Source: Leptolyngbya sp. FACHB-261
Lineage (GTDB): Bacteria > Cyanobacteriota > Cyanobacteriia > FACHB-261
Length of the DNA stretch: 64,000 nucleotides
Direction of reading: 5' to 3'
Assembly: GCF_014696065.1 (NCBI RefSeq)
Contig: NZ_JACJPL010000022.1
Coordinates: 186,001-250,000 of the forward strand
The notes below the pieces were generated by a model. It was not told where the DNA came from, searched no databases, and worked only from the letters and a program-made list of their open reading frames with translations. Shown piece after piece: positions 1 through 64,000 of this stretch; within the stretch, counting starts at the first letter, position 1, and every line of letters starts with the position of its first letter. The translations under genes and the position numbers were made by a program.

Positions 1-357
1 AAGAACTGCCCAATGAATGGGTTTGGTAATGTAGTCAGTTGCACCCACCTCGAAGGCTTGGTCCACTGACTCCTGCTCTTCAAGGCTAGTGATCATCAGG
101 ACAGGTGTGCCATCGTCATCCGTCAGATTGCGCAGCTTTGAACAGCAGGTGAAGCCGTCCATCACTGGCATCACTGCATCCAACAGCACAATATCTGGCT
201 TGAGACGAGTGAAAGCATCTAAGGCCTGTTCTCCATTGCTAGCCTCAACAACCTGGTATCCTTCCTGTTTAAGTACTTGAACCAAAAGCAGCCGCATAGC
301 GCTGTCGTCGTCTACTACCAGGATCAAGGGCAAATCAGTTTTAGAAATCGTGTTCAT
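1..357 (-). CDS. Response regulator receiver protein (3' end outside window)
   Basis: The first 119 residues are a complete CheY-type receiver domain. The acidic pocket is VVDDD (about residues 14-18), the phospho-acceptor is Asp60 in LLDAVMP, and the conserved Lys112 is in TKP. The protein runs off the left edge, so an output domain cannot be judged. It starts 4 bp after the stop of the hybrid kinase at 362-3688, so it is co-transcribed and is the likely final phosphate acceptor. The receiver is strikingly like that of the REC-GGDEF protein at 7664-8662: both have VMDGFTCC and TKPIHWAVL. A C-terminal GGDEF domain is therefore a fair guess but is not seen. Confidence 0.9.
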   Translation of the reverse strand, partial: MNTISKTDLPLILVVDDDSAMRLLLVQVLKQEGYQVVEASNGEQALDAFTRLKPDIVLLDAVMPVMDGFTCCSKLRNLTDDDGTPVLMITSLEEQESVDQAFEVGATDYITKPIHWAVL

Positions 358-361
358 CTTC

Positions 362-3300
362 TTAGGGACTTTGATATTCCTTCTGTAAAACTTCTTTGAC
401 TTTTTCGTACTCAGCCTCAAGCTGAAATATTTTCTCTAAAGTAGTCTCTAAATTTATGAAAACCGTCTCAGAGCGGCTCATCCGTTCTAGCTCTTTGCAG
501 TATTCTGCTAGCAACGCCGCACCTAGAGTCGCGCTGCTAGCCTTAAGGGTATGGGCAGCCTGCTTGAGCCCTGCTGAATCGCGTTGAGTGATGGCAGTAT
601 GCATCCCTTTAATCAGCTCTGGCGCATCCTTGAGATACAGCTTAATCACCCTTGCTAGAACTTCTGAGGCGCCCTGACCCAAAGCCTTCCTTAGCGATTG
701 AATCACCTTAAAGTCAATGCTGACTGGGACCAAAGCCGGTTGCTTTGAGCCTCCAGGTTGAAGCTCAGATTGAGACTCAGGTTTGCCGTGGCTGAGCGAT
801 CGAATTAGAGTCTCTACATGAATGGGCTTAGTAATATAATCATCCATGCCTGCTTCCAGACACATTTCACGGTCGCCATACATGGCATTCGCTGTCATCG
901 CAATGATTCGAGGCTGTTCAGCCTCCGGCCATTGAGCCCGAATACAACGTGTTGCGGTTAGACCGTCCATCTCTGGCATCTGCATATCCATCAGCACAAC
1001 ATCGTATTGCTGCTGTTTGAGCAAAGCTAGAGCTTCTAAGCCATTGCCTGCCACATTAGGCTGGTAGCCTAGGCTGTTCAATAGCAGCAAAGCGACTTTT
1101 TGATTCACTGCATTGTCTTCAACTAGCAAAATCCGTAAAGGATGATGTCGAGAAAGTTCTGAATTGGGTTGAAGTAGGTCAGCTTGAACCGGCAGGGTAG
1201 AAGAAGCTGCTTTGCTTGAAATTTGCCGAAGAACTTTGTAGAGCTGGGAATGTTTGACTGGCTTGGTCAAGAAGGCCGAGAAATTCACCGTCGAATTGGA
1301 CCCTTCAAACCCCGCTCTGCTGAGAGAGGTCAGCATCACCAAGGGCAGCGTCTGGTAGTCTGGTTGCTGGCGGATTTCTACAGCTAGAGTTAGACCATCC
1401 ATTTCAGGCATTTGCAGGTCCAAAATAGCAATATCGAACTTATCTTGACGCAAATAGTCAAGGGCTTCTCTACCTGACGCAGCAGCTTGCGCAATCATCC
1501 CCCAAGCCTGAGTTTGCAAGGTCAAAATCTGACGACTGGTTCTATTATCGTCCACAATCAACAACCGTTTCTCAGACAACTGCGAGGAGGATTGGGCTGC
1601 GTCACTAGGTAATAGCTCCGGCTGAGCCTCAGTGACGATAGTGAAATAAAAGGTGGATCCCACACTATCAGAATCGCTAGAGGGTTGCCAGTCAGGAGGA
1701 GGATTGCCTGCGATCTCAGCCCGGCTTTCGGCCCACATTTGCCCACCCATCATGTCACTTAGCTGTTTGCCAATCGCTAATCCCAAACCAGTTCCACCAT
1801 ACTGCCGGGTGGTCGAGGCATCGGCTTGGCTGAAGGATTTGAATAGGCGCCCCATGCGATCTACAGCGATGCCAATACCAGTATCTTTAACCGCAAATTG
1901 AAACTTGTATTTTACTGCCGAAAGCGTGCAGTCAGCTTCAGAACTCGGACCCGGCATCAGTTCTGCAGACACGGAGAGAATTACTTCCCCCACCTCTGTA
2001 AACTTAATGGCATTGCTAAGCAGGTTTACAAGAATTTGGCGTAGCCGTGTTTCATCCCCGGTGAGTAGGTTAGGAACTTCTAGAGGCACTAAGTAGGCAA
2101 CCTCGATGCCTTTCTCAGCAGCTTTGAGGGCGATTAGATCTAGTGAATGTTCGATACAGTTTCTGAGGTCGAAAGAACGTCGTTCTAGTTCTAGCCTTCC
2201 TGATTCGATTTTTGAGAGATCAAGAATATCATTGATCAAAGCCAACAAAGTGTTGCCACAGTTCTGAACTGTTCCGACAAAATCGCGCTGCCGGGGAGTT
2301 AATTCTGTGTCTAAAAGTAAATCCGTCATACCGATAATGCCGTTGATCGGGGTACGGATTTCATGGCTCATGTTCGCCAGAAATTGACTTTTGACTAAGG
2401 TTGCAGCTTCCGCAACGGCTTTTGCCCGCTCTAGTTCTTGATTTGCTTGAAACAGTTCTTGAGTTCGTTCAACCAGAGCTAACTGCCCGAAATATTGTTC
2501 GGTTACATCGTCCAAGAGCCAAAGGCGACCAGGGACATCGCGAACGCGAGTGGGCGTGCTGGCAATACTCAGCACCTTGGGTTGAGGTTGGCTAAAAATC
2601 CAATTCCAGTTGCGAATCTCTGCCTGAGGTTGTGAAAACAATTCAGCTCCTTGCGCTGCAATCGCTTCACGATTATCTGCATTAGTTCGTAGCTGAGCCA
2701 TCGCTTGAGCCAGCCACAAAGGTTCTACCGCGCCTGGAGGTAGACCTAGTTGTTCTGCAGCTGCTTGATTGAGCCAACCTTGCTCACCACTTTCATCCAC
2801 AAACACCACGCCTTGATGAATCGTTTCGAGCATGGCTTCGAAGCGAACTTGTAGCTTATCTAGGTTTAAAGTTGTGTGATGGAACTGTAACAGCGCGCGT
2901 AACTCGCCCAGCAGTGATTCGATAAACTGCCGTAGGTGTAACGGAATCATCACTTGATGATTCCAGATCAATAAAATCGCACCGGAGGTTGAGCTGCTCA
3001 GTTCTGCACCCGCTAGATGCTGGAGTGGCAAGACAGCAAGAGAGCGAACACCTCTCGCCAATAAAGTACGAGCTGCCGTTGGAGCAGTCTTGTAGTTTTC
3101 GTAGTAAAGGCAGCGATTCTGCGTCAGAGCTTCTGTAAACAGAGCAGGGGTTGTTAGCTGATCAGGAAACGCAGCTGATGGCAGAGAAACCAGAGCTTCA
3201 GCCGTTACCTCATCCAATTGACGTAAAGCGACTGCTACATCGGCACAGGTGAACTTACGCAGTGAGTTCAGCGCATAAGTGATCAGCGTGTCAGGCGTAG

Positions 3301-3688
3301 TTCCTAAGCTGGTGTTGGTCATCCTGGCTAGGACTGACTGGGAGGCCAAACGCCATTCAATATTCAGCAGTGCTTGGCGAGTGTATGGACTAAAGGCCAA
3401 TATGCCAGTCAGTTCAACCCACTGCCGTACTGAGCCACCATTTATCCTGTGGAGTTCAATTCCTAAACTGCCAATGCCAAACAGTAGCAACAGGCCTGAA
3501 ACTGGTGCTGGTAGGAGGACACACAACAACGAAAGTATCAGGGCTAGCAACTCTGCGTTCCAGCCTTCCAGCCAACCTAAGCCAACCAGCAAGAGCACCA
3601 GCCCCAGCAAGGCGGGTCTGAACGTTGGCAGGCGATCAGGCCGAGTAGAAAGCAACCATAGGCGGCAGCGAGCTAAACAGCGAGACAT
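362..3688 (-). CDS. Hybrid sensor histidine kinase (TM-GAF-PAS-HisKA-HATPase-REC-REC-Hpt)
   Basis: This is a 1108-residue multi-step phosphorelay kinase. Two or three hydrophobic segments lie at about residues 25-80, followed by a GAF-like region (about 115-265) and a PAS-like region (about 280-395). The H-box has His442 in MSHEIRTP. The ATPase domain has [17 protein letters not shown] and GGTGLGLAI. Two receivers follow, with acceptors in [10 protein letters not shown] and [10 protein letters not shown], and then a C-terminal Hpt domain with [13 protein letters not shown]. The predicted relay is His to Asp to His(Hpt) to the receiver encoded next at 1-357. The ATG lies 16 bp inside the end of the upstream hydrolase gene, so the two are translationally coupled. 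The ligand is unknown; the coupled RsbQ-like hydrolase may make or sense it. Confidence 0.95.
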
Positions 3689-4473
3689 GTAGCAACTGCT
3701 TGAGTCACAACGTCAGGCGCACTCAGATGAGGTAGGTGACCCTTCGCGTCGATCGGAACGAGTTGACTCTGAGGAATATGGGCGGCGAGGTATTTTCCCA
3801 CCTCATTGGGCACAGCAATGTCATTGCTGGCTTGCAAGATCACTGTTGGAATCTTCAGCCGTGGCAACTCAGCTCGGTGATCCGACTGAAAGATGACTCG
3901 AGCAACGGCTTGGGCAATATCGGGCCGAATCGCAGCAAGCGTATTGGCAAATTCAGTTGCCAATTCTGGTCGCTCGGGGTTTCCCATTGCAATAGGAGCA
4001 AAGCCACTAGCCCAAGCATGATAGTTCGCAGACATTGCCGCATAGAGGCTATCTAGATCTGCTTGTTCAAAGCCACCGATGTAGCCAACATCGTTGAGAT
4101 AGCGAGGAGATGCACTGATGAAAATCAGCAGCTTGAAGTACTGCGGCTCAATCAATGCAGCTAGCAAGCTGACCATGCCACTCACGGAATGCCCAACCAG
4201 TGTGCACTGCCTCAGTTTCAACTCAGCACAGAGGTCTAATAGGTCCTCAGCATAGCTGTACAGACTGCTGTAGCGGCGCGGACTATAGGCCGCAAAATCG
4301 GACTTGCCAGCACCTACATGATCAAACAAAACAATCCGATATCTGTCTTTGAAGGCTGCAACTTGATGTCGCCAAGCCGTTTGATCTGAGCCAAAGCCGT
4401 GAGCAAAGACAATGGTTTGCTCGCCCTGACCTAGAAGCTGTACATTGTTACGTCGCAGGACGGAAGTTGCCAT
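3673..4473 (-). CDS. RsbQ-like alpha/beta hydrolase
   Basis: This is a 266-residue single-domain alpha/beta hydrolase. The catalytic Ser96 is in GHSVSG, with Asp218 (ASNDIAVP) and His246 (KGHLPH); the oxyanion region is AHGFGSD. The triad numbering almost matches Bacillus RsbQ (96/219/247), whose family includes the plant hormone receptors D14 and KAI2. RsbQ works with the PAS phosphatase RsbP in the energy-stress pathway by supplying or sensing a small hydrophobic ligand. Here the gene heads an operon and overlaps a hybrid histidine kinase by 16 bp, so I infer it serves that kinase in the same way. The ATG at 4473 has AAAGGA a few bases upstream. The substrate is not known. Confidence 0.88.
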
Positions 4474-5024
4474 AGTCTAGTCCTTTAGGATAGCAACACA
4501 CAAAAGAAAGGCCGATATCTTAAGTTTTTTTGAAGTATCCATTACTGCCTTCCTGTTATGAAGCTTTATGACATCGTGAGTGTTCTTTTCAGAAATGCAT
4601 CAAGGAAAACGGAAGAAAATGGCTCACTCACTTTTCTCAAAAGTGCTGAGACAAAGTAGCTTGGACCGCGAGGAGAAGACCTGAGCGTTGCGACAACTCA
4701 TGTAACCGGAGCGACTCCACAAGTTCTAGAACAGCGAAACTCCTTTATTCTGCCTTGCCATACCCAAGGAGGCTCACGGTCTTTCAGCTACGGCTGTTGC
4801 CTGCCCTCAGCCCTAAGGAATATGGCTAATCAACAGAGTTCCTAGTCAGGAACAAACGAAAAGGTAGACAGTTGATGCTCAGACTGTTTGCATGCTATAG
4901 TTTTGATGTCCAGCTGTATGGCTTCAATGACTTGCCGTCTGAATAGCTTCTCGTCTAGACAGCTTTCATTCGAGGCAGTCAGGCTGTACTAGCTCTAATT
5001 TCATCAGCCTCTAGGAGGCAAGCC
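4474..5024. other. Intergenic, no gene recognised
   Basis: This 551-bp gap separates the divergent hydrolase and thioredoxin genes and should hold both promoters. Only very short reading frames are present (e.g. 4558-4659, 33 codons, no clear ribosome site). A good AGGAGG-like site sits at 5012-5018 just before the thioredoxin ATG. Confidence 0.6.
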
Positions 5025-5396
5025 ATGTCCAATAACACTTCCAATAACACTGAAGTTGTTACTTTAAGCGCTCAAACCTTCAACCAGGAGGTCCTCGAGA
5101 GTTCACAGATTGTGCTGGTTGACTTTTGGGCTCCTTGGTGTGGTCCCTGTCGTTTGGTTGCTCCTATAATCACGGCCTTGGCAGTGGAGTTTGCAGGTCA
5201 AGTGAAAGTTGGCAAACTGAACATAGACGAGAACCCAGAGGTTGCCAGTGAGTATGGGATCACAGCTGTGCCAACCCTGATGCTATTCAAAGATGCGCAG
5301 GTCGTGGACGAGGTAATTGGTCTGATCCCTCAGCGCATGCTCGCGGACAAGCTAAGCGCTCTACTTGACCAATCCAAATCTAGTCAAGCTGCTTGA
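5025..5396 (+). CDS. trxA: Thioredoxin
   Basis: The 123-residue protein has the canonical redox motif WCGPC (about residues 38-42) in DFWAPWCGPCR, and the cis-proline loop in GITAVPTLMLF. It reduces disulfides in target proteins using electrons from thioredoxin reductase. The N terminus has about 12 extra Ser/Asn/Thr residues and is not a signal peptide, so it is cytoplasmic. The ATG has a strong site, CTAGGAGGC. The gene stands alone and is followed by a hairpin with a T-rich tract. Cyanobacteria carry several thioredoxins (m, x, y and others); the exact type cannot be fixed here. Confidence 0.95.
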   Translation: MSNNTSNNTEVVTLSAQTFNQEVLESSQIVLVDFWAPWCGPCRLVAPIITALAVEFAGQVKVGKLNIDENPEVASEYGITAVPTLMLFKDAQVVDEVIGLIPQRMLADKLSALLDQSKSSQAA

Positions 5397-5456
5397 GGGG
5401 CCTCGCCAGTAGCTTAAGCCAGGATTCAAATCCTCCTAAGACTGTCCTCTGATACA

Positions 5457-5494
5457 AGAGTCCTCACCACGACTGTGGGGGCTCTTCTGTTTTG
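5457..5494 (+). terminator. Probable Rho-independent terminator of thioredoxin
   Basis: The imperfect stem pairs AGAGTCCTCACCAC with GTGGGGGCTCT around a GACT loop, followed by TCTGTTTTG. It lies about 60 bp after the thioredoxin stop. Confidence 0.6.
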
Positions 5495-5548
5495 CACCTT
5501 TTTCTTAGAGCTTCCTGCTCACATGGGCTAGATTGAAGAGTGGCTTAC

Positions 5549-5565
5549 GTAGATTTTACGTAAAT
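5549..5565. promoter_or_regulatory. Operator-like repeat, copy 1 (TTTACGTAAA palindrome)
   Basis: GTAGATTTTACGTAAAT contains the perfect palindrome TTTACGTAAA. The same 17-mer recurs at 5627-5643. A further TACGTA half-site lies at 5546-5551. Both copies precede the RHH gene at 5686. Confidence 0.6.
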
Positions 5566-5626
5566 GAGTATAAATACGGATGCCTCACTCCAGCGAGGTC
5601 AAGGATACTTTCGTCATGACAGTGCA

Positions 5627-5643
5627 GTAGATTTTACGTAAAT
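5627..5643. promoter_or_regulatory. Operator-like repeat, copy 2 (TTTACGTAAA palindrome)
   Basis: This is an exact second copy of the 17-mer at 5549-5565, 78 bp downstream and 43 bp before the RHH start codon. RHH proteins bind short palindromes as dimers and usually repress themselves, so these are the likely operators of the 5686-5922 product. That assignment is inference. Confidence 0.62.
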
Positions 5644-5685
5644 CTTGCACATATCCCTTTGTAACGCACTTTAAGGACTACCCCC

Positions 5686-5922
5686 ATGACTGCCCAACTT
5701 GCTCATTCGCAGAGAGGCAAGGTTCGCCTCAGTCTCGACGTATCTCCTGAACTCAACGACGTGCTCGAAGAGCTAGCAGCTAGAAGCAATGGGACCAAGA
5801 GTGATGTGCTGCGTAAGGCGATTACCTTGATGAAAGTGGCGACGGACGCTCGGGATAAAGGTCTCAAGGTTGGCATTGTTGATGAGAACCAGCATTTGGT
5901 AACTGAAATTGTTGGTATCTGA
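5686..5922 (+). CDS. Ribbon-helix-helix (CopG-type) DNA-binding protein
   Basis: This 78-residue protein has the RHH pattern: a strand KVRLSLDVSP (about 12-21), then helix ELNDVLEELAARSN, then helix KSDVLRKAITLMKVATDARDKG. The C terminus (VGIVDENQHLVTEIVGI) resembles short tails of cyanobacterial CopG-like proteins. It probably acts as a dimeric repressor. Two identical TACGTA-centred repeats lie just upstream, consistent with autoregulation. It could also be the antitoxin-like member of a module with the two small genes downstream, but no known toxin is adjacent. Confidence 0.8.
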   Translation: MTAQLAHSQRGKVRLSLDVSPELNDVLEELAARSNGTKSDVLRKAITLMKVATDARDKGLKVGIVDENQHLVTEIVGI

Positions 5923-6057
5923 GCCCTGAATTCTTCATCAAATTCTTTAAGGTACGAAGGCTACAACTTCTCACGGTTCTTCCGGTTAACAGTTGTGGAG
6001 TCTAGGAAAGCGTAGGGAGAGCCTAGCTTTGGTCCGGGCTCCAGGCCGGTTGCATCG

Positions 6058-6315
6058 ATGACCCTCAACAATGACTATCCGGAGGTCTTAGACCTCAACG
6101 AAGTGGCCGATAGGTTAAACCTAAAGGTCGAACTGAGAGGGCCGACAGCCAGTTTGGTCCTCATTAGAATTGCAAGTCGGCTCAGGCTTACTCAGGCAGT
6201 CAGGTGGCTGAAGCTTAAAAGGGGCGAGCCGTTGAACTTGGATGAAGAGGCTGACCGCTTGGGCTTCGATGTTGAACTCAATCCCGGAACTCGGACGCCA
6301 ATGGGGCGTCGTTAG
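6058..6315 (+). CDS. Hypothetical protein with a duplicated short motif
   Basis: I recognise no family for this 85-residue protein. It carries two copies of a 16-residue motif, LDLNEVADRLNLKVEL at 11-26 and LNLDEEADRLGFDVEL at 59-74 (10 of 16 identical). A basic, hydrophobic stretch rich in Leu and Arg lies between them. A third copy of the motif occurs near the N terminus of the membrane protein at 6492-6866. That suggests a shared adaptor or docking element. No membrane segment is visible. The ATG is the only sensible start, but its ribosome site is weak (AGG about 13 bases upstream). It lies in a same-strand series behind the RHH gene. Confidence 0.6.
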   Translation: MTLNNDYPEVLDLNEVADRLNLKVELRGPTASLVLIRIASRLRLTQAVRWLKLKRGEPLNLDEEADRLGFDVELNPGTRTPMGRR

Positions 6316-6330
6316 GGTAGACCCAGGCGG

Positions 6331-6364
6331 CCCAGCCTGTAGGCTTGTTTGATTACAGGCTGGG
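6331..6364 (+). terminator. Perfect 11-bp hairpin after the 85-residue gene
   Basis: CCCAGCCTGTA (6331-6341) pairs perfectly with TACAGGCTGGG (6354-6364) across a 12-nt loop. A loosely T-rich stretch follows. It is a likely terminator or attenuator between the 6058 and 6492 genes. Confidence 0.6.
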
Positions 6365-6413
6365 TTGAACTTGATTTAATTTCGGCTTCAACTGGAACTA
6401 CCGAATTGGCACA

Positions 6414-6431
6414 GGCGAACTTCGGTTCGCC
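6414..6431. repeat. Hairpin with cUUCGg tetraloop
   Basis: GGCGAAC, TTCG, GTTCGCC forms a perfect 7-bp stem closed by the ultra-stable C(UUCG)G tetraloop. It sits 60 bp before the start of the 6492 gene, next to another perfect hairpin. Confidence 0.7.
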
Positions 6432-6437
6432 TGCTCT

Positions 6438-6458
6438 GCTAGCCGCACTGCGGCTAGC
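6438..6458. repeat. Perfect 9-bp hairpin
   Basis: GCTAGCCGC (6438-6446) and GCGGCTAGC (6450-6458) are separated by ACT. It is the third hairpin in 130 bp and lies in the leader of the 6492-6866 gene. Confidence 0.7.
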
Positions 6459-6491
6459 TCAAAAGCCCTGAGTCCGTCGCTTCTTCTCATT

Positions 6492-6866
6492 ATGAACCTC
6501 AGTTCTGAACAGTCCAAGCCAGACCTCCAATCGCCCCCGAGCCCACCAGATATCGATCTCAATGAGGTAGCAAGCGCTCAGAATCTAACCGTTGAGATCA
6601 AAAGTGCAGAACACCCATTAGTGATGCAAGCTCGTCTGACCCGAGAAGTTACAGATGCTTGGTTCGGGCGGTTGCGGGAGTTTTTGCTCTTCGTTTCTGT
6701 ACTAAGCGGCGTCGGTGTGATCATTGGCTTCGTGTGCTTGCCTATCCTCAACAACCCTAAGGCCTCTGCTGATGACAAAAAGTGGGCGACATCGACCTTG
6801 ACTCTGATTGTCTCCGGCGGGGTGGGTTATCTAACTGGCAAAAACAGCTCGACCAAAGGCGACTAA
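6492..6866 (+). CDS. Small two-TM membrane protein with N-terminal DLNEVA motif
   Basis: This 124-residue protein starts with a Pro/Ser-rich tail, then the motif IDLNEVASAQNLTVEI at about 21-36, which is shared with the neighbouring 85-residue protein. An amphipathic or juxtamembrane stretch (about 45-62) follows. A first membrane helix lies at about 64-86 (LLFVSVLSGVGVIIGF) and a second at about 99-117 (TLTLIVSGGVGYLTG), joined by NNPKASADDKKW. The overall look is a small inner-membrane hairpin with a cytoplasmic N-terminal docking motif. I cannot name a family. The placement after an RHH gene and a soluble protein with the same motif suggests the three genes act together. Confidence 0.7.
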   Translation: MNLSSEQSKPDLQSPPSPPDIDLNEVASAQNLTVEIKSAEHPLVMQARLTREVTDAWFGRLREFLLFVSVLSGVGVIIGFVCLPILNNPKASADDKKWATSTLTLIVSGGVGYLTGKNSSTKGD

Positions 6867-7259
6867 GAAGGAGATCGAACTCGAGACTCTTGGCTAGTGC
6901 AGTAGCCTATTAACAACTCCAGTCTCGACGTTACTCTTACTGATTGGACCAGCCTGAATCAATTGATCACTGAAGTAGCAACTGACTCAGCAAAACATAC
7001 TTTTGAATCACAATTTTGACCGTGATTCTGCCGCACTTCGGTCACACTTAGGCAGTCGAATGACTTGTCATTTTTGTCTCCACTAACCTACGTATATCTG
7101 CTAACTGTTTCTCCTCAGTTCTTCCGTAAATTTCCCTAGCTGAGAGCCTTACAGACGAGGCTCTCAGCTAGGTTATCAAAGTTTAGGGATGGGAATACTA
7201 CAGATCTAGACCAAGCTGATTCTGCAGTAGTCATATTGCCTGTGGAGCAACCCTACATT
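6867..7259. other. Intergenic, no gene recognised apart from one strong hairpin
   Basis: This stretch between the two-TM protein and the Hpt gene has no convincing reading frame. It contains the 15-bp perfect hairpin at 7135-7172 and presumably the promoter for the Hpt/GGDEF pair. Confidence 0.5.
7135..7172. terminator. Strong 15-bp hairpin
   Basis: CCTAGCTGAGAGCCT (7135-7149) and its exact complement (7158-7172) enclose an 8-nt loop, followed by TTATCAAA. It lacks a true U-tract, so it may be a terminator for the upstream gene or a structured leader of the downstream pair. Confidence 0.65.
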
Positions 7260-7667
7260 ATGATACAGCCAAAAAATTCATCTAATAACTCTAGCAGCGC
7301 GATTGACAGGAAAGAGCTAGAAACTTTTCGACAAATGGCTGACGATGGTAGCAGCGATTTACTGATAGAACTGATTGAGTGCTACCTCGAAGAGACGCCT
7401 AAAATGCTGCAAGCTATTAGGGCTGCCGCAATCAATTCAGATCACATATTATTGAACCGAACAGCTCATTCTTTACGTTCTAGTAGTGGCAGCCTGGGAG
7501 CGATTCAACTCTCGCGACTATGCCAAGAGCTAGAAATTATGACCCACTCGGATAACACAACGGGTATATCCGAAGCTGCGGTGTTTTTAACCATCTGCCA
7601 ACTAGAGACAGAATACGAACGGGTCAAGTTAGCTCTACAGGAAGAATTGCAAGGAGAGCAGCGATGA
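7260..7667 (+). CDS. Hpt (histidine phosphotransfer) protein
   Basis: This 135-residue all-helical Hpt domain has its phospho-acceptor at His70 in NRTAHSLRSSSGSLGA. The C-terminal part (ICQLETEYERVK) is clearly similar to the Hpt end of the hybrid kinase at 362-3688 ([12 protein letters not shown]). It should shuttle phosphate between a hybrid kinase and the receiver encoded next, with which it overlaps by ATGA at 7664-7667. I chose the ATG at 7260; upstream TTG (7236) and GTG (7242) starts in the same frame are possible. No kinase is encoded next to it, so its donor is probably a distant or paralogous kinase. Confidence 0.88.
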   Translation: MIQPKNSSNNSSSAIDRKELETFRQMADDGSSDLLIELIECYLEETPKMLQAIRAAAINSDHILLNRTAHSLRSSSGSLGAIQLSRLCQELEIMTHSDNTTGISEAAVFLTICQLETEYERVKLALQEELQGEQR

Positions 7668-8662
7668 ACGCCTGTCCTCTTTCCAGTAGCTCCCCGTTAG
7701 TGCTTATTGTTGATGATGACAAGTTTATGCGGCTTCAACTGAGACGGGGCCTGGAGCAAGAGGGCTATCGAGTGGTAGAGGCAGTTGATGGTGAGCAATG
7801 CCTGGCTCTCTACTCACAGCTGCAGCCAAATATCGTTTTGCTCGATGCGCTTATGCCAGTCATGGACGGCTTCACCTGCTGTACCCAGCTCCAAACTGTG
7901 AGCGGTAGCGAGCATACCCCCATCTTGATGATTACGGGGCTTGAGGACAAAAAGTCTGTCGATTTGGCCTTCGAGGCCGGGGCTGCTGATTATGTGACTA
8001 AACCCATTCATTGGGCTGTGCTACGCCAGCGGGTCCGACGACTGCTTCGACAATCGCAACTCCACCAGCAGTTGCAGGCGGCGAATCATGAACTACAACG
8101 GATGGTGACTTCAGATGGCTTGACAGGAGTTGCTAATCGTCGCTATTTTGATGAGATTTTGGAGCGAGAGTGGCAGCGCTTAGCAAGAGAACAGCAGCCG
8201 CTGTCACTAGTTTTAGCTGATGTCGATTTTTTTAAAAACTACAACGACACCTACGGACATCAGGCGGGTGATCATTGCTTGAAAGAAGTCGCTAGGGCAA
8301 TTGCACAAGCTGTTAAACGTCCTGCTGATTTAGTAGCTCGCTATGGTGGTGAGGAGTTTGCAATTGTTCTACCTAATACAGAGGCGCAGGGAGCGGTTCA
8401 TGTTGCCGAAGAGATTCGCAAGGCTGTTCAATCCCTGCAGCTTAAACACAAGGCTTCTAAAGTCAATGAGTTTGTAACCCTCAGTTTGGGAGTTACTGGC
8501 TTGCTGCCTCAACCGAATTCTTCCCCTGAGCTGCTAATTCTTGCCGCAGACCAAGGTCTCTATCAAGCTAAAGCAGAGGGTCGCAATCGAACCATTCTCA
8601 GGGCTTCTCCAAGATTGCCTTTAACTCCACTCCCACTGTGGCAAACCCAAATAAATATCTAG
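7664..8662 (+). CDS. Response regulator with diguanylate cyclase domain (REC-GGDEF)
   Basis: The 332-residue protein has a receiver with Asp61 (LLDALMP) and Lys113 (TKP), a helical linker at about 125-150, and a GGDEF domain with the intact active-site loop GGEEF at 228-232. The inhibitory site RxxD is present at 219-222 (RPAD), five residues before it, so product inhibition is expected. The metal-binding DVDFFK is also present. It should make cyclic di-GMP when phosphorylated by the Hpt protein encoded just upstream (4-bp overlap). The receiver is a close paralogue of the one at 1-357, which suggests duplication of a signalling unit. Confidence 0.95.
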   Translation: MNACPLSSSSPLVLIVDDDKFMRLQLRRGLEQEGYRVVEAVDGEQCLALYSQLQPNIVLLDALMPVMDGFTCCTQLQTVSGSEHTPILMITGLEDKKSVDLAFEAGAADYVTKPIHWAVLRQRVRRLLRQSQLHQQLQAANHELQRMVTSDGLTGVANRRYFDEILEREWQRLAREQQPLSLVLADVDFFKNYNDTYGHQAGDHCLKEVARAIAQAVKRPADLVARYGGEEFAIVLPNTEAQGAVHVAEEIRKAVQSLQLKHKASKVNEFVTLSLGVTGLLPQPNSSPELLILAADQGLYQAKAEGRNRTILRASPRLPLTPLPLWQTQINI

Positions 8663-8732
8663 AACCAGTGAGGGATTGCCGAATAGTTGCCAGTATCAAG
8701 TATCAAGCGATTCAGTGGTGCTGAGTTCTAGA

Positions 8733-9206
8733 TCAAACCGCTTGAGGGTTGAGGCGAATCATTTCCCAAGTTGTGTAAGTGCCAATTGGGCTCCAAAGTA
8801 CGTAAGGCAGTAGCAACAGCGCAGCCCAACCCGAGAGCGGCCAAACTGACAGAGTTAGAACAACTCCTAGAACAACCCCAATGGCCCCAAGGATAGTTCC
8901 TACTGCTAAACTACGTTGCCGTAGCATCACAGGGATATAGGCCACTGTAAAGATCTCAAGCAGTAGATAAAGTCCCATCAGTAGCCAGGTGACGAAACTG
9001 CCCGGATCACTTTCCCAAACTTGGGTTGCTGACCAGGCTCCACAGGCAAAGATAAAAGTCCATATAAAAGGAATAGCAGGCTCGAAAGATAACCAATCGG
9101 GCCGTTTTAGGTGCGCGAACCACTGCACATCTCGCAATCTAAGCCACACTCCCCCTAGGGCAACTAAGAAGGTGATTGCTCCGATGGTTAGCCCGGATGT
9201 GCTCAT
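8733..9206 (-). CDS. TspO/MBR family tryptophan-rich membrane protein
   Basis: The 157-residue protein has five predicted helices and the family signatures RPDWLSFEPAIPFIW near the first loop and LPYVLWSPIGTYTTWEMIRLN at the end. TspO proteins bind tetrapyrroles and porphyrin intermediates in membranes and are linked to stress responses. Trp content is high. The ATG at 9206 follows GAGG about 9 bases upstream. The second half is slightly divergent from textbook TspO (fewer aromatic residues in helix 5), so the exact ligand is uncertain. Confidence 0.85.
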   Translation of the reverse strand: MSTSGLTIGAITFLVALGGVWLRLRDVQWFAHLKRPDWLSFEPAIPFIWTFIFACGAWSATQVWESDPGSFVTWLLMGLYLLLEIFTVAYIPVMLRQRSLAVGTILGAIGVVLGVVLTLSVWPLSGWAALLLLPYVLWSPIGTYTTWEMIRLNPQAV

Positions 9207-9564
9207 AAAATTATCCTCAACCTACTAAAAGCGTATTTAAATCAAGTGTTTAGATCCAAATACTCGCAATTGAAAAAGCTGCTTTAATCAGCCTGTAGTT
9301 AGATCAGCCAAGCTATGACAGTGAGTGCTTTGTTAGGTCCTCAGCTGCGCAGCTCGATCTGCAAGTTGAGCTGCGCTGAGCTTGAAGAAAACTATTTTCA
9401 GTGAGTTGCTTTGGATCCAATGGCTAATCTGCACCACAATTCCACGTGAATGGAACATGTCTAGAGGCCTCTCAGGGCAAGGCCAGCGCGTCCTATTGCT
9501 ATTCAAGCCCCACCTCAGCCGACAGCTAGGATAGGGGAACCAGACGTTGGCTGCCTGTTGCTCG
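9207..9564. other. Intergenic between divergent TspO and kinase genes
   Basis: No convincing gene is present. The stretch contains an interrupted inverted repeat at 9340-9380 (CTCAG, CTG bulge, CGCAGCTC, 12-nt loop, GAGCTGCG, CTGAG) and must hold the promoters of both flanking genes. Confidence 0.5.
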
Positions 9565-11304
9565 ATGTCTTCTCCCCAAGTTTCCCGTTGTATCAATCCT
9601 GAGTGTCGGCAGCCCTTTCCTCGTCCTTGGGAAGACCGCTTCTGTCAAAGTTGCGGTACGACGCTGCGCTTGAACGAGCGCTACGTGCCGCTTCAGCTGT
9701 TGGGGGAGGGGGGCTTTGCTCTGACCTACACCGTACTAGATTTACAAGGCCAGACCGAAAGAGTCTTAAAAGTGCTCACCGACTCGGTACCAAAAGCCCT
9801 GACCCTGTTTCAGCAGGAAGCCGAAGTCTTGGCTAGCATCCGGCACCGAGGGGTACCCCGGGTTGAGTCAGACGGCTACTTTGTGGTCAAGACACCCTCG
9901 CAGTCGCTGCCCTGCCTGGTGATGGAGAAAATTGAAGGGGTGACTCTGCAAACAGTCCTCAAGCGCCATCCTCAGGGTTGTTCACCTGAGCAAATCATCG
10001 ACTGGCTACTTCAGGCTACCGAGATCCTGGAGGTTCTTCACAGTCGCCATATCGTTCACCGCGACCTCAAACCAGCCAACCTCATGCTGCGCTCACAGGA
10101 TGGCAGCCTGGTTGTGATCGATTTCGGTGGCGTCAAACAGATTATGCAGACCACATCGGAGCACTCAGCCGAAAACCAGGCCGCATCTACCCGGCTCTAC
10201 TCCCTCGGCTACAGCCCACCCGAGCAAGTGACTGGCGCTGCTGTACGACCTCAAGCAGACTTTTTTGCTTTGGGACGCACCATGCTGCACTTGCTGACAG
10301 GGCGCTTTCCTACTGAGTTAGAAGACGTTGTCACTGGAGGTCTAGACTGGCAGGTCCGGGGAAAATTCGATGCGCCTCTCGTGGACTTGCTAGAAGACAT
10401 GACTCGGTTGGATGTTCGCCAACGTCCGACTAGTGCCACTGAGATCCGGCAGCGCCTACAACCGCTCCAATTCTTCTTCTCCAAGCCTCAGCCCTCTATC
10501 CCCAACCCTCATCCCAGTCCTTCTGCTCCGTTTCCCCTGCCCCAACCTCCCCCAGTTGCGCCTGCAACCAAACCCCCCCGACGCGCCCATGAGTTTCTTG
10601 CCCAAGCCAGTCGAGGGCTCCTGAAGGCGGCACGAGTGGTTACGGATACGGGTTGGAGCGTTCTCTTAGGCGGTTTTGGTGGCTTAGCTGGCGGTGCTCT
10701 AGGCTGCCTGCTAGCCTATGCCATTCCTGTGGGGCCTCGATTGATCAATGGGGTACTGGCCCTTTTCCAAGGGCAGCTGGGCGATCCAGCGCTGCTGGTC
10801 GGGCGTGAGGTCACCCCTTTTCTGTTAGCTGGCATTGCAACGGCCATTGGTTTAACCGAAGCGGGTGGCTTTCAGCAGCGCCGACGCTATCTGCTCTCGG
10901 CGCTAACTGGTGGCAGTGGCTACCTACTGGGGCTGCTAGCGCTGCACGGACTTCTAGCCCTGGGCCTGCCGGGTCTTGCCCTACCATCCTTTACCTTTAT
11001 TGCCAGTCTGCTGTTGGTGCTGGGTCTGGGACTCAAGCGTGATGCGCTCAGTTATGGCGCTCTGGCAGCGGCTGGCACGACAGGGTTCAGTAGCATGCTA
11101 CTGCTGTTCCCCAGCTTTGCTGGACCGTTTGCCACGGCTGTAGGTCTGTGGCAGTCCCTGCTCCTCCAACCAGATATTTCAGCCCTTCGATTTGAGGAGT
11201 TTCTGTCTGTGTGCAGCTTCTTCGCAGTGATGGGCATCGCACTGGGCCTATCCCTATCTCTGGCTCACTATCTATTGCTACCCCTGGCCCGACAACTGAA
11301 GTGA
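9565..11304 (+). CDS. Serine/threonine protein kinase with zinc ribbon and membrane tail
   Basis: The 579-residue protein opens with a zinc-ribbon (Cys9, Cys14, Cys27, Cys30), as in many cyanobacterial Hanks-type kinases. The kinase domain spans about 38-310: glycine loop GEGGFALTY, Lys69 in VLKVL, catalytic HRDLKPANL (Asp166) and DFG (Asp186). A Pro-rich linker (about 308-340) follows. The C-terminal third has about five hydrophobic segments rich in Gly and Leu, so the kinase is membrane-anchored with the catalytic part in the cytoplasm. I start at the ATG at 9565; an upstream TTG at 9547 in frame is less likely. The substrate is unknown. Confidence 0.92.
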   Translation: MSSPQVSRCINPECRQPFPRPWEDRFCQSCGTTLRLNERYVPLQLLGEGGFALTYTVLDLQGQTERVLKVLTDSVPKALTLFQQEAEVLASIRHRGVPRVESDGYFVVKTPSQSLPCLVMEKIEGVTLQTVLKRHPQGCSPEQIIDWLLQATEILEVLHSRHIVHRDLKPANLMLRSQDGSLVVIDFGGVKQIMQTTSEHSAENQAASTRLYSLGYSPPEQVTGAAVRPQADFFALGRTMLHLLTGRFPTELEDVVTGGLDWQVRGKFDAPLVDLLEDMTRLDVRQRPTSATEIRQRLQPLQFFFSKPQPSIPNPHPSPSAPFPLPQPPPVAPATKPPRRAHEFLAQASRGLLKAARVVTDTGWSVLLGGFGGLAGGALGCLLAYAIPVGPRLINGVLALFQGQLGDPALLVGREVTPFLLAGIATAIGLTEAGGFQQRRRYLLSALTGGSGYLLGLLALHGLLALGLPGLALPSFTFIASLLLVLGLGLKRDALSYGALAAAGTTGFSSMLLLFPSFAGPFATAVGLWQSLLLQPDISALRFEEFLSVCSFFAVMGIALGLSLSLAHYLLLPLARQLK

Positions 11305-11379
11305 TCACTTTCTGATTTTCTAGCGCCGAGACTGGCTGAGGTGTCCTAAGCTGTAGGCTGAATTGTCTGTTGAGTAGCT

Positions 11380-12546
11380 ATGAAACTCGCGGCCCGTCTC
11401 AGCCAGATTACCCCTTCCCTGACTCTCGCGATCTCGGCTAAGGCCAAAGCTATGAAGGGAGAGGGCATTGAAGTCTGTAGCTTCAGTGCGGGCGAGCCTG
11501 ACTTTGATACTCCCGAGCACATTAAGGCAGCGGCAGCCAAGGCGTTGGCCGAGGGCAAAACTAAATATGGCCCTGTTGCTGGGCAACCAGAATTGCGAGC
11601 CGCAATCGCACAGAAATTGCAGAACGATAACGGCCTCTGCTACGGCCCAGAGCAAGTACTGGTCACCAACGGTGGGAAGCATTCCCTCTACAACCTGATG
11701 ATGGCGCTGCTGGACCCAGGCGATGAGGTGATCATTCCTGCCCCGTACTGGCTGAGTTATCCAGAAATGGTCAAACTTGCAGATGGCGTGCCAATCATCG
11801 TTCAAACCACGCAAGAAACTGGCTACAAAATTACACCGGCTCAACTGCGCAGCAGCATTACTGAGCGTACAAGGCTATTGATCCTCAATTCTCCCTCAAA
11901 CCCCACGGGTATGGTCTATACACCTGATGAGGTGCGGGCGCTCGCTGAAGTTGTGGTTGAGGCGGGTATTTGGGTTGTTTCTGACGAGATTTACGAGAAA
12001 ATTCGCTATGACGGCATTGAGCATCTAAGCATTGGAGCAGCTAGCCCTGAAGCCTTCGAACGCACGATTGTCAGCAGTGGTTTCGCTAAAGCCTACTCCA
12101 TGACCGGCTGGCGGATTGGTTATCTAGCAGCTCCCTTAGCGATTATCAAAGCAACTAGTACACTGCAAGGACACAGCACCTCGAATGTCTGCACATTCGC
12201 TCAATATGGGGCAGTTGCTGCGCTTACGAGTTCGCAAGATTGCGTTGAAGAAATGCGTCTCGCCTTTGCTAAACGCCGTGAGGTAATGTATGGGCGGCTG
12301 AGCACAATTCCAGGGGTCAAATGCCCGAAACCGGATGGTGCTTTCTACCTGTATCCGGATATCAGTGCAACCGGCCTGACTTCTATGGCTTTTTGCGATG
12401 CCCTGCTCGAGGAAAAGCAAGTAGCTGTTATTCCAGGTATTGCTTTTGGCAACGACACCAATATCCGCCTTTCCTACGCCACAGATCTAGACACAATCGA
12501 GAAAGGCATGGACCGGTTAGAAGCATTTGTGCATAGCCGAGTCTGA
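11380..12546 (+). CDS. aspC: Pyridoxal-phosphate aspartate-type aminotransferase (class I)
   Basis: The 388-residue class I/II aminotransferase has PLP lysine Lys237 in [13 protein letters not shown], Asn174 (NSPSNPTG), Asp202 and Tyr205 (VVSDEIYEK), and a C-terminal substrate-carboxylate Arg in NIRLSYA. The pattern matches the Ib subgroup of bacterial aspartate aminotransferases, some of which also accept prephenate. The reaction is transfer of the amino group between aspartate and 2-oxoglutarate. It follows the kinase gene by 75 bp on the same strand and ends in a hairpin shared with the convergent MFS gene. Confidence 0.93.
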
Positions 12547-12584
12547 GATATCCCTAGTTGAGCTTGAGAATCGCACAAGTACAT

Positions 12585-12609
12585 GCCTGTTTCTCCTAGA
12601 GAAGCAGGC
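12585..12609. terminator. Hairpin between convergent genes
   Basis: GCCTGTTTCTC pairs with GAGAAGCAGGC (one G-U) across CTA. It lies between the ends of the aminotransferase (plus) and the MFS gene (minus) and can serve both strands, though the T-run is weak. Confidence 0.55.
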
Positions 12610-12651
12610 GTCAGAATTTAGACAGCTCTTCTCTAAAGAATAGGAGGTAAG

Positions 12652-13923
12652 TCAGCTAATGATGCCCGCCCGTCTGTAAATAGGTAGCACTAACTTTCTC
12701 AAAGCTGGTAGTTGCCTGGAAAATAGGAGCGAACCCAGAATACAAAACACACCGCCAAGGATCAGTGTGGTAGGCACTCCAATCCTCTCCGCTAAGCTAC
12801 CCGCTATCAGATTACCAAAGGGCACCATGCCAAGGAATGACATGGTGTACAAGCTCATGACTCGCCCTCGTTTTTCGTCCTCAATAATGGTTTGCAGAAC
12901 TGTATTGCTAGAGGCGATTTGAAGAATTAAACCAAGGCCAATCACTAGCATCATGATTAAAGAAAGCCAAAGCTCTCTTGAGAGAGCAAAAGCAATTAGC
13001 CCTAGACCTAAAATTGCGGGCGAGGAAACAATGATATAGCCTAAGCCAACGACAGTAGCTCGGGAACTCAAATAAACGCCACCCATCAAAGCCCCTAAAC
13101 CAGAGGCGGCCATCAAGAAACCAAACGTGTTGGGACCACCGTGGAGAATATCTTGAGCAAAAACAGGTACCAAAATCGTGTAGGGCATACCCATTAAGCT
13201 AACCAGAGCGAGCAGCAGCAGAATGGCACGAATCGGCGGAAAGCCGAAGGCATAAGTGAAGCCTTCTTTTAACCAGCGCAAGGGTTGGTTGGCTCCCGCT
13301 GCACTCTTGGTAGGACGAAGCTTCATTGCCAACAGAGCAGCAATCACAGCAATGTAGCTCACACCATCAATCAGAAAACAAACGCCAGCGCCAACCGTAG
13401 CAACCAGCAAACCGGCAATCGCTGGTCCTACCAAACGGGCCCCATTGAAAACCGAAGAGTTGAGAGCAATGGCATTACCCAAATCTTCTTTGTTTTCAAC
13501 TAAATCTGGCACTAAGGCTTGACGAGCAGGCGCATCAAAAGCATTGATCACACCCTGAAAAACACCTAGGACAATGATGTGCCAGATGTTAATGATTTCA
13601 GACAGTGCCAGTGCAGCTAAAGTCAGAGACTGAACCATCGCCAACGCCTGTGTGACAATCAGCATGTGATGGCGATTCCAGCGATCGGCTAAAACACCAG
13701 TTATGGGAGTCAACAGGAACGAAGGAATCTGGCTGGCAAAACCAACAATGCCTAGCAATAAAGCTGAATTGGTCAGACGATAAACAAGCCAGATCGTGGC
13801 GACCTGAGTAATCCAGGTTCCAATAAGAGAAAGTCCTTGACCTGCAAAAAAAAGACGATAGTTTCTAGAGCTTAGCGCCCGCAGCATCAGACGCAGGCCT
13901 TTTTTCTCTTCCTTCCGAGTCAC
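12652..13923 (-). CDS. MFS transporter, MFS_3/EntS-like exporter
   Basis: The protein has about 12 transmembrane helices and the family features RNYRLFFAGQGLSLIGTW at the start and GVLADRWNRHHML between helices 2 and 3 (the MFS A motif). A conserved FDAPARQALVPDLV segment is typical of the enterobactin-exporter-like subfamily. It likely exports a small amphipathic compound. I prefer the GTG at 13923 (with AAGGGTAAGG upstream). An in-frame TTG at 14037 would add 38 unlike residues, and the ATG at 13887 is also possible. It stands alone, so the substrate cannot be inferred from context. Confidence 0.88.
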   Translation of the reverse strand: MTRKEEKKGLRLMLRALSSRNYRLFFAGQGLSLIGTWITQVATIWLVYRLTNSALLLGIVGFASQIPSFLLTPITGVLADRWNRHHMLIVTQALAMVQSLTLAALALSEIINIWHIIVLGVFQGVINAFDAPARQALVPDLVENKEDLGNAIALNSSVFNGARLVGPAIAGLLVATVGAGVCFLIDGVSYIAVIAALLAMKLRPTKSAAGANQPLRWLKEGFTYAFGFPPIRAILLLLALVSLMGMPYTILVPVFAQDILHGGPNTFGFLMAASGLGALMGGVYLSSRATVVGLGYIIVSSPAILGLGLIAFALSRELWLSLIMMLVIGLGLILQIASSNTVLQTIIEDEKRGRVMSLYTMSFLGMVPFGNLIAGSLAERIGVPTTLILGGVFCILGSLLFSRQLPALRKLVLPIYRRAGIIS

Positions 13924-14194
13924 AACCTTACCCTTTGTTTTTTCTGAGCCCAAACTTACAATTGCTACAACAATAATTCCGATTTCTGAGCTTGAGAAAC
14001 AAGGTTCAAAAATCGGGTTGTAGGAGGATTGAAGCAAGGTTTATGAGGAGGAATTCACATCAAAGCACGAATTGAAAAACAAGCTGATGAGCGACTTGTT
14101 CACAGAACTTAGCAATTCGGCAGCGACTTTTGCCCCTATCTTTGGACGCAGCCCTGTGTCTGGACCCAAGAGTTAACTCAGACTGAAAGCAGCC

Positions 14195-15028
14195 TTACTG
14201 CCGCGACCCAGTAAACCAATCCAACGCCTCCCGCGTGATCTCAGGGGGAATCGTATGTGGGCCGTCAAACTCCCGATAGAGCACGTCATAACCCGCACGT
14301 TGCACCTGCGGCACGATTCTGCGGCTGCAGCGGTCGATGGGCAGAACTCGATCGCGAGTGCCATGCGAAATATAGAGACGTGGAGTGCCTTGCTGTGAGG
14401 CAGGAGTCATAAAACCAGGCGAGAAAGCGATGACATGAGTGAATAGGTCACCGTTGGTGAGGCCGACCGAGAGCGCATAGGAGGCTCCATCAGAGAAACC
14501 TTCGATAGCAAGGTGAGTTGGATCGATCGCGTAACGACTAAAGGTCTGTGCCAAGAGCTGGTCGATCGCAGCGATGTCGGGGCCATACTCACCAAACAAC
14601 ACATCCCAAGTCTGGCGACGAGAGGCAGGGGCGAGCAGAATTAGGCCAGCAGCATCGGCCAGATTGAGCAATGGCGCCAAGCCACCGCGAGCATCACCGC
14701 CCGCGCCATGTAGCATCAACACAAGGGGGGCAGGTTGCGTTGCTCGATAGCCTTTAGGCACATAGAGTAGAGCGTCACGGCCTGCATCCAGATCTAGCCG
14801 TTGCAAACCGAGTGGGGCCGTTCCACTAGGCTGACTGGGCCTTGCTAAGAGACGTCCCTCCGCAGCAGCCTGGTCTCGGTTTTGTTGCTTGGGTTGCTCC
14901 CTAGTCATCGCTGTACTCCTACTGCCCTCGGTAATACAGGCGGCTAGAACGGGTGCAGTCAGTCCTCCCAGCCAAAGACTCAGTAGATGTCGCCGAGTCA
15001 GCCGTCGACGGATGCTGTGCTGCTTCAC
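14195..15028 (-). CDS. Lipoprotein alpha/beta esterase (PHB-depolymerase-like)
   Basis: The 277-residue protein has a twin-arginine-like N terminus (RRHLLSLWLGG) ending in a lipobox LAAC with Cys31, so it is probably an exported lipoprotein. The catalytic domain belongs to the poly(3-hydroxybutyrate) depolymerase/feruloyl esterase group: LMLHGAGGDARG oxyanion loop, Ser179 in EGFSDGAS, Asp226 (GTRDRVLP) and His258 (GPHTIP). It would hydrolyse an ester at or outside the membrane. No PHB synthesis gene is nearby. It is divergent from the repeat protein at 15275. Confidence 0.87.
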   Translation of the reverse strand: MKQHSIRRRLTRRHLLSLWLGGLTAPVLAACITEGSRSTAMTREQPKQQNRDQAAAEGRLLARPSQPSGTAPLGLQRLDLDAGRDALLYVPKGYRATQPAPLVLMLHGAGGDARGGLAPLLNLADAAGLILLAPASRRQTWDVLFGEYGPDIAAIDQLLAQTFSRYAIDPTHLAIEGFSDGASYALSVGLTNGDLFTHVIAFSPGFMTPASQQGTPRLYISHGTRDRVLPIDRCSRRIVPQVQRAGYDVLYREFDGPHTIPPEITREALDWFTGSRQ

Positions 15029-15274
15029 CCTAATGTCCTGCGCCTTTCTTCTCTACCTTCAAAAAGTGGCCAGAAGGCTACATCAAGCGCAAGAACTATC
15101 CTGGAGCTGTGCTGGGCGATACAAAGTTCGGAACTCGAGCTGATGATAAGACAGGCATTATGGTCCTAGCTCCGAGAAGCGCGCTAGCCTGACAAGGGCA
15201 ACTCACCCCTTTCGCAATCTATTTGCAACCTAATCGTCCTAAGAGCTGCAATTCACTGAACAGGAGAAGCAACC

Positions 15275-16420
15275 ATGTCGCCGGATGCACTATCACCAGT
15301 CCTTAGCCTGGAAGCCCTTAGCTTAACTGGGGTTGGAAGCAGCCCCCTGATCTCCGAAACGATCTCTGAAACTGGTTCTCAAACAAATTCCGCAGCCCTT
15401 GGTTCTAGCTTGTTGCTGGCTCCTCTCCAAGTTCTCACGACAGACGCTCAATCCAGTAGTGACCTTGCCACTTTTATCGAAGGCGTGCAGGGGACTCTGA
15501 CCGTGAGCAATGGCTTGCTGATTAGCGATTTGGATACGCCTGCTGGTCCTCTAGACAGCACCTTCAATCTGTCACAATTGACTAGTGATCTGGCAACTTC
15601 TGTGAGCACGTTGCAGGGCACTTTAAACATCAATAACGGGGTGTTAGTCGGCGATTTGAGCACCGAGGATGGCTTGGTGTCTGTCAACTCGGACTTCTCG
15701 CAACTGGCCCGCAACTTCATAGTTACAACCCTAGAATCTACCGACGCGACTATCCCCATCACCAATGGGCAGGCCAGCCTTGATCTCCCGACAGCCTTTG
15801 GTGATATCGAAGGCACCTTGGACTTTGGCAATGGGCAGTTGGTCAGCAATCTTGACACACCATTCGGCCCGATTCAGGGAACGTTCGATTTTCCTGATGA
15901 TGCTCAGATTCCCTTCAATCTGCCTCCCAATTTTGGCAATGCAGTTGGAACTCTGGACTTCGCAGCTGGGCAGGTGGTGATCGATTTAGTTCCGCTGTTT
16001 CCTGGCAGCGATCTGACTGTCCCTCTGAATTCCCTATCCGGGAATTTAGTACTCAATGATGGGCAAGCCGCCCTCACCGTTAACACGGCGGTTGGTCCGG
16101 TTGAAAGCTCCATTAACCTGACTCCTCTAGTCAGTGATTTCGTCGTAGACGCGACTCAAAGCGCGAACGGCACCCTAACCTTTGGTAATGGGCTATTGAC
16201 CAGCAACCTCAATACCTCGTTTGGCCCTGTCAACGGCACAGTGAATTTGGCGCAATTGGTCAATGATGCGGCTTCAGATGTTCCTGGAGTCTCAGGCACC
16301 CTGACTCTCAGTAATGGTGTAGTGGTTAGCAATCTCACCACACCGACAGGCCCTCTGCAAGGCACGCTTGACTTGGGACAACTGGTTAGCGATCTCAATT
16401 TGACTGCTCCATCAGCCTAA
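15275..16420 (+). CDS. Repeat-rich protein of unknown function (beta-solenoid-like)
   Basis: The 381-residue protein has, after about 70 low-complexity residues, some seven or eight degenerate repeats of about 30-45 residues. Each has the pattern G-T-L-x-x-x-N-G-x-L-x-S-x-L-x-T-P-x-G-P, often followed by x-x-L-x-Q-L-V-x-D-x. Strands alternate with Gly/Asn turns, so a beta-helix or beta-roll is likely. It is acidic, has no Cys and no clear signal peptide. The ATG follows AACAGGAGAAG, and a textbook terminator follows. No function is known to me; a secreted structural or adhesive role is only a guess. Confidence 0.75.
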   Translation: MSPDALSPVLSLEALSLTGVGSSPLISETISETGSQTNSAALGSSLLLAPLQVLTTDAQSSSDLATFIEGVQGTLTVSNGLLISDLDTPAGPLDSTFNLSQLTSDLATSVSTLQGTLNINNGVLVGDLSTEDGLVSVNSDFSQLARNFIVTTLESTDATIPITNGQASLDLPTAFGDIEGTLDFGNGQLVSNLDTPFGPIQGTFDFPDDAQIPFNLPPNFGNAVGTLDFAAGQVVIDLVPLFPGSDLTVPLNSLSGNLVLNDGQAALTVNTAVGPVESSINLTPLVSDFVVDATQSANGTLTFGNGLLTSNLNTSFGPVNGTVNLAQLVNDAASDVPGVSGTLTLSNGVVVSNLTTPTGPLQGTLDLGQLVSDLNLTAPSA

Positions 16421-16452
16421 AATGCGTAACTCGGCTTAACACGGAATCCTGT

Positions 16453-16492
16453 AAAACTGCTCCTTCTCAAGCTTGGGAAGGAGCAGTTTTTT
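16453..16492 (+). terminator. Rho-independent terminator
   Basis: AAAACTGCTCCTTC (16453-16466) and its exact complement (16477-16490) form a 14-bp stem with a 10-nt loop, ending in TTTTTT. It closes the 15275-16420 gene. Confidence 0.92.
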
Positions 16493-16721
16493 ACTAGATA
16501 TGCGAAGTCCATTTTTAAGCTTCTCAAAAAGCATTTCTCTTCAACCGAAGGGCGAACCGCTTGATGAACCCATTGCTACTAATTTTGGTGGTGCTGGGGA
16601 CAAAGGCAATCCCACTTTATCCGACACAATTGACATGCCTGCAGAGCCGGAAATAGAAAAGTATTAGGGGTCCGGCTACTGAGGTCCTAGACAAAGCGAA
16701 TAGCCAGTTGGTTAGCCCGGT

Positions 16722-17095
16722 TTACTCTACAGTCTTGGACTGTAATGAGCAGTTGAACTCATTTAATGAACGCGCAGCTAGAGTGGCATCCATCAAAGCC
16801 TCCAACTGCTCCAAGTTCATGGCTTGAAATGCGACAGCCACTTCTGTAGAGACATCACCAAAGCGAAATTGAAGCACTTGCAATAAATGACGCTCGGCTC
16901 CTTGCTGGTTCCTTCTCGCAGAATCTCTTGATGCCGGGGGACTCATGTAACACAGCTATATCCCACCTCATGATTTGCTGCACAACAGGGGCATCCAGCA
17001 AAAAACTAGCAAAGAATGCCAAGAGAATTTGCATGAGGGGCTGTTTATCCCGTCCTAACTTGAGACAAATCAGTTCTTCTATTGGCTTGAGTCGC
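16722..17095 (-). pseudogene. Frameshifted remnant of an Rpn/PD-(D/E)XK nuclease family gene (DUF4351 tail)
   Basis: On the minus strand one frame reads RLKPIEELICLKLGR then LLAFFASFLLDAPVVQQIM and RWDIAVLHESP. A second frame reads QEILREGT, and a third reads QQGAERHLLQVLQFRFGDVS followed by LEQLEALMDATLAARSLNEF. Together these match the C-terminal half of the cyanobacterial Rpn-like family (DUF4351 end), but at least two frameshifts break it and the N-terminal nuclease half is absent. It is therefore a decayed gene, not a 74-residue protein. Such genes turn over fast in cyanobacteria. Confidence 0.75.
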
Positions 17096-17155
17096 TACAC
17101 TTCAGAGCAATGTCCTAACATCGCCCCCGAAGTTCCATCTCAGGAGAAGCTCACG

Positions 17156-17410
17156 ATGCCAGCTTGTACTCATGCCGATTCGATTCAAGGGGTCACGCCT
17201 AGTGCTCAGGGTTGTGAGGAATGTCTGGCTATGGGAGACAGATGGGTACATCTCCGGATCTGTCAGAGCTGTGGTCATGTGGGTTGTTGCGATTCGTCGA
17301 AGAACAAGCACGCTACGAAACACTTTCGGGCTACGGCTCATCCGATTGTGAAGTCGTTTGAGCGGGGTGAAGACTGGCGCTGGTGCTATGTCGATCAAAC
17401 ATTTGTCTAG
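17156..17410 (+). CDS. UBP-type zinc finger protein
   Basis: The 84-residue protein is essentially one UBP (ubiquitin-hydrolase-like) zinc finger: CTHADSIQ, CEECLAMGDRWVHLRICQSC, GHVGCCDSSKNKHATKHF, AHPIVKSFERGEDWRWCY. Bacterial stand-alone versions are common and their role is unknown; the fold binds C-terminal Gly-Gly tails in eukaryotes. The ATG at 17156 follows CAGGAGAAG, which decides the start. Decayed gene remnants lie on both sides, so this gene may sit on a formerly mobile or unstable patch. Confidence 0.9.
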   Translation: MPACTHADSIQGVTPSAQGCEECLAMGDRWVHLRICQSCGHVGCCDSSKNKHATKHFRATAHPIVKSFERGEDWRWCYVDQTFV

Positions 17411-17451
17411 CGTTCGTCTAAGGCTTTGCACGTTTGATTCACGGCTAGTTT

Positions 17452-17562
17452 TGGTTGGTATCAAAACGAGCTGAGCAATCAGAGCAACGGGCACAAGAAA
17501 TGGAGGCTCTGCTGCAACAGTATCGCGAGCAATTTGGAAATTTGCCCTCAGCAGATAGCTAA
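17452..17562 (+). pseudogene. C-terminal coding remnant (Uma2-like tail?)
   Basis: A frame that opens at 17452 reads RAEQSEQRAQEMEALLQQYR then EQFGNLPSADS and a stop. This resembles the charged helical tail of Uma2-family nucleases, but no start or catalytic part is present. It may simply be an accidental open frame. Confidence 0.35.
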
Positions 17563-17582
17563 TTTAATTGGGCTAGGCTCAC

Positions 17583-18794
17583 TCAGGCGGTTCTCAAGGC
17601 TGGATTGGGGAGATTCGGTTTCAGTAGCACGAGCTTGCCGTCCTTTTTGAGTTTGAATCGATGGCCACGCCATTCGATCGTGTTGACACTGAAGCTGTAG
17701 CACCACAGAGCAAAGCTAATCAGATCGCACAAAGGCACAAGCCACAGAAACTTCTTGGTGACTGGGTCATTGAGACATCTGGCTCCAACAATCCAGGCCA
17801 TTGCTAGCCGGGTTGTCCATGTTGCACTGAGGGCAACCCATGCCAGCACTGAACCACTAGTCGCTAGCAGTAACAAGAGACTGGCGACTGTTCCATGTGT
17901 AAACAGAAGCGCTAAATAGCCCCAAGGCCGAGAAACTCTAGTGCAGAAAGCCCAGCGTATCTGGCGATGAATTAAATCGCTGGGACGCTCGCTTGTAATG
18001 AAATGCTCGATCACATAATCAGACAGCACCACCTTATAGCCTGCCTGGGCTGGCAGATTGCCTAGTTGGTAATCATCCGCCAAATAATCGGCAATCGCGA
18101 CGAAACCGCCCACGGCAACCAGGGCCGACTTGCGAATGGCAATCGTTGGACCCAGCGCAAACTTAATCCCCTCTAGCTGATTCGCAACCAGAACACCCGT
18201 CAAATACTCGGTTGAAATCCGAACGGCTTCTAGGGTCGCGACCCATCCCTGAGTCCGGGGACGATATAGGCAGGTGACAACCCCTACTACAGGATTACTT
18301 AACGGCTGGATGACTCGCTTGAGATAGTCGGGTCCAACTCGAACATCGCTATCTGCCAGCAGTAGGATGGCATATTTTGCTACGGCCTCTGCATTGGCTA
18401 GATTACTGACTTTTAAGTTGGTGCCAATCAGACGATCGCTGACCACGAGCTGCACATCGATTTCGGGGAAATCATTGATGATCTGCTTGACCACTGCCAC
18501 ACTGGGGTCGCCTGGATTATGGACTCCAAAGACAATCTGATACTGCGGATAATCTTGACGACAAAAAGAGGCGAAATTCTCGTAAGTTTCGTTGTCGAGA
18601 CCACAAATTGGTTTCAGGATCGTAACGGGTGGATGAAAGCCTGAGACCAACTTTTTTGGGCGCGCAGCGAAAGTAATCGCTGCATAAATGCCGTAACAGT
18701 AATACCAAATTGCTGATAGGCACCAGATTAGCAGCGGCACATAGTAGGCAGTGTCTTTGGTCAAGGTATTGTAACCAGTCATAGACACACTCAT
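17583..18794 (-). CDS. hpnI: Hopanoid glycosyltransferase HpnI (GT21-like)
   Basis: The 403-residue protein has an N-terminal membrane helix (about 18-42), a ceramide-glucosyltransferase-like domain with VTILKPICGLD, ADSD (147-150), DYLADDYQLG and HRQIRWAF (the D1-D2-D3-(Q/R)xxRW pattern), and C-terminal helices. HpnI adds N-acetylglucosamine to bacteriohopanetetrol, the first step to the glucosamine and cyclitol ether head groups. It is last in an operon with hpnJ and two small membrane proteins, in agreement with that role. It acts at the cytoplasmic face of the membrane. Confidence 0.9.
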   Translation of the reverse strand: MSVSMTGYNTLTKDTAYYVPLLIWCLSAIWYYCYGIYAAITFAARPKKLVSGFHPPVTILKPICGLDNETYENFASFCRQDYPQYQIVFGVHNPGDPSVAVVKQIINDFPEIDVQLVVSDRLIGTNLKVSNLANAEAVAKYAILLLADSDVRVGPDYLKRVIQPLSNPVVGVVTCLYRPRTQGWVATLEAVRISTEYLTGVLVANQLEGIKFALGPTIAIRKSALVAVGGFVAIADYLADDYQLGNLPAQAGYKVVLSDYVIEHFITSERPSDLIHRQIRWAFCTRVSRPWGYLALLFTHGTVASLLLLLATSGSVLAWVALSATWTTRLAMAWIVGARCLNDPVTKKFLWLVPLCDLISFALWCYSFSVNTIEWRGHRFKLKKDGKLVLLKPNLPNPALRTA

Positions 18795-18869
18795 GGTTGA
18801 TAAAAAGGCATCAGAAATCCTTGTTTGAGAGATGCTTACAGCAAAGAAATGTGGAACTTTTGCAGCAAG

Positions 18870-19250
18870 CTAACGAGTTCCATTACTGAGCGAGATCAGA
18901 AAAACACCGACGCAGATAAAGGCGATACTAACCCAGCGAACAGGTGTGACCTTCTCTTTCAGGATGTACTGAGTTCCCAACATATTGATCGGTTCGGTCA
19001 GAGCTGTCGCGGGTAGGACAAAACTGAGATCAGCCCAACTCAGCAGAGAAATAAACATAAAAAAGGCAACCGTCATGCATAGGACTCCTAATCCCAGCTT
19101 TGGATTGAAAATAGCCCGACGGGCAAGTCGCAACAGCGCTCGCGGTTGAAGCGTGGAGACTTCGCCCACCTGCTTCATTCCCTGAGTCAGCAGTAAGCTA
19201 CCGGCACAGTCTGCTAATACCAACACACTCAGAGCAAGCCACGTCCTCAA
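18870..19250 (-). CDS. Half-size DMT/SMR membrane protein
   Basis: The 126-residue protein has four predicted helices and resembles half of an EamA transporter or an ArnE/ArnF-like SMR protein: LLLTQGMKQVGEVSTLQP near the start, LSWADLSFVLPATALTEPIN in the third helix, and WVSIAFICVGVFLI at the end. It sits 4 bp after its sister gene at 19255-19662 and between hpnJ and hpnI. By analogy with ArnE/F, which move an aminosugar lipid, the pair may flip a glycosylated hopanoid or its sugar carrier. That role is inference. Confidence 0.85.
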   Translation of the reverse strand: MRTWLALSVLVLADCAGSLLLTQGMKQVGEVSTLQPRALLRLARRAIFNPKLGLGVLCMTVAFFMFISLLSWADLSFVLPATALTEPINMLGTQYILKEKVTPVRWVSIAFICVGVFLISLSNGTR

Positions 19251-19254
19251 CCCA

Positions 19255-19662
19255 TCACCTCTTCGAAGATCTCTGCCTACGCCGGCGGTTTTCGCTAAAG
19301 CCCACTAGTGCTATGCCAATGGTCACCAGCAGGGTGCCAGCCCAGCGGGTTACAGCGACCTGTTCGCCCAAAAACAACCAAGCGGACAACGTGGTCAATA
19401 CATAACTTGACGCAATCATCGGCAGCACATAGCTCAAATCAAGCCGGGAGACTGCCGCCAAATACAGGAGCAGCGCCGCAATTAAGCAGACAATGCCCAG
19501 AATGACCCAAGGATTGGTGAGCACCTGAAAGGCAAAGGGCACGAGCACCAGTGGATTGGCTATATTTTTGACCTCGCCCAACTGCCGGATACCGTGGCTG
19601 AGTAAGCTATTGCCTAAAACTTGCAGGACAACCAACAAGGAGAGCGTGATTAGATTAGCCAC
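19255..19662 (-). CDS. Half-size DMT/SMR membrane protein (partner)
   Basis: The 135-residue four-helix protein is similar to the next gene: LLSHGIRQLGEVKNIANP, SRLDLSYVLPMIASSYVLTT, RWAGTLLVTIGIALVGF, with a basic C-terminal tail. SMR proteins often work as antiparallel heterodimers made by adjacent genes, and this pair fits that. It starts 6 bp after the hpnJ stop, so it is translated from the same message. No charged Glu of the EmrE type is obvious in helix 1, which argues against simple drug efflux. Confidence 0.85.
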   Translation of the reverse strand: MANLITLSLLVVLQVLGNSLLSHGIRQLGEVKNIANPLVLVPFAFQVLTNPWVILGIVCLIAALLLYLAAVSRLDLSYVLPMIASSYVLTTLSAWLFLGEQVAVTRWAGTLLVTIGIALVGFSENRRRRQRSSKR

Positions 19663-19668
19663 TCAGCT

Positions 19669-21141
19669 CTAGACTCCTACGCCTTGGCCTGCCTTTAGGC
19701 TTGTCGGTGTGGTGTGCGTGGCCCGAGTGCGGCGCTCCTTGAGATAGGAGAAAAATTCGCCACCCTCGCGCAGGCGTCGCACCAACATTTGCCGGTCGGT
19801 GAGCATTTCGCGGACGATGGGCAGGATCGCTTGGGGGCGGAAATAGAACTGGCGATACATGCGCTCCACAGCATCTTCAATCTCGGCGCTGGATAGGTCT
19901 GGGTATTGCAGCGTTGAGGTTTGAATCCCAGAACTGGCGATTAGGGCCTGATCGCTAAACCAGCCGTTCGCCTTTGCCTGTTCGTAAAGCTCGGTGCCTG
20001 GATAAGGGGCGGCTATCGAAACTTGAATGGTGTGCGGGCTGATCTCGCAGGCGAAGCGAATCGTTTCTTCGATGGTCTCTCGCGTTTCCAGAGGCAAGCC
20101 GATGATGAAGGTGCCGTGCACGGTGATGCCCAGCTTCTGGCAGTTCTTCATGAATTCGCGAGCTGCTTCTAAGCGAATGCCCTTCTTGATGCCGTTCAGA
20201 ACCTCCTGATTGCCGGATTCAAAGCCCACCAACAGCAGGCGCAGGCCATTATCGCGCAATTGTTTGAGTGTGTCGTAGTCGAGGGTGGCACGGGCGTTGC
20301 AGCTCCAGGTGAGTTTGAGCCGCTTCATGTGTTTGCTGATCTCGATGGCGCGATGGCGATCAATCGTGAATGTGTCGTCATCGAACATGTACTCGCGCAC
20401 GCGGTCGCCAAAGATGGCCTTGGCCTCTTCTAATTCGCGTCCGACTACCTCTGGGCTTTTGGTGCGGTACTGATGTCCGCCAATGGTTTGGGGCCACAGA
20501 CAGAAGGTGCATTTAGCGGGGCAGCCGCGCCCGGTGTAGAAGGAAACGTAAGGATGCAGCAGGTAGCCGATGAAGTATTTGGTGATGTCCAAGTCCCGCG
20601 CATAGACGGGCAGGACGCTGGGCATGGCATCCCAGTCGTGTATTAATTCGCGGTCTTCGGTGTGGTGCAGGTTGCCCTGTCGGTCGCGGTAGCTTAAGCC
20701 CTTGATCTGGTCCCAGGCTTTGCCTTCTGCTAGTTCTTTGCAGGTGTAGTCGAATTCATGCCGACAGACAAAGTCGATGCTGGGGCTAGCGAGCAGCGTT
20801 TGCTCTGGCAGCACTGCCACATGGGCACCAATAAAACCAATTTGGATATCGGGTTGCTGCGCCTTGAGCATTTCAGCGCATTTCACGTCATTGGCTAAGG
20901 ACGGGGTGCTGGTGTGGATGATGACCAGCTCGTAGTCCCGAGCAATTTTCAAAATGTCTTCGACGGTCTGGTTGTGGGGCGGAGCGTCGATTAGTTTGCT
21001 CCCAGGCACTAGTGCGGCGGGTTGGGCCAACCAGGTGGGATACCAGAAAGAGGTGATTTCACGTTTGGCTTGGTACCGTGAGCCAGCACCGCCATCAAAC
21101 CCATCAAACGAAGGCGGGCTAAGGAATAGAGTTTTTTTCAC
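19669..21141 (-). CDS. hpnJ: Hopanoid radical SAM protein HpnJ
   Basis: The 490-residue B12-binding radical SAM enzyme has an N-terminal cobalamin-type domain (to about 160), and the 4Fe-4S motif Cys207-Cys211-Cys214 in RGCPAKCTFCLWPQ. The opening KKTLFLSPPSFDGFDGGAGS is characteristic of HpnJ. HpnJ converts the glucosamine head group of hopanoids to the cyclitol ether. The GTG at 21141 (GAGAGG just upstream) fits family length; an in-frame start at 21240 would add 33 unlike residues. It is the first gene of the operon ending with hpnI. Confidence 0.9.
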   Translation of the reverse strand: MKKTLFLSPPSFDGFDGGAGSRYQAKREITSFWYPTWLAQPAALVPGSKLIDAPPHNQTVEDILKIARDYELVIIHTSTPSLANDVKCAEMLKAQQPDIQIGFIGAHVAVLPEQTLLASPSIDFVCRHEFDYTCKELAEGKAWDQIKGLSYRDRQGNLHHTEDRELIHDWDAMPSVLPVYARDLDITKYFIGYLLHPYVSFYTGRGCPAKCTFCLWPQTIGGHQYRTKSPEVVGRELEEAKAIFGDRVREYMFDDDTFTIDRHRAIEISKHMKRLKLTWSCNARATLDYDTLKQLRDNGLRLLLVGFESGNQEVLNGIKKGIRLEAAREFMKNCQKLGITVHGTFIIGLPLETRETIEETIRFACEISPHTIQVSIAAPYPGTELYEQAKANGWFSDQALIASSGIQTSTLQYPDLSSAEIEDAVERMYRQFYFRPQAILPIVREMLTDRQMLVRRLREGGEFFSYLKERRTRATHTTPTSLKAGQGVGV

Positions 21142-21530
21142 TGACCTCTCTCTTGGCTGGTACTGCCGAAACTTATAAAAATAGAAAGTCAGTTCAAGGT
21201 TGAGAAACTTTGGACTGAAGTTCAGAACTAGTGTCAACAAGACTAGTACAACTATTCTTCAAACTTGTCAAATCATTAATTTAAAGCACCAGAAAAGGAT
21301 GAGTGGGTCTAGCAGATGCATTGACTGCTTTCTCGGCGGTTCAACAATTGGCTAGATGTCTACGAGAATACTGCGATATCTCTTCATTAAGATATGCAGT
21401 CTATGGGGAACTCGTTAATGCTTCCCAGCACTTCAACCGCTCTTATTCTCTCTTCAAGTATCTGTCAGGCCGCTCCACAGAACAGCCGAGACAGCACAAT
21501 CATCTCGATCATTTGCTCGATGAGCAGAAC
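21142..21530. other. Intergenic upstream of hpnJ, no gene recognised
   Basis: Two ACTAGT palindromes lie exactly 15 bp apart at 21227-21232 and 21242-21247, about 90-105 bp before the hpnJ start, and could be regulator sites. A plus-strand open frame at 21303-21647 has no family match I know and runs into the nuclease gene on the other strand, so I do not call it. Confidence 0.4.
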
Positions 21531-22370
21531 CTATGTAAGAATAACCCTTACGTCAAACCTTTTGCCACTAACTTCATAGGGACGGCTAAGTTCTTCCAAA
21601 GCTTCTGGATCTCGCAAATCACTAGAATTGTAGATTACAAACAATAGTGTCTTTAGAGGCACCCATCGAGAATAAAGAACTAGATCCTGAGAGAAGGCAT
21701 TGGATATCTTTTTTTGATCATTAGGTCCACGCACGTATTTTAACTCGATAAGAATGCCTAAGTCCTCAATTGAGATATCAGCTCTTCCCGCACGAGTTCC
21801 GACAACTTTTTGCAAAGGGTCTTCTTGCACAGAGTATTTTAGATGAGCACGCAACACTGCATGAAGCAAGTCTTGCACATCATATTCATCTTGCACCTGG
21901 TACGGAACTTTGTCTTTCCGCTGTCTATTCGCCAGTATTCGGGCTGAATGTGAGATACGCCTACAGACTTTTTCTACAAGCATAGTATCGGCATTGGTCA
22001 CCGATCCAGTGTTACGGCTAAAGAGTAACTCAAAAGTGTAGTCTTTCCCTTCTACAATTGGCAGCAAACGATAATTAGAGAGGCTTGCAAGCTCTATGCT
22101 ACTCATGTTCAGTGGATCAAAATAAGCCCGTTTGCGGAAAGCCTTCTGAGGCTGGCTTGTGTGGCTAATTCTAATTTCTACAGACTGGTTTGTAGAGCTA
22201 ATAACTGTTCCAGCCACTGTAAATAATCTTGACTGAAGCCAGGGTTGTACAATCTGCTGTTGCAGATCTTCGAAACATAAATCGTCGGTAACGACATATG
22301 TCTCGCCTCCAAATGGTTTTACGGCACAGTGCCAATACAGAGTTGGATATTCTTCTGCTTCCATCGTCAT
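21531..22370 (-). CDS. Lone DpnII/MboI-like restriction endonuclease-fold protein
   Basis: The 279-residue protein has a C-terminal domain (about 155-275) matching the REase_DpnII-MboI family: DEYDVQDLLHAVLRAHL, then GRADISIEDLGILIELKYV with the PD-(D/E)XK residues Asp198, Glu209 and Lys211, and a later SQDLVLYSR helix. The N-terminal half (about 1-150) is unrelated to anything I recognise; it looks like a beta-rich sensor or effector-associated domain. There is no methyltransferase, helicase or ATPase beside it, so it is not an ordinary restriction system. A defence or nucleic-acid-repair role is possible but unproven. Confidence 0.75.
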   Translation of the reverse strand: MTMEAEEYPTLYWHCAVKPFGGETYVVTDDLCFEDLQQQIVQPWLQSRLFTVAGTVISSTNQSVEIRISHTSQPQKAFRKRAYFDPLNMSSIELASLSNYRLLPIVEGKDYTFELLFSRNTGSVTNADTMLVEKVCRRISHSARILANRQRKDKVPYQVQDEYDVQDLLHAVLRAHLKYSVQEDPLQKVVGTRAGRADISIEDLGILIELKYVRGPNDQKKISNAFSQDLVLYSRWVPLKTLLFVIYNSSDLRDPEALEELSRPYEVSGKRFDVRVILT

Positions 22371-22710
22371 GTCAGGCGGTGATCCCGCTCTCCTGCTGCA
22401 GTGTGCTGAGGTGTTTGCAGCTCATTGCGTAGCCCCTCATCTTCATGAGCACGGACGAAGCCTTCAACGCTCGTTGGCTGACCCAATCCCCGTCTCTTTG
22501 CTGCCAGTATAGACGCTGGCTCATGCAGGGCAAGCATTTTAGGACCGTAAAGTACAGGCTTCTTCGCCCGTTAGCAGTCAGTAAGCAGGATGTCGGTCAA
22601 TTTGAGCCTCATCTAATCCGGAGGGGAACTCTGGCAACTAATGGTTTAAGGCTGCACCGTTCGCGTCGCAGCCCTGCCAGTTAGTGACTCTACTATCGCA
22701 AGGAAATCTC
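22371..22710. other. Intergenic between divergent genes, no gene recognised
   Basis: These 340 bp separate the nuclease (minus) from the conserved small protein (plus). A 79-codon open frame at 22445-22684 has no ribosome site or recognisable family. CAAGGAAATCTC just before 22711 is the ribosome site of the next gene. Confidence 0.5.
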
Positions 22711-23187
22711 ATGGGTTATCAGAACATTAGTGCTTCCGTCTCCGACACCGACCGCCAAGAGATGAAAGCCGCCCTTCGGGTCATCGAGAAAAAGCTGGCC
22801 TTCCTTATTACCCTCTCGCCCGCAGAACGTCGTGCCCTGCTTAAAATGGGCGACAAAAGCCTTGCCTTTGTCAACAATAGTCTGGCGGCAGGCCAAGACA
22901 ATCCAGACATCCTCCCCGCTAGCTTTGACCTGGAAGAATTTGAACGCGACTACCAGCTCATCATTGCCCTTTCCGAAGTATTGCGGGGTTTGCGGCAGTT
23001 GACCGAACAGGTAGACGACACCCTCATGGCCGTCAGCAGTGAAGCAATGCGCAGCAGCCTAACTGTTTATGACTATGTCAAGACCGCAGCCAAAACTAGA
23101 CCTGGCCTAAAAGCACTGGCCGAGCAGTTAGGTGAGCGATTCAAAGCTATCCGAGGCCGCACCGCCAAAGCCAAAGACGCAGTTTGA
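22711..23187 (+). CDS. Conserved helical protein of unknown function, next to a tandem repeat
   Basis: The 158-residue protein is mainly helical. Notable segments are TDRQEMKAALRVIEKKLAFL, LLKMGDKSLAFVNNSLAAG, FDLEEFERDYQLI and LTEQVDDTLMAVSSEAM, ending basic (RFKAIRGRTAKAKDA). The MGDKS..FV and DDTLM..GSEA-like patterns recall a widespread family of small unknown proteins in Bacteroidetes and cyanobacteria. There is no signal or membrane segment. The ATG at 22711 has AAGGAAA upstream; an in-frame start at 22684 would add 9 residues. A perfect terminator and then a 21-nt tandem array follow directly. Confidence 0.78.
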   Translation: MGYQNISASVSDTDRQEMKAALRVIEKKLAFLITLSPAERRALLKMGDKSLAFVNNSLAAGQDNPDILPASFDLEEFERDYQLIIALSEVLRGLRQLTEQVDDTLMAVSSEAMRSSLTVYDYVKTAAKTRPGLKALAEQLGERFKAIRGRTAKAKDAV

Positions 23188-23208
23188 GCTTGAATACCCT
23201 TCATCAAG

Positions 23209-23247
23209 CCCCTGATCCTTCTGTGCGAGGATCAGGGGTTCTTTTTT
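23209..23247 (+). terminator. Rho-independent terminator
   Basis: CCCCTGATCCT (23209-23219) pairs perfectly with AGGATCAGGGG (23228-23238), 8-nt loop, then TTCTTTTTT. It closes the 22711-23187 gene. Its 3' arm resembles the unit of the adjacent tandem repeat. Confidence 0.92.
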
Positions 23248-23289
23248 GAGTTCCGAAATGCTCGAAACACGAGTGCTTAAGCGTAAATA

Positions 23290-23553
23290 CTCGCCCAAGA
23301 GGCTCAGGAACTCATTAAAGAGGCTCGGAGCTTCATCAATGAGGATCAAAGGTTCATTAATGAAGCTCTGAGGTTCATTAATGAGGATCAAAGGTTCATT
23401 AATGGGGTTCCGAGCTTGATTAAAGAGGCTTGGAAGGTTCATTCACGAGGATCAAAGGCTCTTTAATGAGGTTCTGAGGTTCATTAAAGAGGATCAAAGG
23501 CTCTCTAAAAGAAGCTCGGAAGTTCATTCACGAGGTTCTGAGCCTCATTCACG
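23290..23553. repeat. Degenerate 21-nt tandem repeat, about 12 copies
   Basis: Units such as TTCATTAATGAGGATCAAAG(G) recur every 21 bp (two units are 22). Variants keep the ATTAA/ATTCA core and the GAG(G/A) block. On the minus strand the array mostly reads as seven-residue units like NEPLILI. It lies between the terminator of the 22711 gene and the 3' end of glgX. There are no unique spacers, so it is not a CRISPR array. Confidence 0.88.
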
Positions 23554-23615
23554 TCCTCCAGCTAACTCCCAACTTTCTCACCAAACACACAGGCGCAGGA
23601 CGCGAAGCCATGAGC

Positions 23616-25763
23616 TTAGCCTTGCCGCACCTCCATCTCCGCAGCCAGTTTCTCTCTGTCGCTGGCTGTAACGGCCTGCCGCCTAATCGTTGCTGGCGTG
23701 GGCACCATCAGCACCACCGCCGAGCGTGGTCCAGCATGGTAAGCTTCTGCACCAATGGGCGGAGCGCATTTCAGCTCACAGAAATCGTCGGGTGAAGGCA
23801 GCGAGGTATCCACAATCCGATGCCAGCGCTCACCCCCGCTCAGCAGCGGCAGTTCAAACTTGAGCGATTGCCAGTGGGCATTGAGAATAATGTGTAGATG
23901 CTCCTCCTGCTGAGGATGGCGCAGGCTAAAGGCCACACTGTGAGAATTCGCAGACCAATCCGGTTCCCCCAACTTGACACCGTGCCAGACAATGTGGGGT
24001 TCATGACTCCCGTAGGTCACCGTGAGCAGGCTTTCTTGCCGGAAGATCTCTAGCGATTGCGTGAAGCGAATTAGACCCTGCACAAAACGCAGTAGACCAG
24101 CCTGTCTTTCGGTAGCGCTCCAATCGAACCAACTCAGTTCATTGCCCTGACAGTAAGTATTATTGTTGCCCAATTGCGTCCGACGTACCTCATCTCCCAT
24201 CGACAGCATTGGGGTGCCTTGGGAGCAGAGCAAGATCGTGAAGCAGTTCTTGATCTGTCGGAGACGCAACGCATCTATTTCTGGATCATCGGTCGGCCCT
24301 TCTACACCGCAATTCCAACTGTGATTGTCGTTGCTGCCATCGCGATTGTCCTCCCGATTCGCCTCATTGTGTTTGACGTTATAGGAGACCAAATCATTCA
24401 GCGTAAAACCATCGTGGCAGGTCACAAAGTTAATGCTACGACTCGGTTCGTAATCTAAGCGAGGATACAGATCTGGGCTGCCCAAAATGCGATCGCTTAA
24501 GCGCTTAATCGTCCCCGTGTCGCCTTTGATGAAACTGCGCACTTCATCGCGGTAAGGCCCATTCCACTCGGCAAAACGGTCGGCAGTTCCCACAAACCAG
24601 CCACCCACCTGATAAAGCCCAGCCGCATCCCAGGCTTCAGCAATCACCTTGGTGCCCGCCAGAATCGGGCTGGTTTCAATCACCCAGAGCACTGGAGGGT
24701 TGGGAATAGGGTGGCCCATTTCGTCGCGTGACAAAACCGACGCTAAATCGAAGCGGAATCCATCCACATGCATTTCCGAAACCCAATAGTGCAGGCTGTC
24801 CACAATCATGCGCGACGCCATTGGGTGATTGGCTTTTAAGGTATTGCCGCAGCCACTGTAGTTGCTGTAGTAGGTTGGGTCCGGTTCCAGAATGTAATAG
24901 GCCTGATTGGCTAGCCCTCGAAATGACAGCGTTGGACCTTTGTGATCGGATTCTGCTGTGTGGTTAAAAACCACATCCAAAATCACTTCAATCCCTGCTC
25001 GATGTAGTGCCTTCACCAGGTCACGAAACTCATCCATCGCACCCATTGGCTCAGGACGAGAGCTGTAGCCTTGGTGCGGAGCAAAGAAGCCAATCGTGCT
25101 ATATCCCCAATAGTTTTTTAGACCCGGCGGCGCGTCTTGTTCATCAAATTCATGGATCGGCAATAGCTCAACTGCGGTGACCCCTAGCTGCTGCAAGTAA
25201 GGAATTTTTTCGATCAGGCCAGCATAAGTTCCCCGCTTTTCAGGCGTCACGCCCGAGTTGGGATGGCGGGTAAAGGCGTCAACATGCAATTCGTAAATGA
25301 CCGTTCTAGCGAGTGGGGTTTGCAGGGGTTGGTCCCCCTCCCAGTCGTAGGTATGCGGGTCGGCAACCACAGCTCGCAAGGCTTGGGCGCAGTTATCCTT
25401 GCCCAGCACTTTGGCCGATTCCCGGTCGTAGTTTTCTGAATTAACAATCACCCGTGCGTAGGGATCTAATAGCGCTTTACTAGGGTCGAAGCGCAGCCCA
25501 CGTTCTGGCGCATAGGCTCCATAGGCACGGTAGGCATAGGTTTGGCCAGCACCAATTCCAGGCACAAATACATGCCAGTAGTAAAAAGTTCGGTTTTTCC
25601 GGGGGTCAAATTGAATCGTTTGACTGGGCCGAGGCGAATCTGGCTGGTCAAAAAGCAATAGCTCCAGCCCTGTGCAATTGGAGAAAATTGAGAAGTTCAC
25701 TCCACCAGCAGCAACAGTTGCCCCGAGCGGAAAGGGCTGACCGGGTAATACCTTGACCGTCAT
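23616..25763 (-). CDS. glgX: Glycogen debranching enzyme GlgX
   Basis: The 715-residue GH13 enzyme has an N-terminal CBM48-like region (PLGATVAAGGVNFSIFS), then the four GH13 motifs: VILDVVFNHT, DGFRFDLASV (nucleophile Asp), KVIAEAWDAAG (acid Glu) and FVTCHDGFTLND. The length is typical. It removes alpha-1,6 branches left by phosphorylase during glycogen breakdown in the cytoplasm. It is a single-gene unit; the adjacent arrays on both sides (23290-23553 and 25848-25947) are intergenic. Nothing suggests a different substrate. Confidence 0.96.
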   Translation of the reverse strand: MTVKVLPGQPFPLGATVAAGGVNFSIFSNCTGLELLLFDQPDSPRPSQTIQFDPRKNRTFYYWHVFVPGIGAGQTYAYRAYGAYAPERGLRFDPSKALLDPYARVIVNSENYDRESAKVLGKDNCAQALRAVVADPHTYDWEGDQPLQTPLARTVIYELHVDAFTRHPNSGVTPEKRGTYAGLIEKIPYLQQLGVTAVELLPIHEFDEQDAPPGLKNYWGYSTIGFFAPHQGYSSRPEPMGAMDEFRDLVKALHRAGIEVILDVVFNHTAESDHKGPTLSFRGLANQAYYILEPDPTYYSNYSGCGNTLKANHPMASRMIVDSLHYWVSEMHVDGFRFDLASVLSRDEMGHPIPNPPVLWVIETSPILAGTKVIAEAWDAAGLYQVGGWFVGTADRFAEWNGPYRDEVRSFIKGDTGTIKRLSDRILGSPDLYPRLDYEPSRSINFVTCHDGFTLNDLVSYNVKHNEANREDNRDGSNDNHSWNCGVEGPTDDPEIDALRLRQIKNCFTILLCSQGTPMLSMGDEVRRTQLGNNNTYCQGNELSWFDWSATERQAGLLRFVQGLIRFTQSLEIFRQESLLTVTYGSHEPHIVWHGVKLGEPDWSANSHSVAFSLRHPQQEEHLHIILNAHWQSLKFELPLLSGGERWHRIVDTSLPSPDDFCELKCAPPIGAEAYHAGPRSAVVLMVPTPATIRRQAVTASDREKLAAEMEVRQG

Positions 25764-25847
25764 GAATGTTTAAGGCAGAAGAGGTTTAAGGCAAGCAGCG
25801 AATGCAATTCCCACCTTAAACCAGCCCATGACCTAATTCACGTTTTG

Positions 25848-25947
25848 CCCCTAAAAGCTAAGAGGCCCTAAAAGCTGAGGGGCTGTAAAAGCCGAGAGGT
25901 CGTAAAAGGAGGCCCTAAAAACTGAGAGCCCCCAAAAGCAAAGAGGC
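25848..25947. repeat. Degenerate 17-nt tandem repeat, about 6 copies
   Basis: Units such as CCCTAAAAGCTGAGGGG and CTGTAAAAGCCGAGAGG repeat with a 17-bp period (one unit shortened to 13). The last unit is continuous with the left arm of the terminator at 25938-25983. Confidence 0.8.
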
Positions 25948-25983
25948 TGTAGCTCTGTTTGGAAAGAACTACAGCCTCTTTGC
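25938..25983 (-). terminator. Perfect 15-bp hairpin, terminator of the RND operon
   Basis: GCAAAGAGGCTGTAG (25938-25952) and its exact complement (25969-25983) enclose 16 nt. Read on the minus strand, the stem is followed by TTTTGGGG. It lies about 55 bp past the end of the RND pump gene. Confidence 0.75.
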
Positions 25984-26038
25984 TTCATCAGATTTGGTTA
26001 GATGCTGGGTCAGAATCTTAGATCATGTTTCCCACACT

Positions 26039-29000
26039 CTAGGGAGACACCTTATCTCTAGCAGGCACAGGCGCTTCTCCAGCCATAGCAGGTTTGTGGT
26101 GTCTCTGGTGGAAACGGGCTTCCGCTGTCTTGATCACGATGAATAGGATCGGGACCACAAACAAGCTGAGCACCGTTGCCACAAACATGCCGCCCACAAT
26201 TGCCGTACCCAGAGATTGACGAGCTGCGGCACCCGCCCCCGTCGCAACCAAGAGTGGGAAAGAACCAATCGCCGTAGAAATTGCCGTCATCAAGATTGGT
26301 CGCAACCGCTCCCGAGACGCAGTTACGGCTGCTTTGACAATGCCCAGTCCTTCATCCCGAGCCTGGTTGGCAAACTCCACGATCAGAACGGAATTCTTAC
26401 TGGCCATCCCGACCAGCATGACAAAACCGATTTGGGTGTAGACATCGTTAGCTGAGCCACGCAGAAGTATCGCAATCAGAGCCCCCAGAATTGCCAGAGG
26501 CACAGTGAGCATGATGATGAATGGGTCAATGTAGCTTTCGTATTGCGCAGCCAGGGTCAAGAACACGAAGACAACGCCCAAAGCAAAGATGAATACTGCC
26601 TGTCCACCTGCTTCAATTTCTTCAAGCGATAGACCCGACCATTCATACCTGAATCCCTTGGGCAGCGTTTCGCTCGCCACGGCCTCCATTGCAGCGATAG
26701 CTTGTCCGGAACTGACGCCTTGGCCCGGGGAACCGTTGATTTCTACATCCCGTAATAGGTTGTAGTGACTGATGATCGAGGGGCCAACTGTTTGCGTAAC
26801 CTTGACCAGGTTACTAAGAGGAATCATGTCCCCGGTTTGCGAGCGCACATACAGGCTATTGATGTCCTCGGGGTTAGAGCGGAATTGTTGATCTGCCTGG
26901 ACGTAAACTCGATAGGCCCTTTGGAATTGGTTGAAATCGTTGACGTAAGCGGAGCCGAGGAAGATTTGCAGGGTGTTGAAGATGTCCTCCAAGGAAACCT
27001 GCAACGAAGTTGCCTTCGTGCGATCAACCTCTACCGTGATTTGAGGGGTATTGGCGTTAAAGTTAGGTCGCAGGCCAGCTAATTGTGGTTTTTGAGGCGA
27101 TGGATAGGTATTGGCTCGCCCGAGGAACTTGCCTAGAGTTTCACCGAGTGTGTCAAACCCTAAACCTCTTTCATCTTGAAGGTGAAACTCAAAGCCGCCA
27201 AAGTTGCCCAAACCTTGAATGGGTGGAGGCGGAAAGGGAATTACCGCTGCTTCTTTAATTGACAGAAGCTTGGGAAATAGTCCAGAAGGCTGCGGGAAGA
27301 AACCACCGATAATAGCTTTTACAGACTGATCGGCACCTCTGCGTTCTTCCCAAGGCTTTAAGGTCGAGAAGATCAAGCCATTATTGGGTGTAGCACCACT
27401 GAAACTAAAGCCACCAACCGCAAAGATATTCTGGATTTCTGGCCGCTCTTTTAAGATTGCTTCAGCTTGCTCCAGCACCTCTTCGGTGTAGTTTAGTGAG
27501 ACCCCCTCAGGACCCTGGACAACCGTAATAAAATAGCCCTGGTCTTCTTCTGGAATGAAGGCCGCTGGCACAATTGTGTATACCCAATAGGTAAGAGCCA
27601 GTGACGCAGCAAATAGCACTAGAACAATGCCTTTGCGCCGAGTTAGTTGACTAACAGTCCGACCGTAACTCTGACGGGTTTTGTCAATTCCCCAGTTAAT
27701 GCCATTGAAAAACCAGTTGTCTGGATTTTGTCCTCGCTTCAGCAAAATAGCCGAGAGAGTGGGGGTCAGGGTCAGGGCATTGAAAGTTGATACGATAACA
27801 GAAAAGGCAATGGTAAGAGCAAATTGCTGATAGAGCTGACCGGTTGTACCTGGGAAAAGAGCCACAGGTACAAACACCGTGATCAATACCAGCGAAGTCG
27901 CAATGACGGCACCAAATAAGGCGTTCATGGAAGTGAGTGCCGCTTCCAATGGCTTTAGCCCATCCTCCTGAATGCGACGGCTGATGTCTTCCACAATCAC
28001 GATTGCGTCGTCCACCACCAGACCCGTTGCCAGGGTCAGACCGAATAGGGTCAGAGTATTGATCGAGAAGCCCAGTAGCTTAACAAAGATAAAGGTACCG
28101 AGCAAAGAAACTGGGATGGCAACTGAGGTGACCAAAGCCGCTCGCCAGTTCTGTAAGAACATGAAAACAACCAGAACGACCAACCCGATCGCCTGCAACA
28201 GGGAGATCAAGACCTCCTCAGCTCCAGCTTCAATGAAGGTAGTTGTATCGAAGGCAACAGCGTAGCGAACACCCGGTGGGAAGTTTGCAGCTAACCGCTG
28301 CATTTCTTCCTTGACAACTTTAGCTGTGTCTAAAGCGTTGCTGCCGAATTGTTGGGTAATCCCTAAGCCAATGCCCCGGTGCGTGATTCCGTCTGCTGTA
28401 AAGCGCAGGAGAGAACTATAGTTTTCTGCGCCTAGTTCCGCCCGGCCAATATCTTTCAGCTTGACCAGTGTGCCATTTTCGGTCCTTTTAATGACCAGCT
28501 CACTGAATTCTTGGGCGTCTCTGAGTCGCCCTTGAGCAGTGACTGAATACTGATATTGCTGCTCAGAATTGACGGGCGGTTGACCAATTTGTCCAGCCCC
28601 CACTTGCAGGTTCTGCTGTTGTAGCGCAGCAACAACGTCTTGGGGCGTTAGCTGCCGACCAGCAAGGCGCTCTGGGTCAAGCCAGAGACGCATCGCGTAT
28701 TTACGTTCACCGAAAATTTGCACCCCACCGACCCCATTGAGGCGTTTGATCGCATCAACAATGTAGAGATCGGCGTAGTTACTGAGATAGGTGTCGTCGT
28801 AGGTGTCCTGGCCAGTTTTTTCATTTCGGTCGGAATAAACCCCAATCGCCAGCAAGAAGTTATTGTTGGTTTTTGTGACCTGCACACCGGTCTGAGTCAC
28901 AGGGCCTGGCAATCGTGATTCAACCGTTGATACTCGGTTCTGAACGTCAACGGCGGCAATGTCTTGGTCGCGCCCTATATCGAAGGTCAGGTTAATGCTG

Positions 29001-29275
29001 CTGGTGCCATCATTGGCACTGGTGGATTTGATGTATTTCAGACCGTTGATGCCATTCAGTTCCCGCTCCAGAATGTTGGTAACGGTAGACTCCACCACTT
29101 CAGCATTGGCACCAATGTAGTTGGAAGTCACGCTCACTTGGGGTGGCGCAATATCAGGGTACTGGGCTATCGGCAGGGTTGGAATACAGGCAATCCCCAC
29201 CAGGGTGACCATGATCGAGCACACCGTCGCGAAGATGGGGCGCCTGATAAAGAAATCAGAAATGGAGAGAATCAT
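26039..29275 (-). CDS. RND efflux pump, inner-membrane transporter (HAE1/AcrB type)
   Basis: The 1078-residue protein has the RND layout of 12 helices and two large periplasmic loops. The start ISDFFIRRPIFATVCSIMV, the helix-4 pair in GLVVDDAIVIVEDISR and the helix-10 Lys in MVGMASKNSVLIVEFANQ show proton-coupled function. It should export hydrophobic drugs or toxic lipids with the adaptor encoded upstream and an outer-membrane TolC-like channel that is not in this operon. It ends the marR operon and is followed by a terminator. Confidence 0.96.
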   Translation of the reverse strand: MILSISDFFIRRPIFATVCSIMVTLVGIACIPTLPIAQYPDIAPPQVSVTSNYIGANAEVVESTVTNILERELNGINGLKYIKSTSANDGTSSINLTFDIGRDQDIAAVDVQNRVSTVESRLPGPVTQTGVQVTKTNNNFLLAIGVYSDRNEKTGQDTYDDTYLSNYADLYIVDAIKRLNGVGGVQIFGERKYAMRLWLDPERLAGRQLTPQDVVAALQQQNLQVGAGQIGQPPVNSEQQYQYSVTAQGRLRDAQEFSELVIKRTENGTLVKLKDIGRAELGAENYSSLLRFTADGITHRGIGLGITQQFGSNALDTAKVVKEEMQRLAANFPPGVRYAVAFDTTTFIEAGAEEVLISLLQAIGLVVLVVFMFLQNWRAALVTSVAIPVSLLGTFIFVKLLGFSINTLTLFGLTLATGLVVDDAIVIVEDISRRIQEDGLKPLEAALTSMNALFGAVIATSLVLITVFVPVALFPGTTGQLYQQFALTIAFSVIVSTFNALTLTPTLSAILLKRGQNPDNWFFNGINWGIDKTRQSYGRTVSQLTRRKGIVLVLFAASLALTYWVYTIVPAAFIPEEDQGYFITVVQGPEGVSLNYTEEVLEQAEAILKERPEIQNIFAVGGFSFSGATPNNGLIFSTLKPWEERRGADQSVKAIIGGFFPQPSGLFPKLLSIKEAAVIPFPPPPIQGLGNFGGFEFHLQDERGLGFDTLGETLGKFLGRANTYPSPQKPQLAGLRPNFNANTPQITVEVDRTKATSLQVSLEDIFNTLQIFLGSAYVNDFNQFQRAYRVYVQADQQFRSNPEDINSLYVRSQTGDMIPLSNLVKVTQTVGPSIISHYNLLRDVEINGSPGQGVSSGQAIAAMEAVASETLPKGFRYEWSGLSLEEIEAGGQAVFIFALGVVFVFLTLAAQYESYIDPFIIMLTVPLAILGALIAILLRGSANDVYTQIGFVMLVGMASKNSVLIVEFANQARDEGLGIVKAAVTASRERLRPILMTAISTAIGSFPLLVATGAGAAARQSLGTAIVGGMFVATVLSLFVVPILFIVIKTAEARFHQRHHKPAMAGEAPVPARDKVSP

Positions 29276-29367
29276 AAGTCAGGTGCCAATTCGTTGATGT
29301 TTGGCTGTTGGTCATCGCGCCTAGTGCTAACTGCTATCAGCCAGTCATGGCGGATGACCCGTAATGG

Positions 29368-30840
29368 TTATTTCGCTTGGGGTGCAGGGGCCTGAGTCTC
29401 GCCGACAATTGGCGAACAGTTCTGGAGTTGCAGAATGCCAGAAACCACAATTTGATCCTTAGCGCTTACACCTTCTACAACCTCTTGATCGTTGCCAACA
29501 ATCTTGCCGAGCTGGATCTCTTTTTGGACGGCCACAGTTTGATTGGGTTCAATCTGAGCTGGAGGACCACCTGCTGCCTGACCGGCGGCCTCACACCCAG
29601 AGTTTTGGTATGGCATTGCAACAAAGATGAAATCTTTGCCTGCCAAACGCGAAATCGCTGTAGTCGGTACCAGCACTCCGCGGCTAGTAGCCCAAATCAC
29701 CCTGGCGCGAGCAAATTGCTCGGTTCGCAACTGACCACCTGGATTATTGAAAGATGCCTTCACCTCAATAGACTGGCTAGCAGGGTCAACGTTGGGCGCG
29801 ATGAAAAAGATCTGCCCAGTTTGCAAGACTTTGCCCTCGCTATCTAGCAGTTGCACCGGCATGCCTCGCCGTAGGTCAGACGCCCGCTCTAGAGGGATTT
29901 GAATTTCAATTTCTAAAGCTTCGTTCTGAGCAACGGTGGCCAGTTGGGTTGACGTACTAACAAAGTCACCCTCTTTCACGGGGATATTGCCGACAACGCC
30001 GGTGAAGGGCGCGGTGATCGTGTAGTAATTGAGCTGAGCTGAGCCTGCATTCACAGTGGCCTGAGCCTGTTTAAGGGCCTGTTGATTGCGAACCACAGTG
30101 GCTTGTGCCCTGGTGATGGCTGCCTGCTGAGCACGCATTTCTGCTTCAGTCTGCGCTAGGTCGGCCTGGGCCTCTTGCAAGGCATTTAAGCGCTGATCCA
30201 TAACCTGTTGACTGGTTGCGCCCTCAGTCAGTAGCACCTGAAAGCGCTCATATTCACGCTGAGCAAGCTGCACAGTAGATAGATTGGACTGACGGCGAGC
30301 TTCTAGGGACCTGAGCGTGGCTCTGGCAGTGGTGACATCTGCGCGCGCTGTCTGGATATCGGCTGCACTGGTTTCAGCAGCAGCAGCGCTGCTGGCTACA
30401 GTAGCCCGTTGCTCAGCCGCGTCAATTTGAAGAATGGGTTCCCCAGCCCGAACGCGAGCGCCTGCTCTCACATAAATGGCTCTGATCTGACCGTCAACTC
30501 GGGGTTGTAGGGTTACAGCCTGACGCGAATCAAGCGTGGCGGCATAGTCTGACGTGTCCGAAATCGTGCCGCTCTTCGGGCTAGCCAGCCGAACCTGGGT
30601 CGCCGGAGGTGCCATCTGACCGCCCATCATCATAGGCATGATGACGCGGTTGAAGACAATCCAGCCGACTCCTCCCAGAAGGGCCAGCACAATCAACGCG
30701 GGTACCAGGAACCGACCGAAACCTCGCTTTGGAGGCCGATGATCGCCAGAAGGTTCTGTCTCGTGAACTAGGTCTAACTTTTCTTCAGGTAAAGACTTGA
30801 CAGTACGGTCTCGGTTAGTATCTTCAACGTTCATGGTCAT
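29368..30840 (-). CDS. RND efflux periplasmic adaptor (AcrA/HlyD type)
   Basis: The 490-residue membrane fusion protein starts with a cytoplasmic tail of about 45 residues, a membrane helix (FLVPALIVLALLGGVGWIVF), then the lipoyl halves (IYVRAGARVRAGEPILQID and FTGVVGNIPVKEGDFV) around a long coiled coil rich in Ala, Gln and Arg (about 150-265), and a beta-barrel domain. It links the pump to an outer-membrane channel. An insert with two Cys/Gly-rich stretches near residue 415 (NSGCEAAGQAAGG) is unusual. It lies 92 bp before the pump gene on the same transcript. Confidence 0.95.
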   Translation of the reverse strand: MTMNVEDTNRDRTVKSLPEEKLDLVHETEPSGDHRPPKRGFGRFLVPALIVLALLGGVGWIVFNRVIMPMMMGGQMAPPATQVRLASPKSGTISDTSDYAATLDSRQAVTLQPRVDGQIRAIYVRAGARVRAGEPILQIDAAEQRATVASSAAAAETSAADIQTARADVTTARATLRSLEARRQSNLSTVQLAQREYERFQVLLTEGATSQQVMDQRLNALQEAQADLAQTEAEMRAQQAAITRAQATVVRNQQALKQAQATVNAGSAQLNYYTITAPFTGVVGNIPVKEGDFVSTSTQLATVAQNEALEIEIQIPLERASDLRRGMPVQLLDSEGKVLQTGQIFFIAPNVDPASQSIEVKASFNNPGGQLRTEQFARARVIWATSRGVLVPTTAISRLAGKDFIFVAMPYQNSGCEAAGQAAGGPPAQIEPNQTVAVQKEIQLGKIVGNDQEVVEGVSAKDQIVVSGILQLQNCSPIVGETQAPAPQAK

Positions 30841-30909
30841 ACTCTGACTGCTGTTGGCGCGGGCTCTGAATCGTCACTAGTTTCTACTTCGTCAGGGGTT
30901 AGACCCGTG

Positions 30910-31356
30910 TCAAGCCTGGGGTGAGGGCTGCGAGGCACCAATGACTACCACGTCCGACTTGGGAAATACCAAATTGGACGCCCGGTGAACTAGGGTCGTG
31001 GCAACGGTGAACAGTAAGAACCCACTGAGAGGATGCAGCACGCTCAGCGCAGGGTGCAGGTGAATTGTGAGGAATTGCAAGCCGAGCAGCACTGTCAAAC
31101 TACCTGTGAGGATCCGTATTCTTTGAGGAAATGGTCCTAGGAATGCCAATCCTAGTAGGACCGCTGCTAAACCACCGAAGCCACGAACAAGCCAAACATG
31201 AACGTTCCACCATTCAGGACCGTAGAACACTGCGAGTCCAACGGTCAAGAGCTGGGCAACCAAGCAAAAGGTGTAGAGCGCGGAAGTTGAGAGAAAAACA
31301 ATCTTACTCCAACGCCCAGGTAACCGGACGCCATCGGAGCTGAGGTTCGTTGTCAC
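30910..31356 (-). CDS. Four-helix membrane protein (DUF6220-like)
   Basis: The 148-residue protein has four hydrophobic helices and conserved polar spots: LYTFCLVAQLLTVGLAVF, WWNVHVWLVRG, FLTIHLHPALSVLHPLSGFL. The paired His residues in WNVHVWL, IHLHP and LHPLSG resemble the small DUF6220/cytochrome-like membrane proteins. Its start lies directly against the marR stop (31358), so it is coupled to marR and belongs to the efflux operon. The function is unknown; a heme-binding or proton-coupled helper is only a guess. Confidence 0.78.
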   Translation of the reverse strand: MTTNLSSDGVRLPGRWSKIVFLSTSALYTFCLVAQLLTVGLAVFYGPEWWNVHVWLVRGFGGLAAVLLGLAFLGPFPQRIRILTGSLTVLLGLQFLTIHLHPALSVLHPLSGFLLFTVATTLVHRASNLVFPKSDVVVIGASQPSPQA

Positions 31357-31357
31357 G

Positions 31358-31921
31358 CTAGGGGTATCCCTCCGGTTGAATCCGTGGAGCGTTGCTAGCA
31401 GCTAGTCGCCTCAACAGTTCGTGGAGCGTTTGCTGCTCGTCAGGTGAGAGCGGGGCAAAGAAGTGGTTCGTGACAACCGTGCAAACTTGCTCTGCCTCAT
31501 CGACGCGCTGTTGTCCTGCGGCCAGCAGCTGTACCTGGAAGGCCCGACGATCCGTTGGATGAGGGGTCCGTACGACCAAGCCTTGCGACTCCAGTCCGTT
31601 CAACAGGCTCACCATCGTCGCTTTGTCGATCCGGAGCCAATCGCTGAGCCGAGACTGCACCATCGGACCTTCTGATCTCAGCACCTCTAGAATGGCCAAC
31701 TGGTCAGGAATGAGGTTCAGGGTGGCTAGTGCCCCTGCAAAGACCTGGTGACCTAGATCCGAGACCCAGTGCAGAACGTAGCCAGTGCAGTGGCTGAGGC
31801 ACTCGGGGATGGGCTGCCAGTCGATCTCAACCTTCTCAACCTCCTTTTGAAGCTCCTCGGCGACAGCCGGCGAAGGGGCCGAGGAGGCCGAGGGCCGAGC
31901 TGACGGTGTTCGACGCTTCAT
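31358..31921 (-). CDS. MarR family transcriptional regulator
   Basis: The 187-residue protein has a low-complexity Ser/Pro/Ala N terminus (about 1-30) and a winged-helix domain: DQLAILEVLRSEGP, QSRLSDWLRIDKATMVSLL, NGLESQGLVVRTPHPTDRRA (the basic wing). It is the first gene of the efflux operon and most likely represses it until a ligand binds. I take the ATG at 31921; an in-frame TTG at 31930 is less likely. Three AACGTT boxes sit immediately upstream. Confidence 0.9.
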   Translation of the reverse strand: MKRRTPSARPSASSAPSPAVAEELQKEVEKVEIDWQPIPECLSHCTGYVLHWVSDLGHQVFAGALATLNLIPDQLAILEVLRSEGPMVQSRLSDWLRIDKATMVSLLNGLESQGLVVRTPHPTDRRAFQVQLLAAGQQRVDEAEQVCTVVTNHFFAPLSPDEQQTLHELLRRLAASNAPRIQPEGYP

Positions 31922-31930
31922 TAATGGCAA

Positions 31931-31968
31931 AAACGTTTGATAAGAAAACGTTAGCTTGAGAAACGTTT
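31931..31968. promoter_or_regulatory. Triple AACGTT operator at the marR start
   Basis: AACGTT occurs at 31932-31937, 31947-31952 and 31962-31967, exactly 15 bp from box to box, within AAACGTTT-type palindromes. The first box lies 10 bp before the marR ATG. MarR dimers bind palindromes, so this is the probable autoregulatory operator, with room for two overlapping dimers. Confidence 0.72.
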
Positions 31969-32145
31969 TTCCGTCAATCTATTACGCTCATGCTAATGAT
32001 TAGTGAAACCGTTGGGTTCAGTACACCTTAGGAACCAAGGTCAAAAAGATTGCTCATAAGCCTACTGTCCTAGCTTTTGTACGGAGTTATAGGCCGGATT
32101 TCTTGATTGAGGTCAGTAATACTGCCGTTGAGGTTATTTCTGAGC

Positions 32146-32781
32146 TTATACCGAGCCGCGTCGCCGGATCTCTTGACTAATCGCATCTAAGTTAGCCCGT
32201 AACTGCGATTGGAAAAGATTATAGAAGATGTTTCTTGGCGTTCCTGACTTAGGCTCAGCCTGAATCTGATGCGTAATCAGAACTTGAGTCGCTGGGCCAC
32301 CGGGATAGGCAGAAACTGGTTGGATCGTCCAACTGCCCTGCAAATTCTGAAGGTCGCCCTCAACGAGTTGGAAGCGGTAGCTGCTCTGAGGGGTCTCAAC
32401 GATCGATATGCGAATGCGAGAGGTGATTGTGAATAGAGCAACTCGACGCCGGTCAACTTGCTCAACCACTCGCTCGTTGCCCTTAGAAGATAAGACTTGG
32501 CTACTGGCAATGTTGGGCAGAAAGCTTGAATAACGGCTGTAGTCTGTGAGTACAGACCAGGCCTGGGCAGGAGTGGTGTTGACTAAAACGCGAGCAACAT
32601 AACTACCATTTTCACCAGTGATGATTGGTCTTCCCTGGCGTAGGGTGACTCGCTCTTGCAGAGGGAGGGCATCTACTGGGCCATTGAATAAGCTGGACTG
32701 AGCAAAGGCAGGTTCAACCATGCCCACTAGCAAGCAGCTGCCACTGAGCAACAATCCTAAAAATACGCGAGCCTGAATCAT
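32146..32781 (-). CDS. Exported SRPBCC (START-like) family protein
   Basis: The 211-residue protein has a signal peptide (hydrophobic 5-24, cleavage near AFAQS) and an SRPBCC/polyketide cyclase-like domain: ARVLVNTTPAQAWSVLTDYSR, FLPNIASSQVLSS, NLQGSWTIQPVS. The fold binds hydrophobic ligands. The ATG at 32781 (AAAGG upstream) is preferred; in-frame starts at 32802-32805 would add eight residues. It follows the TetR gene by about 230 bp on the same strand and may be part of its regulon. The ligand is unknown. Confidence 0.85.
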   Translation of the reverse strand: MIQARVFLGLLLSGSCLLVGMVEPAFAQSSLFNGPVDALPLQERVTLRQGRPIITGENGSYVARVLVNTTPAQAWSVLTDYSRYSSFLPNIASSQVLSSKGNERVVEQVDRRRVALFTITSRIRISIVETPQSSYRFQLVEGDLQNLQGSWTIQPVSAYPGGPATQVLITHQIQAEPKSGTPRNIFYNLFQSQLRANLDAISQEIRRRGSV

Positions 32782-33013
32782 TTCAGAACCTTTAGGTAAC
32801 ATCAATCCGAATCAAGGAGAGCAACAACCAACAGCAAGGGAAATCAAGGCTTTCTAGTCTCAACGCCTGACCATCACCAAACTAGACTAAAGCTCAACTA
32901 AAGAGTTCAACCAAGAACAGCCCAATCCAGGATAGAGTAAGCCTTGGCAGTTGTCGCCTACCTTATTGATCTACCTGAGTTAGTCCCTGTTTCTGGTAGG
33001 CAAAAATTAGAAG

Positions 33014-33592
33014 TTATTGCTTGAGACTACCGTACAGCAAAAGGTCAATAACGCCTGCAATCAACTGTTCTTGATTTAAGGGACCGAGCTGTTTAACGAC
33101 GTGCAGGGATTCAACGGCTGTTAGGAACATGCCGGCAGTGAAACCAGCCTCTCCTCGTAACTGCTCTTGATATTGACCAAAGAATTGTTCCATAGGTGTG
33201 AGCACACAACGTCGGATGGCCTGGTCCACTTGGTCAGCTTTTTCCGGAGCCAGATCTGGCAGATCTGTACGAACTAAGCGGCTGATATTGAGAGGGGGCT
33301 GGGTTAAAAGCCAGGTTGCAATTTGCGTTAGGCAGTCTTCTAACCTTGGTGGCCCTGTCGCTATAATTTGCTCCAGAGTTTCCCTACGACGCTCTAAGTG
33401 ACGGACCATCACTTCAACAAACAAATCCTCCTTTCCACCAGGGACGTGGTAATACAGGGAAGCCTGCTTAATACCAAGCTGCTTGGCAATATCTTTGAGC
33501 GTGACGGCAGCATAGCCGCGAGAGGCAAATAACTGCTCGGCTGCTTCAAGGACGAGTTCGCGGGATGATGCCTCACCGGATCGTTGACTCAC
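33014..33592 (-). CDS. TetR family transcriptional regulator
   Basis: The 192-residue protein has an N-terminal helix-turn-helix of TetR type: LEAAEQLFASRGYAAVTLKD then IAKQLGIKQASLYYHVPGGK. The C-terminal half is a helical ligand-binding and dimer domain, not assignable to a ligand. The GTG start at 33592 directly abuts a perfect inverted repeat (ACCTAA-6-TTAGGT), a likely autoregulatory operator. It may also control the SRPBCC gene downstream. Confidence 0.92.
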   Translation of the reverse strand: MSQRSGEASSRELVLEAAEQLFASRGYAAVTLKDIAKQLGIKQASLYYHVPGGKEDLFVEVMVRHLERRRETLEQIIATGPPRLEDCLTQIATWLLTQPPLNISRLVRTDLPDLAPEKADQVDQAIRRCVLTPMEQFFGQYQEQLRGEAGFTAGMFLTAVESLHVVKQLGPLNQEQLIAGVIDLLLYGSLKQ

Positions 33593-33594
33593 CC

Positions 33595-33612
33595 ACCTAA
33601 CTTATATTAGGT
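33595..33612. promoter_or_regulatory. TetR-type operator
   Basis: ACCTAA (33595-33600) and TTAGGT (33607-33612) form a perfect inverted repeat with a 6-bp spacer, 3 bp upstream of the tetR start codon. Binding here would block translation initiation and transcription alike. Confidence 0.72.
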
Positions 33613-33657
33613 AGACGGGTCTGTCAAGGAACTGAGAGACAAGCTCTTGTGTAACCC

Positions 33658-33999
33658 TCAGACTAAACTCAGAGCTTGCTGCACAAGATGAGCAGAGAGG
33701 TTGTAAAGGATAACGGAACGTCCAGCATCTGAGAGCACCCGCCCACTTTCAACCCAATTAGCGGCTTCTAAACTCACCAATAAGCGCTTTATCTCTTCAT
33801 CTTTAAGACCGGAATCTCGAACGATCAAAGAAGCGGGAAGGTTGGCTTTGTGGCTGTGGCAGTCAGTGTAGTTGGCTAACACCAGCAAAATGAGTTTGAG
33901 TGAGGGCATTAGCTTAAGTTGACGGCTGATGTGGTTCCAGAGTTTTAGGTGTTGCTGACAAGGAGATAAGTGAGAGAAAGTCATTGGGGATTTGGGCAA
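33658..33999 (-). CDS. Winged-helix-like small protein (copy 1 of a family)
   Basis: The 113-residue protein is predicted to form a winged helix: LKLILLVLANYTDCHSHKAN, LPASLIVRDSGLKDEEIKRL, LVSLEAANWVESGRVL. It resembles the N-terminal DNA-binding part of plasmid replication or DnaD-like proteins but is too short to be one. A clear relative lies at 61391-61717 (shared LWxxIS, LKLILLxxANYT and SLIVRD). It overlaps the upstream 33981-34406 gene by 19 bp, so the two are translationally coupled. The function is unknown. Confidence 0.72.
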   Translation of the reverse strand: MPKSPMTFSHLSPCQQHLKLWNHISRQLKLMPSLKLILLVLANYTDCHSHKANLPASLIVRDSGLKDEEIKRLLVSLEAANWVESGRVLSDAGRSVILYNLSAHLVQQALSLV

Positions 34000-34406
34000 G
34001 GGTTAGGGGTATAGAAACTGCGGAGATTGAGGTCTAAATCCAATTGGGCTTTGCGTTGTTGCCAGAGGCGACGAAGATAGGCAATGGCATCAGCCGCGTA
34101 GGTAAACCGCTCGATTTTGGTTTTGAGCAGTTGGCCGAATTCTTGTAAGGCTTGGTGCGTTTTGCAGGTACGAATGGCCTGAACGCAGGCTTCGAGCCAA
34201 TGAATTAAGTTGCGATAGCTGATGAATTGACCACCGCGATCTTTGCGATGAACAAAGAGGACATTGGCCCACTGTTCGAAGCGCAAAATGCAGTCCGGGG
34301 GAATGCCTAAGCAGGTGGCAAGAACGAGAGCGAGATTTGAAATTGACGCGGATTGATGGCGTGCAAAAGTTTGCGTATGGGGATGCAAGTTGCGAGAGTA
34401 TTTCAC
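33981..34406 (-). CDS. Hypothetical protein coupled to the winged-helix gene
   Basis: The 141-residue protein is mostly helical and basic: LALVLATCLGIPPDCILRFE, WANVLFVHRKDRGGQFISYR, NLIHWLEACVQAIRTCKT. I recognise no family. The GTG at 34406 directly abuts a genome-type hairpin repeat (34408-34426) and has no good ribosome site, so the true N terminus may be shorter or the leader may have been altered by the repeat. It overlaps the winged-helix gene, which suggests a two-gene unit. Confidence 0.62.
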   Translation of the reverse strand: MKYSRNLHPHTQTFARHQSASISNLALVLATCLGIPPDCILRFEQWANVLFVHRKDRGGQFISYRNLIHWLEACVQAIRTCKTHQALQEFGQLLKTKIERFTYAADAIAYLRRLWQQRKAQLDLDLNLRSFYTPNPCPNPQ

Positions 34407-34407
34407 C

Positions 34408-34432
34408 GGGCAGGGGGACCCTGCCCCTACCG
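34408..34432. repeat. Dispersed hairpin repeat, copy 1
   Basis: GGGCAGGG (34408-34415) pairs with CCCTGCCC (34419-34426), followed by CTACCGGGAT. A sister copy lies at 34482-34510. It resembles short GC-rich palindromes scattered through cyanobacterial genomes. Confidence 0.7.
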
Positions 34433-34481
34433 GGATTTGTGGTTGAAATCAAAAGGTTTGAAATTTCGCGGTCGTGGTTAG

Positions 34482-34510
34482 GGGCGAGGTTGCCTCGCCC
34501 TTACCGGGAT
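34482..34510. repeat. Dispersed hairpin repeat, copy 2
   Basis: GGGCGAGG (34482-34489) pairs with CCTCGCCC (34493-34500) and is followed by TTACCGGGAT, the same flank as copy 1. The stem sequences differ but keep pairing, which points to a conserved structure. Confidence 0.7.
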
Positions 34511-34870
34511 ACCGCCAAATGATTAGCCACCCTGCTTTTGGTTTCAACGTTGACCATGCAAAGTCGGGGCGGCTAGGAGGGTGTTAAAATCACCCGTTAG
34601 CCTCCTGACTGGCCTCGTACCAGTTGAGGGGTTAGCTGCCCAGGAGTTGTCGTAGAACTTCTCGGCAGCGCTAAATTTTTGCAGCTTATTAACCGTGATT
34701 GACGATAGGCAAAAGCTCCGCTCAGCGCGATGCAGCCCAGATTAGCAGAGCAACGGGTGTTGTGCAAGCGAGGCAGGGGGAAGGTCTAAATGTGCAGTTA
34801 TTTAGCCTTGCTATAGATAAGCGGCGCTTAAGCATTGGTTGATTCAACATAAGCGTTCAGTGATTCAGAG
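34511..34870. other. Intergenic, no gene recognised
   Basis: No coding frame is convincing here. A short stem GGGTG-7-CACCC lies at 34579-34595. Confidence 0.45.
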
Positions 34871-34882
34871 TTGACTGAGAAG

Positions 34883-35102
34883 CTTTCAGAGTCGGCTGAG
34901 AGCTTTCCAGAGTTGGCTGAAAAGCTCTCAGGCTATTCTGTTGGGCTTTCAATGAACTTTGAAAAGCTCTCAGGCTATTCTGTTAGGTTTTCAATCAACT
35001 CTGAAAGGCTTCCAGGGTCTGCTGTTAGGCTTCCAGAGGATACTGTTAGCCTCTCAGAGCGAGCTGTTAAACTTCCAGAGGAAGCTGCCAGCTTTCCAGG
35101 GT
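34883..35102. repeat. Degenerate 21-nt tandem repeat, about 10 copies
   Basis: Units such as CTTCCAGAGGATACTGTTAGC and CTCTCAGAGCGAGCTGTTAAA repeat every 21 bp (one pair 20+22). On the plus strand the array reads without stops as heptads like LPEDTVS LSERAVK LPEEAAS, starting from a TTG at 34871 with no ribosome site. It ends 30 bp before the phzF-like gene. The sequence is unrelated to the array at 23290. Confidence 0.85.
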
Positions 35103-35132
35103 AGGCAGAATCAACATAGCCAGGAGAGATGA

Positions 35133-36056
35133 ATGCGCTATCGCTACTACACTGCTGATGTGTTCACGCAGACCATTTTTGGCGGGAACCAGTTAGCTGT
35201 CTTTCCTAAAGCCGAAGGACTGAAAACTGAACAAATGCAGCGAGTTGCTAGAGAACTCAATCTCTCCGAAACAGTGTTTGTGTTTCCTGCCCAAGAGTCG
35301 ACACATACGCGTCGCCTACGCATTTTTACCCCAGGCACAGAGCTGCCATTTGCAGGCCATCCCACTATTGGCTCAGCCTATATCCTCACGACAATTGGTG
35401 AAATTCCATTGGACGGCGAGCAAACACAAATTGTCTTTGAAGAAGGTGTTGGACCGGTCAAAGTCCTGGTGCAAGCGACTGGGGGACAGCCGACCTTTGC
35501 TCAGCTCTCAGCCGCTCAAATGCCAGAATTTGGACCCGAACCTCCTGCTAGAGCTGAGTTAGCAGCTCTACTATCGCTCCAGGAAGACCAGATTTTGGAA
35601 GAGACTTTTACAACTCAGGCAGTGTCTTGTGGGGTGCCGTTTCTGTTTATTCCCCTGCGAGATCGCAAAGCTCTACAGCAAGCCCAACTGGATGTTGCTA
35701 AATGGAAAACCTTGCTTGCGTCCTATTGGGCTCCCCATGTCTATATTTTTACGCCTGATCCAGAATTGGAAGGCTCTAATTTTCGGGCACGCATGTTTGC
35801 ACCGGCAATGGGCATCCAGGAAGATCCCGCTACAGGAGCTGCGGCTACCGCATTTGCAGGTTACTTAGACAGCCAGGAAACTGTAGAAGATGGCACTTTT
35901 CGCTGGATTGTTGAGCAAGGCTTCGAGATGGAGCGCCCGAGCATTTTAGAAGTGGAAGCTGACAAACAGCAAGGTAAAATAGTGGCAATTCGAGTGGGTG
36001 GAGCCTCAGTTCTCACAGGCGAAGGGCTACTGGAAATCCCCGCAATTGATCATTGA
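35133..36056 (+). CDS. PhzF family epimerase/isomerase
   Basis: The 307-residue protein has the two-lobed PhzF/diaminopimelate-epimerase fold: the start YTADVFTQTIFGGNQLAVFP, the catalytic Glu46 in ELNLSETVFV, then GTELPFAGHPTIGSAYIL, and near the end EDPATGAAATAFAGYL. Family members isomerise small acids such as trans-2,3-dihydro-3-hydroxyanthranilate. No phenazine or other pathway genes are adjacent, so the substrate is open. The upstream CCAGGAGAGATGA gives a strong ribosome site. Confidence 0.93.
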   Translation: MRYRYYTADVFTQTIFGGNQLAVFPKAEGLKTEQMQRVARELNLSETVFVFPAQESTHTRRLRIFTPGTELPFAGHPTIGSAYILTTIGEIPLDGEQTQIVFEEGVGPVKVLVQATGGQPTFAQLSAAQMPEFGPEPPARAELAALLSLQEDQILEETFTTQAVSCGVPFLFIPLRDRKALQQAQLDVAKWKTLLASYWAPHVYIFTPDPELEGSNFRARMFAPAMGIQEDPATGAAATAFAGYLDSQETVEDGTFRWIVEQGFEMERPSILEVEADKQQGKIVAIRVGGASVLTGEGLLEIPAIDH

Positions 36057-36159
36057 GCCATGCAGTACAATCAGCGCCAAACAGTTTGCTGATCTGGAGT
36101 GTAGAGGCCAATTTACAGTCATTTGCAATCATTGCAAAGCAATACAAATAGGCAATTAG

Positions 36160-36531
36160 ATGTTGAGCGACACTGCAATCCCGACTCTTCCCTCTCGGGA
36201 CTTAGATGAGACCATTGAGTTCTACAGCCAACTTGGCTTTCAGGTCCATTTTGACCCGGCTCCTTTGAATCCTTATGTTATTCTCCGTCGGGGCACAATT
36301 GAGCTGCACTTCTTTCAGCTACTTGAGATTGTCCCAGCCGAATCTTACGGCGGCTGCTACCTGCGTGTGTCTGATGTTGATACTCTTTTTTCTGAGTTTT
36401 CTGAGCAGTGTCTGCCTATTTTAGGCATTCCTCGCCTGGGAACTATAGAGGGAAAACCTTGGGGCATGCGTGAGTTTTATGTGGTCGATCCCAGTGGCAA
36501 TCTAATTCGAGTTGGTCAACCCATTTCGTAA
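36160..36531 (+). CDS. VOC family protein (bleomycin-resistance-like)
   Basis: The 123-residue protein is a single vicinal-oxygen-chelate domain pair: AIPTLPSRDLDETIEFYSQL, HFDPAPLNPYVILRRG, GTIELHFFQL, MREFYVVDPSGNLIRVG. It resembles bleomycin-binding resistance proteins, which are dimeric and sequester the drug without metal. It follows the phzF-like gene by 103 bp and is probably in the same unit. A resistance role is plausible but unproven. Confidence 0.88.
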   Translation: MLSDTAIPTLPSRDLDETIEFYSQLGFQVHFDPAPLNPYVILRRGTIELHFFQLLEIVPAESYGGCYLRVSDVDTLFSEFSEQCLPILGIPRLGTIEGKPWGMREFYVVDPSGNLIRVGQPIS

Positions 36532-36697
36532 TCCCATTTCATAACCTATTGCGTAGGACAAGCCGCTGCTGAAGCTTTCTCTACGGATTAACGTCTAGGG
36601 CCTGCGCAGAACTTGACCTCCAAAAGATAGACCAACCGTAGCGATATGGTCTGCCATATCTCTACCAATCCTGAATCAATACTGACGAATTTCAGAT

Positions 36698-36729
36698 AAA
36701 AAAAGGGGCAGCCTGTTAGAGCTACCCCT
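36698..36729 (-). terminator. Terminator of clpB
   Basis: On the minus strand AGGGGTAGC pairs with GCTGCCCCT (one G-U) across 8 nt, followed by seven Ts (complement of 36698-36704). It lies about 35 bp past the clpB stop. Confidence 0.85.
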
Positions 36730-36762
36730 TCTTACGCTTCTACAGAAACTGGACGCTATTAA

Positions 36763-39384
36763 TTAGACATTGATCAACTCATTGGAGAGGCGCTTAAACA
36801 CCAGCCGCTCGTTGCTAACATCAGCGAAGACTGTATCACCATCGTTGAACTCGCCCCGCAGAATCGCCTTGGCAATCTGGGTTTCCAGTTCGCGCTGAAT
36901 CGCTCGCTTGAGCGGACGAGCTCCATACACCGGGTCGTAGCCAATATCGGCGATCCAATCGAGTGCAGCCTCGGAGAGCTTGAGCGTCATCTTGCGATCT
37001 GCTAACCGCTGCGCCAGACGCTGCGCCTGCAAGCGAACAATCTCGCGGAGCTGTGACTTGCGTAAGCCGTGGAAGATGATGATTTCGTCGATACGGTTTA
37101 GGAACTCCGGTCGGAAGCTGCTCCGCATCGAATCCATCACCCGGTCGCGCATCAGCTCGTACTTGGTATCATCGCCAGCCAGATCCAGAATGTACTGCGA
37201 ACCGATGTTGCTGGTCATGATGATCACAGTGTTCTTGAAGTCCACTGTGCGCCCTTGGGCATCAGTAACGCGGCCATCGTCCAGGATTTGCAGCATGACG
37301 TTGAACACGTCCGGGTGCGCCTTTTCGATTTCGTCGAACAGAATCACTGAGTAGGGACGACGACGAATCGCTTCGGTCAACTGGCCACCCTCTTCGTAGC
37401 CGACGTAGCCAGGAGGGGCACCGATCAGGCGCGAGACGGCATGCTTCTCCATGTACTCCGACATGTCGATCCGCACCATCGCTTCTTCGGTGTCGAATAG
37501 GTAAGACGCCAAGGCCTTGGCCAGTTCGGTCTTACCTACACCGGTTGGGCCCAGGAAGATGAAGCTAGCAATCGGGCGGTTGGGATCAGCTAAGCCAGCA
37601 CGAGAGCGTTGAATCGCATCGGCCACGGCTGTCACCGCTTCTTCCTGACCAATTACCCGTTCATGCAGCACTTCTTCCAGGTGCAGGAGCTTTTCTTTCT
37701 CAGACTCCAGGAGTTTGCTAACTGGAATGCCCGTCCACTTCGAGATGATTTCGGTGATGTCTTCCTCAGTCACCTCTTCGCGTAGCAGCGAACGACCACT
37801 GGTCTGGTTTTCCATCAGACGAGCTTCGGCCTGCTCCAATTGGCGCTGGAGGTCGGTGAGTTTGCCATACTTCAGCTCAGCGGCTCGGTTGAGGTCATAG
37901 TCGCGCTCAGCCTGCTGAATTTCGACGTTGACGCGCTCAGTCTCAGCCTTGATCGTTCGAATCTGATCGATGAGCTGTTTTTCCGACTGCCATTGGGCGC
38001 TCAGCGCTGACTGCGACTCTTTAAGATCTGCCAGTTCTTTTTCTAGCTTTTCTAAGCGCTCTCGAGCTGCCGCGTTGCTCTCCTTATTTAGAGACAGACG
38101 CTCCATCTCCATTTGCAGGATCTTGCGGTCGATCTCGTCTAGTTCCTCTGGTTTAGAGGTGATTTCCATCTTGAGCCGTGCTGCCGCTTCGTCCATCAAA
38201 TCGATGGCTTTGTCGGGCAGGAAACGGTCAGAAATGTAACGGGTCGAGAGTGTGGCTGCCGCAACCAAGGCGCTGTCCGAGATTTTGATACCGTGGTGGA
38301 CTTCGTAGCGTTCCTTAAGGCCCCGCAGAATCGAGATCGTATCTTCGACACTAGGCTGGTCCACATAGACCTGCTGGAAGCGCCGTTCCAAGGCGGCATC
38401 TTTTTCGAGGTACTTACGATACTCATCCAGCGTGGTAGCCCCAATGCAACGCAGTTCACCCCGCGCCAACATCGGCTTGAGCAGGTTACCTGCATCCATC
38501 GCGCCTTGAGTTGCTCCTGCACCGACGACGGTATGGATCTCGTCAATGAACAGGATGATTTGACCTTGAGAATCGGTCACTTCTTTGAGCACAGCCTTGA
38601 GCCGCTCTTCAAACTCACCGCGGTATTTTGCACCCGCAATCAAAGCGCCCATGTCCAAGGCAATCAGCTTGCGATCGCGCAAAGAATCGGGCACATCACC
38701 GCTGACAATACGCTGAGCCAGACCTTCCGCAATCGCTGTTTTACCGACACCCGGTTCACCGATCAAAACCGGATTGTTTTTGGTACGCCGCGAGAGAATC
38801 TGGATAGTACGCCGAATCTCGTCGTCCCGACCAATGACCGGATCTAGCTTGCCTTCGCGAGCTAGCTGGGTCAGATCGCGACCGTATTTTTCCAGCGATT
38901 CGTACTTGCCTTCGGGGTTTTGGTCCGTCACTTTTTGACTACCGCGGATTTGTTCAATCGTAGCCTTTAGCTTGCTCTCGTCTAAGCCAAATTCTTGCAG
39001 CATTGGCTTGCCGAAACGATCATCCCGAGCGTAGCCCAGAATCAGGTGTTCAATCGAGATATAGTCATCGCCAAACTGCTTGCGATAGCCTTCTGCCCGA
39101 TCTAGCAAAGTATCAAGACTGCGCCCCAAATAGACAGAAATATCACTGGCTCCAGAAACTTTAGGTTGACGACTAATAAAGTCGTCGATTCGGTCCCGTA
39201 GCTTCTGAATACTGAGCCCTGCTTTGGTAAAAATGGAACTAGCAAGGCCGTCCTGTTCCAACAAAGACTTCAGTAGGTGTTCGCTTTCAATCTGCTGCTG
39301 TTGGCTCTGCTTAACAATATCGGGGGTATGGACAATTGCTGCCCAGGCTTTTTCTGTAAATTGGTTTGGGTTAGTGGGTTGCAC
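36763..39384 (-). CDS. clpB: ATP-dependent disaggregase ClpB
   Basis: The 873-residue Hsp100 protein has a Clp-N domain, NBD1 with GEPGVGKTA, the M-domain coiled coil (about 410-530) and NBD2 with GPTGVGKTE, plus arginine fingers and the C-terminal GxxG-type end. It rescues heat-aggregated proteins together with DnaK. I use the GTG at 39384 ([18 protein letters not shown] about 9 bases upstream) because cyanobacterial ClpB proteins begin there; the longer in-frame start at 39507 adds 41 unlike residues. The size fits family norms. Confidence 0.97.
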
Positions 39385-39733
39385 GTCAGAGTCTCCGTTA
39401 GCCTTAAGCCCTAGATCTTGAGTTTCAAACCTAAGGTCAATTACCCCGGAGGTTTTCCCTAGACCAACAGCCAATGCAGAAGCAGCGCTGTGGATATTTT
39501 CTGCCAAAGCTGATTCGGGAATGCTGAGAGTCTGAAGCAGCTCCCGCCTAACTAGGGCAATCTATTGCCTCCGAGCCTCTATGACCAAATTATCAGAGTT
39601 ATCAAGGCTCAGAGTTCGGTTGTTTGTAGCCCAAAAGCGCGATTCCCGTACTCGACCCTCCTAGGTCAGTAAGGGAAGGGTGAATACGGGAATATGGGCA
39701 AAAAGCCAAGGAAGACGAGAGCTAGACCAGAAT
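39385..39733. other. clpB upstream region with terminator of the DUF2382 gene
   Basis: No CIRCE element (TTAGCACTC-N9-GAGTGCTAA) is visible. The stretch holds the clpB promoter and the hairpin at 39642-39693. Confidence 0.5.
39642..39693 (-). terminator. Long imperfect hairpin after the DUF2382 cluster
   Basis: ATTCCCGTACTCGACCCTCC pairs with GGGAAGGGTGAATACGGGAA (a few mismatches). On the minus strand it is followed by GCGCTTTTGGG. It lies 40 bp past the stop of the 39734 gene. Confidence 0.6.
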
Positions 39734-40435
39734 TTAAAAGTTGGGCAAATCTTCGTCGAGGACTTCACCCTGCCCCAGCTCAACTTCTGCCAAGATTTTG
39801 CGCTCAGGGCTGAGCTGTTCAACAATCAATTTTTCGTAGCGCACGGGAACTCTGACTAGCCGAGTTTCAGTTTGCTTCCGTACAACGATCTCGCCCACTT
39901 TTTGCCTGCCACGCTCAACCACCAAGCGTTCGCCGAGTAGGCGAGTGACCTCTTCGTTCATGGGTAGAGGTGCAGAGGTTTCAGTCCTAGTAACAAACGG
40001 TGTTGCGTGAGCATTACCAACCTGAGCAGTGCCAACTTGAGGACTGGCAGCTTGAGCGATACCAACCTGGAAACTCTCTGGTTGGAAACTTTCTGGCTGA
40101 AGACTATTAGAGTGAAGCTCAGATCGGCCTAGGGCAACCTCCCCTAAGGGCTGAGGTGCTGAGTTAGATTCCGGATTGATTTGTTCAACAATCAATTTTT
40201 CGTAGCGTACCGGAACCTCGACGATGCGAGTTTCAATTTCTTTGCGTACAATGATCTCGCCAGTCTTTCGCTTGCTGCGATTAACTACTAATCGCTCATC
40301 TAGCAACCGAATGCTCTCTTCTGCTATGCCTTCCATGCCTACCAGGGGTGTGCTATTAATCGCACTGTTAATTGCTGCTACTTTGTCGATGCACTGAGTC
40401 GGATTAGAGCAAGTACAGATGGAGCTAAGGACCAC
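39734..40435 (-). CDS. DUF2382 protein with two domain copies
   Basis: The 233-residue protein contains two DUF2382 (YsnF/AvaK-type) units: RLLDERLVVNRSKRKTGEII then VPVRYEKLIVEQINPE, and later RLLGERLVVERGRQKVGEIV then VPVRYEKLIVEQLSPE. A Gln/Ser-rich linker contains imperfect repeats (QPESFQPESFQVGIAQ). It lacks the PRC barrel of its neighbours. The ORF opens at a GTG (40435); the ATG at 40336 would drop the first 33 residues, which look unlike the family. Members are linked to stress and desiccation responses, but the activity is unknown. Confidence 0.8.
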   Translation of the reverse strand: MVLSSICTCSNPTQCIDKVAAINSAINSTPLVGMEGIAEESIRLLDERLVVNRSKRKTGEIIVRKEIETRIVEVPVRYEKLIVEQINPESNSAPQPLGEVALGRSELHSNSLQPESFQPESFQVGIAQAASPQVGTAQVGNAHATPFVTRTETSAPLPMNEEVTRLLGERLVVERGRQKVGEIVVRKQTETRLVRVPVRYEKLIVEQLSPERKILAEVELGQGEVLDEDLPNF

Positions 40436-40551
40436 CCCACCTGTACCTTTAACTCAGCTTTGAACTAGCTCACTTCGGGCTAGCACGGGGCTGAACCCAA
40501 TCACTTAAAGTTGCGATCGAACGGTTCAGCCCCAGCTAAGCTTTGCTCTAC

Positions 40552-41502
40552 TTACAGATTGTCGCCAGTCCGCTCAACAACAGGGTTGCCCTGGGTATCA
40601 ATGTCGAGCTTTTCGCGGTGGATCTGCTCTTCCGAATCAACCACATCGCGGTCAACTTCTTTTTTGATGCGCACTTCTTCGCGGACGAAGGCTTCCTTGT
40701 GGATGTCTGGAGTTTCCTCGTAGACTTCCACGCGAGCTACTTCACCTTCACGGAAATCAGCTTCACCAGGATTGACTACGGTAGAGCCCGTGGGGGTCAC
40801 ACGCTCAATCACAACCCGCTCCTTCTCGACCGGCACTGAAACGCGAGCAGTCTCGGTTTCAACGTGCTTACCAACAGCAACTTCGCCGGTCTTGGCGCGG
40901 TGCTTGTTCGCCACTAGACGCTCTTCATAGAGACGAAGCGTTTGGTGGTCACGATCGTTCAGGTTGTACAGATCCGCGTCGTAGTCGTACTTGTAGCTAT
41001 CGCGGTCGTAATTGGTGTAGTCAGTTTGAGCCGTCGTTGAAGCCCCAGCAAAGTCAGAGTTGGTGTAAGCCGACGTTGCGGTGGGGTCTACAGCGGTGCC
41101 GCTGGTTAGCATCGGATCTACCGCTGCGGTGCTAGCGGCCATGGGGGTGCGGTAAACGTTACGCACTTCTTCCTCATGGTCGTAGTCGATCTTCATGTTT
41201 TCCTTGAACTCAGGTAAGTTCTCGGCTTGCTCTTTGGTAAAGCCAGTGGCATAAACCCGGTGAGCATTGTAATCAATGCGAGAGCGGCCTACTGGCAGCA
41301 ATACTTTTTTACCGAAAATCCAGAAGCCCAGGTCAACAATCATGTAGCGAAAACGGCCTTCGTTTTCGTCAAGCAGAACGTCACTGACAGAACCAACCTT
41401 CTCGTTGGTGGTTTCTGCATAAACATCTAGACCTTTAACATCAGCCCCATCAAATTGATCGCGATAATTCGGGTCAAAATCCGAGAGTTTTACGAGTGCC
41501 AT
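40552..41502 (-). CDS. PRC-barrel and DUF2382 protein
   Basis: The 316-residue protein has a PRC-barrel (about 1-95: MALVKLSDFDPNYRDQFDGA, DVLLDENEGRFRYMIVDLGF, WIFGKKVLLPVGRSRID) and a C-terminal DUF2382 domain (RLYEERLVANKHRAKTGEVA, VSVPVEKERVVIERVTP, REEVRIKKEVDRDVVDSEEQ). The ATG at 41502 follows GGAG. It is the second of two closely related PRC/DUF2382 genes in the cluster (with 43081-44289). PRC barrels often act as membrane-surface or RNA-associated adaptor domains. A stress role is likely from family context. Confidence 0.92.
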   Translation of the reverse strand: MALVKLSDFDPNYRDQFDGADVKGLDVYAETTNEKVGSVSDVLLDENEGRFRYMIVDLGFWIFGKKVLLPVGRSRIDYNAHRVYATGFTKEQAENLPEFKENMKIDYDHEEEVRNVYRTPMAASTAAVDPMLTSGTAVDPTATSAYTNSDFAGASTTAQTDYTNYDRDSYKYDYDADLYNLNDRDHQTLRLYEERLVANKHRAKTGEVAVGKHVETETARVSVPVEKERVVIERVTPTGSTVVNPGEADFREGEVARVEVYEETPDIHKEAFVREEVRIKKEVDRDVVDSEEQIHREKLDIDTQGNPVVERTGDNL

Positions 41503-41570
41503 ATAAGCTCCGAAGCTCCAAATCAACTTGTTCTTACTAACTTACTCAGTATCGTAGAAAACTTATCGCA

Positions 41571-42845
41571 CTAGACCCTCTTCCCAGGGGCAGAACAGGT
41601 ATCGAACCACTCTTGATAAGTTCTCTTAAGCTCAGGATCATCAATTATTAATTCAACCCGTACTCTGCCACAACCATGGTCAGAACGGTGAGCAATTGCG
41701 TCCAAGAGCAAGCTAGCAGCCTTAGGGGATAAGAATTCACCAATGACGCTGTTATGAGTCTCTGAATTAGCTTCTTCTGAGTTGTTAAGCTCAGCCAGTG
41801 TCAGATCAGGAATGCCATCTTCCCCTAAATCTACTGTCGCTAACTGCTTGTGTTCAGGGCTAATTTGCTCAACGATCAGCTTCTCGCGCCGAACAGGCAC
41901 TTGCACCATCTGGACTTCGATCTGCTTACGAACGACAACTTCACCTAGCTTGCGCTTTTTGGAGTTGACGACTAAGCGCTCCTCCAAAAGACGAACAATC
42001 TCTTCAGAGACAATTTCCGACTTAGGTTTTGGCGCTTCTGCGGTTAAAGGCTCTATAACTGGAACTGCTGCATCTGTGGCTTCTAAAGCTGAGGTAGCTG
42101 GAGTTTCTAGAAGCGTCGCCTGAATTACTGGTTCGGGTAGCTGCGATTCTGGGGATCGCGGCTCGTTGATCTCCTGAGCGGCTGCTACTACAGTGGTGTC
42201 CGCAGCAGGTGTAATTTCTGTTACGTTCTTAGTTTCTGAGTTTCTAGCTTCAGCGCGAACTGTACTAGCCCCTAGTACAGAGGTTGAGTTTGCTGTTGCC
42301 CCTGTTTTAAAGCTAACTGTTTTAAGGTTGCCTATTTCTGACCTAGCTATTTCTGGGCTAGCTGTTTCTGGGCTAGCTATTCTCAGGGTGGCTGTTTCTA
42401 GGTTAGTTGCCTCTGGAGCAGCAGATTGGGCTGGAGGTTGTGTAGAAACCTGCTCCACCGCCTCGCGAGCCAGTTGAATGGGAATACGAGGCAATTCCAG
42501 ACGCTCGGCCTTTAATGCATCCAGCCGACTGTATGGCGGAAGATTTTGAATATCTTCCTGGCTCATATTCACCGATAGTGCACGAGTTGAGGATTCAACG
42601 TTCTGAATCAAGCGACTAGCTATCAAGAACAGTCGTGAGCCCTGGTGCTGATCTGGCTGGGAGACAATGAGGTTGAGGCGACGGTCAGTATCTAAAGTTA
42701 AGTCTCGAACCTCACCCACTAAACGACCCTGGCGGTCCAAAACCGCAAAATTGTGGAGTTTTTGCCTCAATTTTGCCAGAAGAGCAAGAATATTAGCTTC
42801 ATGCTTCCTGGTTCGTGGGCTCCTGGAAGGTGTTTGGGAGAACAT
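41571..42845 (-). CDS. DUF2382 protein with long variable linker
   Basis: The 424-residue protein has an N-terminal PRC-like strand region (LHNFAVLDRQGRLVGEVRDL), a low-complexity Ala/Thr/Glu/Ser linker of about 160 residues with repeats of the type S-E-I-x-x-L-E/T-A-S-P, and a DUF2382 core at about 285-350 (RLLEERLVVNSKKRKLGEVV, VPVRREKLIVEQISPE). A C-terminal region after residue 360 is separate and ends in RVELIIDDPELKRTYQEWF. The partner gene at 39734 is the same type, without the long linker. Confidence 0.82.
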   Translation of the reverse strand: MFSQTPSRSPRTRKHEANILALLAKLRQKLHNFAVLDRQGRLVGEVRDLTLDTDRRLNLIVSQPDQHQGSRLFLIASRLIQNVESSTRALSVNMSQEDIQNLPPYSRLDALKAERLELPRIPIQLAREAVEQVSTQPPAQSAAPEATNLETATLRIASPETASPEIARSEIGNLKTVSFKTGATANSTSVLGASTVRAEARNSETKNVTEITPAADTTVVAAAQEINEPRSPESQLPEPVIQATLLETPATSALEATDAAVPVIEPLTAEAPKPKSEIVSEEIVRLLEERLVVNSKKRKLGEVVVRKQIEVQMVQVPVRREKLIVEQISPEHKQLATVDLGEDGIPDLTLAELNNSEEANSETHNSVIGEFLSPKAASLLLDAIAHRSDHGCGRVRVELIIDDPELKRTYQEWFDTCSAPGKRV

Positions 42846-43080
42846 AGATTAAACCAGTTTTGAAGGTACAAGAAACAGAGACATTGCCGTTTTACAGGCT
42901 GCTTGCAGCTGTGGTCTGCAAGCACAAAAGCCATAGCCAGCCGATACGGCTGAGGTGTAGGCTAGGCATCTTAATGTATCAAGATCAAGATCAACAGCAA
43001 GGGCGCAAAGGGCTAGCATTTGAGTGCTTGCCGCAATCTTGAGGGTTGCAATCGCCTTGCCGAAGAGTTATCTAAAAGGG

Positions 43081-44289
43081 CTATTTGGTCCAGTCTTCCG
43101 GAAAACGGCTCACTTTTCGATCCATTCTTTGCTCTACAACTGAGTTACCCTGAGTTTCAATCCTTCTATCCACAGTTGGATGGCCCTGGGTGTCAATGTC
43201 CAATTTCTCGCGGCGAAGGGTTTCTTCGGCTTCGACCGTGTCTTGATATACCTCTTTCTTCAGCCTCACTTCTTCACGAACAAAAGGCTCACGGCGGATA
43301 CGGGCCGTTTCCTCATAGACTTCAATGCGCGCAACTTCACCATCCACGAAATCATTGTCAGTGGCTTCAAACACAGTGTTGTTAGTTGGGGTAGAACGTT
43401 CGATGATCACATGCTCCTTTTCAACTGGTACCGAAACTCGCGCCGTTTCAGTTTCAACATGCTTGCCAATTGCTACTTCACCCGCTTTCTGACGCTTACG
43501 GTTGGCAATCAGCCGTTCCTCATACAGTCTAAGCACTTCATGATCGGGGCTATTGAGGTTATACAACCCAGGGTCACTGTGATAGTCATAAGTTTCTCCC
43601 CTAGAAAGCGTATCTACTTGAGGAGTGGTAGGTGCTGATTGAGGTAGGGTTTGCGGTGGAATTGCAATTCCATCCTGCCGTTCCTGATAGAGACTGCGTG
43701 GAGATGTTGAATAGGCTTGCACTGGTGTGAGCTGGATAGGCTCGCTTGGAATTGGAGCACTTTGAATTGGGCTGGGCTGGATGAAATTATCTTGAACTGA
43801 GGTGCTGTGGAGGGTGGTTTCCCGCAGGGGGTTTTCATGAAAGGCACTGCTATCCATCATTGGGACCGGCGATGCATCCATGGGCACCACTGGGCTAATC
43901 ATGCGCTCAGTAGCGGGCGTTGCAGGAGTTGTGCGATAAACCCCGCGCACTCGTTCTTCGTAGTCGTCGTTGATGCCCTGATGCTCATCAAACTCAGGCA
44001 AATCTTCTGCCTGCTTTTTGCTGAGCCCCATCACATAAACTCGGCGTGCATCGTGGTCAATCGCAATGCGGGAGCGGCCTACAGGCACTAAAACTTTCTT
44101 GCCAAAAAACCAAAAACCGACATCGACGACGAGGTAGCGAAACCGACCGTTTTCATCGACTAGAACATCATTGACCTTGCCGACCTTTTCCTGGGTATCA
44201 TCCGAGTAGACATCTAAGCCCTTGATGTCGCCCCCACCAAAAAATTCTCGATAATTGGGGTCAAAATCTTTGAGTTTAAGTAGAGCCAT
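43081..44289 (-). CDS. PRC-barrel and DUF2382 protein (paralogue)
   Basis: The 402-residue protein has a PRC barrel (MALLKLKDFDPNYREFFGGG, FRYLVVDVGFWFFGKKVLVP) and a DUF2382 end (RLYEERLIANRKRQKAGEVA, VSVPVEKEHVIIERSTPTN), with a Pro/Ser/Gln-rich middle. It is the sister of 40552-41502 and the first member of the cluster in the direction of transcription. The C terminus carries two extra short repeats (TVDRRIETQGNSVVEQRMDR). Confidence 0.92.
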   Translation of the reverse strand: MALLKLKDFDPNYREFFGGGDIKGLDVYSDDTQEKVGKVNDVLVDENGRFRYLVVDVGFWFFGKKVLVPVGRSRIAIDHDARRVYVMGLSKKQAEDLPEFDEHQGINDDYEERVRGVYRTTPATPATERMISPVVPMDASPVPMMDSSAFHENPLRETTLHSTSVQDNFIQPSPIQSAPIPSEPIQLTPVQAYSTSPRSLYQERQDGIAIPPQTLPQSAPTTPQVDTLSRGETYDYHSDPGLYNLNSPDHEVLRLYEERLIANRKRQKAGEVAIGKHVETETARVSVPVEKEHVIIERSTPTNNTVFEATDNDFVDGEVARIEVYEETARIRREPFVREEVRLKKEVYQDTVEAEETLRREKLDIDTQGHPTVDRRIETQGNSVVEQRMDRKVSRFPEDWTK

Positions 44290-44427
44290 GTTCTAGTCCC
44301 TCTGCTTCTGAATCGGCTAATAATATGCCTGTATGCTAAGAAGTCAGGGGCTTGGCTCCATCTTGCCCTGGGCATAACATACATTCTGCTTTGCAGGTCT
44401 ACCAAAAAAACGGCCTAAAAAACAGAA

Positions 44428-44461
44428 CAAAAAAGCCAGACGTTCTTACGACAGCCTGGCT
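44428..44461 (-). terminator. Terminator of the membrane protein gene
   Basis: On the minus strand AGCCAG and CTGGCT flank an inner CGT/ACG stem and are followed by six Ts. It lies about 65 bp past the stop of 44525-45172. Confidence 0.68.
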
Positions 44462-44524
44462 AGATATTTCTCTCCGAGTTCAAGATTCTGTTAAAGACCC
44501 TGTTGGTAACCCACTGATAAAGAG

Positions 44525-45172
44525 TTAGCTATAGGGACGATTGTCAATCACTTGAGAACGAACGACCCGCTTTTTGTTGCCACTTAGTGTGCCAAAGATA
44601 GAGGCTGCTAGACCTAGCAGAGAGCCGAACACAAAAGACCAACCAGTTGTTGCCCCTGCACTCGCAATATTGCGGACTTGGTTAGCACTAGGTGGAGCAG
44701 CGGTTTGGGTTGCCTGCTGAGCTGCTTGACCGATGTCGGTACCCGCTTGTTGCACAGTCTGAGCAATCTCGCCTGCGTTATTGGCAACTGCGCCAAAGAT
44801 GCCGCTTACGCCACCCGACAGTAACCAAGAACCCAAGGCCAACGTGGTTGCCCAGAGGACAATGCCGTTGAGAATTGCTGCACCCCGGCTGAGGGGAAGA
44901 GAGCCGCGCCCTACAGTCAGCCCTCCCAAGTACAGAGAAATGAGAAGACTAACTGCTGCCCAAATAGCAACGCCGGTTCCCACTTCGTTAGCATTACTAC
45001 GAGGTGCACCCGAGGAAGACAGGACGTTTAGTCCAATCGCAGCGCCCAAAGCACTCAGTACGAGCTGGCTACTTAAAGCGACAAATAGACCCGCAATAAT
45101 TGGGCCCCAACGCACGCGATCATGATCTAAAACTTCACTGCGAACCACCGAACTTTCAACGCCCATTGCCAT
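44525..45172 (-). CDS. Membrane protein with Gly/Ala-rich helices (unknown)
   Basis: The 215-residue protein has about four transmembrane helices: GPIIAGLFVALSSQLVLSAL, WAAVSLLISLYLGGLTVGRG, ILNGIVLWATTLALGSWLLS, and TGWSFVFGSLLGLAASIFGT. A soluble Gln/Ala-rich stretch (about 130-170) sits between the last two helices. Proteins of this type occur beside PRC/DUF2382 genes in cyanobacteria, and the N-terminal conserved DRVRWGPIIAGLF supports one family. It is upstream of the cluster on the same strand but has its own terminator. Confidence 0.8.
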   Translation of the reverse strand: MAMGVESSVVRSEVLDHDRVRWGPIIAGLFVALSSQLVLSALGAAIGLNVLSSSGAPRSNANEVGTGVAIWAAVSLLISLYLGGLTVGRGSLPLSRGAAILNGIVLWATTLALGSWLLSGGVSGIFGAVANNAGEIAQTVQQAGTDIGQAAQQATQTAAPPSANQVRNIASAGATTGWSFVFGSLLGLAASIFGTLSGNKKRVVRSQVIDNRPYS

Positions 45173-45503
45173 GGCTGTTTTCCCTCTCCAATTTGGAAGC
45201 TTGAGAAAACAATAGTTAAACTTCTATTGCTTCTCCTCCATCACAAGAGAGAAAGTAGAAACTCTACCCACCGTCATAGGGTAGAGATTTAAGTTATTTC
45301 AAATTGTTCACAAATAGTTGGGATCAGGGCTACATCAACCTTTAAGCTTCTGCCGCACACTAGCTCACAAAACTCTGCAACTGTAGTATTGGCAGCGTCT
45401 TGTCCTATACCGATTCCAACCGTTTGTTCTACGTTAACGAGTCCGAGCCTATCGATCAAGTGCTAGGGAGCTTTAGCAAACATGTCAAACAGAGCGTGAA
45501 AGG
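45173..45503. other. Intergenic, no gene recognised
   Basis: This AT-richer stretch lies upstream of the 44525 membrane gene and holds its promoter. I see no hairpin or reading frame worth calling. Confidence 0.5.
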
Positions 45504-45710
45504 TCAGGTTGTAGCAGGCCGAGCAGACCAGGCGGTTGTGTAATAGTGGTCGCCCTCCTGCAAGGGCAGTAGAGGAGTTGTGGTTAAACTTTCAGATACT
45601 ATAGTTTGACCATCAGTATGAACACTCAGAACCAAAAACCAGGCCGGAGGCAGGCACTCCACCTCGTAGATCACTCCTAGATCAGCCGACAGGGACATAG
45701 ATAGGAGCAT
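45504..45710 (-). CDS. Possible small hypothetical protein
   Basis: This is a 68-codon frame starting with ATG after AAAGGG at a good distance. It has hydrophobic and aromatic composition (IYEVECLPPAWFLVLSVHTD, then GQTIVSESLTTTPLLPLQEG). No family is recognised. It is divergent from the Anbu gene. The ribosome site is the main support; it could be spurious. Confidence 0.3.
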   Translation of the reverse strand: MLLSMSLSADLGVIYEVECLPPAWFLVLSVHTDGQTIVSESLTTTPLLPLQEGDHYYTTAWSARPATT

Positions 45711-45814
45711 CGGCAGCCCTTTAAGAACTTATTCAGTTGCGTTGAAACACTATCACCTCCGATTATGACCAAGCAGCTACGGTTCGCCCAGTGCTTATTG
45801 CTGTCCCCAGTGTC

Positions 45815-46555
45815 ATGACTTACTGTCTCGGCCTGCTGACCCAGAGTGGGTTGGTGTTCACCTCTGACAGCCGAACCAATGCTGGGGTGGACAGCGTGGC
45901 AACCTACGCTAAGTTGTTCGATTTCAGTCAAGAGGGAGACCGAGTCCTGGTCATTATGACCTCTGGCAACCTATCGTCCTCCCAGTCAGTGATGTCGCTG
46001 CTGAAACAGGATCTAGAAGATGCAGGCGCAGAGAACTTGCATAACCTGCCCTCTATGTATGCGGTTGCTCGCTATCTGGGTTCTAAAAATCGGACGATTG
46101 CTGAATGGGACCGCCCTAGTCTGGAAAGCTCAAATATCTCTTTCAGCTCGCGGATGATTGTGGGCGGTCAGATCAAGGGGCAAGCTCATGAGTTGTATCT
46201 GATTTACACCGAAGGCAACTGCATTCAAGCAACGCCCGAAACGCCATTTCTGCAATTGGGCGAAACCAAATACGGTAAGCCAATCCTAGACCGCGCCTTT
46301 CGCTATGAAAGCAGCCTGGAGGATGCGGCCCGTTGCGCCCTTATCTCGATGGATGCCACCATGCGCAGCAACTTGGGTGTGGGTCCGCCGATCGAAATTG
46401 TGGCTTACACAGCCGACAGCCTGCGCATCAGCCAACGCTGTCGCTTGGGCGAACAAGATGAGTTTCTGATCAACACTCGTCGCCAGTGGGAGCAGGAGTT
46501 GCAAAGATTGGTTGCACTTATGCCACCGGTTCCTTGGGATGGCTGCGGTTGCTGA
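45815..46555 (+). CDS. Anbu (proteasome-like peptidase, BPH)
   Basis: The 246-residue protein is an Ntn-hydrolase of the Anbu type: the start MTYCLGLLTQSGLVFTSDSR with Thr2 as the presumed nucleophile after Met removal, NAGVDSVATYAKLF, and AVARYLGSKNRTIAEWD. Anbu forms open-spiral or double-ring assemblies of uncertain activity. In other bacteria it sits in an operon with an alpha-E protein, a circularly permuted ATP-grasp enzyme and a transglutaminase-like protein; none is here. The C terminus ends CGC, rich in Cys. Confidence 0.9.
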   Translation: MTYCLGLLTQSGLVFTSDSRTNAGVDSVATYAKLFDFSQEGDRVLVIMTSGNLSSSQSVMSLLKQDLEDAGAENLHNLPSMYAVARYLGSKNRTIAEWDRPSLESSNISFSSRMIVGGQIKGQAHELYLIYTEGNCIQATPETPFLQLGETKYGKPILDRAFRYESSLEDAARCALISMDATMRSNLGVGPPIEIVAYTADSLRISQRCRLGEQDEFLINTRRQWEQELQRLVALMPPVPWDGCGC

Positions 46556-46789
46556 GGCGATAGCAGCTAAAGCTATTCGCTAAAGCTCTCAAAGCTGGTC
46601 TATCTAAAACCGGGGTTACTCATTCATTCAGCTCATCTACCAGCTCATTTATCTTTGTATCTAGAACTTTTGCTTTGGTCTAGAGTTTTTGATCCGGAGC
46701 TGCCCTCTATTGAGGCGGTAAAGTTTCTACATCACTGTTGGCATGACTGGTCGTCCAACCGTTTGAACCTTTGAGCGGAGGCAGCAGCC

Positions 46790-48358
46790 TTGAGGCAACC
46801 GAGGAAGCAAGTGGGCCCACTGAGTTGGGGAGGACTGCTGCTGTCATTCCTGTTGAGCAGTTGTGCAGCCTGGACCGAGCCAATTAAGCTTTCCAGTGGT
46901 GAGGCGGGCAGCTACAAGGCGCTTGGACAACAAATTAGTCACTCTGCACAAGCGGTTGGCGATCTCCAAGTCCAAGATGCCTACAACTCGCCAGGTTCAA
47001 AAACTAATCTAGAGCGTCTGCTCAGGGGCGAAACCGACTTTGCTCTCGTGCAGTTGGATTTAGTCAGGGATGCTATTCGCAAACAGCAACGAGGCCAAAA
47101 TCAACCAAGCCGAGGCCCGCAACTTCAAACTGTTGCAGTGCTGGCTAACGAGTATGTGCATGTGATTACCCAGGCGAATTCTCGGATTCGCACTGTTGCC
47201 GATCTGCAAGGCCAACAAGTTGCCTTGGGTGCGCAAGGAACGGGTATTCGCTTCACTTCTAGCCAACTGTTAACAGCAGCCAATGTCAGCGTCATTGTTG
47301 ATGAAGCAACTTTGGCAGATGCGTTTAAGAAACTGAAGGCTGGCAAGATTGCCGCTCTAGTTTACGTTGGCAGCTTGGGCACGAGCGGGACGGTAAGGGC
47401 AGAGCTAAATACGGGACGCACCTTGCGTTTGGTACCGATCCAGCGCAGTCTGGCTAACTACCTCACAGTTCAAAATTCCGGGTCTTATCAGTCTGTAACC
47501 ATTCCAGCCGGAGCTTACCGTTCGCTGCCACCACTGCCTCCCACTAATCTACTGACGCTCTCGACGGCGACGGTGCTGGTGACTCGTGCGGATGTAGACC
47601 GCGAGAAAGTCAGCCGCATGACTTGGGCGCTGATGTCTACAGCTCAGGAGTATCTACCCTTCTTTGATCCAACTTTGGCAGCTCAAGGGGTTGAGCCACT
47701 GCTCCGGGAAGGCTTAGTTTATGTGCATCCTGGTGCGCAGGCGGTGTTCGACTACGGTGACCCAGGCGCAACCTGGTTACGGTACTGGCAGCAGAACCAG
47801 GACTTGCAGGCTGGAGCCGTAATTTTAGTGGGCACCAGTGCAATCGGCTTATTCGTGCAATGGCTGCGACGACGACAATCAAGAAAGTTAATCGCTCAGA
47901 CGTACGACAAGATCAGCCAACTGCAGAACTCACTACAGCACAACCCTCAAGAAGCCCTTGTCGGAGTGGAAGATCTACGTCAAGCGCACTTGCAGCAGTC
48001 GCTAGATGGACAAGTTGCAGCTGAAACTTACGAGCAGCTAGAACGTATCACCCGTGCCTTCGAAGGCCAGTGTCGAACTGCCTTGGAGCAACAGCAGCAA
48101 GACTGTGCGCAAAACGCTCTACTACTCGTGGATCAATGGCAAAGCATGTTACTTGCCGATCCCAATGTTGCCCTTAAGCAACTGGAATACTTCCAGCAAA
48201 GCTACCAAGCTATGTTTTCACAAAAGCGAATAGATCTGCAAACTTATCTGCGCCTTCGGGAGCTGATCCTGATGTCCCTTATGCTCTTGAATCCCAAGCT
48301 ACCCGCAAGAACAACACCAGCAACCTCGGAGCCAAGCACTGTTGACTGGACCCGATAA
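46790..48358 (+). CDS. TAXI-type solute-binding lipoprotein with membrane anchor and cytoplasmic tail
   Basis: The 522-residue protein starts with a lipobox (LLSSC, Cys25). A TAXI/NMT1-like binding domain (about 30-335) shows SSGEAGSYKALGQQI and GQQVALGAQGTGIRFTS, then ATVLVTRADVDREKVSRMTW. A membrane helix (about 343-362) follows, then a helical, Gln-rich cytoplasmic tail of about 160 residues (KISQLQNSLQHNPQEALVGV). TAXI proteins normally serve TRAP transporters; no TRAP permease gene is near. The tail looks like a signalling or regulatory part, as in some sensor variants. The TTG start (46790) follows GGAGG. Confidence 0.85.
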   Translation: MRQPRKQVGPLSWGGLLLSFLLSSCAAWTEPIKLSSGEAGSYKALGQQISHSAQAVGDLQVQDAYNSPGSKTNLERLLRGETDFALVQLDLVRDAIRKQQRGQNQPSRGPQLQTVAVLANEYVHVITQANSRIRTVADLQGQQVALGAQGTGIRFTSSQLLTAANVSVIVDEATLADAFKKLKAGKIAALVYVGSLGTSGTVRAELNTGRTLRLVPIQRSLANYLTVQNSGSYQSVTIPAGAYRSLPPLPPTNLLTLSTATVLVTRADVDREKVSRMTWALMSTAQEYLPFFDPTLAAQGVEPLLREGLVYVHPGAQAVFDYGDPGATWLRYWQQNQDLQAGAVILVGTSAIGLFVQWLRRRQSRKLIAQTYDKISQLQNSLQHNPQEALVGVEDLRQAHLQQSLDGQVAAETYEQLERITRAFEGQCRTALEQQQQDCAQNALLLVDQWQSMLLADPNVALKQLEYFQQSYQAMFSQKRIDLQTYLRLRELILMSLMLLNPKLPARTTPATSEPSTVDWTR

Positions 48359-48462
48359 ATCGCTGGCTAGGTTCCTGATTGGGCTCAATGAGTTTCTGAC
48401 AGTCAAGCCACCGCCTGGTGCTAAGAACCCTTATTGGTTTAAAACACTTCTCGATAGAACCT

Positions 48463-48615
48463 CTAGTAGCGTCTGTCTCGCTCGTCAGAGGGGGGCAATG
48501 CCTTACGCTGTCCAAATCGACGCTGAATAGTCGCATTCAGCTCTTGACGGGCCAAACTAACGCTGTCTACCACCAGGATCACGATACGGGAGAGCAGAGC
48601 AGTCCCCTTGTTCAT
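48463..48615 (-). CDS. Small basic protein, 50 residues
   Basis: This frame is too short for routine lists but has a good ribosome site (GAGGAG and AAGG before the ATG). It reads MNKGTALLSRIVILVVDSVS, LARQELNATIQRRFGQRKAL, PPSDERDRRY. The first half is a single hydrophobic or amphipathic helix and the second half is strongly charged. I recognise no family. It lies on the same strand as, and 190 bp downstream of, the coiled-coil gene at 48802-49362, and could be in its transcript. Confidence 0.5.
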   Translation of the reverse strand: MNKGTALLSRIVILVVDSVSLARQELNATIQRRFGQRKALPPSDERDRRY

Positions 48616-48801
48616 AGCCTTAGGCTCCTCATGGGTTGCTGAGCTTGCCGGATGCTCAATAGCTCAGTATAAGCATTGTCAGCATTTGCCAACAGGCAAG
48701 TCAACAGAGCAGCGGCGTAGCGCTGAATACACTAAAAGGGTTCTTGGGGATCTCGAGGGGGTCTTGAGGTTTTTTAGTGCCGGAAACTTAGGCTGTGAAA
48801 C

Positions 48802-49362
48802 TTAGGTATAGAACTCTGTGGGCTTAACTCTCTGACCCTGGTCATCCTCTTTTGAGTGCTCCAGAGTGGCCAGTCGACCCTCCAAAATATTGACTGCTTG
48901 CACCAGCCGCCTGAGCAAGTGCTCGGTGCGCTGGTCTGTGTTTTGGCTTTGAGAATACTCCATAGCGGCAATACGGCTTTCAAGCACTGCCAAAGTCTGA
49001 CTGATTTGGCCCATATGGCCGGTCAGATCGCCCTTCAAAGCTTCCTCCAACGCCTCAATCCGCTGCTCCAGAGCTGGGTCTGCCTTCGGCTCAGCAGGCA
49101 CTTCATAGCGCTGAGCTGGCTGTGGCGGGGTATATCCCTGGTGATTGTGACCCTGCGATGCCTGGTGCGTCGGCGATTGGTAGGTGGGCGTTTGATGTGT
49201 GGGTGCGCGGTGTGCAGCATTGGGCATCTGAGGCTCAATGCCTTGCTGGATTAGCTTGCTTGCCCAATAGCTAAAGCTAACGGCCTCTGCCTCCATGATT
49301 GACAGCAGAGCAATAGTCAGGGAGTTGAGCAGTTTGAAATTAACCTGCATGTCGTTACCCAT
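48802..49362 (-). CDS. Coiled-coil protein of unknown function
   Basis: The 186-residue protein has an N-terminal conserved-looking segment (NFKLLNSLTIALLSIMEAEA), a Thr/His/Pro/Gln-rich linker with short repeats (THQTPTYQSPTHQ), and a C-terminal long coiled coil (EQRIEALEEALKGDLTGHMG, LAVLESRIAAMEY, VNILEGRLATLEH). It may oligomerise. No membrane segment is clear, although the first stretch is hydrophobic. The ATG at 49362 has AAGG five bases upstream. A partner small gene lies downstream at 48463. Confidence 0.7.
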   Translation of the reverse strand: MGNDMQVNFKLLNSLTIALLSIMEAEAVSFSYWASKLIQQGIEPQMPNAAHRAPTHQTPTYQSPTHQASQGHNHQGYTPPQPAQRYEVPAEPKADPALEQRIEALEEALKGDLTGHMGQISQTLAVLESRIAAMEYSQSQNTDQRTEHLLRRLVQAVNILEGRLATLEHSKEDDQGQRVKPTEFYT

Positions 49363-49511
49363 TGCCTTGTCCCCAGTGCGTCACCCCAAATCTAGGCTGG
49401 GTGCTGGATTCCAGCCTCTACCTACTGGTTGACTCTGACCACAGGAGCCATTAAGAGTCTATTAAATAAAGGTTTATCAAACGTGGCTTAATGGCACATT
49501 AGGCACAAACA

Positions 49512-49540
49512 ACTTGAGGCGAGATCATCTCGCCTCAAGT
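49512..49540. terminator. Perfect hairpin 1
   Basis: ACTTGAGGCGAGAT and its exact complement flank a single C; the real loop is about 5 nt. It lies between the coiled-coil gene and the RTX peptidase, in tandem with a second hairpin. A CACTTTTATC tract follows on the plus strand. Confidence 0.6.
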
Positions 49541-49577
49541 CACTTTTATCAACATACAGAGCACAGGTCACAAACAT

Positions 49578-49608
49578 TTAAGCTCTCTAGAGATTCTAGA
49601 GAGCTTAA
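49578..49608 (-). terminator. Perfect hairpin 2, terminator of the RTX peptidase
   Basis: TTAAGCTCTCTAGA (49578-49591) and TCTAGAGAGCTTAA (49595-49608) enclose GAT. It lies 10 bp past the stop of the peptidase gene, the expected place for its terminator. Confidence 0.65.
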
Positions 49609-49617
49609 TGGATAACC

Positions 49618-52455
49618 CTAAGCAGCAACAAAGCTGCCCGCACCCAAGGTACTGACTTGGACGCCGACCAGCGTTGCCAACAACTCATCGTCGCTGGCGA
49701 TGCTGAGTTGCGTGTTGCCGTTGCGTTGCGTCAGGGTGAGATCGCCGAAGGTCAGGCCATCTACCAAGCTCAAGACATCCTTGTTGACTTTGAAATCGCC
49801 GATGATATCGGAGCCGTCACCTTGGCGCAGCACAAATTGGTCGCGCCCTTCGCCGCCGCTGAGCGTGTCATCGCCCTCGCCGCCATCGAGCAGGTCATCG
49901 CCTTTGAAGCCAATCAGCTGGTCGTCTCCGGCATTACCGTAGAGCGAGTCGTCACCGCCTTTGCCGTTCAGCCGGTCGTTGCCGTTGCCGCCGTAGAGCA
50001 CGTCGTCTCCAGCATTGCCTTGAGCCGCGTCGTCACCGTCGCCTGCGAGGATTAGATCGTCCCCGTCTCCGGTCCGAATCGTGTCATTGCCTGCACGACC
50101 GTAGAAGATCTCGTTGCCGTCCCCACCGATTAAGGTGTTGCGGCCATCCGTGCCATCAATAACCGTGGCATCCTCTGACGCTGCGACGACATCTAGGAAT
50201 ACAGCCGAGGGCACACCCCAATTGCCATCACCATCCTGGCTCTCGACAAAGATTGTGTGGCGACCAAGGGCCAGGCTAGAGGTATCGATCGAAGCTTGCA
50301 GACCTTCGACTGAAGTGTTGAAGTTGCCATCTGCAGCCCGCAAAGAGTAGAGCTGCGTGCCTGGGATCCAGGAGGGTGCATCGATGCTGTAGCGAGCGGC
50401 AGCGATGTCCTGGGAGGGTGGCAGTTCAGTCCCTTCCTCTAGGCCCTCGTTGTTGCTGTCTGCATAGCGAGTGTCATCGCCAGTGGCTGATAGCACGACG
50501 GGCACTGTGCCCGCTGCAACCTGTCCCAGGTCGGTGGCAACGCCTACTGACTCTGGACCATCTGCGGTTTGGTAGGGGCGATAGGCCGATTTGGCGGCGT
50601 AAAGCAGAGCGGGGATAATCTGCGGTGCAATCGACTCCTCGAAGTACTCACTGGGTTCAAAGAAGTCAGTCCCCAATTCCCAGGTGTAGCTGGGGACGCC
50701 AAAAGTGCCGTAGGCCCAATCGTCTGTCGTCCCGTCAGTGGGATAGAGACCAATGGATTGATAAATATCGTAGGGCGTGCCGTTGCTGGCTGTGTAGTAG
50801 CCGAACTTGAGGCCCAAATTGCGCAGTCCTTCCCGGTTAGGAGCAGGATCATACGTAGAACCCCAGGGATAGAGAACTGTATTGCCGTAGCTGTGCAGGT
50901 CAATGAACAGGCCAGAGGCATTCTCATCGGCTGGGGTGGTTTGGCTTGCGCCTTGCCGGCCTGGGAACAGGGTTCCAACAAAGTCTTCAACCGCTTTGGT
51001 CTCCGGCTCTGAGGCTGGCGAGGCACCTCGGTAAGTTAGATCTGCTGGATCGCCACTGGAACCGCCCGGAACTGTGCCCCATCGAAAGTCGTGGTTGCGA
51101 TTGAGGTCAACGCCGTAGTCGGGGAAGGGAGCTGGATCCACGCCAGGGGGGACCTTAGGGTTAGTGTTTTTGCGCCAGGAGTAACCCTGCTCTGCAAACT
51201 TACGGCCGTCTGGGTTAACGACTGGGTTGAGGTCGAGCTGGAAGTAGTCGAGGATCCAGGTGATATCGGCGTTTTTGCCATAGTTAGTCACCAAATATTC
51301 GGCAAAGCGAGTCAGCACCTCATTGGTGGAGTACTCGCGAGCGTGAATACCGGCCTCGACATACAGGACTGGCTTGTCGCCCGGCACCGTGACGTTCTTG
51401 TTGGTCAGTTCCAGAACTCGCAGGTCATAACCTGGATCGCCGCCTGGTGTAATTTTGTCGTAGCTGTCGCCAATATCGATCCAGCTCGCAATATTGGGAT
51501 TCGCTGAGGCCAGCTGAGAGAGATCCCGGTAGGTTTGTTCGACTGTGCGGTAACTGGTGAAGCCAGGAATGACATTCTCTGTAATTTCAACTGGAACGTC
51601 ATTAACGATTAGGCCGTTGTAATCGCTGTCTTCGCTGCTAACCGTGACCTCTACTGAACTGGTCTGCTCATTGCCCTCTTCAATGTCATCAGCCACAGCT
51701 GTGACCGTACGGGCTTGAGGAATCAGCCAATTGTCAGGGGTGAAGGTAATTGGGGCGATGGCCTGTAATTGGCTTCTGTCAGCATTGAAAGTGAGGGTGA
51801 CATCCGAAGTTGGCCTGCTGTTGAGGCTGAATTGAAAGCTTAGGGGGTCCGAAACGTTATCTTCGCTAACGCCAACTAGACTGGTCGGTGCCACAACACC
51901 AATAGGCAGAGCATCAACTACTTTGACATTGTCAATGGCCCACAGATATGACCAATTGCCATCAAAGCGAAAGCGGATCTGAGCATCTTGGACACCCGCT
52001 AGAGTGTTAGTCAGGTCTAGCGTTTGAGTGTTGATGTCAAAGCTACCGGTGTTGGAAGAATAAACTTCCTGCCAGGTTGAGCCGTTGTAAGCTTCAACTA
52101 TCGCCTCACTAGCATTCTCACCCGTCGAAAAACCGCCGTAGAACTGGTCAAAGGTGAGAAAAACCCCCGAGGCTGTTGAGGCATTGAAGACCGGAGATTC
52201 AAAGGCAATATTCTCTGGAACATTGTCGTCTGAGAGCTTGTCACTGTCGTAAACCGCAACGGGATTGTCAAAATTGGGATTGTAAGGCTCACTGATCTCT
52301 GCGCGATTGCCCGGATTATCGAATCGCCAAACATCCGTTGCCGGGTTGCCTTCCAGCACCTCCGTTGTCCAACCCGGAGGAGGGGTGCTGCCGCTGGCAT
52401 CTGAAAAATCTTCATCGATAAAGACGGTAGTGTCTTCTAGATCCGAAGTTGACAT
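49618..52455 (-). CDS. Secreted M14 carboxypeptidase with RTX calcium-binding repeats
   Basis: The 945-residue protein has an N-terminal jelly-roll-like domain (about 10-180), a Calx-beta-like stretch (about 190-295), an M14 zinc carboxypeptidase domain and a C-terminal RTX block. Zinc ligands are His371 and Glu374 (GIHAREYSTNEV) and His521 (FIDLHSYGN); the catalytic base is Glu593 (SYTWELGTD). RTX nonamers of type GGxGxDxLx run from about 772 to 870 (AGNDTIRTGDGDDLI and similar). There is no signal peptide, so it should leave by a type I secretion system; no such genes are here. It would digest extracellular peptides in the presence of calcium. Confidence 0.94.
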   Translation of the reverse strand: MSTSDLEDTTVFIDEDFSDASGSTPPPGWTTEVLEGNPATDVWRFDNPGNRAEISEPYNPNFDNPVAVYDSDKLSDDNVPENIAFESPVFNASTASGVFLTFDQFYGGFSTGENASEAIVEAYNGSTWQEVYSSNTGSFDINTQTLDLTNTLAGVQDAQIRFRFDGNWSYLWAIDNVKVVDALPIGVVAPTSLVGVSEDNVSDPLSFQFSLNSRPTSDVTLTFNADRSQLQAIAPITFTPDNWLIPQARTVTAVADDIEEGNEQTSSVEVTVSSEDSDYNGLIVNDVPVEITENVIPGFTSYRTVEQTYRDLSQLASANPNIASWIDIGDSYDKITPGGDPGYDLRVLELTNKNVTVPGDKPVLYVEAGIHAREYSTNEVLTRFAEYLVTNYGKNADITWILDYFQLDLNPVVNPDGRKFAEQGYSWRKNTNPKVPPGVDPAPFPDYGVDLNRNHDFRWGTVPGGSSGDPADLTYRGASPASEPETKAVEDFVGTLFPGRQGASQTTPADENASGLFIDLHSYGNTVLYPWGSTYDPAPNREGLRNLGLKFGYYTASNGTPYDIYQSIGLYPTDGTTDDWAYGTFGVPSYTWELGTDFFEPSEYFEESIAPQIIPALLYAAKSAYRPYQTADGPESVGVATDLGQVAAGTVPVVLSATGDDTRYADSNNEGLEEGTELPPSQDIAAARYSIDAPSWIPGTQLYSLRAADGNFNTSVEGLQASIDTSSLALGRHTIFVESQDGDGNWGVPSAVFLDVVAASEDATVIDGTDGRNTLIGGDGNEIFYGRAGNDTIRTGDGDDLILAGDGDDAAQGNAGDDVLYGGNGNDRLNGKGGDDSLYGNAGDDQLIGFKGDDLLDGGEGDDTLSGGEGRDQFVLRQGDGSDIIGDFKVNKDVLSLVDGLTFGDLTLTQRNGNTQLSIASDDELLATLVGVQVSTLGAGSFVAA

Positions 52456-53177
52456 AGTGATACAGGGCCTAGATGGTGAGACATAGAAATATCAGGCTGA
52501 CTATCACAGGTTCAAAAACCTGGAATAGCCGCCAGCTGCACACTGAAAAATCAGGCACTCACCAATAGAGCCCTCGCTGAGGTGTTGCTCGGCATTGGGG
52601 GGAAGCAATGCTGAGCGATGCAATGCTGAGCGATGCTATGAAATAACCCTAGCTAAACCACAAACAGATAGCAATGTAAGTCTTGAGAAACTTATTAAGA
52701 GCTTAACCAAAACCTGCCTTGGCAAGCTTTTTTATGACTGACCCATTAAACCATTGATCTAACAATCTAGCGGGTCAACCCAGGTTTCTCAAAAGCCAAC
52801 CAGACCATTTGAGGGCTTATACCTACCCCTTTCAAGCAGAGAGACAATTGGACACTTCAAGCAGCTTAACCGAAACAGAAGTAAGTTTGCACCCAGACGA
52901 ACTTAACAGTGCGATTCTCTTCATTTTGAATCATTCGCTACACTTGGGATCGCAAATCTCGATATGGAGAGAAAGAATAGATCTTACAAAGTCTTAAGTT
53001 TTTAGAGCCAATGACAATGCCAACGGTAAGGCCAGCTTTAGAGCCAGATTTAAAGCTGATCTTTAGGGCTCCACTTAAGGAACTAGCTTTGAGATAATGG
53101 TGTCTAACTTTAAAAGGTTTCATCTGATTGCATTTAGTTGCTGAGTTCAAATTCAAATTGGTTTTAAATGGCAAGAA
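52456..53177. other. Intergenic, no gene recognised; small tandem duplication
   Basis: In 722 bp no frame is convincing. GCAATGCTGAGCGAT is repeated in tandem at 52605-52619 and 52620-52634. The stretch should hold the promoters of the RTX peptidase (minus) and the 53178 gene (plus). Confidence 0.5.
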
Positions 53178-53636
53178 ATGATATCAAGCTTTTCTAAAAA
53201 TGCAATAGCTTTGCTGCTTTTGGTCGGTATTCCACTTGTGAGCTTCACCGGCCAAGCCCAACCCCTGAGCCCTGTGGCAACGCCCAGAGATTCACGCCAA
53301 AACTTGCCTCGAAATTTGCCCAGAGACTATTACTATGAGCAACTCTCCTCATCTGGTAGACCCAGTGGGCAGTATTTGCTGTTTCGGAGACTAGGGCGCA
53401 CGGTGATCGGTCTAGAGGGACGTCGCCAGTCCGAGCCAGCCTGTTTTCGAGGCTTCTTCAATCAAGGTCAGATTGAGAACGTTACGCGCGTCTCTCCTCC
53501 CTATCGCACCTCCAGTCGTTGGCAGTCTCTACGTGGTCTGGTCTACGACCTGAATCATTATCAAGCAACAGAACACAGGCTCAGCGACACTGAAAACGCG
53601 GCACTGGTGAGATGCATTCAGGCTTTCTCGCGCTGA
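53178..53636 (+). CDS. Small exported hypothetical protein
   Basis: The 152-residue protein has a signal peptide (hydrophobic 8-23, cleavage near GQAQP). The mature part is basic and Arg/Ser-rich, with PRDYYYEQLSSSGRPSGQYL, GLEGRRQSEPACFRGFF and ATEHRLSDTENAALVRCIQAF. Two Cys residues could form a disulfide. Proteins of this size and type are common in cyanobacterial periplasms and I know no function. The start (ATGATATCAAGC) is preceded by AAGAA. Confidence 0.7.
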   Translation: MISSFSKNAIALLLLVGIPLVSFTGQAQPLSPVATPRDSRQNLPRNLPRDYYYEQLSSSGRPSGQYLLFRRLGRTVIGLEGRRQSEPACFRGFFNQGQIENVTRVSPPYRTSSRWQSLRGLVYDLNHYQATEHRLSDTENAALVRCIQAFSR

Positions 53637-53724
53637 TTTGGGCTGATTAGCGTTTCTTGATTTGGCTTGAAAAGCAAGAGGCGAGAAAAGCAAGATTCAA
53701 AGTTAGCCCAGCCTGACCAGCAGC

Positions 53725-54459
53725 TCAGGCTCGGTAAACTTGACGGGTCATCGTTTCGTCAAGGTCACACGTAGCCGTGTCCAGCACCAGTTCACCACCT
53801 CGAATCCCCAAAACCCGGTCGCTGTACTGTTTTGCCAGGTCTACCTGATGCAAATTGCACAGGACCGTCAGCCCCTCTTGGTCGCAGAGCGAACGCAGCA
53901 AACTGAGAACGCGATGGGCAGAATCTGGATCCAAACTGGCGACAGGCTCATCTGCTAGCAGCAGCTTTGCGCGTTGAGTCAGAGCACGGGCAATCGCCAC
54001 CCGCTGTTGTTGCCCACCCGAAAGGTGTTGCGCCGGTTGAAAGGCGACCTCCAGCAGCTGCACACGCTCCAGAGCAGCCAGTGCCTCGCGCAGCAGACTG
54101 GGGGGAAATTGACTCAGCAAACAGCGCCAGAGGGGGAGTTCCTGCAAGCGTCCAGCCAGGCAATTTTCGAGGGCGCTGCGACGACGCACTAGATTAAACT
54201 GCTGGGCTACTAGCGCGATTTGCCGTCGAGCTTGACCCAATTGCTGGCGAGAACAACAGGTCAGGTCTTGCGCCTGAAACCAGACTTGACCGCTATCCGG
54301 GGGCAAAAGCTGGAGAATGCAGCGCAGCAGGGTTGATTTGCCCGCGCCACTCGGTCCTAAAACGGCAGTAAACGAGCGAGGCTGAAGCGCAAAGCTCACG
54401 TCCCGCAAGGCCACAGCGCCTTTCGCATAGGTTTTGGATAAATTCTCGACCACCAGCAT
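53725..54459 (-). CDS. phnC: Phosphonate ABC transporter ATP-binding protein PhnC
   Basis: The 244-residue ATPase has Walker A GPSGAGKST (35-43), the Q-loop in VAQQFNLVRRRS, signature LSGGQQQRVAIARAL and Walker B LLLADEPVASLD. It matches PhnC of the phosphonate/phosphite importers. The ATG at 54459 fits family starts; an in-frame upstream start (54510) would lie within phnE. It is the last gene of the D-E-C operon. Confidence 0.93.
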   Translation of the reverse strand: MLVVENLSKTYAKGAVALRDVSFALQPRSFTAVLGPSGAGKSTLLRCILQLLPPDSGQVWFQAQDLTCCSRQQLGQARRQIALVAQQFNLVRRRSALENCLAGRLQELPLWRCLLSQFPPSLLREALAALERVQLLEVAFQPAQHLSGGQQQRVAIARALTQRAKLLLADEPVASLDPDSAHRVLSLLRSLCDQEGLTVLCNLHQVDLAKQYSDRVLGIRGGELVLDTATCDLDETMTRQVYRA

Positions 54460-54472
54460 GTTGTACGCCTTG

Positions 54473-55309
54473 CTAAGTTGCCTGGCTGAGACGCTGGCGC
54501 AACCAGGCACTCAATGCGTCAATGGTGCTCACCATGACACCAATCAGCAGCAGAATTGTGGTCAGCCGGGGAAAGTCGAGCAACTTCAGGCTAACCAGGA
54601 GCTCATAGCCAATGCCGCCAGCCCCCACGATACCTAGAATCACCGAAGAACGGACATTAAACTCCCACAGGTACAGACTGATGCCAGTCAGTCCGGGCAA
54701 CGCTTCTGGCCAAACAGCAAAGGCAAAGCTGCGTACCCGGTCGGCTCCTGTAGCAGCCACCGCTTCGATCGGTTCGTTGGGCAGGCTCTCTAGAACTTCC
54801 GCATAGAGCTTTGCCATCGAGCCTGTGGTGTGACAAGCCACCCCCAGCACACCTGCAAACGGCCCCAAGCCCACCACCGAAACAAAAATCAGCGCAAAGA
54901 TCGCCGTATCGATGCCGCGCAGCAGATTGAGCAAGCCGCGCAGTAGCGTCGCCAGAGCCGGTGATGGCGTCGTATTTCGGGCCACTACCAGAGCTAGCGG
55001 CAGCGCCAAGACTGCTGCTGCCACCGTCCCCACAATGGCAATCGCCAGAGTCTCCCAGGTCGCCACCAAAAACGTTGGCAGTTCTGACAGATCAGGTGGC
55101 CATAGGCGCACCAGCCAATTTCCCAAGCGGGGCAAGCCAGACCACAGGGTCTGAGGATCAACCTGAGCCTGACGCAGACTGGCAACCAGAACAGCTACTG
55201 CCAGTAAGCCCCAGAAGCCCCCTCGCAAGGTTTTTCCCAAATTGCCGCGCCGACGCTGCTCAGCCCGTAGCAGTGCTTCTAAATTCGGTGGTTCTTGGAG
55301 GGTTCTCAC
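54473..55309 (-). CDS. phnE: Phosphonate ABC transporter permease PhnE
   Basis: The 278-residue permease has an N-terminal helix (about 30-46), five further helices and the ATPase-contact loop EALPGLTGISLYLWEFNVRS then GIVGAGGIGYEL. It overlaps phnD by the four bases ATGA (55306-55309). No C-P lyase, phosphonatase or ptxD gene is next to it, so the substrate (phosphonate, phosphite or phosphate ester) is open. Confidence 0.93.
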   Translation of the reverse strand: MRTLQEPPNLEALLRAEQRRRGNLGKTLRGGFWGLLAVAVLVASLRQAQVDPQTLWSGLPRLGNWLVRLWPPDLSELPTFLVATWETLAIAIVGTVAAAVLALPLALVVARNTTPSPALATLLRGLLNLLRGIDTAIFALIFVSVVGLGPFAGVLGVACHTTGSMAKLYAEVLESLPNEPIEAVAATGADRVRSFAFAVWPEALPGLTGISLYLWEFNVRSSVILGIVGAGGIGYELLVSLKLLDFPRLTTILLLIGVMVSTIDALSAWLRQRLSQAT

Positions 55310-56286
55310 TTGAGTTTGCCAACCGCTTTACCTGCGGCCTCAATCGGCGCGTAGTTGCTGCCATCGGAAGTAACAAAGCCAGTGTAGTTCTCCGGCAAGA
55401 GCGTCTTCGCCTGCTCAGGTGACAGATTCACCAGGGCATTCTGCAAAGCTGTGATCAGCTCGGGAGGTAGGCCACCGCGCACAGCAACCGGATCATTGGG
55501 CAATGGTTGAGACTGCCAGATGATCTTGAGCTTGGACTTGTCAATGCGGCCCTCACTGATCAAAACGTCCAGGTTCCGGTCGTAATCAGAGGCGATATCG
55601 GTCTGATTGCTGAGCACAGAGATAGCTTGCGCCGCGTGGCTGGCTCCTTCGTTGTAGTCGAAGACCGTCTTCGGGTCCAGGTTGCGCCGCTTGAATTCAT
55701 CCTGGGGAACTAACCAGCCCGACGTGGAGCCGACATCGGCAAGACTCAGCTTGAGCTTGGGGCCTTGCTGACTTTGAGCAATGGCCTCATCCAGGGTGTT
55801 GAACGGCGCATCGGCCCGAGCCATTAACACCGAGTAGTAGACTGGCTTGTCCTTATACTTCACCGTAGCGATTGCTTGAATGGAGGGATCGGCGTGGTGA
55901 GACAGCACATAACCCCACGGTCCTAGCCAAGCTGCATCCAGCGTGCCGGAGCGCAGAGCCTCCGAAATGCCCACCCAATCCTCAGCAACAGTAATTTGGG
56001 CAGGTAGGTTGACTGATTTTGCCAGTTCCTGAAAAAACGGCTCAAACTGCTTGCGGTTCTCACCTGGCGTGGGGAAATAGGGACCGACACCAAACTTTAG
56101 TTGGCTTAGCTGAGCGACTGGTGCTGCGGAACTGGTGGGTGTTTGCTGCGCCTGCGGCTGACTGCTACAGGCCACGATCAAGGTCAGAACCAGCATCCCT
56201 AGCAAAACTTCGCGTAACCGGTTGCCCAGTCTCTGAAACAGTCCTTGAAGCAGCCCCTGAAGCACCCGCCGATCCAGCATCTCCAT
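55306..56286 (-). CDS. phnD: Phosphonate/phosphite substrate-binding lipoprotein PhnD
   Basis: The 326-residue protein has a lipobox LIVAC near residue 40 after a 20-residue hydrophobic stretch, and a two-lobed binding domain with LKFGVGPYFPTPGENRKQFE, AWLGPWGYVL, GSTSGWLVPQDEFKR and DIASDYDRNLD, all as in PhnD-type proteins. It captures a phosphorus-containing anion outside the inner membrane and hands it to PhnE/PhnC. It is the first gene of the operon. No Pho box is recognisable in the short upstream region. Confidence 0.93.
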   Translation of the reverse strand: MEMLDRRVLQGLLQGLFQRLGNRLREVLLGMLVLTLIVACSSQPQAQQTPTSSAAPVAQLSQLKFGVGPYFPTPGENRKQFEPFFQELAKSVNLPAQITVAEDWVGISEALRSGTLDAAWLGPWGYVLSHHADPSIQAIATVKYKDKPVYYSVLMARADAPFNTLDEAIAQSQQGPKLKLSLADVGSTSGWLVPQDEFKRRNLDPKTVFDYNEGASHAAQAISVLSNQTDIASDYDRNLDVLISEGRIDKSKLKIIWQSQPLPNDPVAVRGGLPPELITALQNALVNLSPEQAKTLLPENYTGFVTSDGSNYAPIEAAGKAVGKLK

Positions 56287-56494
56287 CCACCCTCATAACT
56301 CTGACTTTGTTTCAGCAACACCCTGCTCTACAAGCCCAGGCAAACACAGGGATTGCTGAAGCACTCATGAGTTTACCTTGAGGCTTCGATATATGTAGAT
56401 ATCTCAATATGAGTAGCTTGGTTGAACCTGCACACCGACCTTTTCCTCGATGCATCACAGAGAAATCACAAGAGACACAGCCTGAGGGGGTGCC

Positions 56495-57457
56495 TCAAGG
56501 AGCTTCAGCTGGAAAAAGCTGGTCAATCGCTTGGAGCGTTTGAGCGGAGAGTTGCTTGCCCACCGCACCAACGTTCTCGTCAATTTGAGCAGGCTTGCTC
56601 GCCCCGATAATCACACTGCTTAACTCTGGTTGCCGTAAACACCAGGCCAGAGCCAACTGCGACAAGCTCAAGCCCTCCTCCTGCGCTAGGGGCACTAACT
56701 TCTGCACTCTAGTGAGTTGGTCTTGATCCAGTTCGCCCTGATTTAGGAAAACATTCTGTCTGGGATCAGCGGCCCGAGAGCCTTCGGGTGGTGGGCTACC
56801 TGGCTTGTACTTGCCGGTGAGCAAGCCCTGAGCTAGGGGCGAGAAGTTGATGATGCCAATCCCTTCGCGGCGGCAGAGCGGCAGTACCTCTTTTTCGATC
56901 TGCCGTTGCAGCAGGTTGTAGCGGGGCTGGTTAGAGACCAGAGGCGACAGTCTAGCTAGATGAACGAGATCGGCAGCATGAGCTAACTGTCCCGCACTCC
57001 ACTCAGAGACATCGTAATAGAGAATTTTGCCTTGCTGAACCAGATGATCGAAGGCCATTAGGGTTTCCGCTAGGGGCACGCTTGGGTCATAGCGGTGAGC
57101 TTGGTAGAGGTCAATGTAATCGAGTCCCAAGCGCTTCAAGCTGGCATCGCATTGCTCCAGGATGTGTTTGCGCGATAAGCCTCGATCATTAGGCCCTTGG
57201 CCCATTGGGAAATACACCTTAGTGGCTAGAACGTAGGAGTCGCGGGAATATTGCCCCAGCACCTTACCGACTAACTCTTCAGCCTTACCCTGGGCATAAA
57301 CATTGGCGGTGTCAAAAAAGTTGATCCCCAAGTCATAAGCTCGTTCGATACATTGTTGCGCGACTGTTGCTTCGGTTGCTGCGCCATAAGTAAGCCAGGA
57401 ACCTAAACAGATTTCTGAGACGCACAAGCCATGTTTGCCGAGATGCCGATATTTCAT
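56495..57457 (-). CDS. Aldo/keto reductase
   Basis: The 320-residue TIM-barrel oxidoreductase has the AKR tetrad Asp49 (FFDTANVY), Tyr54, Lys80 (ATKVYF) and His121 (YQAHRYD), plus the NADPH-binding end SSVIIGASKPAQIDENVGA. It belongs to the potassium-channel-beta/YghZ-like group. It reduces carbonyls with NADPH. The ATG is preceded by a near-perfect AAAGGAGG. There is no partner gene, so the substrate is unknown. Confidence 0.93.
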   Translation of the reverse strand: MKYRHLGKHGLCVSEICLGSWLTYGAATEATVAQQCIERAYDLGINFFDTANVYAQGKAEELVGKVLGQYSRDSYVLATKVYFPMGQGPNDRGLSRKHILEQCDASLKRLGLDYIDLYQAHRYDPSVPLAETLMAFDHLVQQGKILYYDVSEWSAGQLAHAADLVHLARLSPLVSNQPRYNLLQRQIEKEVLPLCRREGIGIINFSPLAQGLLTGKYKPGSPPPEGSRAADPRQNVFLNQGELDQDQLTRVQKLVPLAQEEGLSLSQLALAWCLRQPELSSVIIGASKPAQIDENVGAVGKQLSAQTLQAIDQLFPAEAP

Positions 57458-57964
57458 TGAATGCCTCCTTTTGGGGTTGGTTTCGTTGGATAAATGGGTT
57501 TAGTTTGATGGAACGACTTTGATGAGCTGACTTGCTTTTTTGATTACCTGCTCTGATTTTTAGTGCCAAAGCTCTAGTTTCTATAGATTTCGCTGGGTTT
57601 GATTCTGGCTCTGACTAAGGCCTTTTCACTGTTCATTAGTTCGTTTGTTAGTCTTTTGATTCATCAGGATCTTACTGTTGTCTTACATAGGACACTCCGG
57701 TGGCTAGGTTAGCTGTACCGAACTAAGATTTTCTTCCTCTCAAAGAACAAGACAGCATTAAATTAGCAGGTGATGAACAACACAGCTTTTGCTTTTTCTG
57801 TGCTAAGCGCTTTACTTTTAGATGGAATATCAGCAGTAACCTATTGATTTAGCTCAAGTAATTTAGCTCAAGCTTAAGGGCCAGAAATTTAATGGGAAAA
57901 ATTGCTGTGCGAAAAATTGCTGGTTGTGCTTCTGTTCAAGGCAGCCATCTTTTAAAATCCGGTT
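57458..57964. other. Intergenic between divergent genes, no gene recognised
   Basis: These 507 AT-rich bases hold the promoters of the reductase (minus) and DUF554 (plus) genes. The longest frames are short and lack ribosome sites. Confidence 0.5.
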
Positions 57965-58708
57965 ATGACTCTAGATCTTTGGGCGAGAACGAGCGGCACC
58001 TGGATCAATGTTGCTGCTGTAGTCTTTGGGACTGCTTTCGGATTGCTGCTTCAGGGGCGTTTACCGTTGCGAATGCAGCGCACAATCACCCAGGGGGTTG
58101 CTTTGGTGGTGTTGTTTATCGGTCTCCAGATGGCCGGTAGCTTGCTAAAAGCCCAGGCCGGGCAGGTCGATGGCGTTGTTTTGGGATTGCTGGCGCTGGT
58201 GTTGGGCGGACTCTTGGGTGAGTGGGCGCAGTTGGAGTCGGCTCTGCAGTCGGTGGGCGACTGGCTCAAGGTGCAATTCAAAGGCAGTGGCAGCTTTACA
58301 GAAGGCTTTGTCGCAGCCAGTCTGCTGTTTTGTGTAGGGCCAATGGCGCTTTTGGGCAGCCTCAACAATGGCCTGACTGGCGACAGTCGTATTCTGGTGC
58401 TCAAGTCCACGATGGATGGTCTGGCGGCAATTGCTCTGTCTAGTAGCTTGGGGGTTGGCGTTGGCTTTTCTGGATTAGCTTTGCTGCTCTATCAAGGCAG
58501 CCTCTCGCTAGCAGCGGGTCTACTAGCCCAGGCGCTGCCTGATCCCGTTAATGATCCCCGAGTGTTGTTGGTTACGGGCGTTGGTGGCTTGATGATTGTG
58601 GGCTTGGGTTTCAACATGCTAGAAGCTGCTCAAGTGAGAGTCGCCTCCTTTCTGCCTGCTCTGGTTCTGGCCCCAATTTTTTACGGTTTAGCGGTTTGGC
58701 TCACTTGA
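57965..58708 (+). CDS. DUF554 membrane protein
   Basis: The 247-residue protein has about seven transmembrane helices and the DUF554 landmarks SGTWINVAAVVFGTAFGLLL at the start, then FVAASLLFCVGPMALLGSLN and STMDGLAAIALSSSLGVGVG. The function of the family is not settled. It is a single gene and no regulator is beside it. Confidence 0.92.
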   Translation: MTLDLWARTSGTWINVAAVVFGTAFGLLLQGRLPLRMQRTITQGVALVVLFIGLQMAGSLLKAQAGQVDGVVLGLLALVLGGLLGEWAQLESALQSVGDWLKVQFKGSGSFTEGFVAASLLFCVGPMALLGSLNNGLTGDSRILVLKSTMDGLAAIALSSSLGVGVGFSGLALLLYQGSLSLAAGLLAQALPDPVNDPRVLLVTGVGGLMIVGLGFNMLEAAQVRVASFLPALVLAPIFYGLAVWLT

Positions 58709-58923
58709 AGCTTGAGCAGCAGACAGTATGAAGTGAGCACAATGAAGTGGGCACAGAAATGAGCAGAAAGAAGCAAGCTCAAATCAGTTGGAGTTCAGTG
58801 AAATTAAGCTGGAATCTTCAGACAATGCAGCTCTTGTAAGCTCAGAATCCTGTCCTTAGGCAGACCCCATGTTTGGGAAATTCGTTACTCAATGGTGAAC
58901 GAGTTCTACTCAATGGATGCCCC

Positions 58924-59709
58924 ATGACCTCTCTGCAAAGCACTCTCAATTCGTTTACTAATAATTTGCTGCGAGACACCGGCGTTCTGGTATCTGGGCT
59001 CGCAACGACAATTGACCCGGTTGATGGCATTGAAGCAGGCGACCCGGACTTGGTTCCGCCACCCTGGAAAGTGTTCAATCGCTCGGCTTTGGAGGTTGCT
59101 CAGTTTCCTGTAGAGGCAGTACGACCCTATATTCCATCAGGGCTGGAAATTGTGCAGACTTGGCCTGGCTATACTCCCGGCATGGTCATGTTTGTCAGCT
59201 ATAGCCAAACCCCTGTGGGGCCTTATAACGAGTTTGTGCTGGCTCCTGCGCTCGTAAAGTACCGGGATGCGGTGGGTTTCTGGGTATCGCAGATGGATGT
59301 AGATTCTGAGGTGTCGCGTAAGGGGGGACGTTTTAATTGGGGCTTGCCGAAGGAGTTGCGCAGCTTTGCTTACAACTGGTCTGCTGGACGGGCTGATCTG
59401 AAGATGCAGGCAGAGGGAAATGGTCAAACCTGGGTTGAGGCGAGCTACACGAACACCTCTATTCCTGGCTTTGAACTGCCCGATTGGTTGCCCCATTTAT
59501 CAACGATTACCTATAAGAGCGGCTTGTTTTATCGCACGCCGATTCAGCTCTCAGGTAAAGCGACGCCAGCGTCTTTCCGCATTCTGACTTATGCGCCGGG
59601 CACGGGCTATGACTTGATTACTCGGCGTCAGCCTTTGTTTGGTGTGAGCTTCGAATCATCTCGTCTGGTGGTTGAGGCTCCAGAGCCGATTATTCCTGTG
59701 ATGGTTTAA
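58924..59709 (+). CDS. Acetoacetate decarboxylase-like protein
   Basis: The 261-residue protein has the ADC-family core: the putative Schiff-base Lys143 in WGLPKELRSF, PWKVFNRSALEVAQFPVEAV, MVMFVSYSQTPVGPYNEFVL and a C-terminal beta region (SGLFYRTPIQLSGK). Family members decarboxylate or hydrate beta-keto acids or cyclic substrates; the true substrate is unknown. The ATG at 58924 was chosen; an in-frame TTG at 58873 would add 17 residues. A strong hairpin follows 60 bp after the stop. Confidence 0.88.
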   Translation: MTSLQSTLNSFTNNLLRDTGVLVSGLATTIDPVDGIEAGDPDLVPPPWKVFNRSALEVAQFPVEAVRPYIPSGLEIVQTWPGYTPGMVMFVSYSQTPVGPYNEFVLAPALVKYRDAVGFWVSQMDVDSEVSRKGGRFNWGLPKELRSFAYNWSAGRADLKMQAEGNGQTWVEASYTNTSIPGFELPDWLPHLSTITYKSGLFYRTPIQLSGKATPASFRILTYAPGTGYDLITRRQPLFGVSFESSRLVVEAPEPIIPVMV

Positions 59710-59770
59710 CGGTGATGGTCTAACCGGGTGATGATTTAATCGGCGGCTACAGTTCTTCCACACAATCGCT

Positions 59771-59828
59771 ACACAAGCAAATCCTGCCTGTCTGAGCTAT
59801 GGCTTAAAAAGGCAGGTTTTGCTTGTGT
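59771..59828 (+). terminator. 19-bp hairpin after the ADC-like gene
   Basis: ACACAAGCAAATCCTGCCT (59771-59789) pairs with its complement at 59810-59828 except for one T-T mismatch. It lies between convergent genes (58924 plus and 59895 minus) and may serve both. Confidence 0.7.
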
Positions 59829-59894
59829 AGTCACATTGGCGTAAGCACCGTTTAAGCTTACGGTTTAGCCTTGAACAGGCTCAGACAGGGAAGC

Positions 59895-60380
59895 TCAAGC
59901 GCCTGTGGCAGGAAGCTGAGTGCGGTCGATTAGACTCCAGGTTTCCCGTTGGATTCGTCCGTTGTTGTCTAGCTGAAGTGTGCAGGTTACGGGCAGGACT
60001 GAACTCTGTCCCTGTATGTCTTGCAGGGTGAACAAGAGGGTTGCTTTGACTGTGCGCTCGTGGGCTTCCTGGCTTACAACCTGGTAGCCACTAATTTGAT
60101 AATCAGCAAAGAAGCTTTGCCAGGCAAGACTGATGGCTCCGCCTGAGTAACGTCCTGGGTTTGATCCCTGACGCCACTCGAGAACTGCGTCAGAATCGTA
60201 GCTGGCTAGGGTGTCAGTGGTGTTTTCCGTAGCAATTGCCTGCCAGTGCCCTTGGGCGACAGAGAGTGGATTCGCTAAGACCGAGCGCTGATAGATTGCC
60301 AAACTAACTGCGAGAGCCAGTGCGCTCAGTGCTGCGGCCCAAGGTCGGGGTTGAGGGGATGAACCCGTTGCCATAGCCAT
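59895..60380 (-). CDS. Membrane-anchored NTF2/SnoaL-like protein
   Basis: The 161-residue protein has an N-terminal helix (about 12-32) acting as anchor or signal, and a SnoaL/NTF2-like domain: GHWQAIATENTTDTLASYDS, AVLEWRQGSNPGRYSGGA, SYQVVSQEAHER-like strand YQVVSQEAHERTVKATLLFT. These cone-shaped domains bind small ligands or act as isomerases. The ATG at 60380 is preferred (a GTG three bases upstream is possible). An inverted repeat lies about 42 bp upstream. Confidence 0.78.
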   Translation of the reverse strand: MAMATGSSPQPRPWAAALSALALAVSLAIYQRSVLANPLSVAQGHWQAIATENTTDTLASYDSDAVLEWRQGSNPGRYSGGAISLAWQSFFADYQISGYQVVSQEAHERTVKATLLFTLQDIQGQSSVLPVTCTLQLDNNGRIQRETWSLIDRTQLPATGA

Positions 60381-60421
60381 CACTTGAAATCATGCACACC
60401 ACACCACTGTTCACGGTGACG

Positions 60422-60450
60422 TTTGATCGGTCCGTTAAGTTCCGATCAAA
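60422..60450. promoter_or_regulatory. Inverted repeat upstream of the SnoaL-like gene
   Basis: TTTGATCGG (60422-60430) and CCGATCAAA (60442-60450) are perfect complements with an 11-bp spacer. The position upstream of the gene and the symmetry suggest an operator. Confidence 0.5.
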
Positions 60451-60588
60451 TGTCAGGGAATGCTCAAAATGTTTAAGCAAACTGTGTCGTTGGTCAGGAT
60501 TTATCTAAAAGCCTAACAGTTTAACAAGCGTAGGTAATAGTTTGTTGCAAGCTTCAACAAATTGAGGGGTGGTAGATAGTGAGATCCG

Positions 60589-60693
60589 GAGACCCCTCCC
60601 CCAGCCCCTCCCCGGCGCGGAGAGGGGAGCTAGATTGAGTCGCCTTGCCTCCCCCTTCCCTCGCAGGGAAGGGGGCCGGGGGGTTAGGTCTCT
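60589..60693. repeat. GC-rich imperfect palindromic repeat
   Basis: A C-rich left half (starting GAGACCCCTCCCCCAGCCCC) mirrors a G-rich right half ending GGGGGGTTAGGTCTCT, with a smaller stem CCTTCCCTCGCAGGGAAGG inside. This matches the kind of palindromic dispersed repeats common in cyanobacteria. It abuts the next tandem array. Confidence 0.75.
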
Positions 60694-60704
60694 ACTTGTT
60701 TTCG

Positions 60705-60872
60705 TTACCCCCGCAGGTTGTGTCGTTACTCCTGCAAGTCGTGTCGTTACTCCCCCAAGTTGTGTTGTTACTTCCGCAAGTCGTGTTGCTATTCCCGTAA
60801 GTTGTGTTGTTACTCCCACAATTCGTGTCGTTACTTCCGCAAGTCGTGTTGCTATTCCCGTAAGTTGTGTCG
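60705..60872. repeat. 21-nt tandem repeat, 8 copies
   Basis: Units such as TTACTTCCGCAAGTCGTGTT(G) and CTATTCCCGTAAGTTGTGTT(G) repeat exactly every 21 bp. Units 4-5 are repeated almost unchanged as units 7-8, a 42-bp higher-order copy. On the minus strand it reads as heptads like GVTTRLA GIATRLA. No gene is assigned to it. Confidence 0.88.
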
Positions 60873-61390
60873 TTGATTCTTAAAAAGATTTAGTAGGCTC
60901 ACTTGGCGGTTGAGCCCAAACAAGCACGATGGCTCCAGAGAATCCACTGAACTTGGCTGAAGCGATGGCACCCTTTGGTAAAACCTGCTCCTGTCTTTAG
61001 CAAGCTCTGACCTCACTTGCTGAAAATCTTTGCTCAACCCTATTTACAACAGGCCGATTTGACGCTACATTCTCACTCAGTCTCGCTGATGAAGCGTTAC
61101 CTGGTGCCGTTTTCGCAACACCAGATAACTGACCCTCGTGTTGTATCAATCAACGCGAAGGCTGAGGGAAGTTTAACACCGACCAAGGCTGTTCTTTGGT
61201 TTCGCTTCGGCGGGCCATCGAGCAGGTCCATGAGCGGACAGACTAAGGGGTCAAGAGGTCACTAATTGCCCCTTTCCATTGACCATTCGTCTATTCCAAG
61301 GGCAAAGCCCTGGGGACAAACCTTGAACTGCTTCAAACCTCCTGCCCCAAGGCTTCGCCCCTAGCAAACCATCCTGATTGCCGAAAAAAT
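60873..61390. other. Intergenic, no gene recognised
   Basis: These 518 bp precede the second winged-helix gene. No frame has both a ribosome site and a recognisable product (61017-61265 is the longest and looks accidental). Confidence 0.5.
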
Positions 61391-61717
61391 ATGTCCTGTC
61401 AAATCCGTTGTGCCCTCTGGGATCTGATTTCCCGTGAGGCCGAATTGCCTGCGCTCAACAAACTGATTTTGCTAACTATCGCCAACTACACCGAACCCTA
61501 CCGCAGCAAAACGCCAGTGCCGATCTCCCTGATTGTTCGTGACACCCGCATCCCAGAAACCGACCTGCGCAAGTTCTTCACCAGCCTGGAAAGAGGCCAC
61601 TGGATTGAGAAAACTTTAGTGCCTAATGACGAAGGTCGGCCACCCATCACCGTTTACCATCTGGCCCCTCGTCTGCTTCGCGCCGCCCAACGCCAAACCG
61701 ATCAGCCACACCCCTAA
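61391..61717 (+). CDS. Winged-helix-like small protein (copy 2 of a family)
   Basis: The 108-residue protein is related to the one at 33658-33999: LWDLISREAELPALNKLILL, TIANYTEPYRSKTPVPISLI, VRDTRIPETDLRKFFTSLER. The predicted winged helix suggests DNA or RNA binding. Unlike the first copy, no upstream partner gene is seen. It starts at an ATG with only a weak A-rich leader (GAAAAAAT). It runs convergent to the hybrid kinase downstream. Confidence 0.7.
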   Translation: MSCQIRCALWDLISREAELPALNKLILLTIANYTEPYRSKTPVPISLIVRDTRIPETDLRKFFTSLERGHWIEKTLVPNDEGRPPITVYHLAPRLLRAAQRQTDQPHP

Positions 61718-61773
61718 AATCTACAACCTCCGTATCTGAGCCGTAGGGGCAGCGCCTTATGCCAACTCACTTT

Positions 61774-64000
61774 TTAATCGCTAGCAATACTGCCCCTCGC
61801 AATTAGATTCACGACGGTTTGCACTAGCGTCTCAGGCTCGATCGGTTTAGATACATGCCGTTGAAAGCCTGCCGCCAGTGCCTTCCGCTGATCAAATTCC
61901 CCCGCATAGGCAGTTAGCGCAATTGCTAAGATCTGATTGTCTGGTGACATAGCCCGGATTTGTTGCATCAGCATATAGCCATCCATCTCCGGCATGCCAA
62001 TATCGCTGACTAATACATCGGGTTTACCCTGAGCCAGCACTTCCAGAACAGCAATCGCCGACGGTACCGCAGTAACAATTGCCCCAGCCTGCTCTAGAAC
62101 AAAAGCAATTAACTCGCGAGTATCTGCTTCATCGTCAACTACAAGTATCTGAACATTGGAAAGCGGTAAAGCAGAATGGGTAAGCGAGGTGGGATCCTGT
62201 TGAGTCCTGGTCCTAGTCTTTCTATCTCTGAGCAACGGCAACTTGATCGTAAAAGTTGCCCCCTGCCCTTCACCTGAACTTTCAGCCCGAACCGTTCCTC
62301 CGTGCAGTTCGACAATCTGCCGTGCGATCGCCAGTCCCAACCCCAAGCCACCAAATTTACGAGTGGTGGCTCCATCTTCTTGCCGAAAATGTTCGAAGAT
62401 GTAAGGCAGAAAGTCAGGATTAATGCCTTTTCCCGTATCGCTCACTTGGATTTGGGTATGAGTTTCAGCTTGGGTTAGTGCAACTGTAATCTGGCCACCT
62501 TTCGGTGTGAATTTGACCGCATTCGAGAGCAGATTCCACAGCACCTGCTGCAATCGTCCCGCATCTCCATTGATCACTCCAAACCCGGCTGAAATCGTCG
62601 TCTGAATTTGCAGGGACTTGGCTTCTGCGGCTAATCGAACTGTCTCTAAGGCGGCTCTAATCACGGCACGCAAATCGACAGGCACTACATTCAAAATCAG
62701 TTTGCCGCGCAAAATGCGAGAAATATCCAGCAAATCCTCAATCAGTTGCACCTGTAGCTTGGCGTTGCGCTCAATTGTCTCCAATGCATAAGTAGTTTTG
62801 GCGGCATCCAACTTGCCGTTGCGCAGCAAAGTCGTCCAACCCAAAATCGGGTTCAGTGGCGATCGCAATTCATGGGACAGCACTGCCAGAAACTCATCTT
62901 TAATGCGATTCGCGGTCTCAGCTTGTTCACGAGCCGCTTGTTCACGGGCAAGCAATTGTTCACGTTCAGCTTCCGCTTGCTTTTGCTGGGTGATATCACG
63001 TGAGACGACTAAGAGTTGTGCAACCTGTCCCGATGCATCTTGGACGGCAGTGACAATCACATCCCACCACTTCGGCTTGCCCTTTGCTGTGGGAGAATAG
63101 CCCTGAAATCGACCGACCTGATCTGATTTGGCAGCGGCTATCGCTGCTCTTGCCTTTTCCTGGTCTTCACCTTGCCAGAAACTAATCCACTCAGCATTCA
63201 GGTAGGATGCAGGATCATTGATTTCTAGAAGCTTCAGCCCGCCTTGATTCAAGTAGAGTAACCGCCCTTCCAGGGTCAGTAGTTTGATGCAGTCTTTACT
63301 GCTCTCTAAAATCCGTCGCTTTAGCTCTTCACTTTCTCGCAGAGCCATTTCAGTTTGTTTACGGCCGCTAACATCCTTGAAAAAAACAGCGACTTTTCGG
63401 TGCTCCGGCTGTCCAAGGCGGAACGCATAAACATCAAACCAGCGGTGTAAGGCTTCAGCCCAATTCTCGAAGCGAACGGGTTCGCCCGTCATAGCTACTT
63501 TGCCGTACATCTCAAACCAATACTTTTCGTGATTTGGAGCGAGTTCGCGTATCCTTTTGCCTTGTGCGTCTGTAAGCCCTGTTTGAGAAACAAACGACGG
63601 ACTGATTTCTAAAAAGCGGTAATCGTTTGGGGTGCCATTTTCATCAAACAGCATCTCGATCACGCAAAAGCCTTCGTCAATGGATTCAAATAGAGTTCGA
63701 TAGCGTTCCTCAGATCGGCCCAAGGCTTCTCCGGTTTGTTTGTGCTCAGTGATGTCTGTGCAGGTGCCATACCAGCGAACGACTTGACTGTTTTCAGTGA
63801 GCATGTTTTCACTGAGCATGTTTTCACGGGCCATGTTTCCACTGAGCATCGGTAGAGCCCGGGTGAGATGCCAACGATAAGTTCTATCTGCCTGTCTCAA
63901 GCGGTGTTCAACCTCGTAGCTCGTTCTCGTTTGGACCGCTTGAGCCCACGCTTCGACTGTGCGTTCTCGATCCTCTGGATGGATTAGATCTTGCCACCCA
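61774..64000 (-). CDS. Hybrid histidine kinase with multiple PAS domains (5' end outside window)
   Basis: At least 742 residues are visible. The reading frame stays open to the right edge and begins with the end of one PAS domain (WQDLIHPEDRERTVEAWAQA), so the N terminus is missing. Two more PAS domains follow (RYRTLFESIDEGFCVIEMLF and ILESSKDCIKLLTLEGRLLY), then HisKA with LSHELRSPLNP, an ATPase domain (NLLSNAVKFTPKGG, DTGKGINPD, GGLGLGLAI) and a C-terminal receiver with Asp in VSDIGMPEMDG and a TKP-equivalent SKP. It is a soluble sensor of unknown input. No partner receiver is seen downstream. Confidence 0.93.
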   Translation of the reverse strand, partial: GWQDLIHPEDRERTVEAWAQAVQTRTSYEVEHRLRQADRTYRWHLTRALPMLSGNMARENMLSENMLTENSQVVRWYGTCTDITEHKQTGEALGRSEERYRTLFESIDEGFCVIEMLFDENGTPNDYRFLEISPSFVSQTGLTDAQGKRIRELAPNHEKYWFEMYGKVAMTGEPVRFENWAEALHRWFDVYAFRLGQPEHRKVAVFFKDVSGRKQTEMALRESEELKRRILESSKDCIKLLTLEGRLLYLNQGGLKLLEINDPASYLNAEWISFWQGEDQEKARAAIAAAKSDQVGRFQGYSPTAKGKPKWWDVIVTAVQDASGQVAQLLVVSRDITQQKQAEAEREQLLAREQAAREQAETANRIKDEFLAVLSHELRSPLNPILGWTTLLRNGKLDAAKTTYALETIERNAKLQVQLIEDLLDISRILRGKLILNVVPVDLRAVIRAALETVRLAAEAKSLQIQTTISAGFGVINGDAGRLQQVLWNLLSNAVKFTPKGGQITVALTQAETHTQIQVSDTGKGINPDFLPYIFEHFRQEDGATTRKFGGLGLGLAIARQIVELHGGTVRAESSGEGQGATFTIKLPLLRDRKTRTRTQQDPTSLTHSALPLSNVQILVVDDEADTRELIAFVLEQAGAIVTAVPSAIAVLEVLAQGKPDVLVSDIGMPEMDGYMLMQQIRAMSPDNQILAIALTAYAGEFDQRKALAAGFQRHVSKPIEPETLVQTVVNLIARGSIASD

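Follow-up and report, generated by a model that had tools for sequence, protein, structure and literature searches.

The question raised by this locus is whether three small neighbouring genes, predicted to encode an RHH regulator, a soluble protein and a two-TM protein that share a short motif, form a module of their own, and what such a module could do. The window, i.e. the whole stretch of 64,000 nucleotides that was analysed (G000:C22:186001-250000), belongs to a genome of 6.95 Mb in 36 contigs, the sole member of its family in the compared set. The features of the locus follow a thioredoxin gene in this order:

5456 to 5486, plus strand: terminator-like hairpin 3' of the thioredoxin gene, a 12-pair stem and then a T-rich tail; likely the upstream boundary of the unit
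5549 to 5565, plus strand: operator-like element, copy 1, GTAGATTTTACGTAAAT, with the palindromic core TTTACGTAAA (identical direct repeat; genome-wide count)
5627 to 5643, plus strand: operator-like element, copy 2 (identical direct repeat; genome-wide count)
5686 to 5922, plus strand: putative RHH (CopG-like) DNA-binding protein, 78 aa (Pfam RHH_1 just below the cut-off; identity to paired RHHs; AF2)
6058 to 6315, plus strand: ORF for a soluble 85-aa protein, with the motif in two copies (BLASTP to the membrane protein; weak codon statistics)
6316 to 6491, plus strand: strongly structured spacer with three strong hairpins, separating the soluble ORF from the membrane gene (MFE compared with shuffles)
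6492 to 6866, plus strand: small membrane protein, 124 aa, with N-terminal motif, juxtamembrane helix, TM1, DDKKWA loop and TM2 ending in GYLTGK (homologues; alignment; AF2)
7135 to 7172, plus strand: inverted repeat 3' of the membrane gene, perfect over 15 bp, with a loop of 8 bases and no T-run; the unit may end here

Signalling genes lie on either side. On the minus strand (window 362-4473), the gene of an alpha/beta hydrolase that would resemble RsbQ/KAI2 shares 16 bp with the start of the gene of a hybrid histidine kinase of 1108 aa, an overlap that suggests a hydrolase-sensor pair. Directly 3' of the module (7236-8662), the gene of an Hpt-domain protein overlaps a response-regulator/GGDEF gene, and both probably constitute a separate signalling operon.

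The original prediction described the 17-bp repeats as two identical palindromes preceding the RHH gene. Their identity and position are borne out, both copies lying 5' of this gene in the same orientation and 78 bp apart, but the full-length palindrome is not: palindromy is limited to the 10-bp core and the whole elements are direct repeats. When up to two mismatches are allowed, the sequence is found exactly twice in the entire genome, both times at the RHH promoter, and a regulon of this operator was therefore rejected. Since only these two copies exist, the repeats are best read as the RHH protein's own putative operator rather than as a regulon site. The operator sequence is absent from most homologues of the module.

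The window RHH protein scores just short of the Pfam RHH_1 cut-off (19.3 bits for a cut-off of 20.5), whereas its Burkholderia orthologue is well over it (35.1 bits). The AF2 model of the window protein (mean pLDDT 82) contains both RHH helices (residues 21-33 and 38-57) and a predicted C-terminal beta-hairpin (residues 62-65 and 71-75), built from the conserved tail LGIxDxxxxLxxEIVGI. CopG and other RHH structures are among the fold matches of this model, with target-normalised TM-scores of 0.86 to CopG 1ea4_B and 0.88 to 3ft7_A, no match having E < 0.001. Orthologue and model together uphold the presence of an RHH gene, and the protein encoded at 5686-5922 can be assigned to the RHH (CopG-like) DNA-binding superfamily. 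It shares 49-59% identity with the RHHs of three other pairs (L037, L004, L081), and relatives at 45-47% identity are located 5' of PIN-like genes (L054, L072) and bear an additional C-terminal tail. In this VapBC-like layout, one and the same DNA-binding module is combined with another type of partner, an exchange also known from antitoxin networks. In the RHH tree, the partner types are intermingled among the branches and support is poor.

The shared 16-residue motif had been reported three times, twice in the soluble protein (6088-6135 and 6232-6279) and once in the membrane protein (6552-6599). A six-frame pattern search of the window confirms this count, as LDLNEVADRLNLKVEL, LNLDEEADRLGFDVEL and IDLNEVASAQNLTVEI are all the matches to the strict pattern and none lies outside the locus. 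Copy 1 aligns with the membrane-protein copy at a score of 48 and with copy 2 at a score of 44, neither being equalled in 5000 shuffles; copy 2 by itself does not match the membrane-protein copy, the score of 22 being reached by 396 of the 5000 shuffles. Because the third codon positions are far more diverged than the first two (positions 1, 2 and 3 are identical in 11, 12 and 2 of 16 codons between copy 1 and the membrane protein, and in 9, 14 and 5 between copies 1 and 2), the likeness reflects selection on the peptide and not a recent DNA duplication. In the membrane partner the motif forms the N-terminal cytoplasmic segment, and its conservation in homologues, which had been set as a test, was found in a relaxed form (e.g., LDLDDLARRHRLRLEI, FDLNQLPANWTAEL and IDLGELASAGHRYELVL). 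An interpretation of the motif as an HTH (Rv2175c_wHTH, E 0.007) was rejected, the match being sub-threshold and the motif of the relatives being the N-terminus of membrane proteins.

The second part of the membrane protein agrees with the two-TM architecture first proposed. TM1 is clear (hydropathy 2.66) and TM2, despite a weak hydropathy (0.94), is predicted to be helical and is better conserved among the homologues than any other stretch. The AF2 model (mean pLDDT 66, from 4 sequences only) places helices at residues 23-27, at the motif, 42-87, a long one, and 93-120. In the homologues, the N-terminal segment consists of the sequence [hydrophobic]-[D/N]-L-x-x-[L/I/V] and a subsequent strand of the type LxVE[I/L]; it is followed by an acidic/arginine stretch (ExxExxxARxxRE), TM1, the short DDKKWA loop and TM2 ending in G-Y-x-x-G-K. 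Pfam gives no match to the window protein at E values up to 1, hence no PIN domain, and the protein is predicted to be a membrane hairpin; no family of Pfam, NCBIfam, PADLOC or PHROG covers it, and the fold search with its model gave no useful match. It matches no holin family either, single relatives staying sub-threshold (Phage_holin_3_6, 15.4-18 bits for a cut-off of 28.4), and PADLOC-DB 2.0.0 (anti-phage defence) contains no match for the three locus proteins or ten relatives.

The soluble ORF is similar to the N-terminal part of the membrane protein (BLASTP E=1e-5 over 41 aa), and its status as a gene is ambiguous from codon statistics: its score is 0.006, when the 5th percentile of true frames is 0.092 and wrong frames have a mean of -0.041 (sd 0.074). 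No clear Shine-Dalgarno sequence precedes its start, and no convincing relative was found among 386 cyanobacterial genomes, the ORF being seen in the window genome only. The original prediction had also made the recurrence of the three genes as a set a test, and here it fails, the trio of RHH, soluble and membrane genes occurring only at this locus. Since the soluble gene is found in no other genome, has weak codon statistics and is located in a 569-bp insertion between the RHH and membrane genes, the three-gene set is, on sequence grounds, a local elaboration of a conserved unit of two genes. This insertion also contains the 176-nt spacer (6316-6491), whose MFE of -76.9 kcal/mol (z -5.8) was attained by none of 200 shuffles. 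Its three consecutive strong hairpins could be an attenuator, a processing site or an insertion scar; a genomic repeat is ruled out, there being no second copy in the genome, and the Rfam search gave sub-threshold matches only.

These data invite the view that the window unit is a decaying remnant, in which the soluble ORF and the hairpin spacer would be debris of duplication or insertion and the RHH would merely repress itself. The gap of 569 bp, compared with -1 to +7 bp in most relatives, and the weak codon statistics of the soluble ORF are in agreement with it, and decayed relatives are known (L113 is truncated and L117 frameshifted). On the other hand, the RHH and membrane ORFs are both intact and their codon scores are in the normal range (0.168 and 0.113), and the pattern of the motif copies, alike at codon positions 1 and 2 but not 3, points to selection at the protein level, so that we regard decay of the whole unit as improbable. 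The soluble ORF itself may equally be a relic or an expressed titrator of the RHH.

The profile search across cyanobacteria with a listing of neighbours, as originally suggested, shows that the RHH-membrane pair recurs. With the RHH profile, 22 places were found in 20 of 386 genomes of the phylum; a following gene has a predicted membrane segment in 16 of them (window included), is PIN-like in 3 and neither in 3, counting genes within about 250 bp of the RHH (569 bp in the window) and assigning PIN by reading of the sequence. With the membrane-protein profile, 19 of 390 genomes of the class gave matches, and an RHH gene lies immediately 5' in 10 of the 12 new cyanobacterial loci examined. For comparison, a small TM ORF directly follows a long ORF in the window at a crude base rate of 1/32. 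In most pairs the RHH comes first and the reading frames overlap by 1 bp or are separated by at most 7 bp. Searches run separately for the RHH and its membrane partner hit neighbouring genes in genomes G060 and G322 and, by tblastn, on a Burkholderia glumae plasmid. The pair is also present in Massilia plasmids and in one Burkholderiales and one Sphingomonadaceae genome, the membrane gene of the Burkholderiales MAG being frameshifted. Some RHH relatives are carried by IMG/VR contigs, one of which has the full pair (L081; RHH 59% and membrane protein 36% identical to those of the window), whereas a phage origin was rejected, neither the membrane protein of the window nor the RHH of Burkholderia having a match in 50,697 phage records. 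The two-gene core of an RHH and a two-helix membrane protein is, as judged from these comparisons, a real recurring module of cyanobacteria and Proteobacteria, located on chromosomes or plasmids and, in one case, on a contig from a viral collection. It is patchy, since hardly any membrane-protein matches were obtained in the 369 genomes surveyed from the class of G386. No description of an RHH-membrane pair was found in the literature, and the gene pair is apparently unnamed so far.

An RHH gene with a small membrane protein is plasmid-borne in hosts as distant as Burkholderia, Massilia, Calothrix, Nostoc, Klebsiella, Spartinivicinus and E. coli (IncX1). The partner in Nostocales is single-TM with an N-terminal segment of similar appearance (KDLSQIIA..ENPLVVS); profile comparison did not demonstrate homology of this partner, nor of the E. 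coli IncX1 one, to the two-TM family, and both are treated as positional analogues until shown otherwise. The E. coli analogue (L044, plasmid CP099199) is present in 2 of 5426 complete E. coli genomes. Several plasmid copies adjoin par or rep genes, and this, together with the paired direct repeats next to the RHH gene, would fit a plasmid or chromosome positioning device, the RHH sitting on a centromere-like repeat and being tethered by its membrane partner. However, most cyanobacterial copies are carried by long chromosome-like contigs, the repeats are only two and both in the promoter region, and ParA/MipZ/ParB systems are already present among the plasmid neighbours; we therefore hold a positioning role to be very improbable.

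The relation between the two genes is not symmetrical. RHH genes often stand without a membrane partner, whereas intact motif-bearing membrane genes without an RHH were not seen in the loci examined, as one would expect if the RHH is an antitoxin and the membrane protein its toxin. Where membrane proteins lack an RHH, the motif is missing (L010, L112) or the gene is frameshifted (L117). Exceptions are L003, with a weak motif, and L113, which retains the RHH with just a TM2 peptide, so that the joint occurrence of motif and RHH partner tends to be the rule in this small sample. At L113 (G861:C115), the membrane partner is reduced to a peptide of about 45 aa after the RHH, in which only the DDKKWA loop and TM2 are left.

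In L063 (Nostocales genome G101:C12, RHH match 134314-134532), the RHH, its tail and a single-TM partner form one ORF of 152-157 aa, the usual stop and start between them being missing. This fusion suggests that the RHH and the membrane protein act together. It would be permanently neutralised as a toxin-antitoxin pair, and thus fits better a membrane-tethered regulator, the two-protein counterpart of one-component membrane regulators, in which a non-toxic membrane protein anchors the RHH and the state of the membrane sets the amount of RHH that reaches the DNA. In several genera of Nostocales, dN/dS is mostly 0.1-0.35 in both genes, a steady purifying selection unlike that of a purely selfish pair, and the juxtamembrane segment and TM are strongly conserved. 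Taken together with the fusion, this selection keeps a non-toxic tethered regulator in play, and longer proteins with a C-terminal RHH domain (L068, L110, L114) are in agreement with it. In contrast, the operator copies lie at the RHH's own promoter only, with no regulon visible, the genes are carried on plasmids of distant hosts, and the lopsided occurrence of orphan RHH and orphan membrane genes is not what tethering would lead one to expect. Tethering is thus unlikely in our judgement, but it deserves serious weight.

To the proposal that the core pair is a two-gene toxin-antitoxin-like module, in which an autoregulated RHH would restrain a small membrane effector via an N-terminal dock, we give an even chance, and the wording "toxin-like or effector-adaptor" used originally is the best reading of the pair. 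In such a module, (i) the RHH would dimerise, bind the two operator repeats and repress its own promoter; (ii) the membrane protein, made together with the RHH, would be kept inactive by the docking of the RHH's C-terminal hairpin on its N-terminal motif, a short helix and a strand; and (iii) loss of the RHH would release the membrane-acting effector, whose two-helix hairpin could disturb the inner membrane once free. Small, adjacent and coupled genes, a feature of type II systems, are found in most relatives, but the coupling known from them is lost in the window because of the 569-bp gap. In favour of the toxin-antitoxin-like reading are the recurrence of the pair in separate searches, the confinement of the repeats to this promoter, the PIN-linked relatives, the plasmid copies in distant hosts, the asymmetry of orphan genes and the Panacea precedent described below. 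Against it are the fusion and the purifying selection in Nostocales, the operator sequence that most homologues do not share, and the Nostocales and IncX1 partners, for which profile comparison did not demonstrate homology to the two-TM family. In the window genome, the soluble copy of the docking segment, if expressed, could compete for the RHH and so tune effector release or promoter opening. A bolder version, that of an unnamed class of membrane-acting toxin-antitoxin in which the RHH hairpin tail clamps the N-terminal motif of the effector and the soluble double-motif protein is a built-in competitor (anti-antitoxin) setting the release threshold, seems to us quite doubtful.

The usual partners of RHH antitoxins are cytoplasmic enzymes. 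If the toxin-antitoxin-like reading is true, the antitoxin repertoire would be extended to the direct control of membrane effectors, often plasmid-borne, in cyanobacteria and Proteobacteria, and the lineage-specific soluble double-motif protein would show, as an experiment of nature, how such a dock can be titrated. The E. coli IncX1 plasmid would offer a convenient laboratory model of the pair-like arrangement, as a positional analogue. A survey of type II systems in 2009 mentioned candidate pairs with a membrane protein as the putative toxin and left them uninvestigated (PMC2701414); for these candidates, the present family would be a concrete and easily tested one.

Among known systems, VapBC with an RHH antitoxin has a closely related RHH domain and tail, an RHH gene in first position and a small two-gene unit, and members of the window RHH's own family (L054, L072) precede PIN-like genes. 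It differs by its partner, a PIN nuclease instead of a membrane hairpin, and the window RHH is devoid of the extra C-terminal tail of the PIN-linked relatives. The CopG/Arc-type autorepressors share the RHH fold and operator-like repeats at their own promoter, whereas a conserved hairpin tail at the C-terminus and the recurrent membrane partner set the window RHH apart. The NetFlax/Panacea and RosmerTA membrane toxins (PMC10440598) are likewise two-gene pairs with a small membrane effector. For a Panacea antitoxin, a contact with the N-terminal region of the membrane toxin and the short helix before its TM has been predicted, and interface mutants support it (PMC10440598). Their antitoxins carry Panacea or another domain and not this RHH, and PADLOC has no match to the membrane protein of the window; the predicted contact, an N-terminal segment and a short helix before the TM, is comparable to the dock proposed here.
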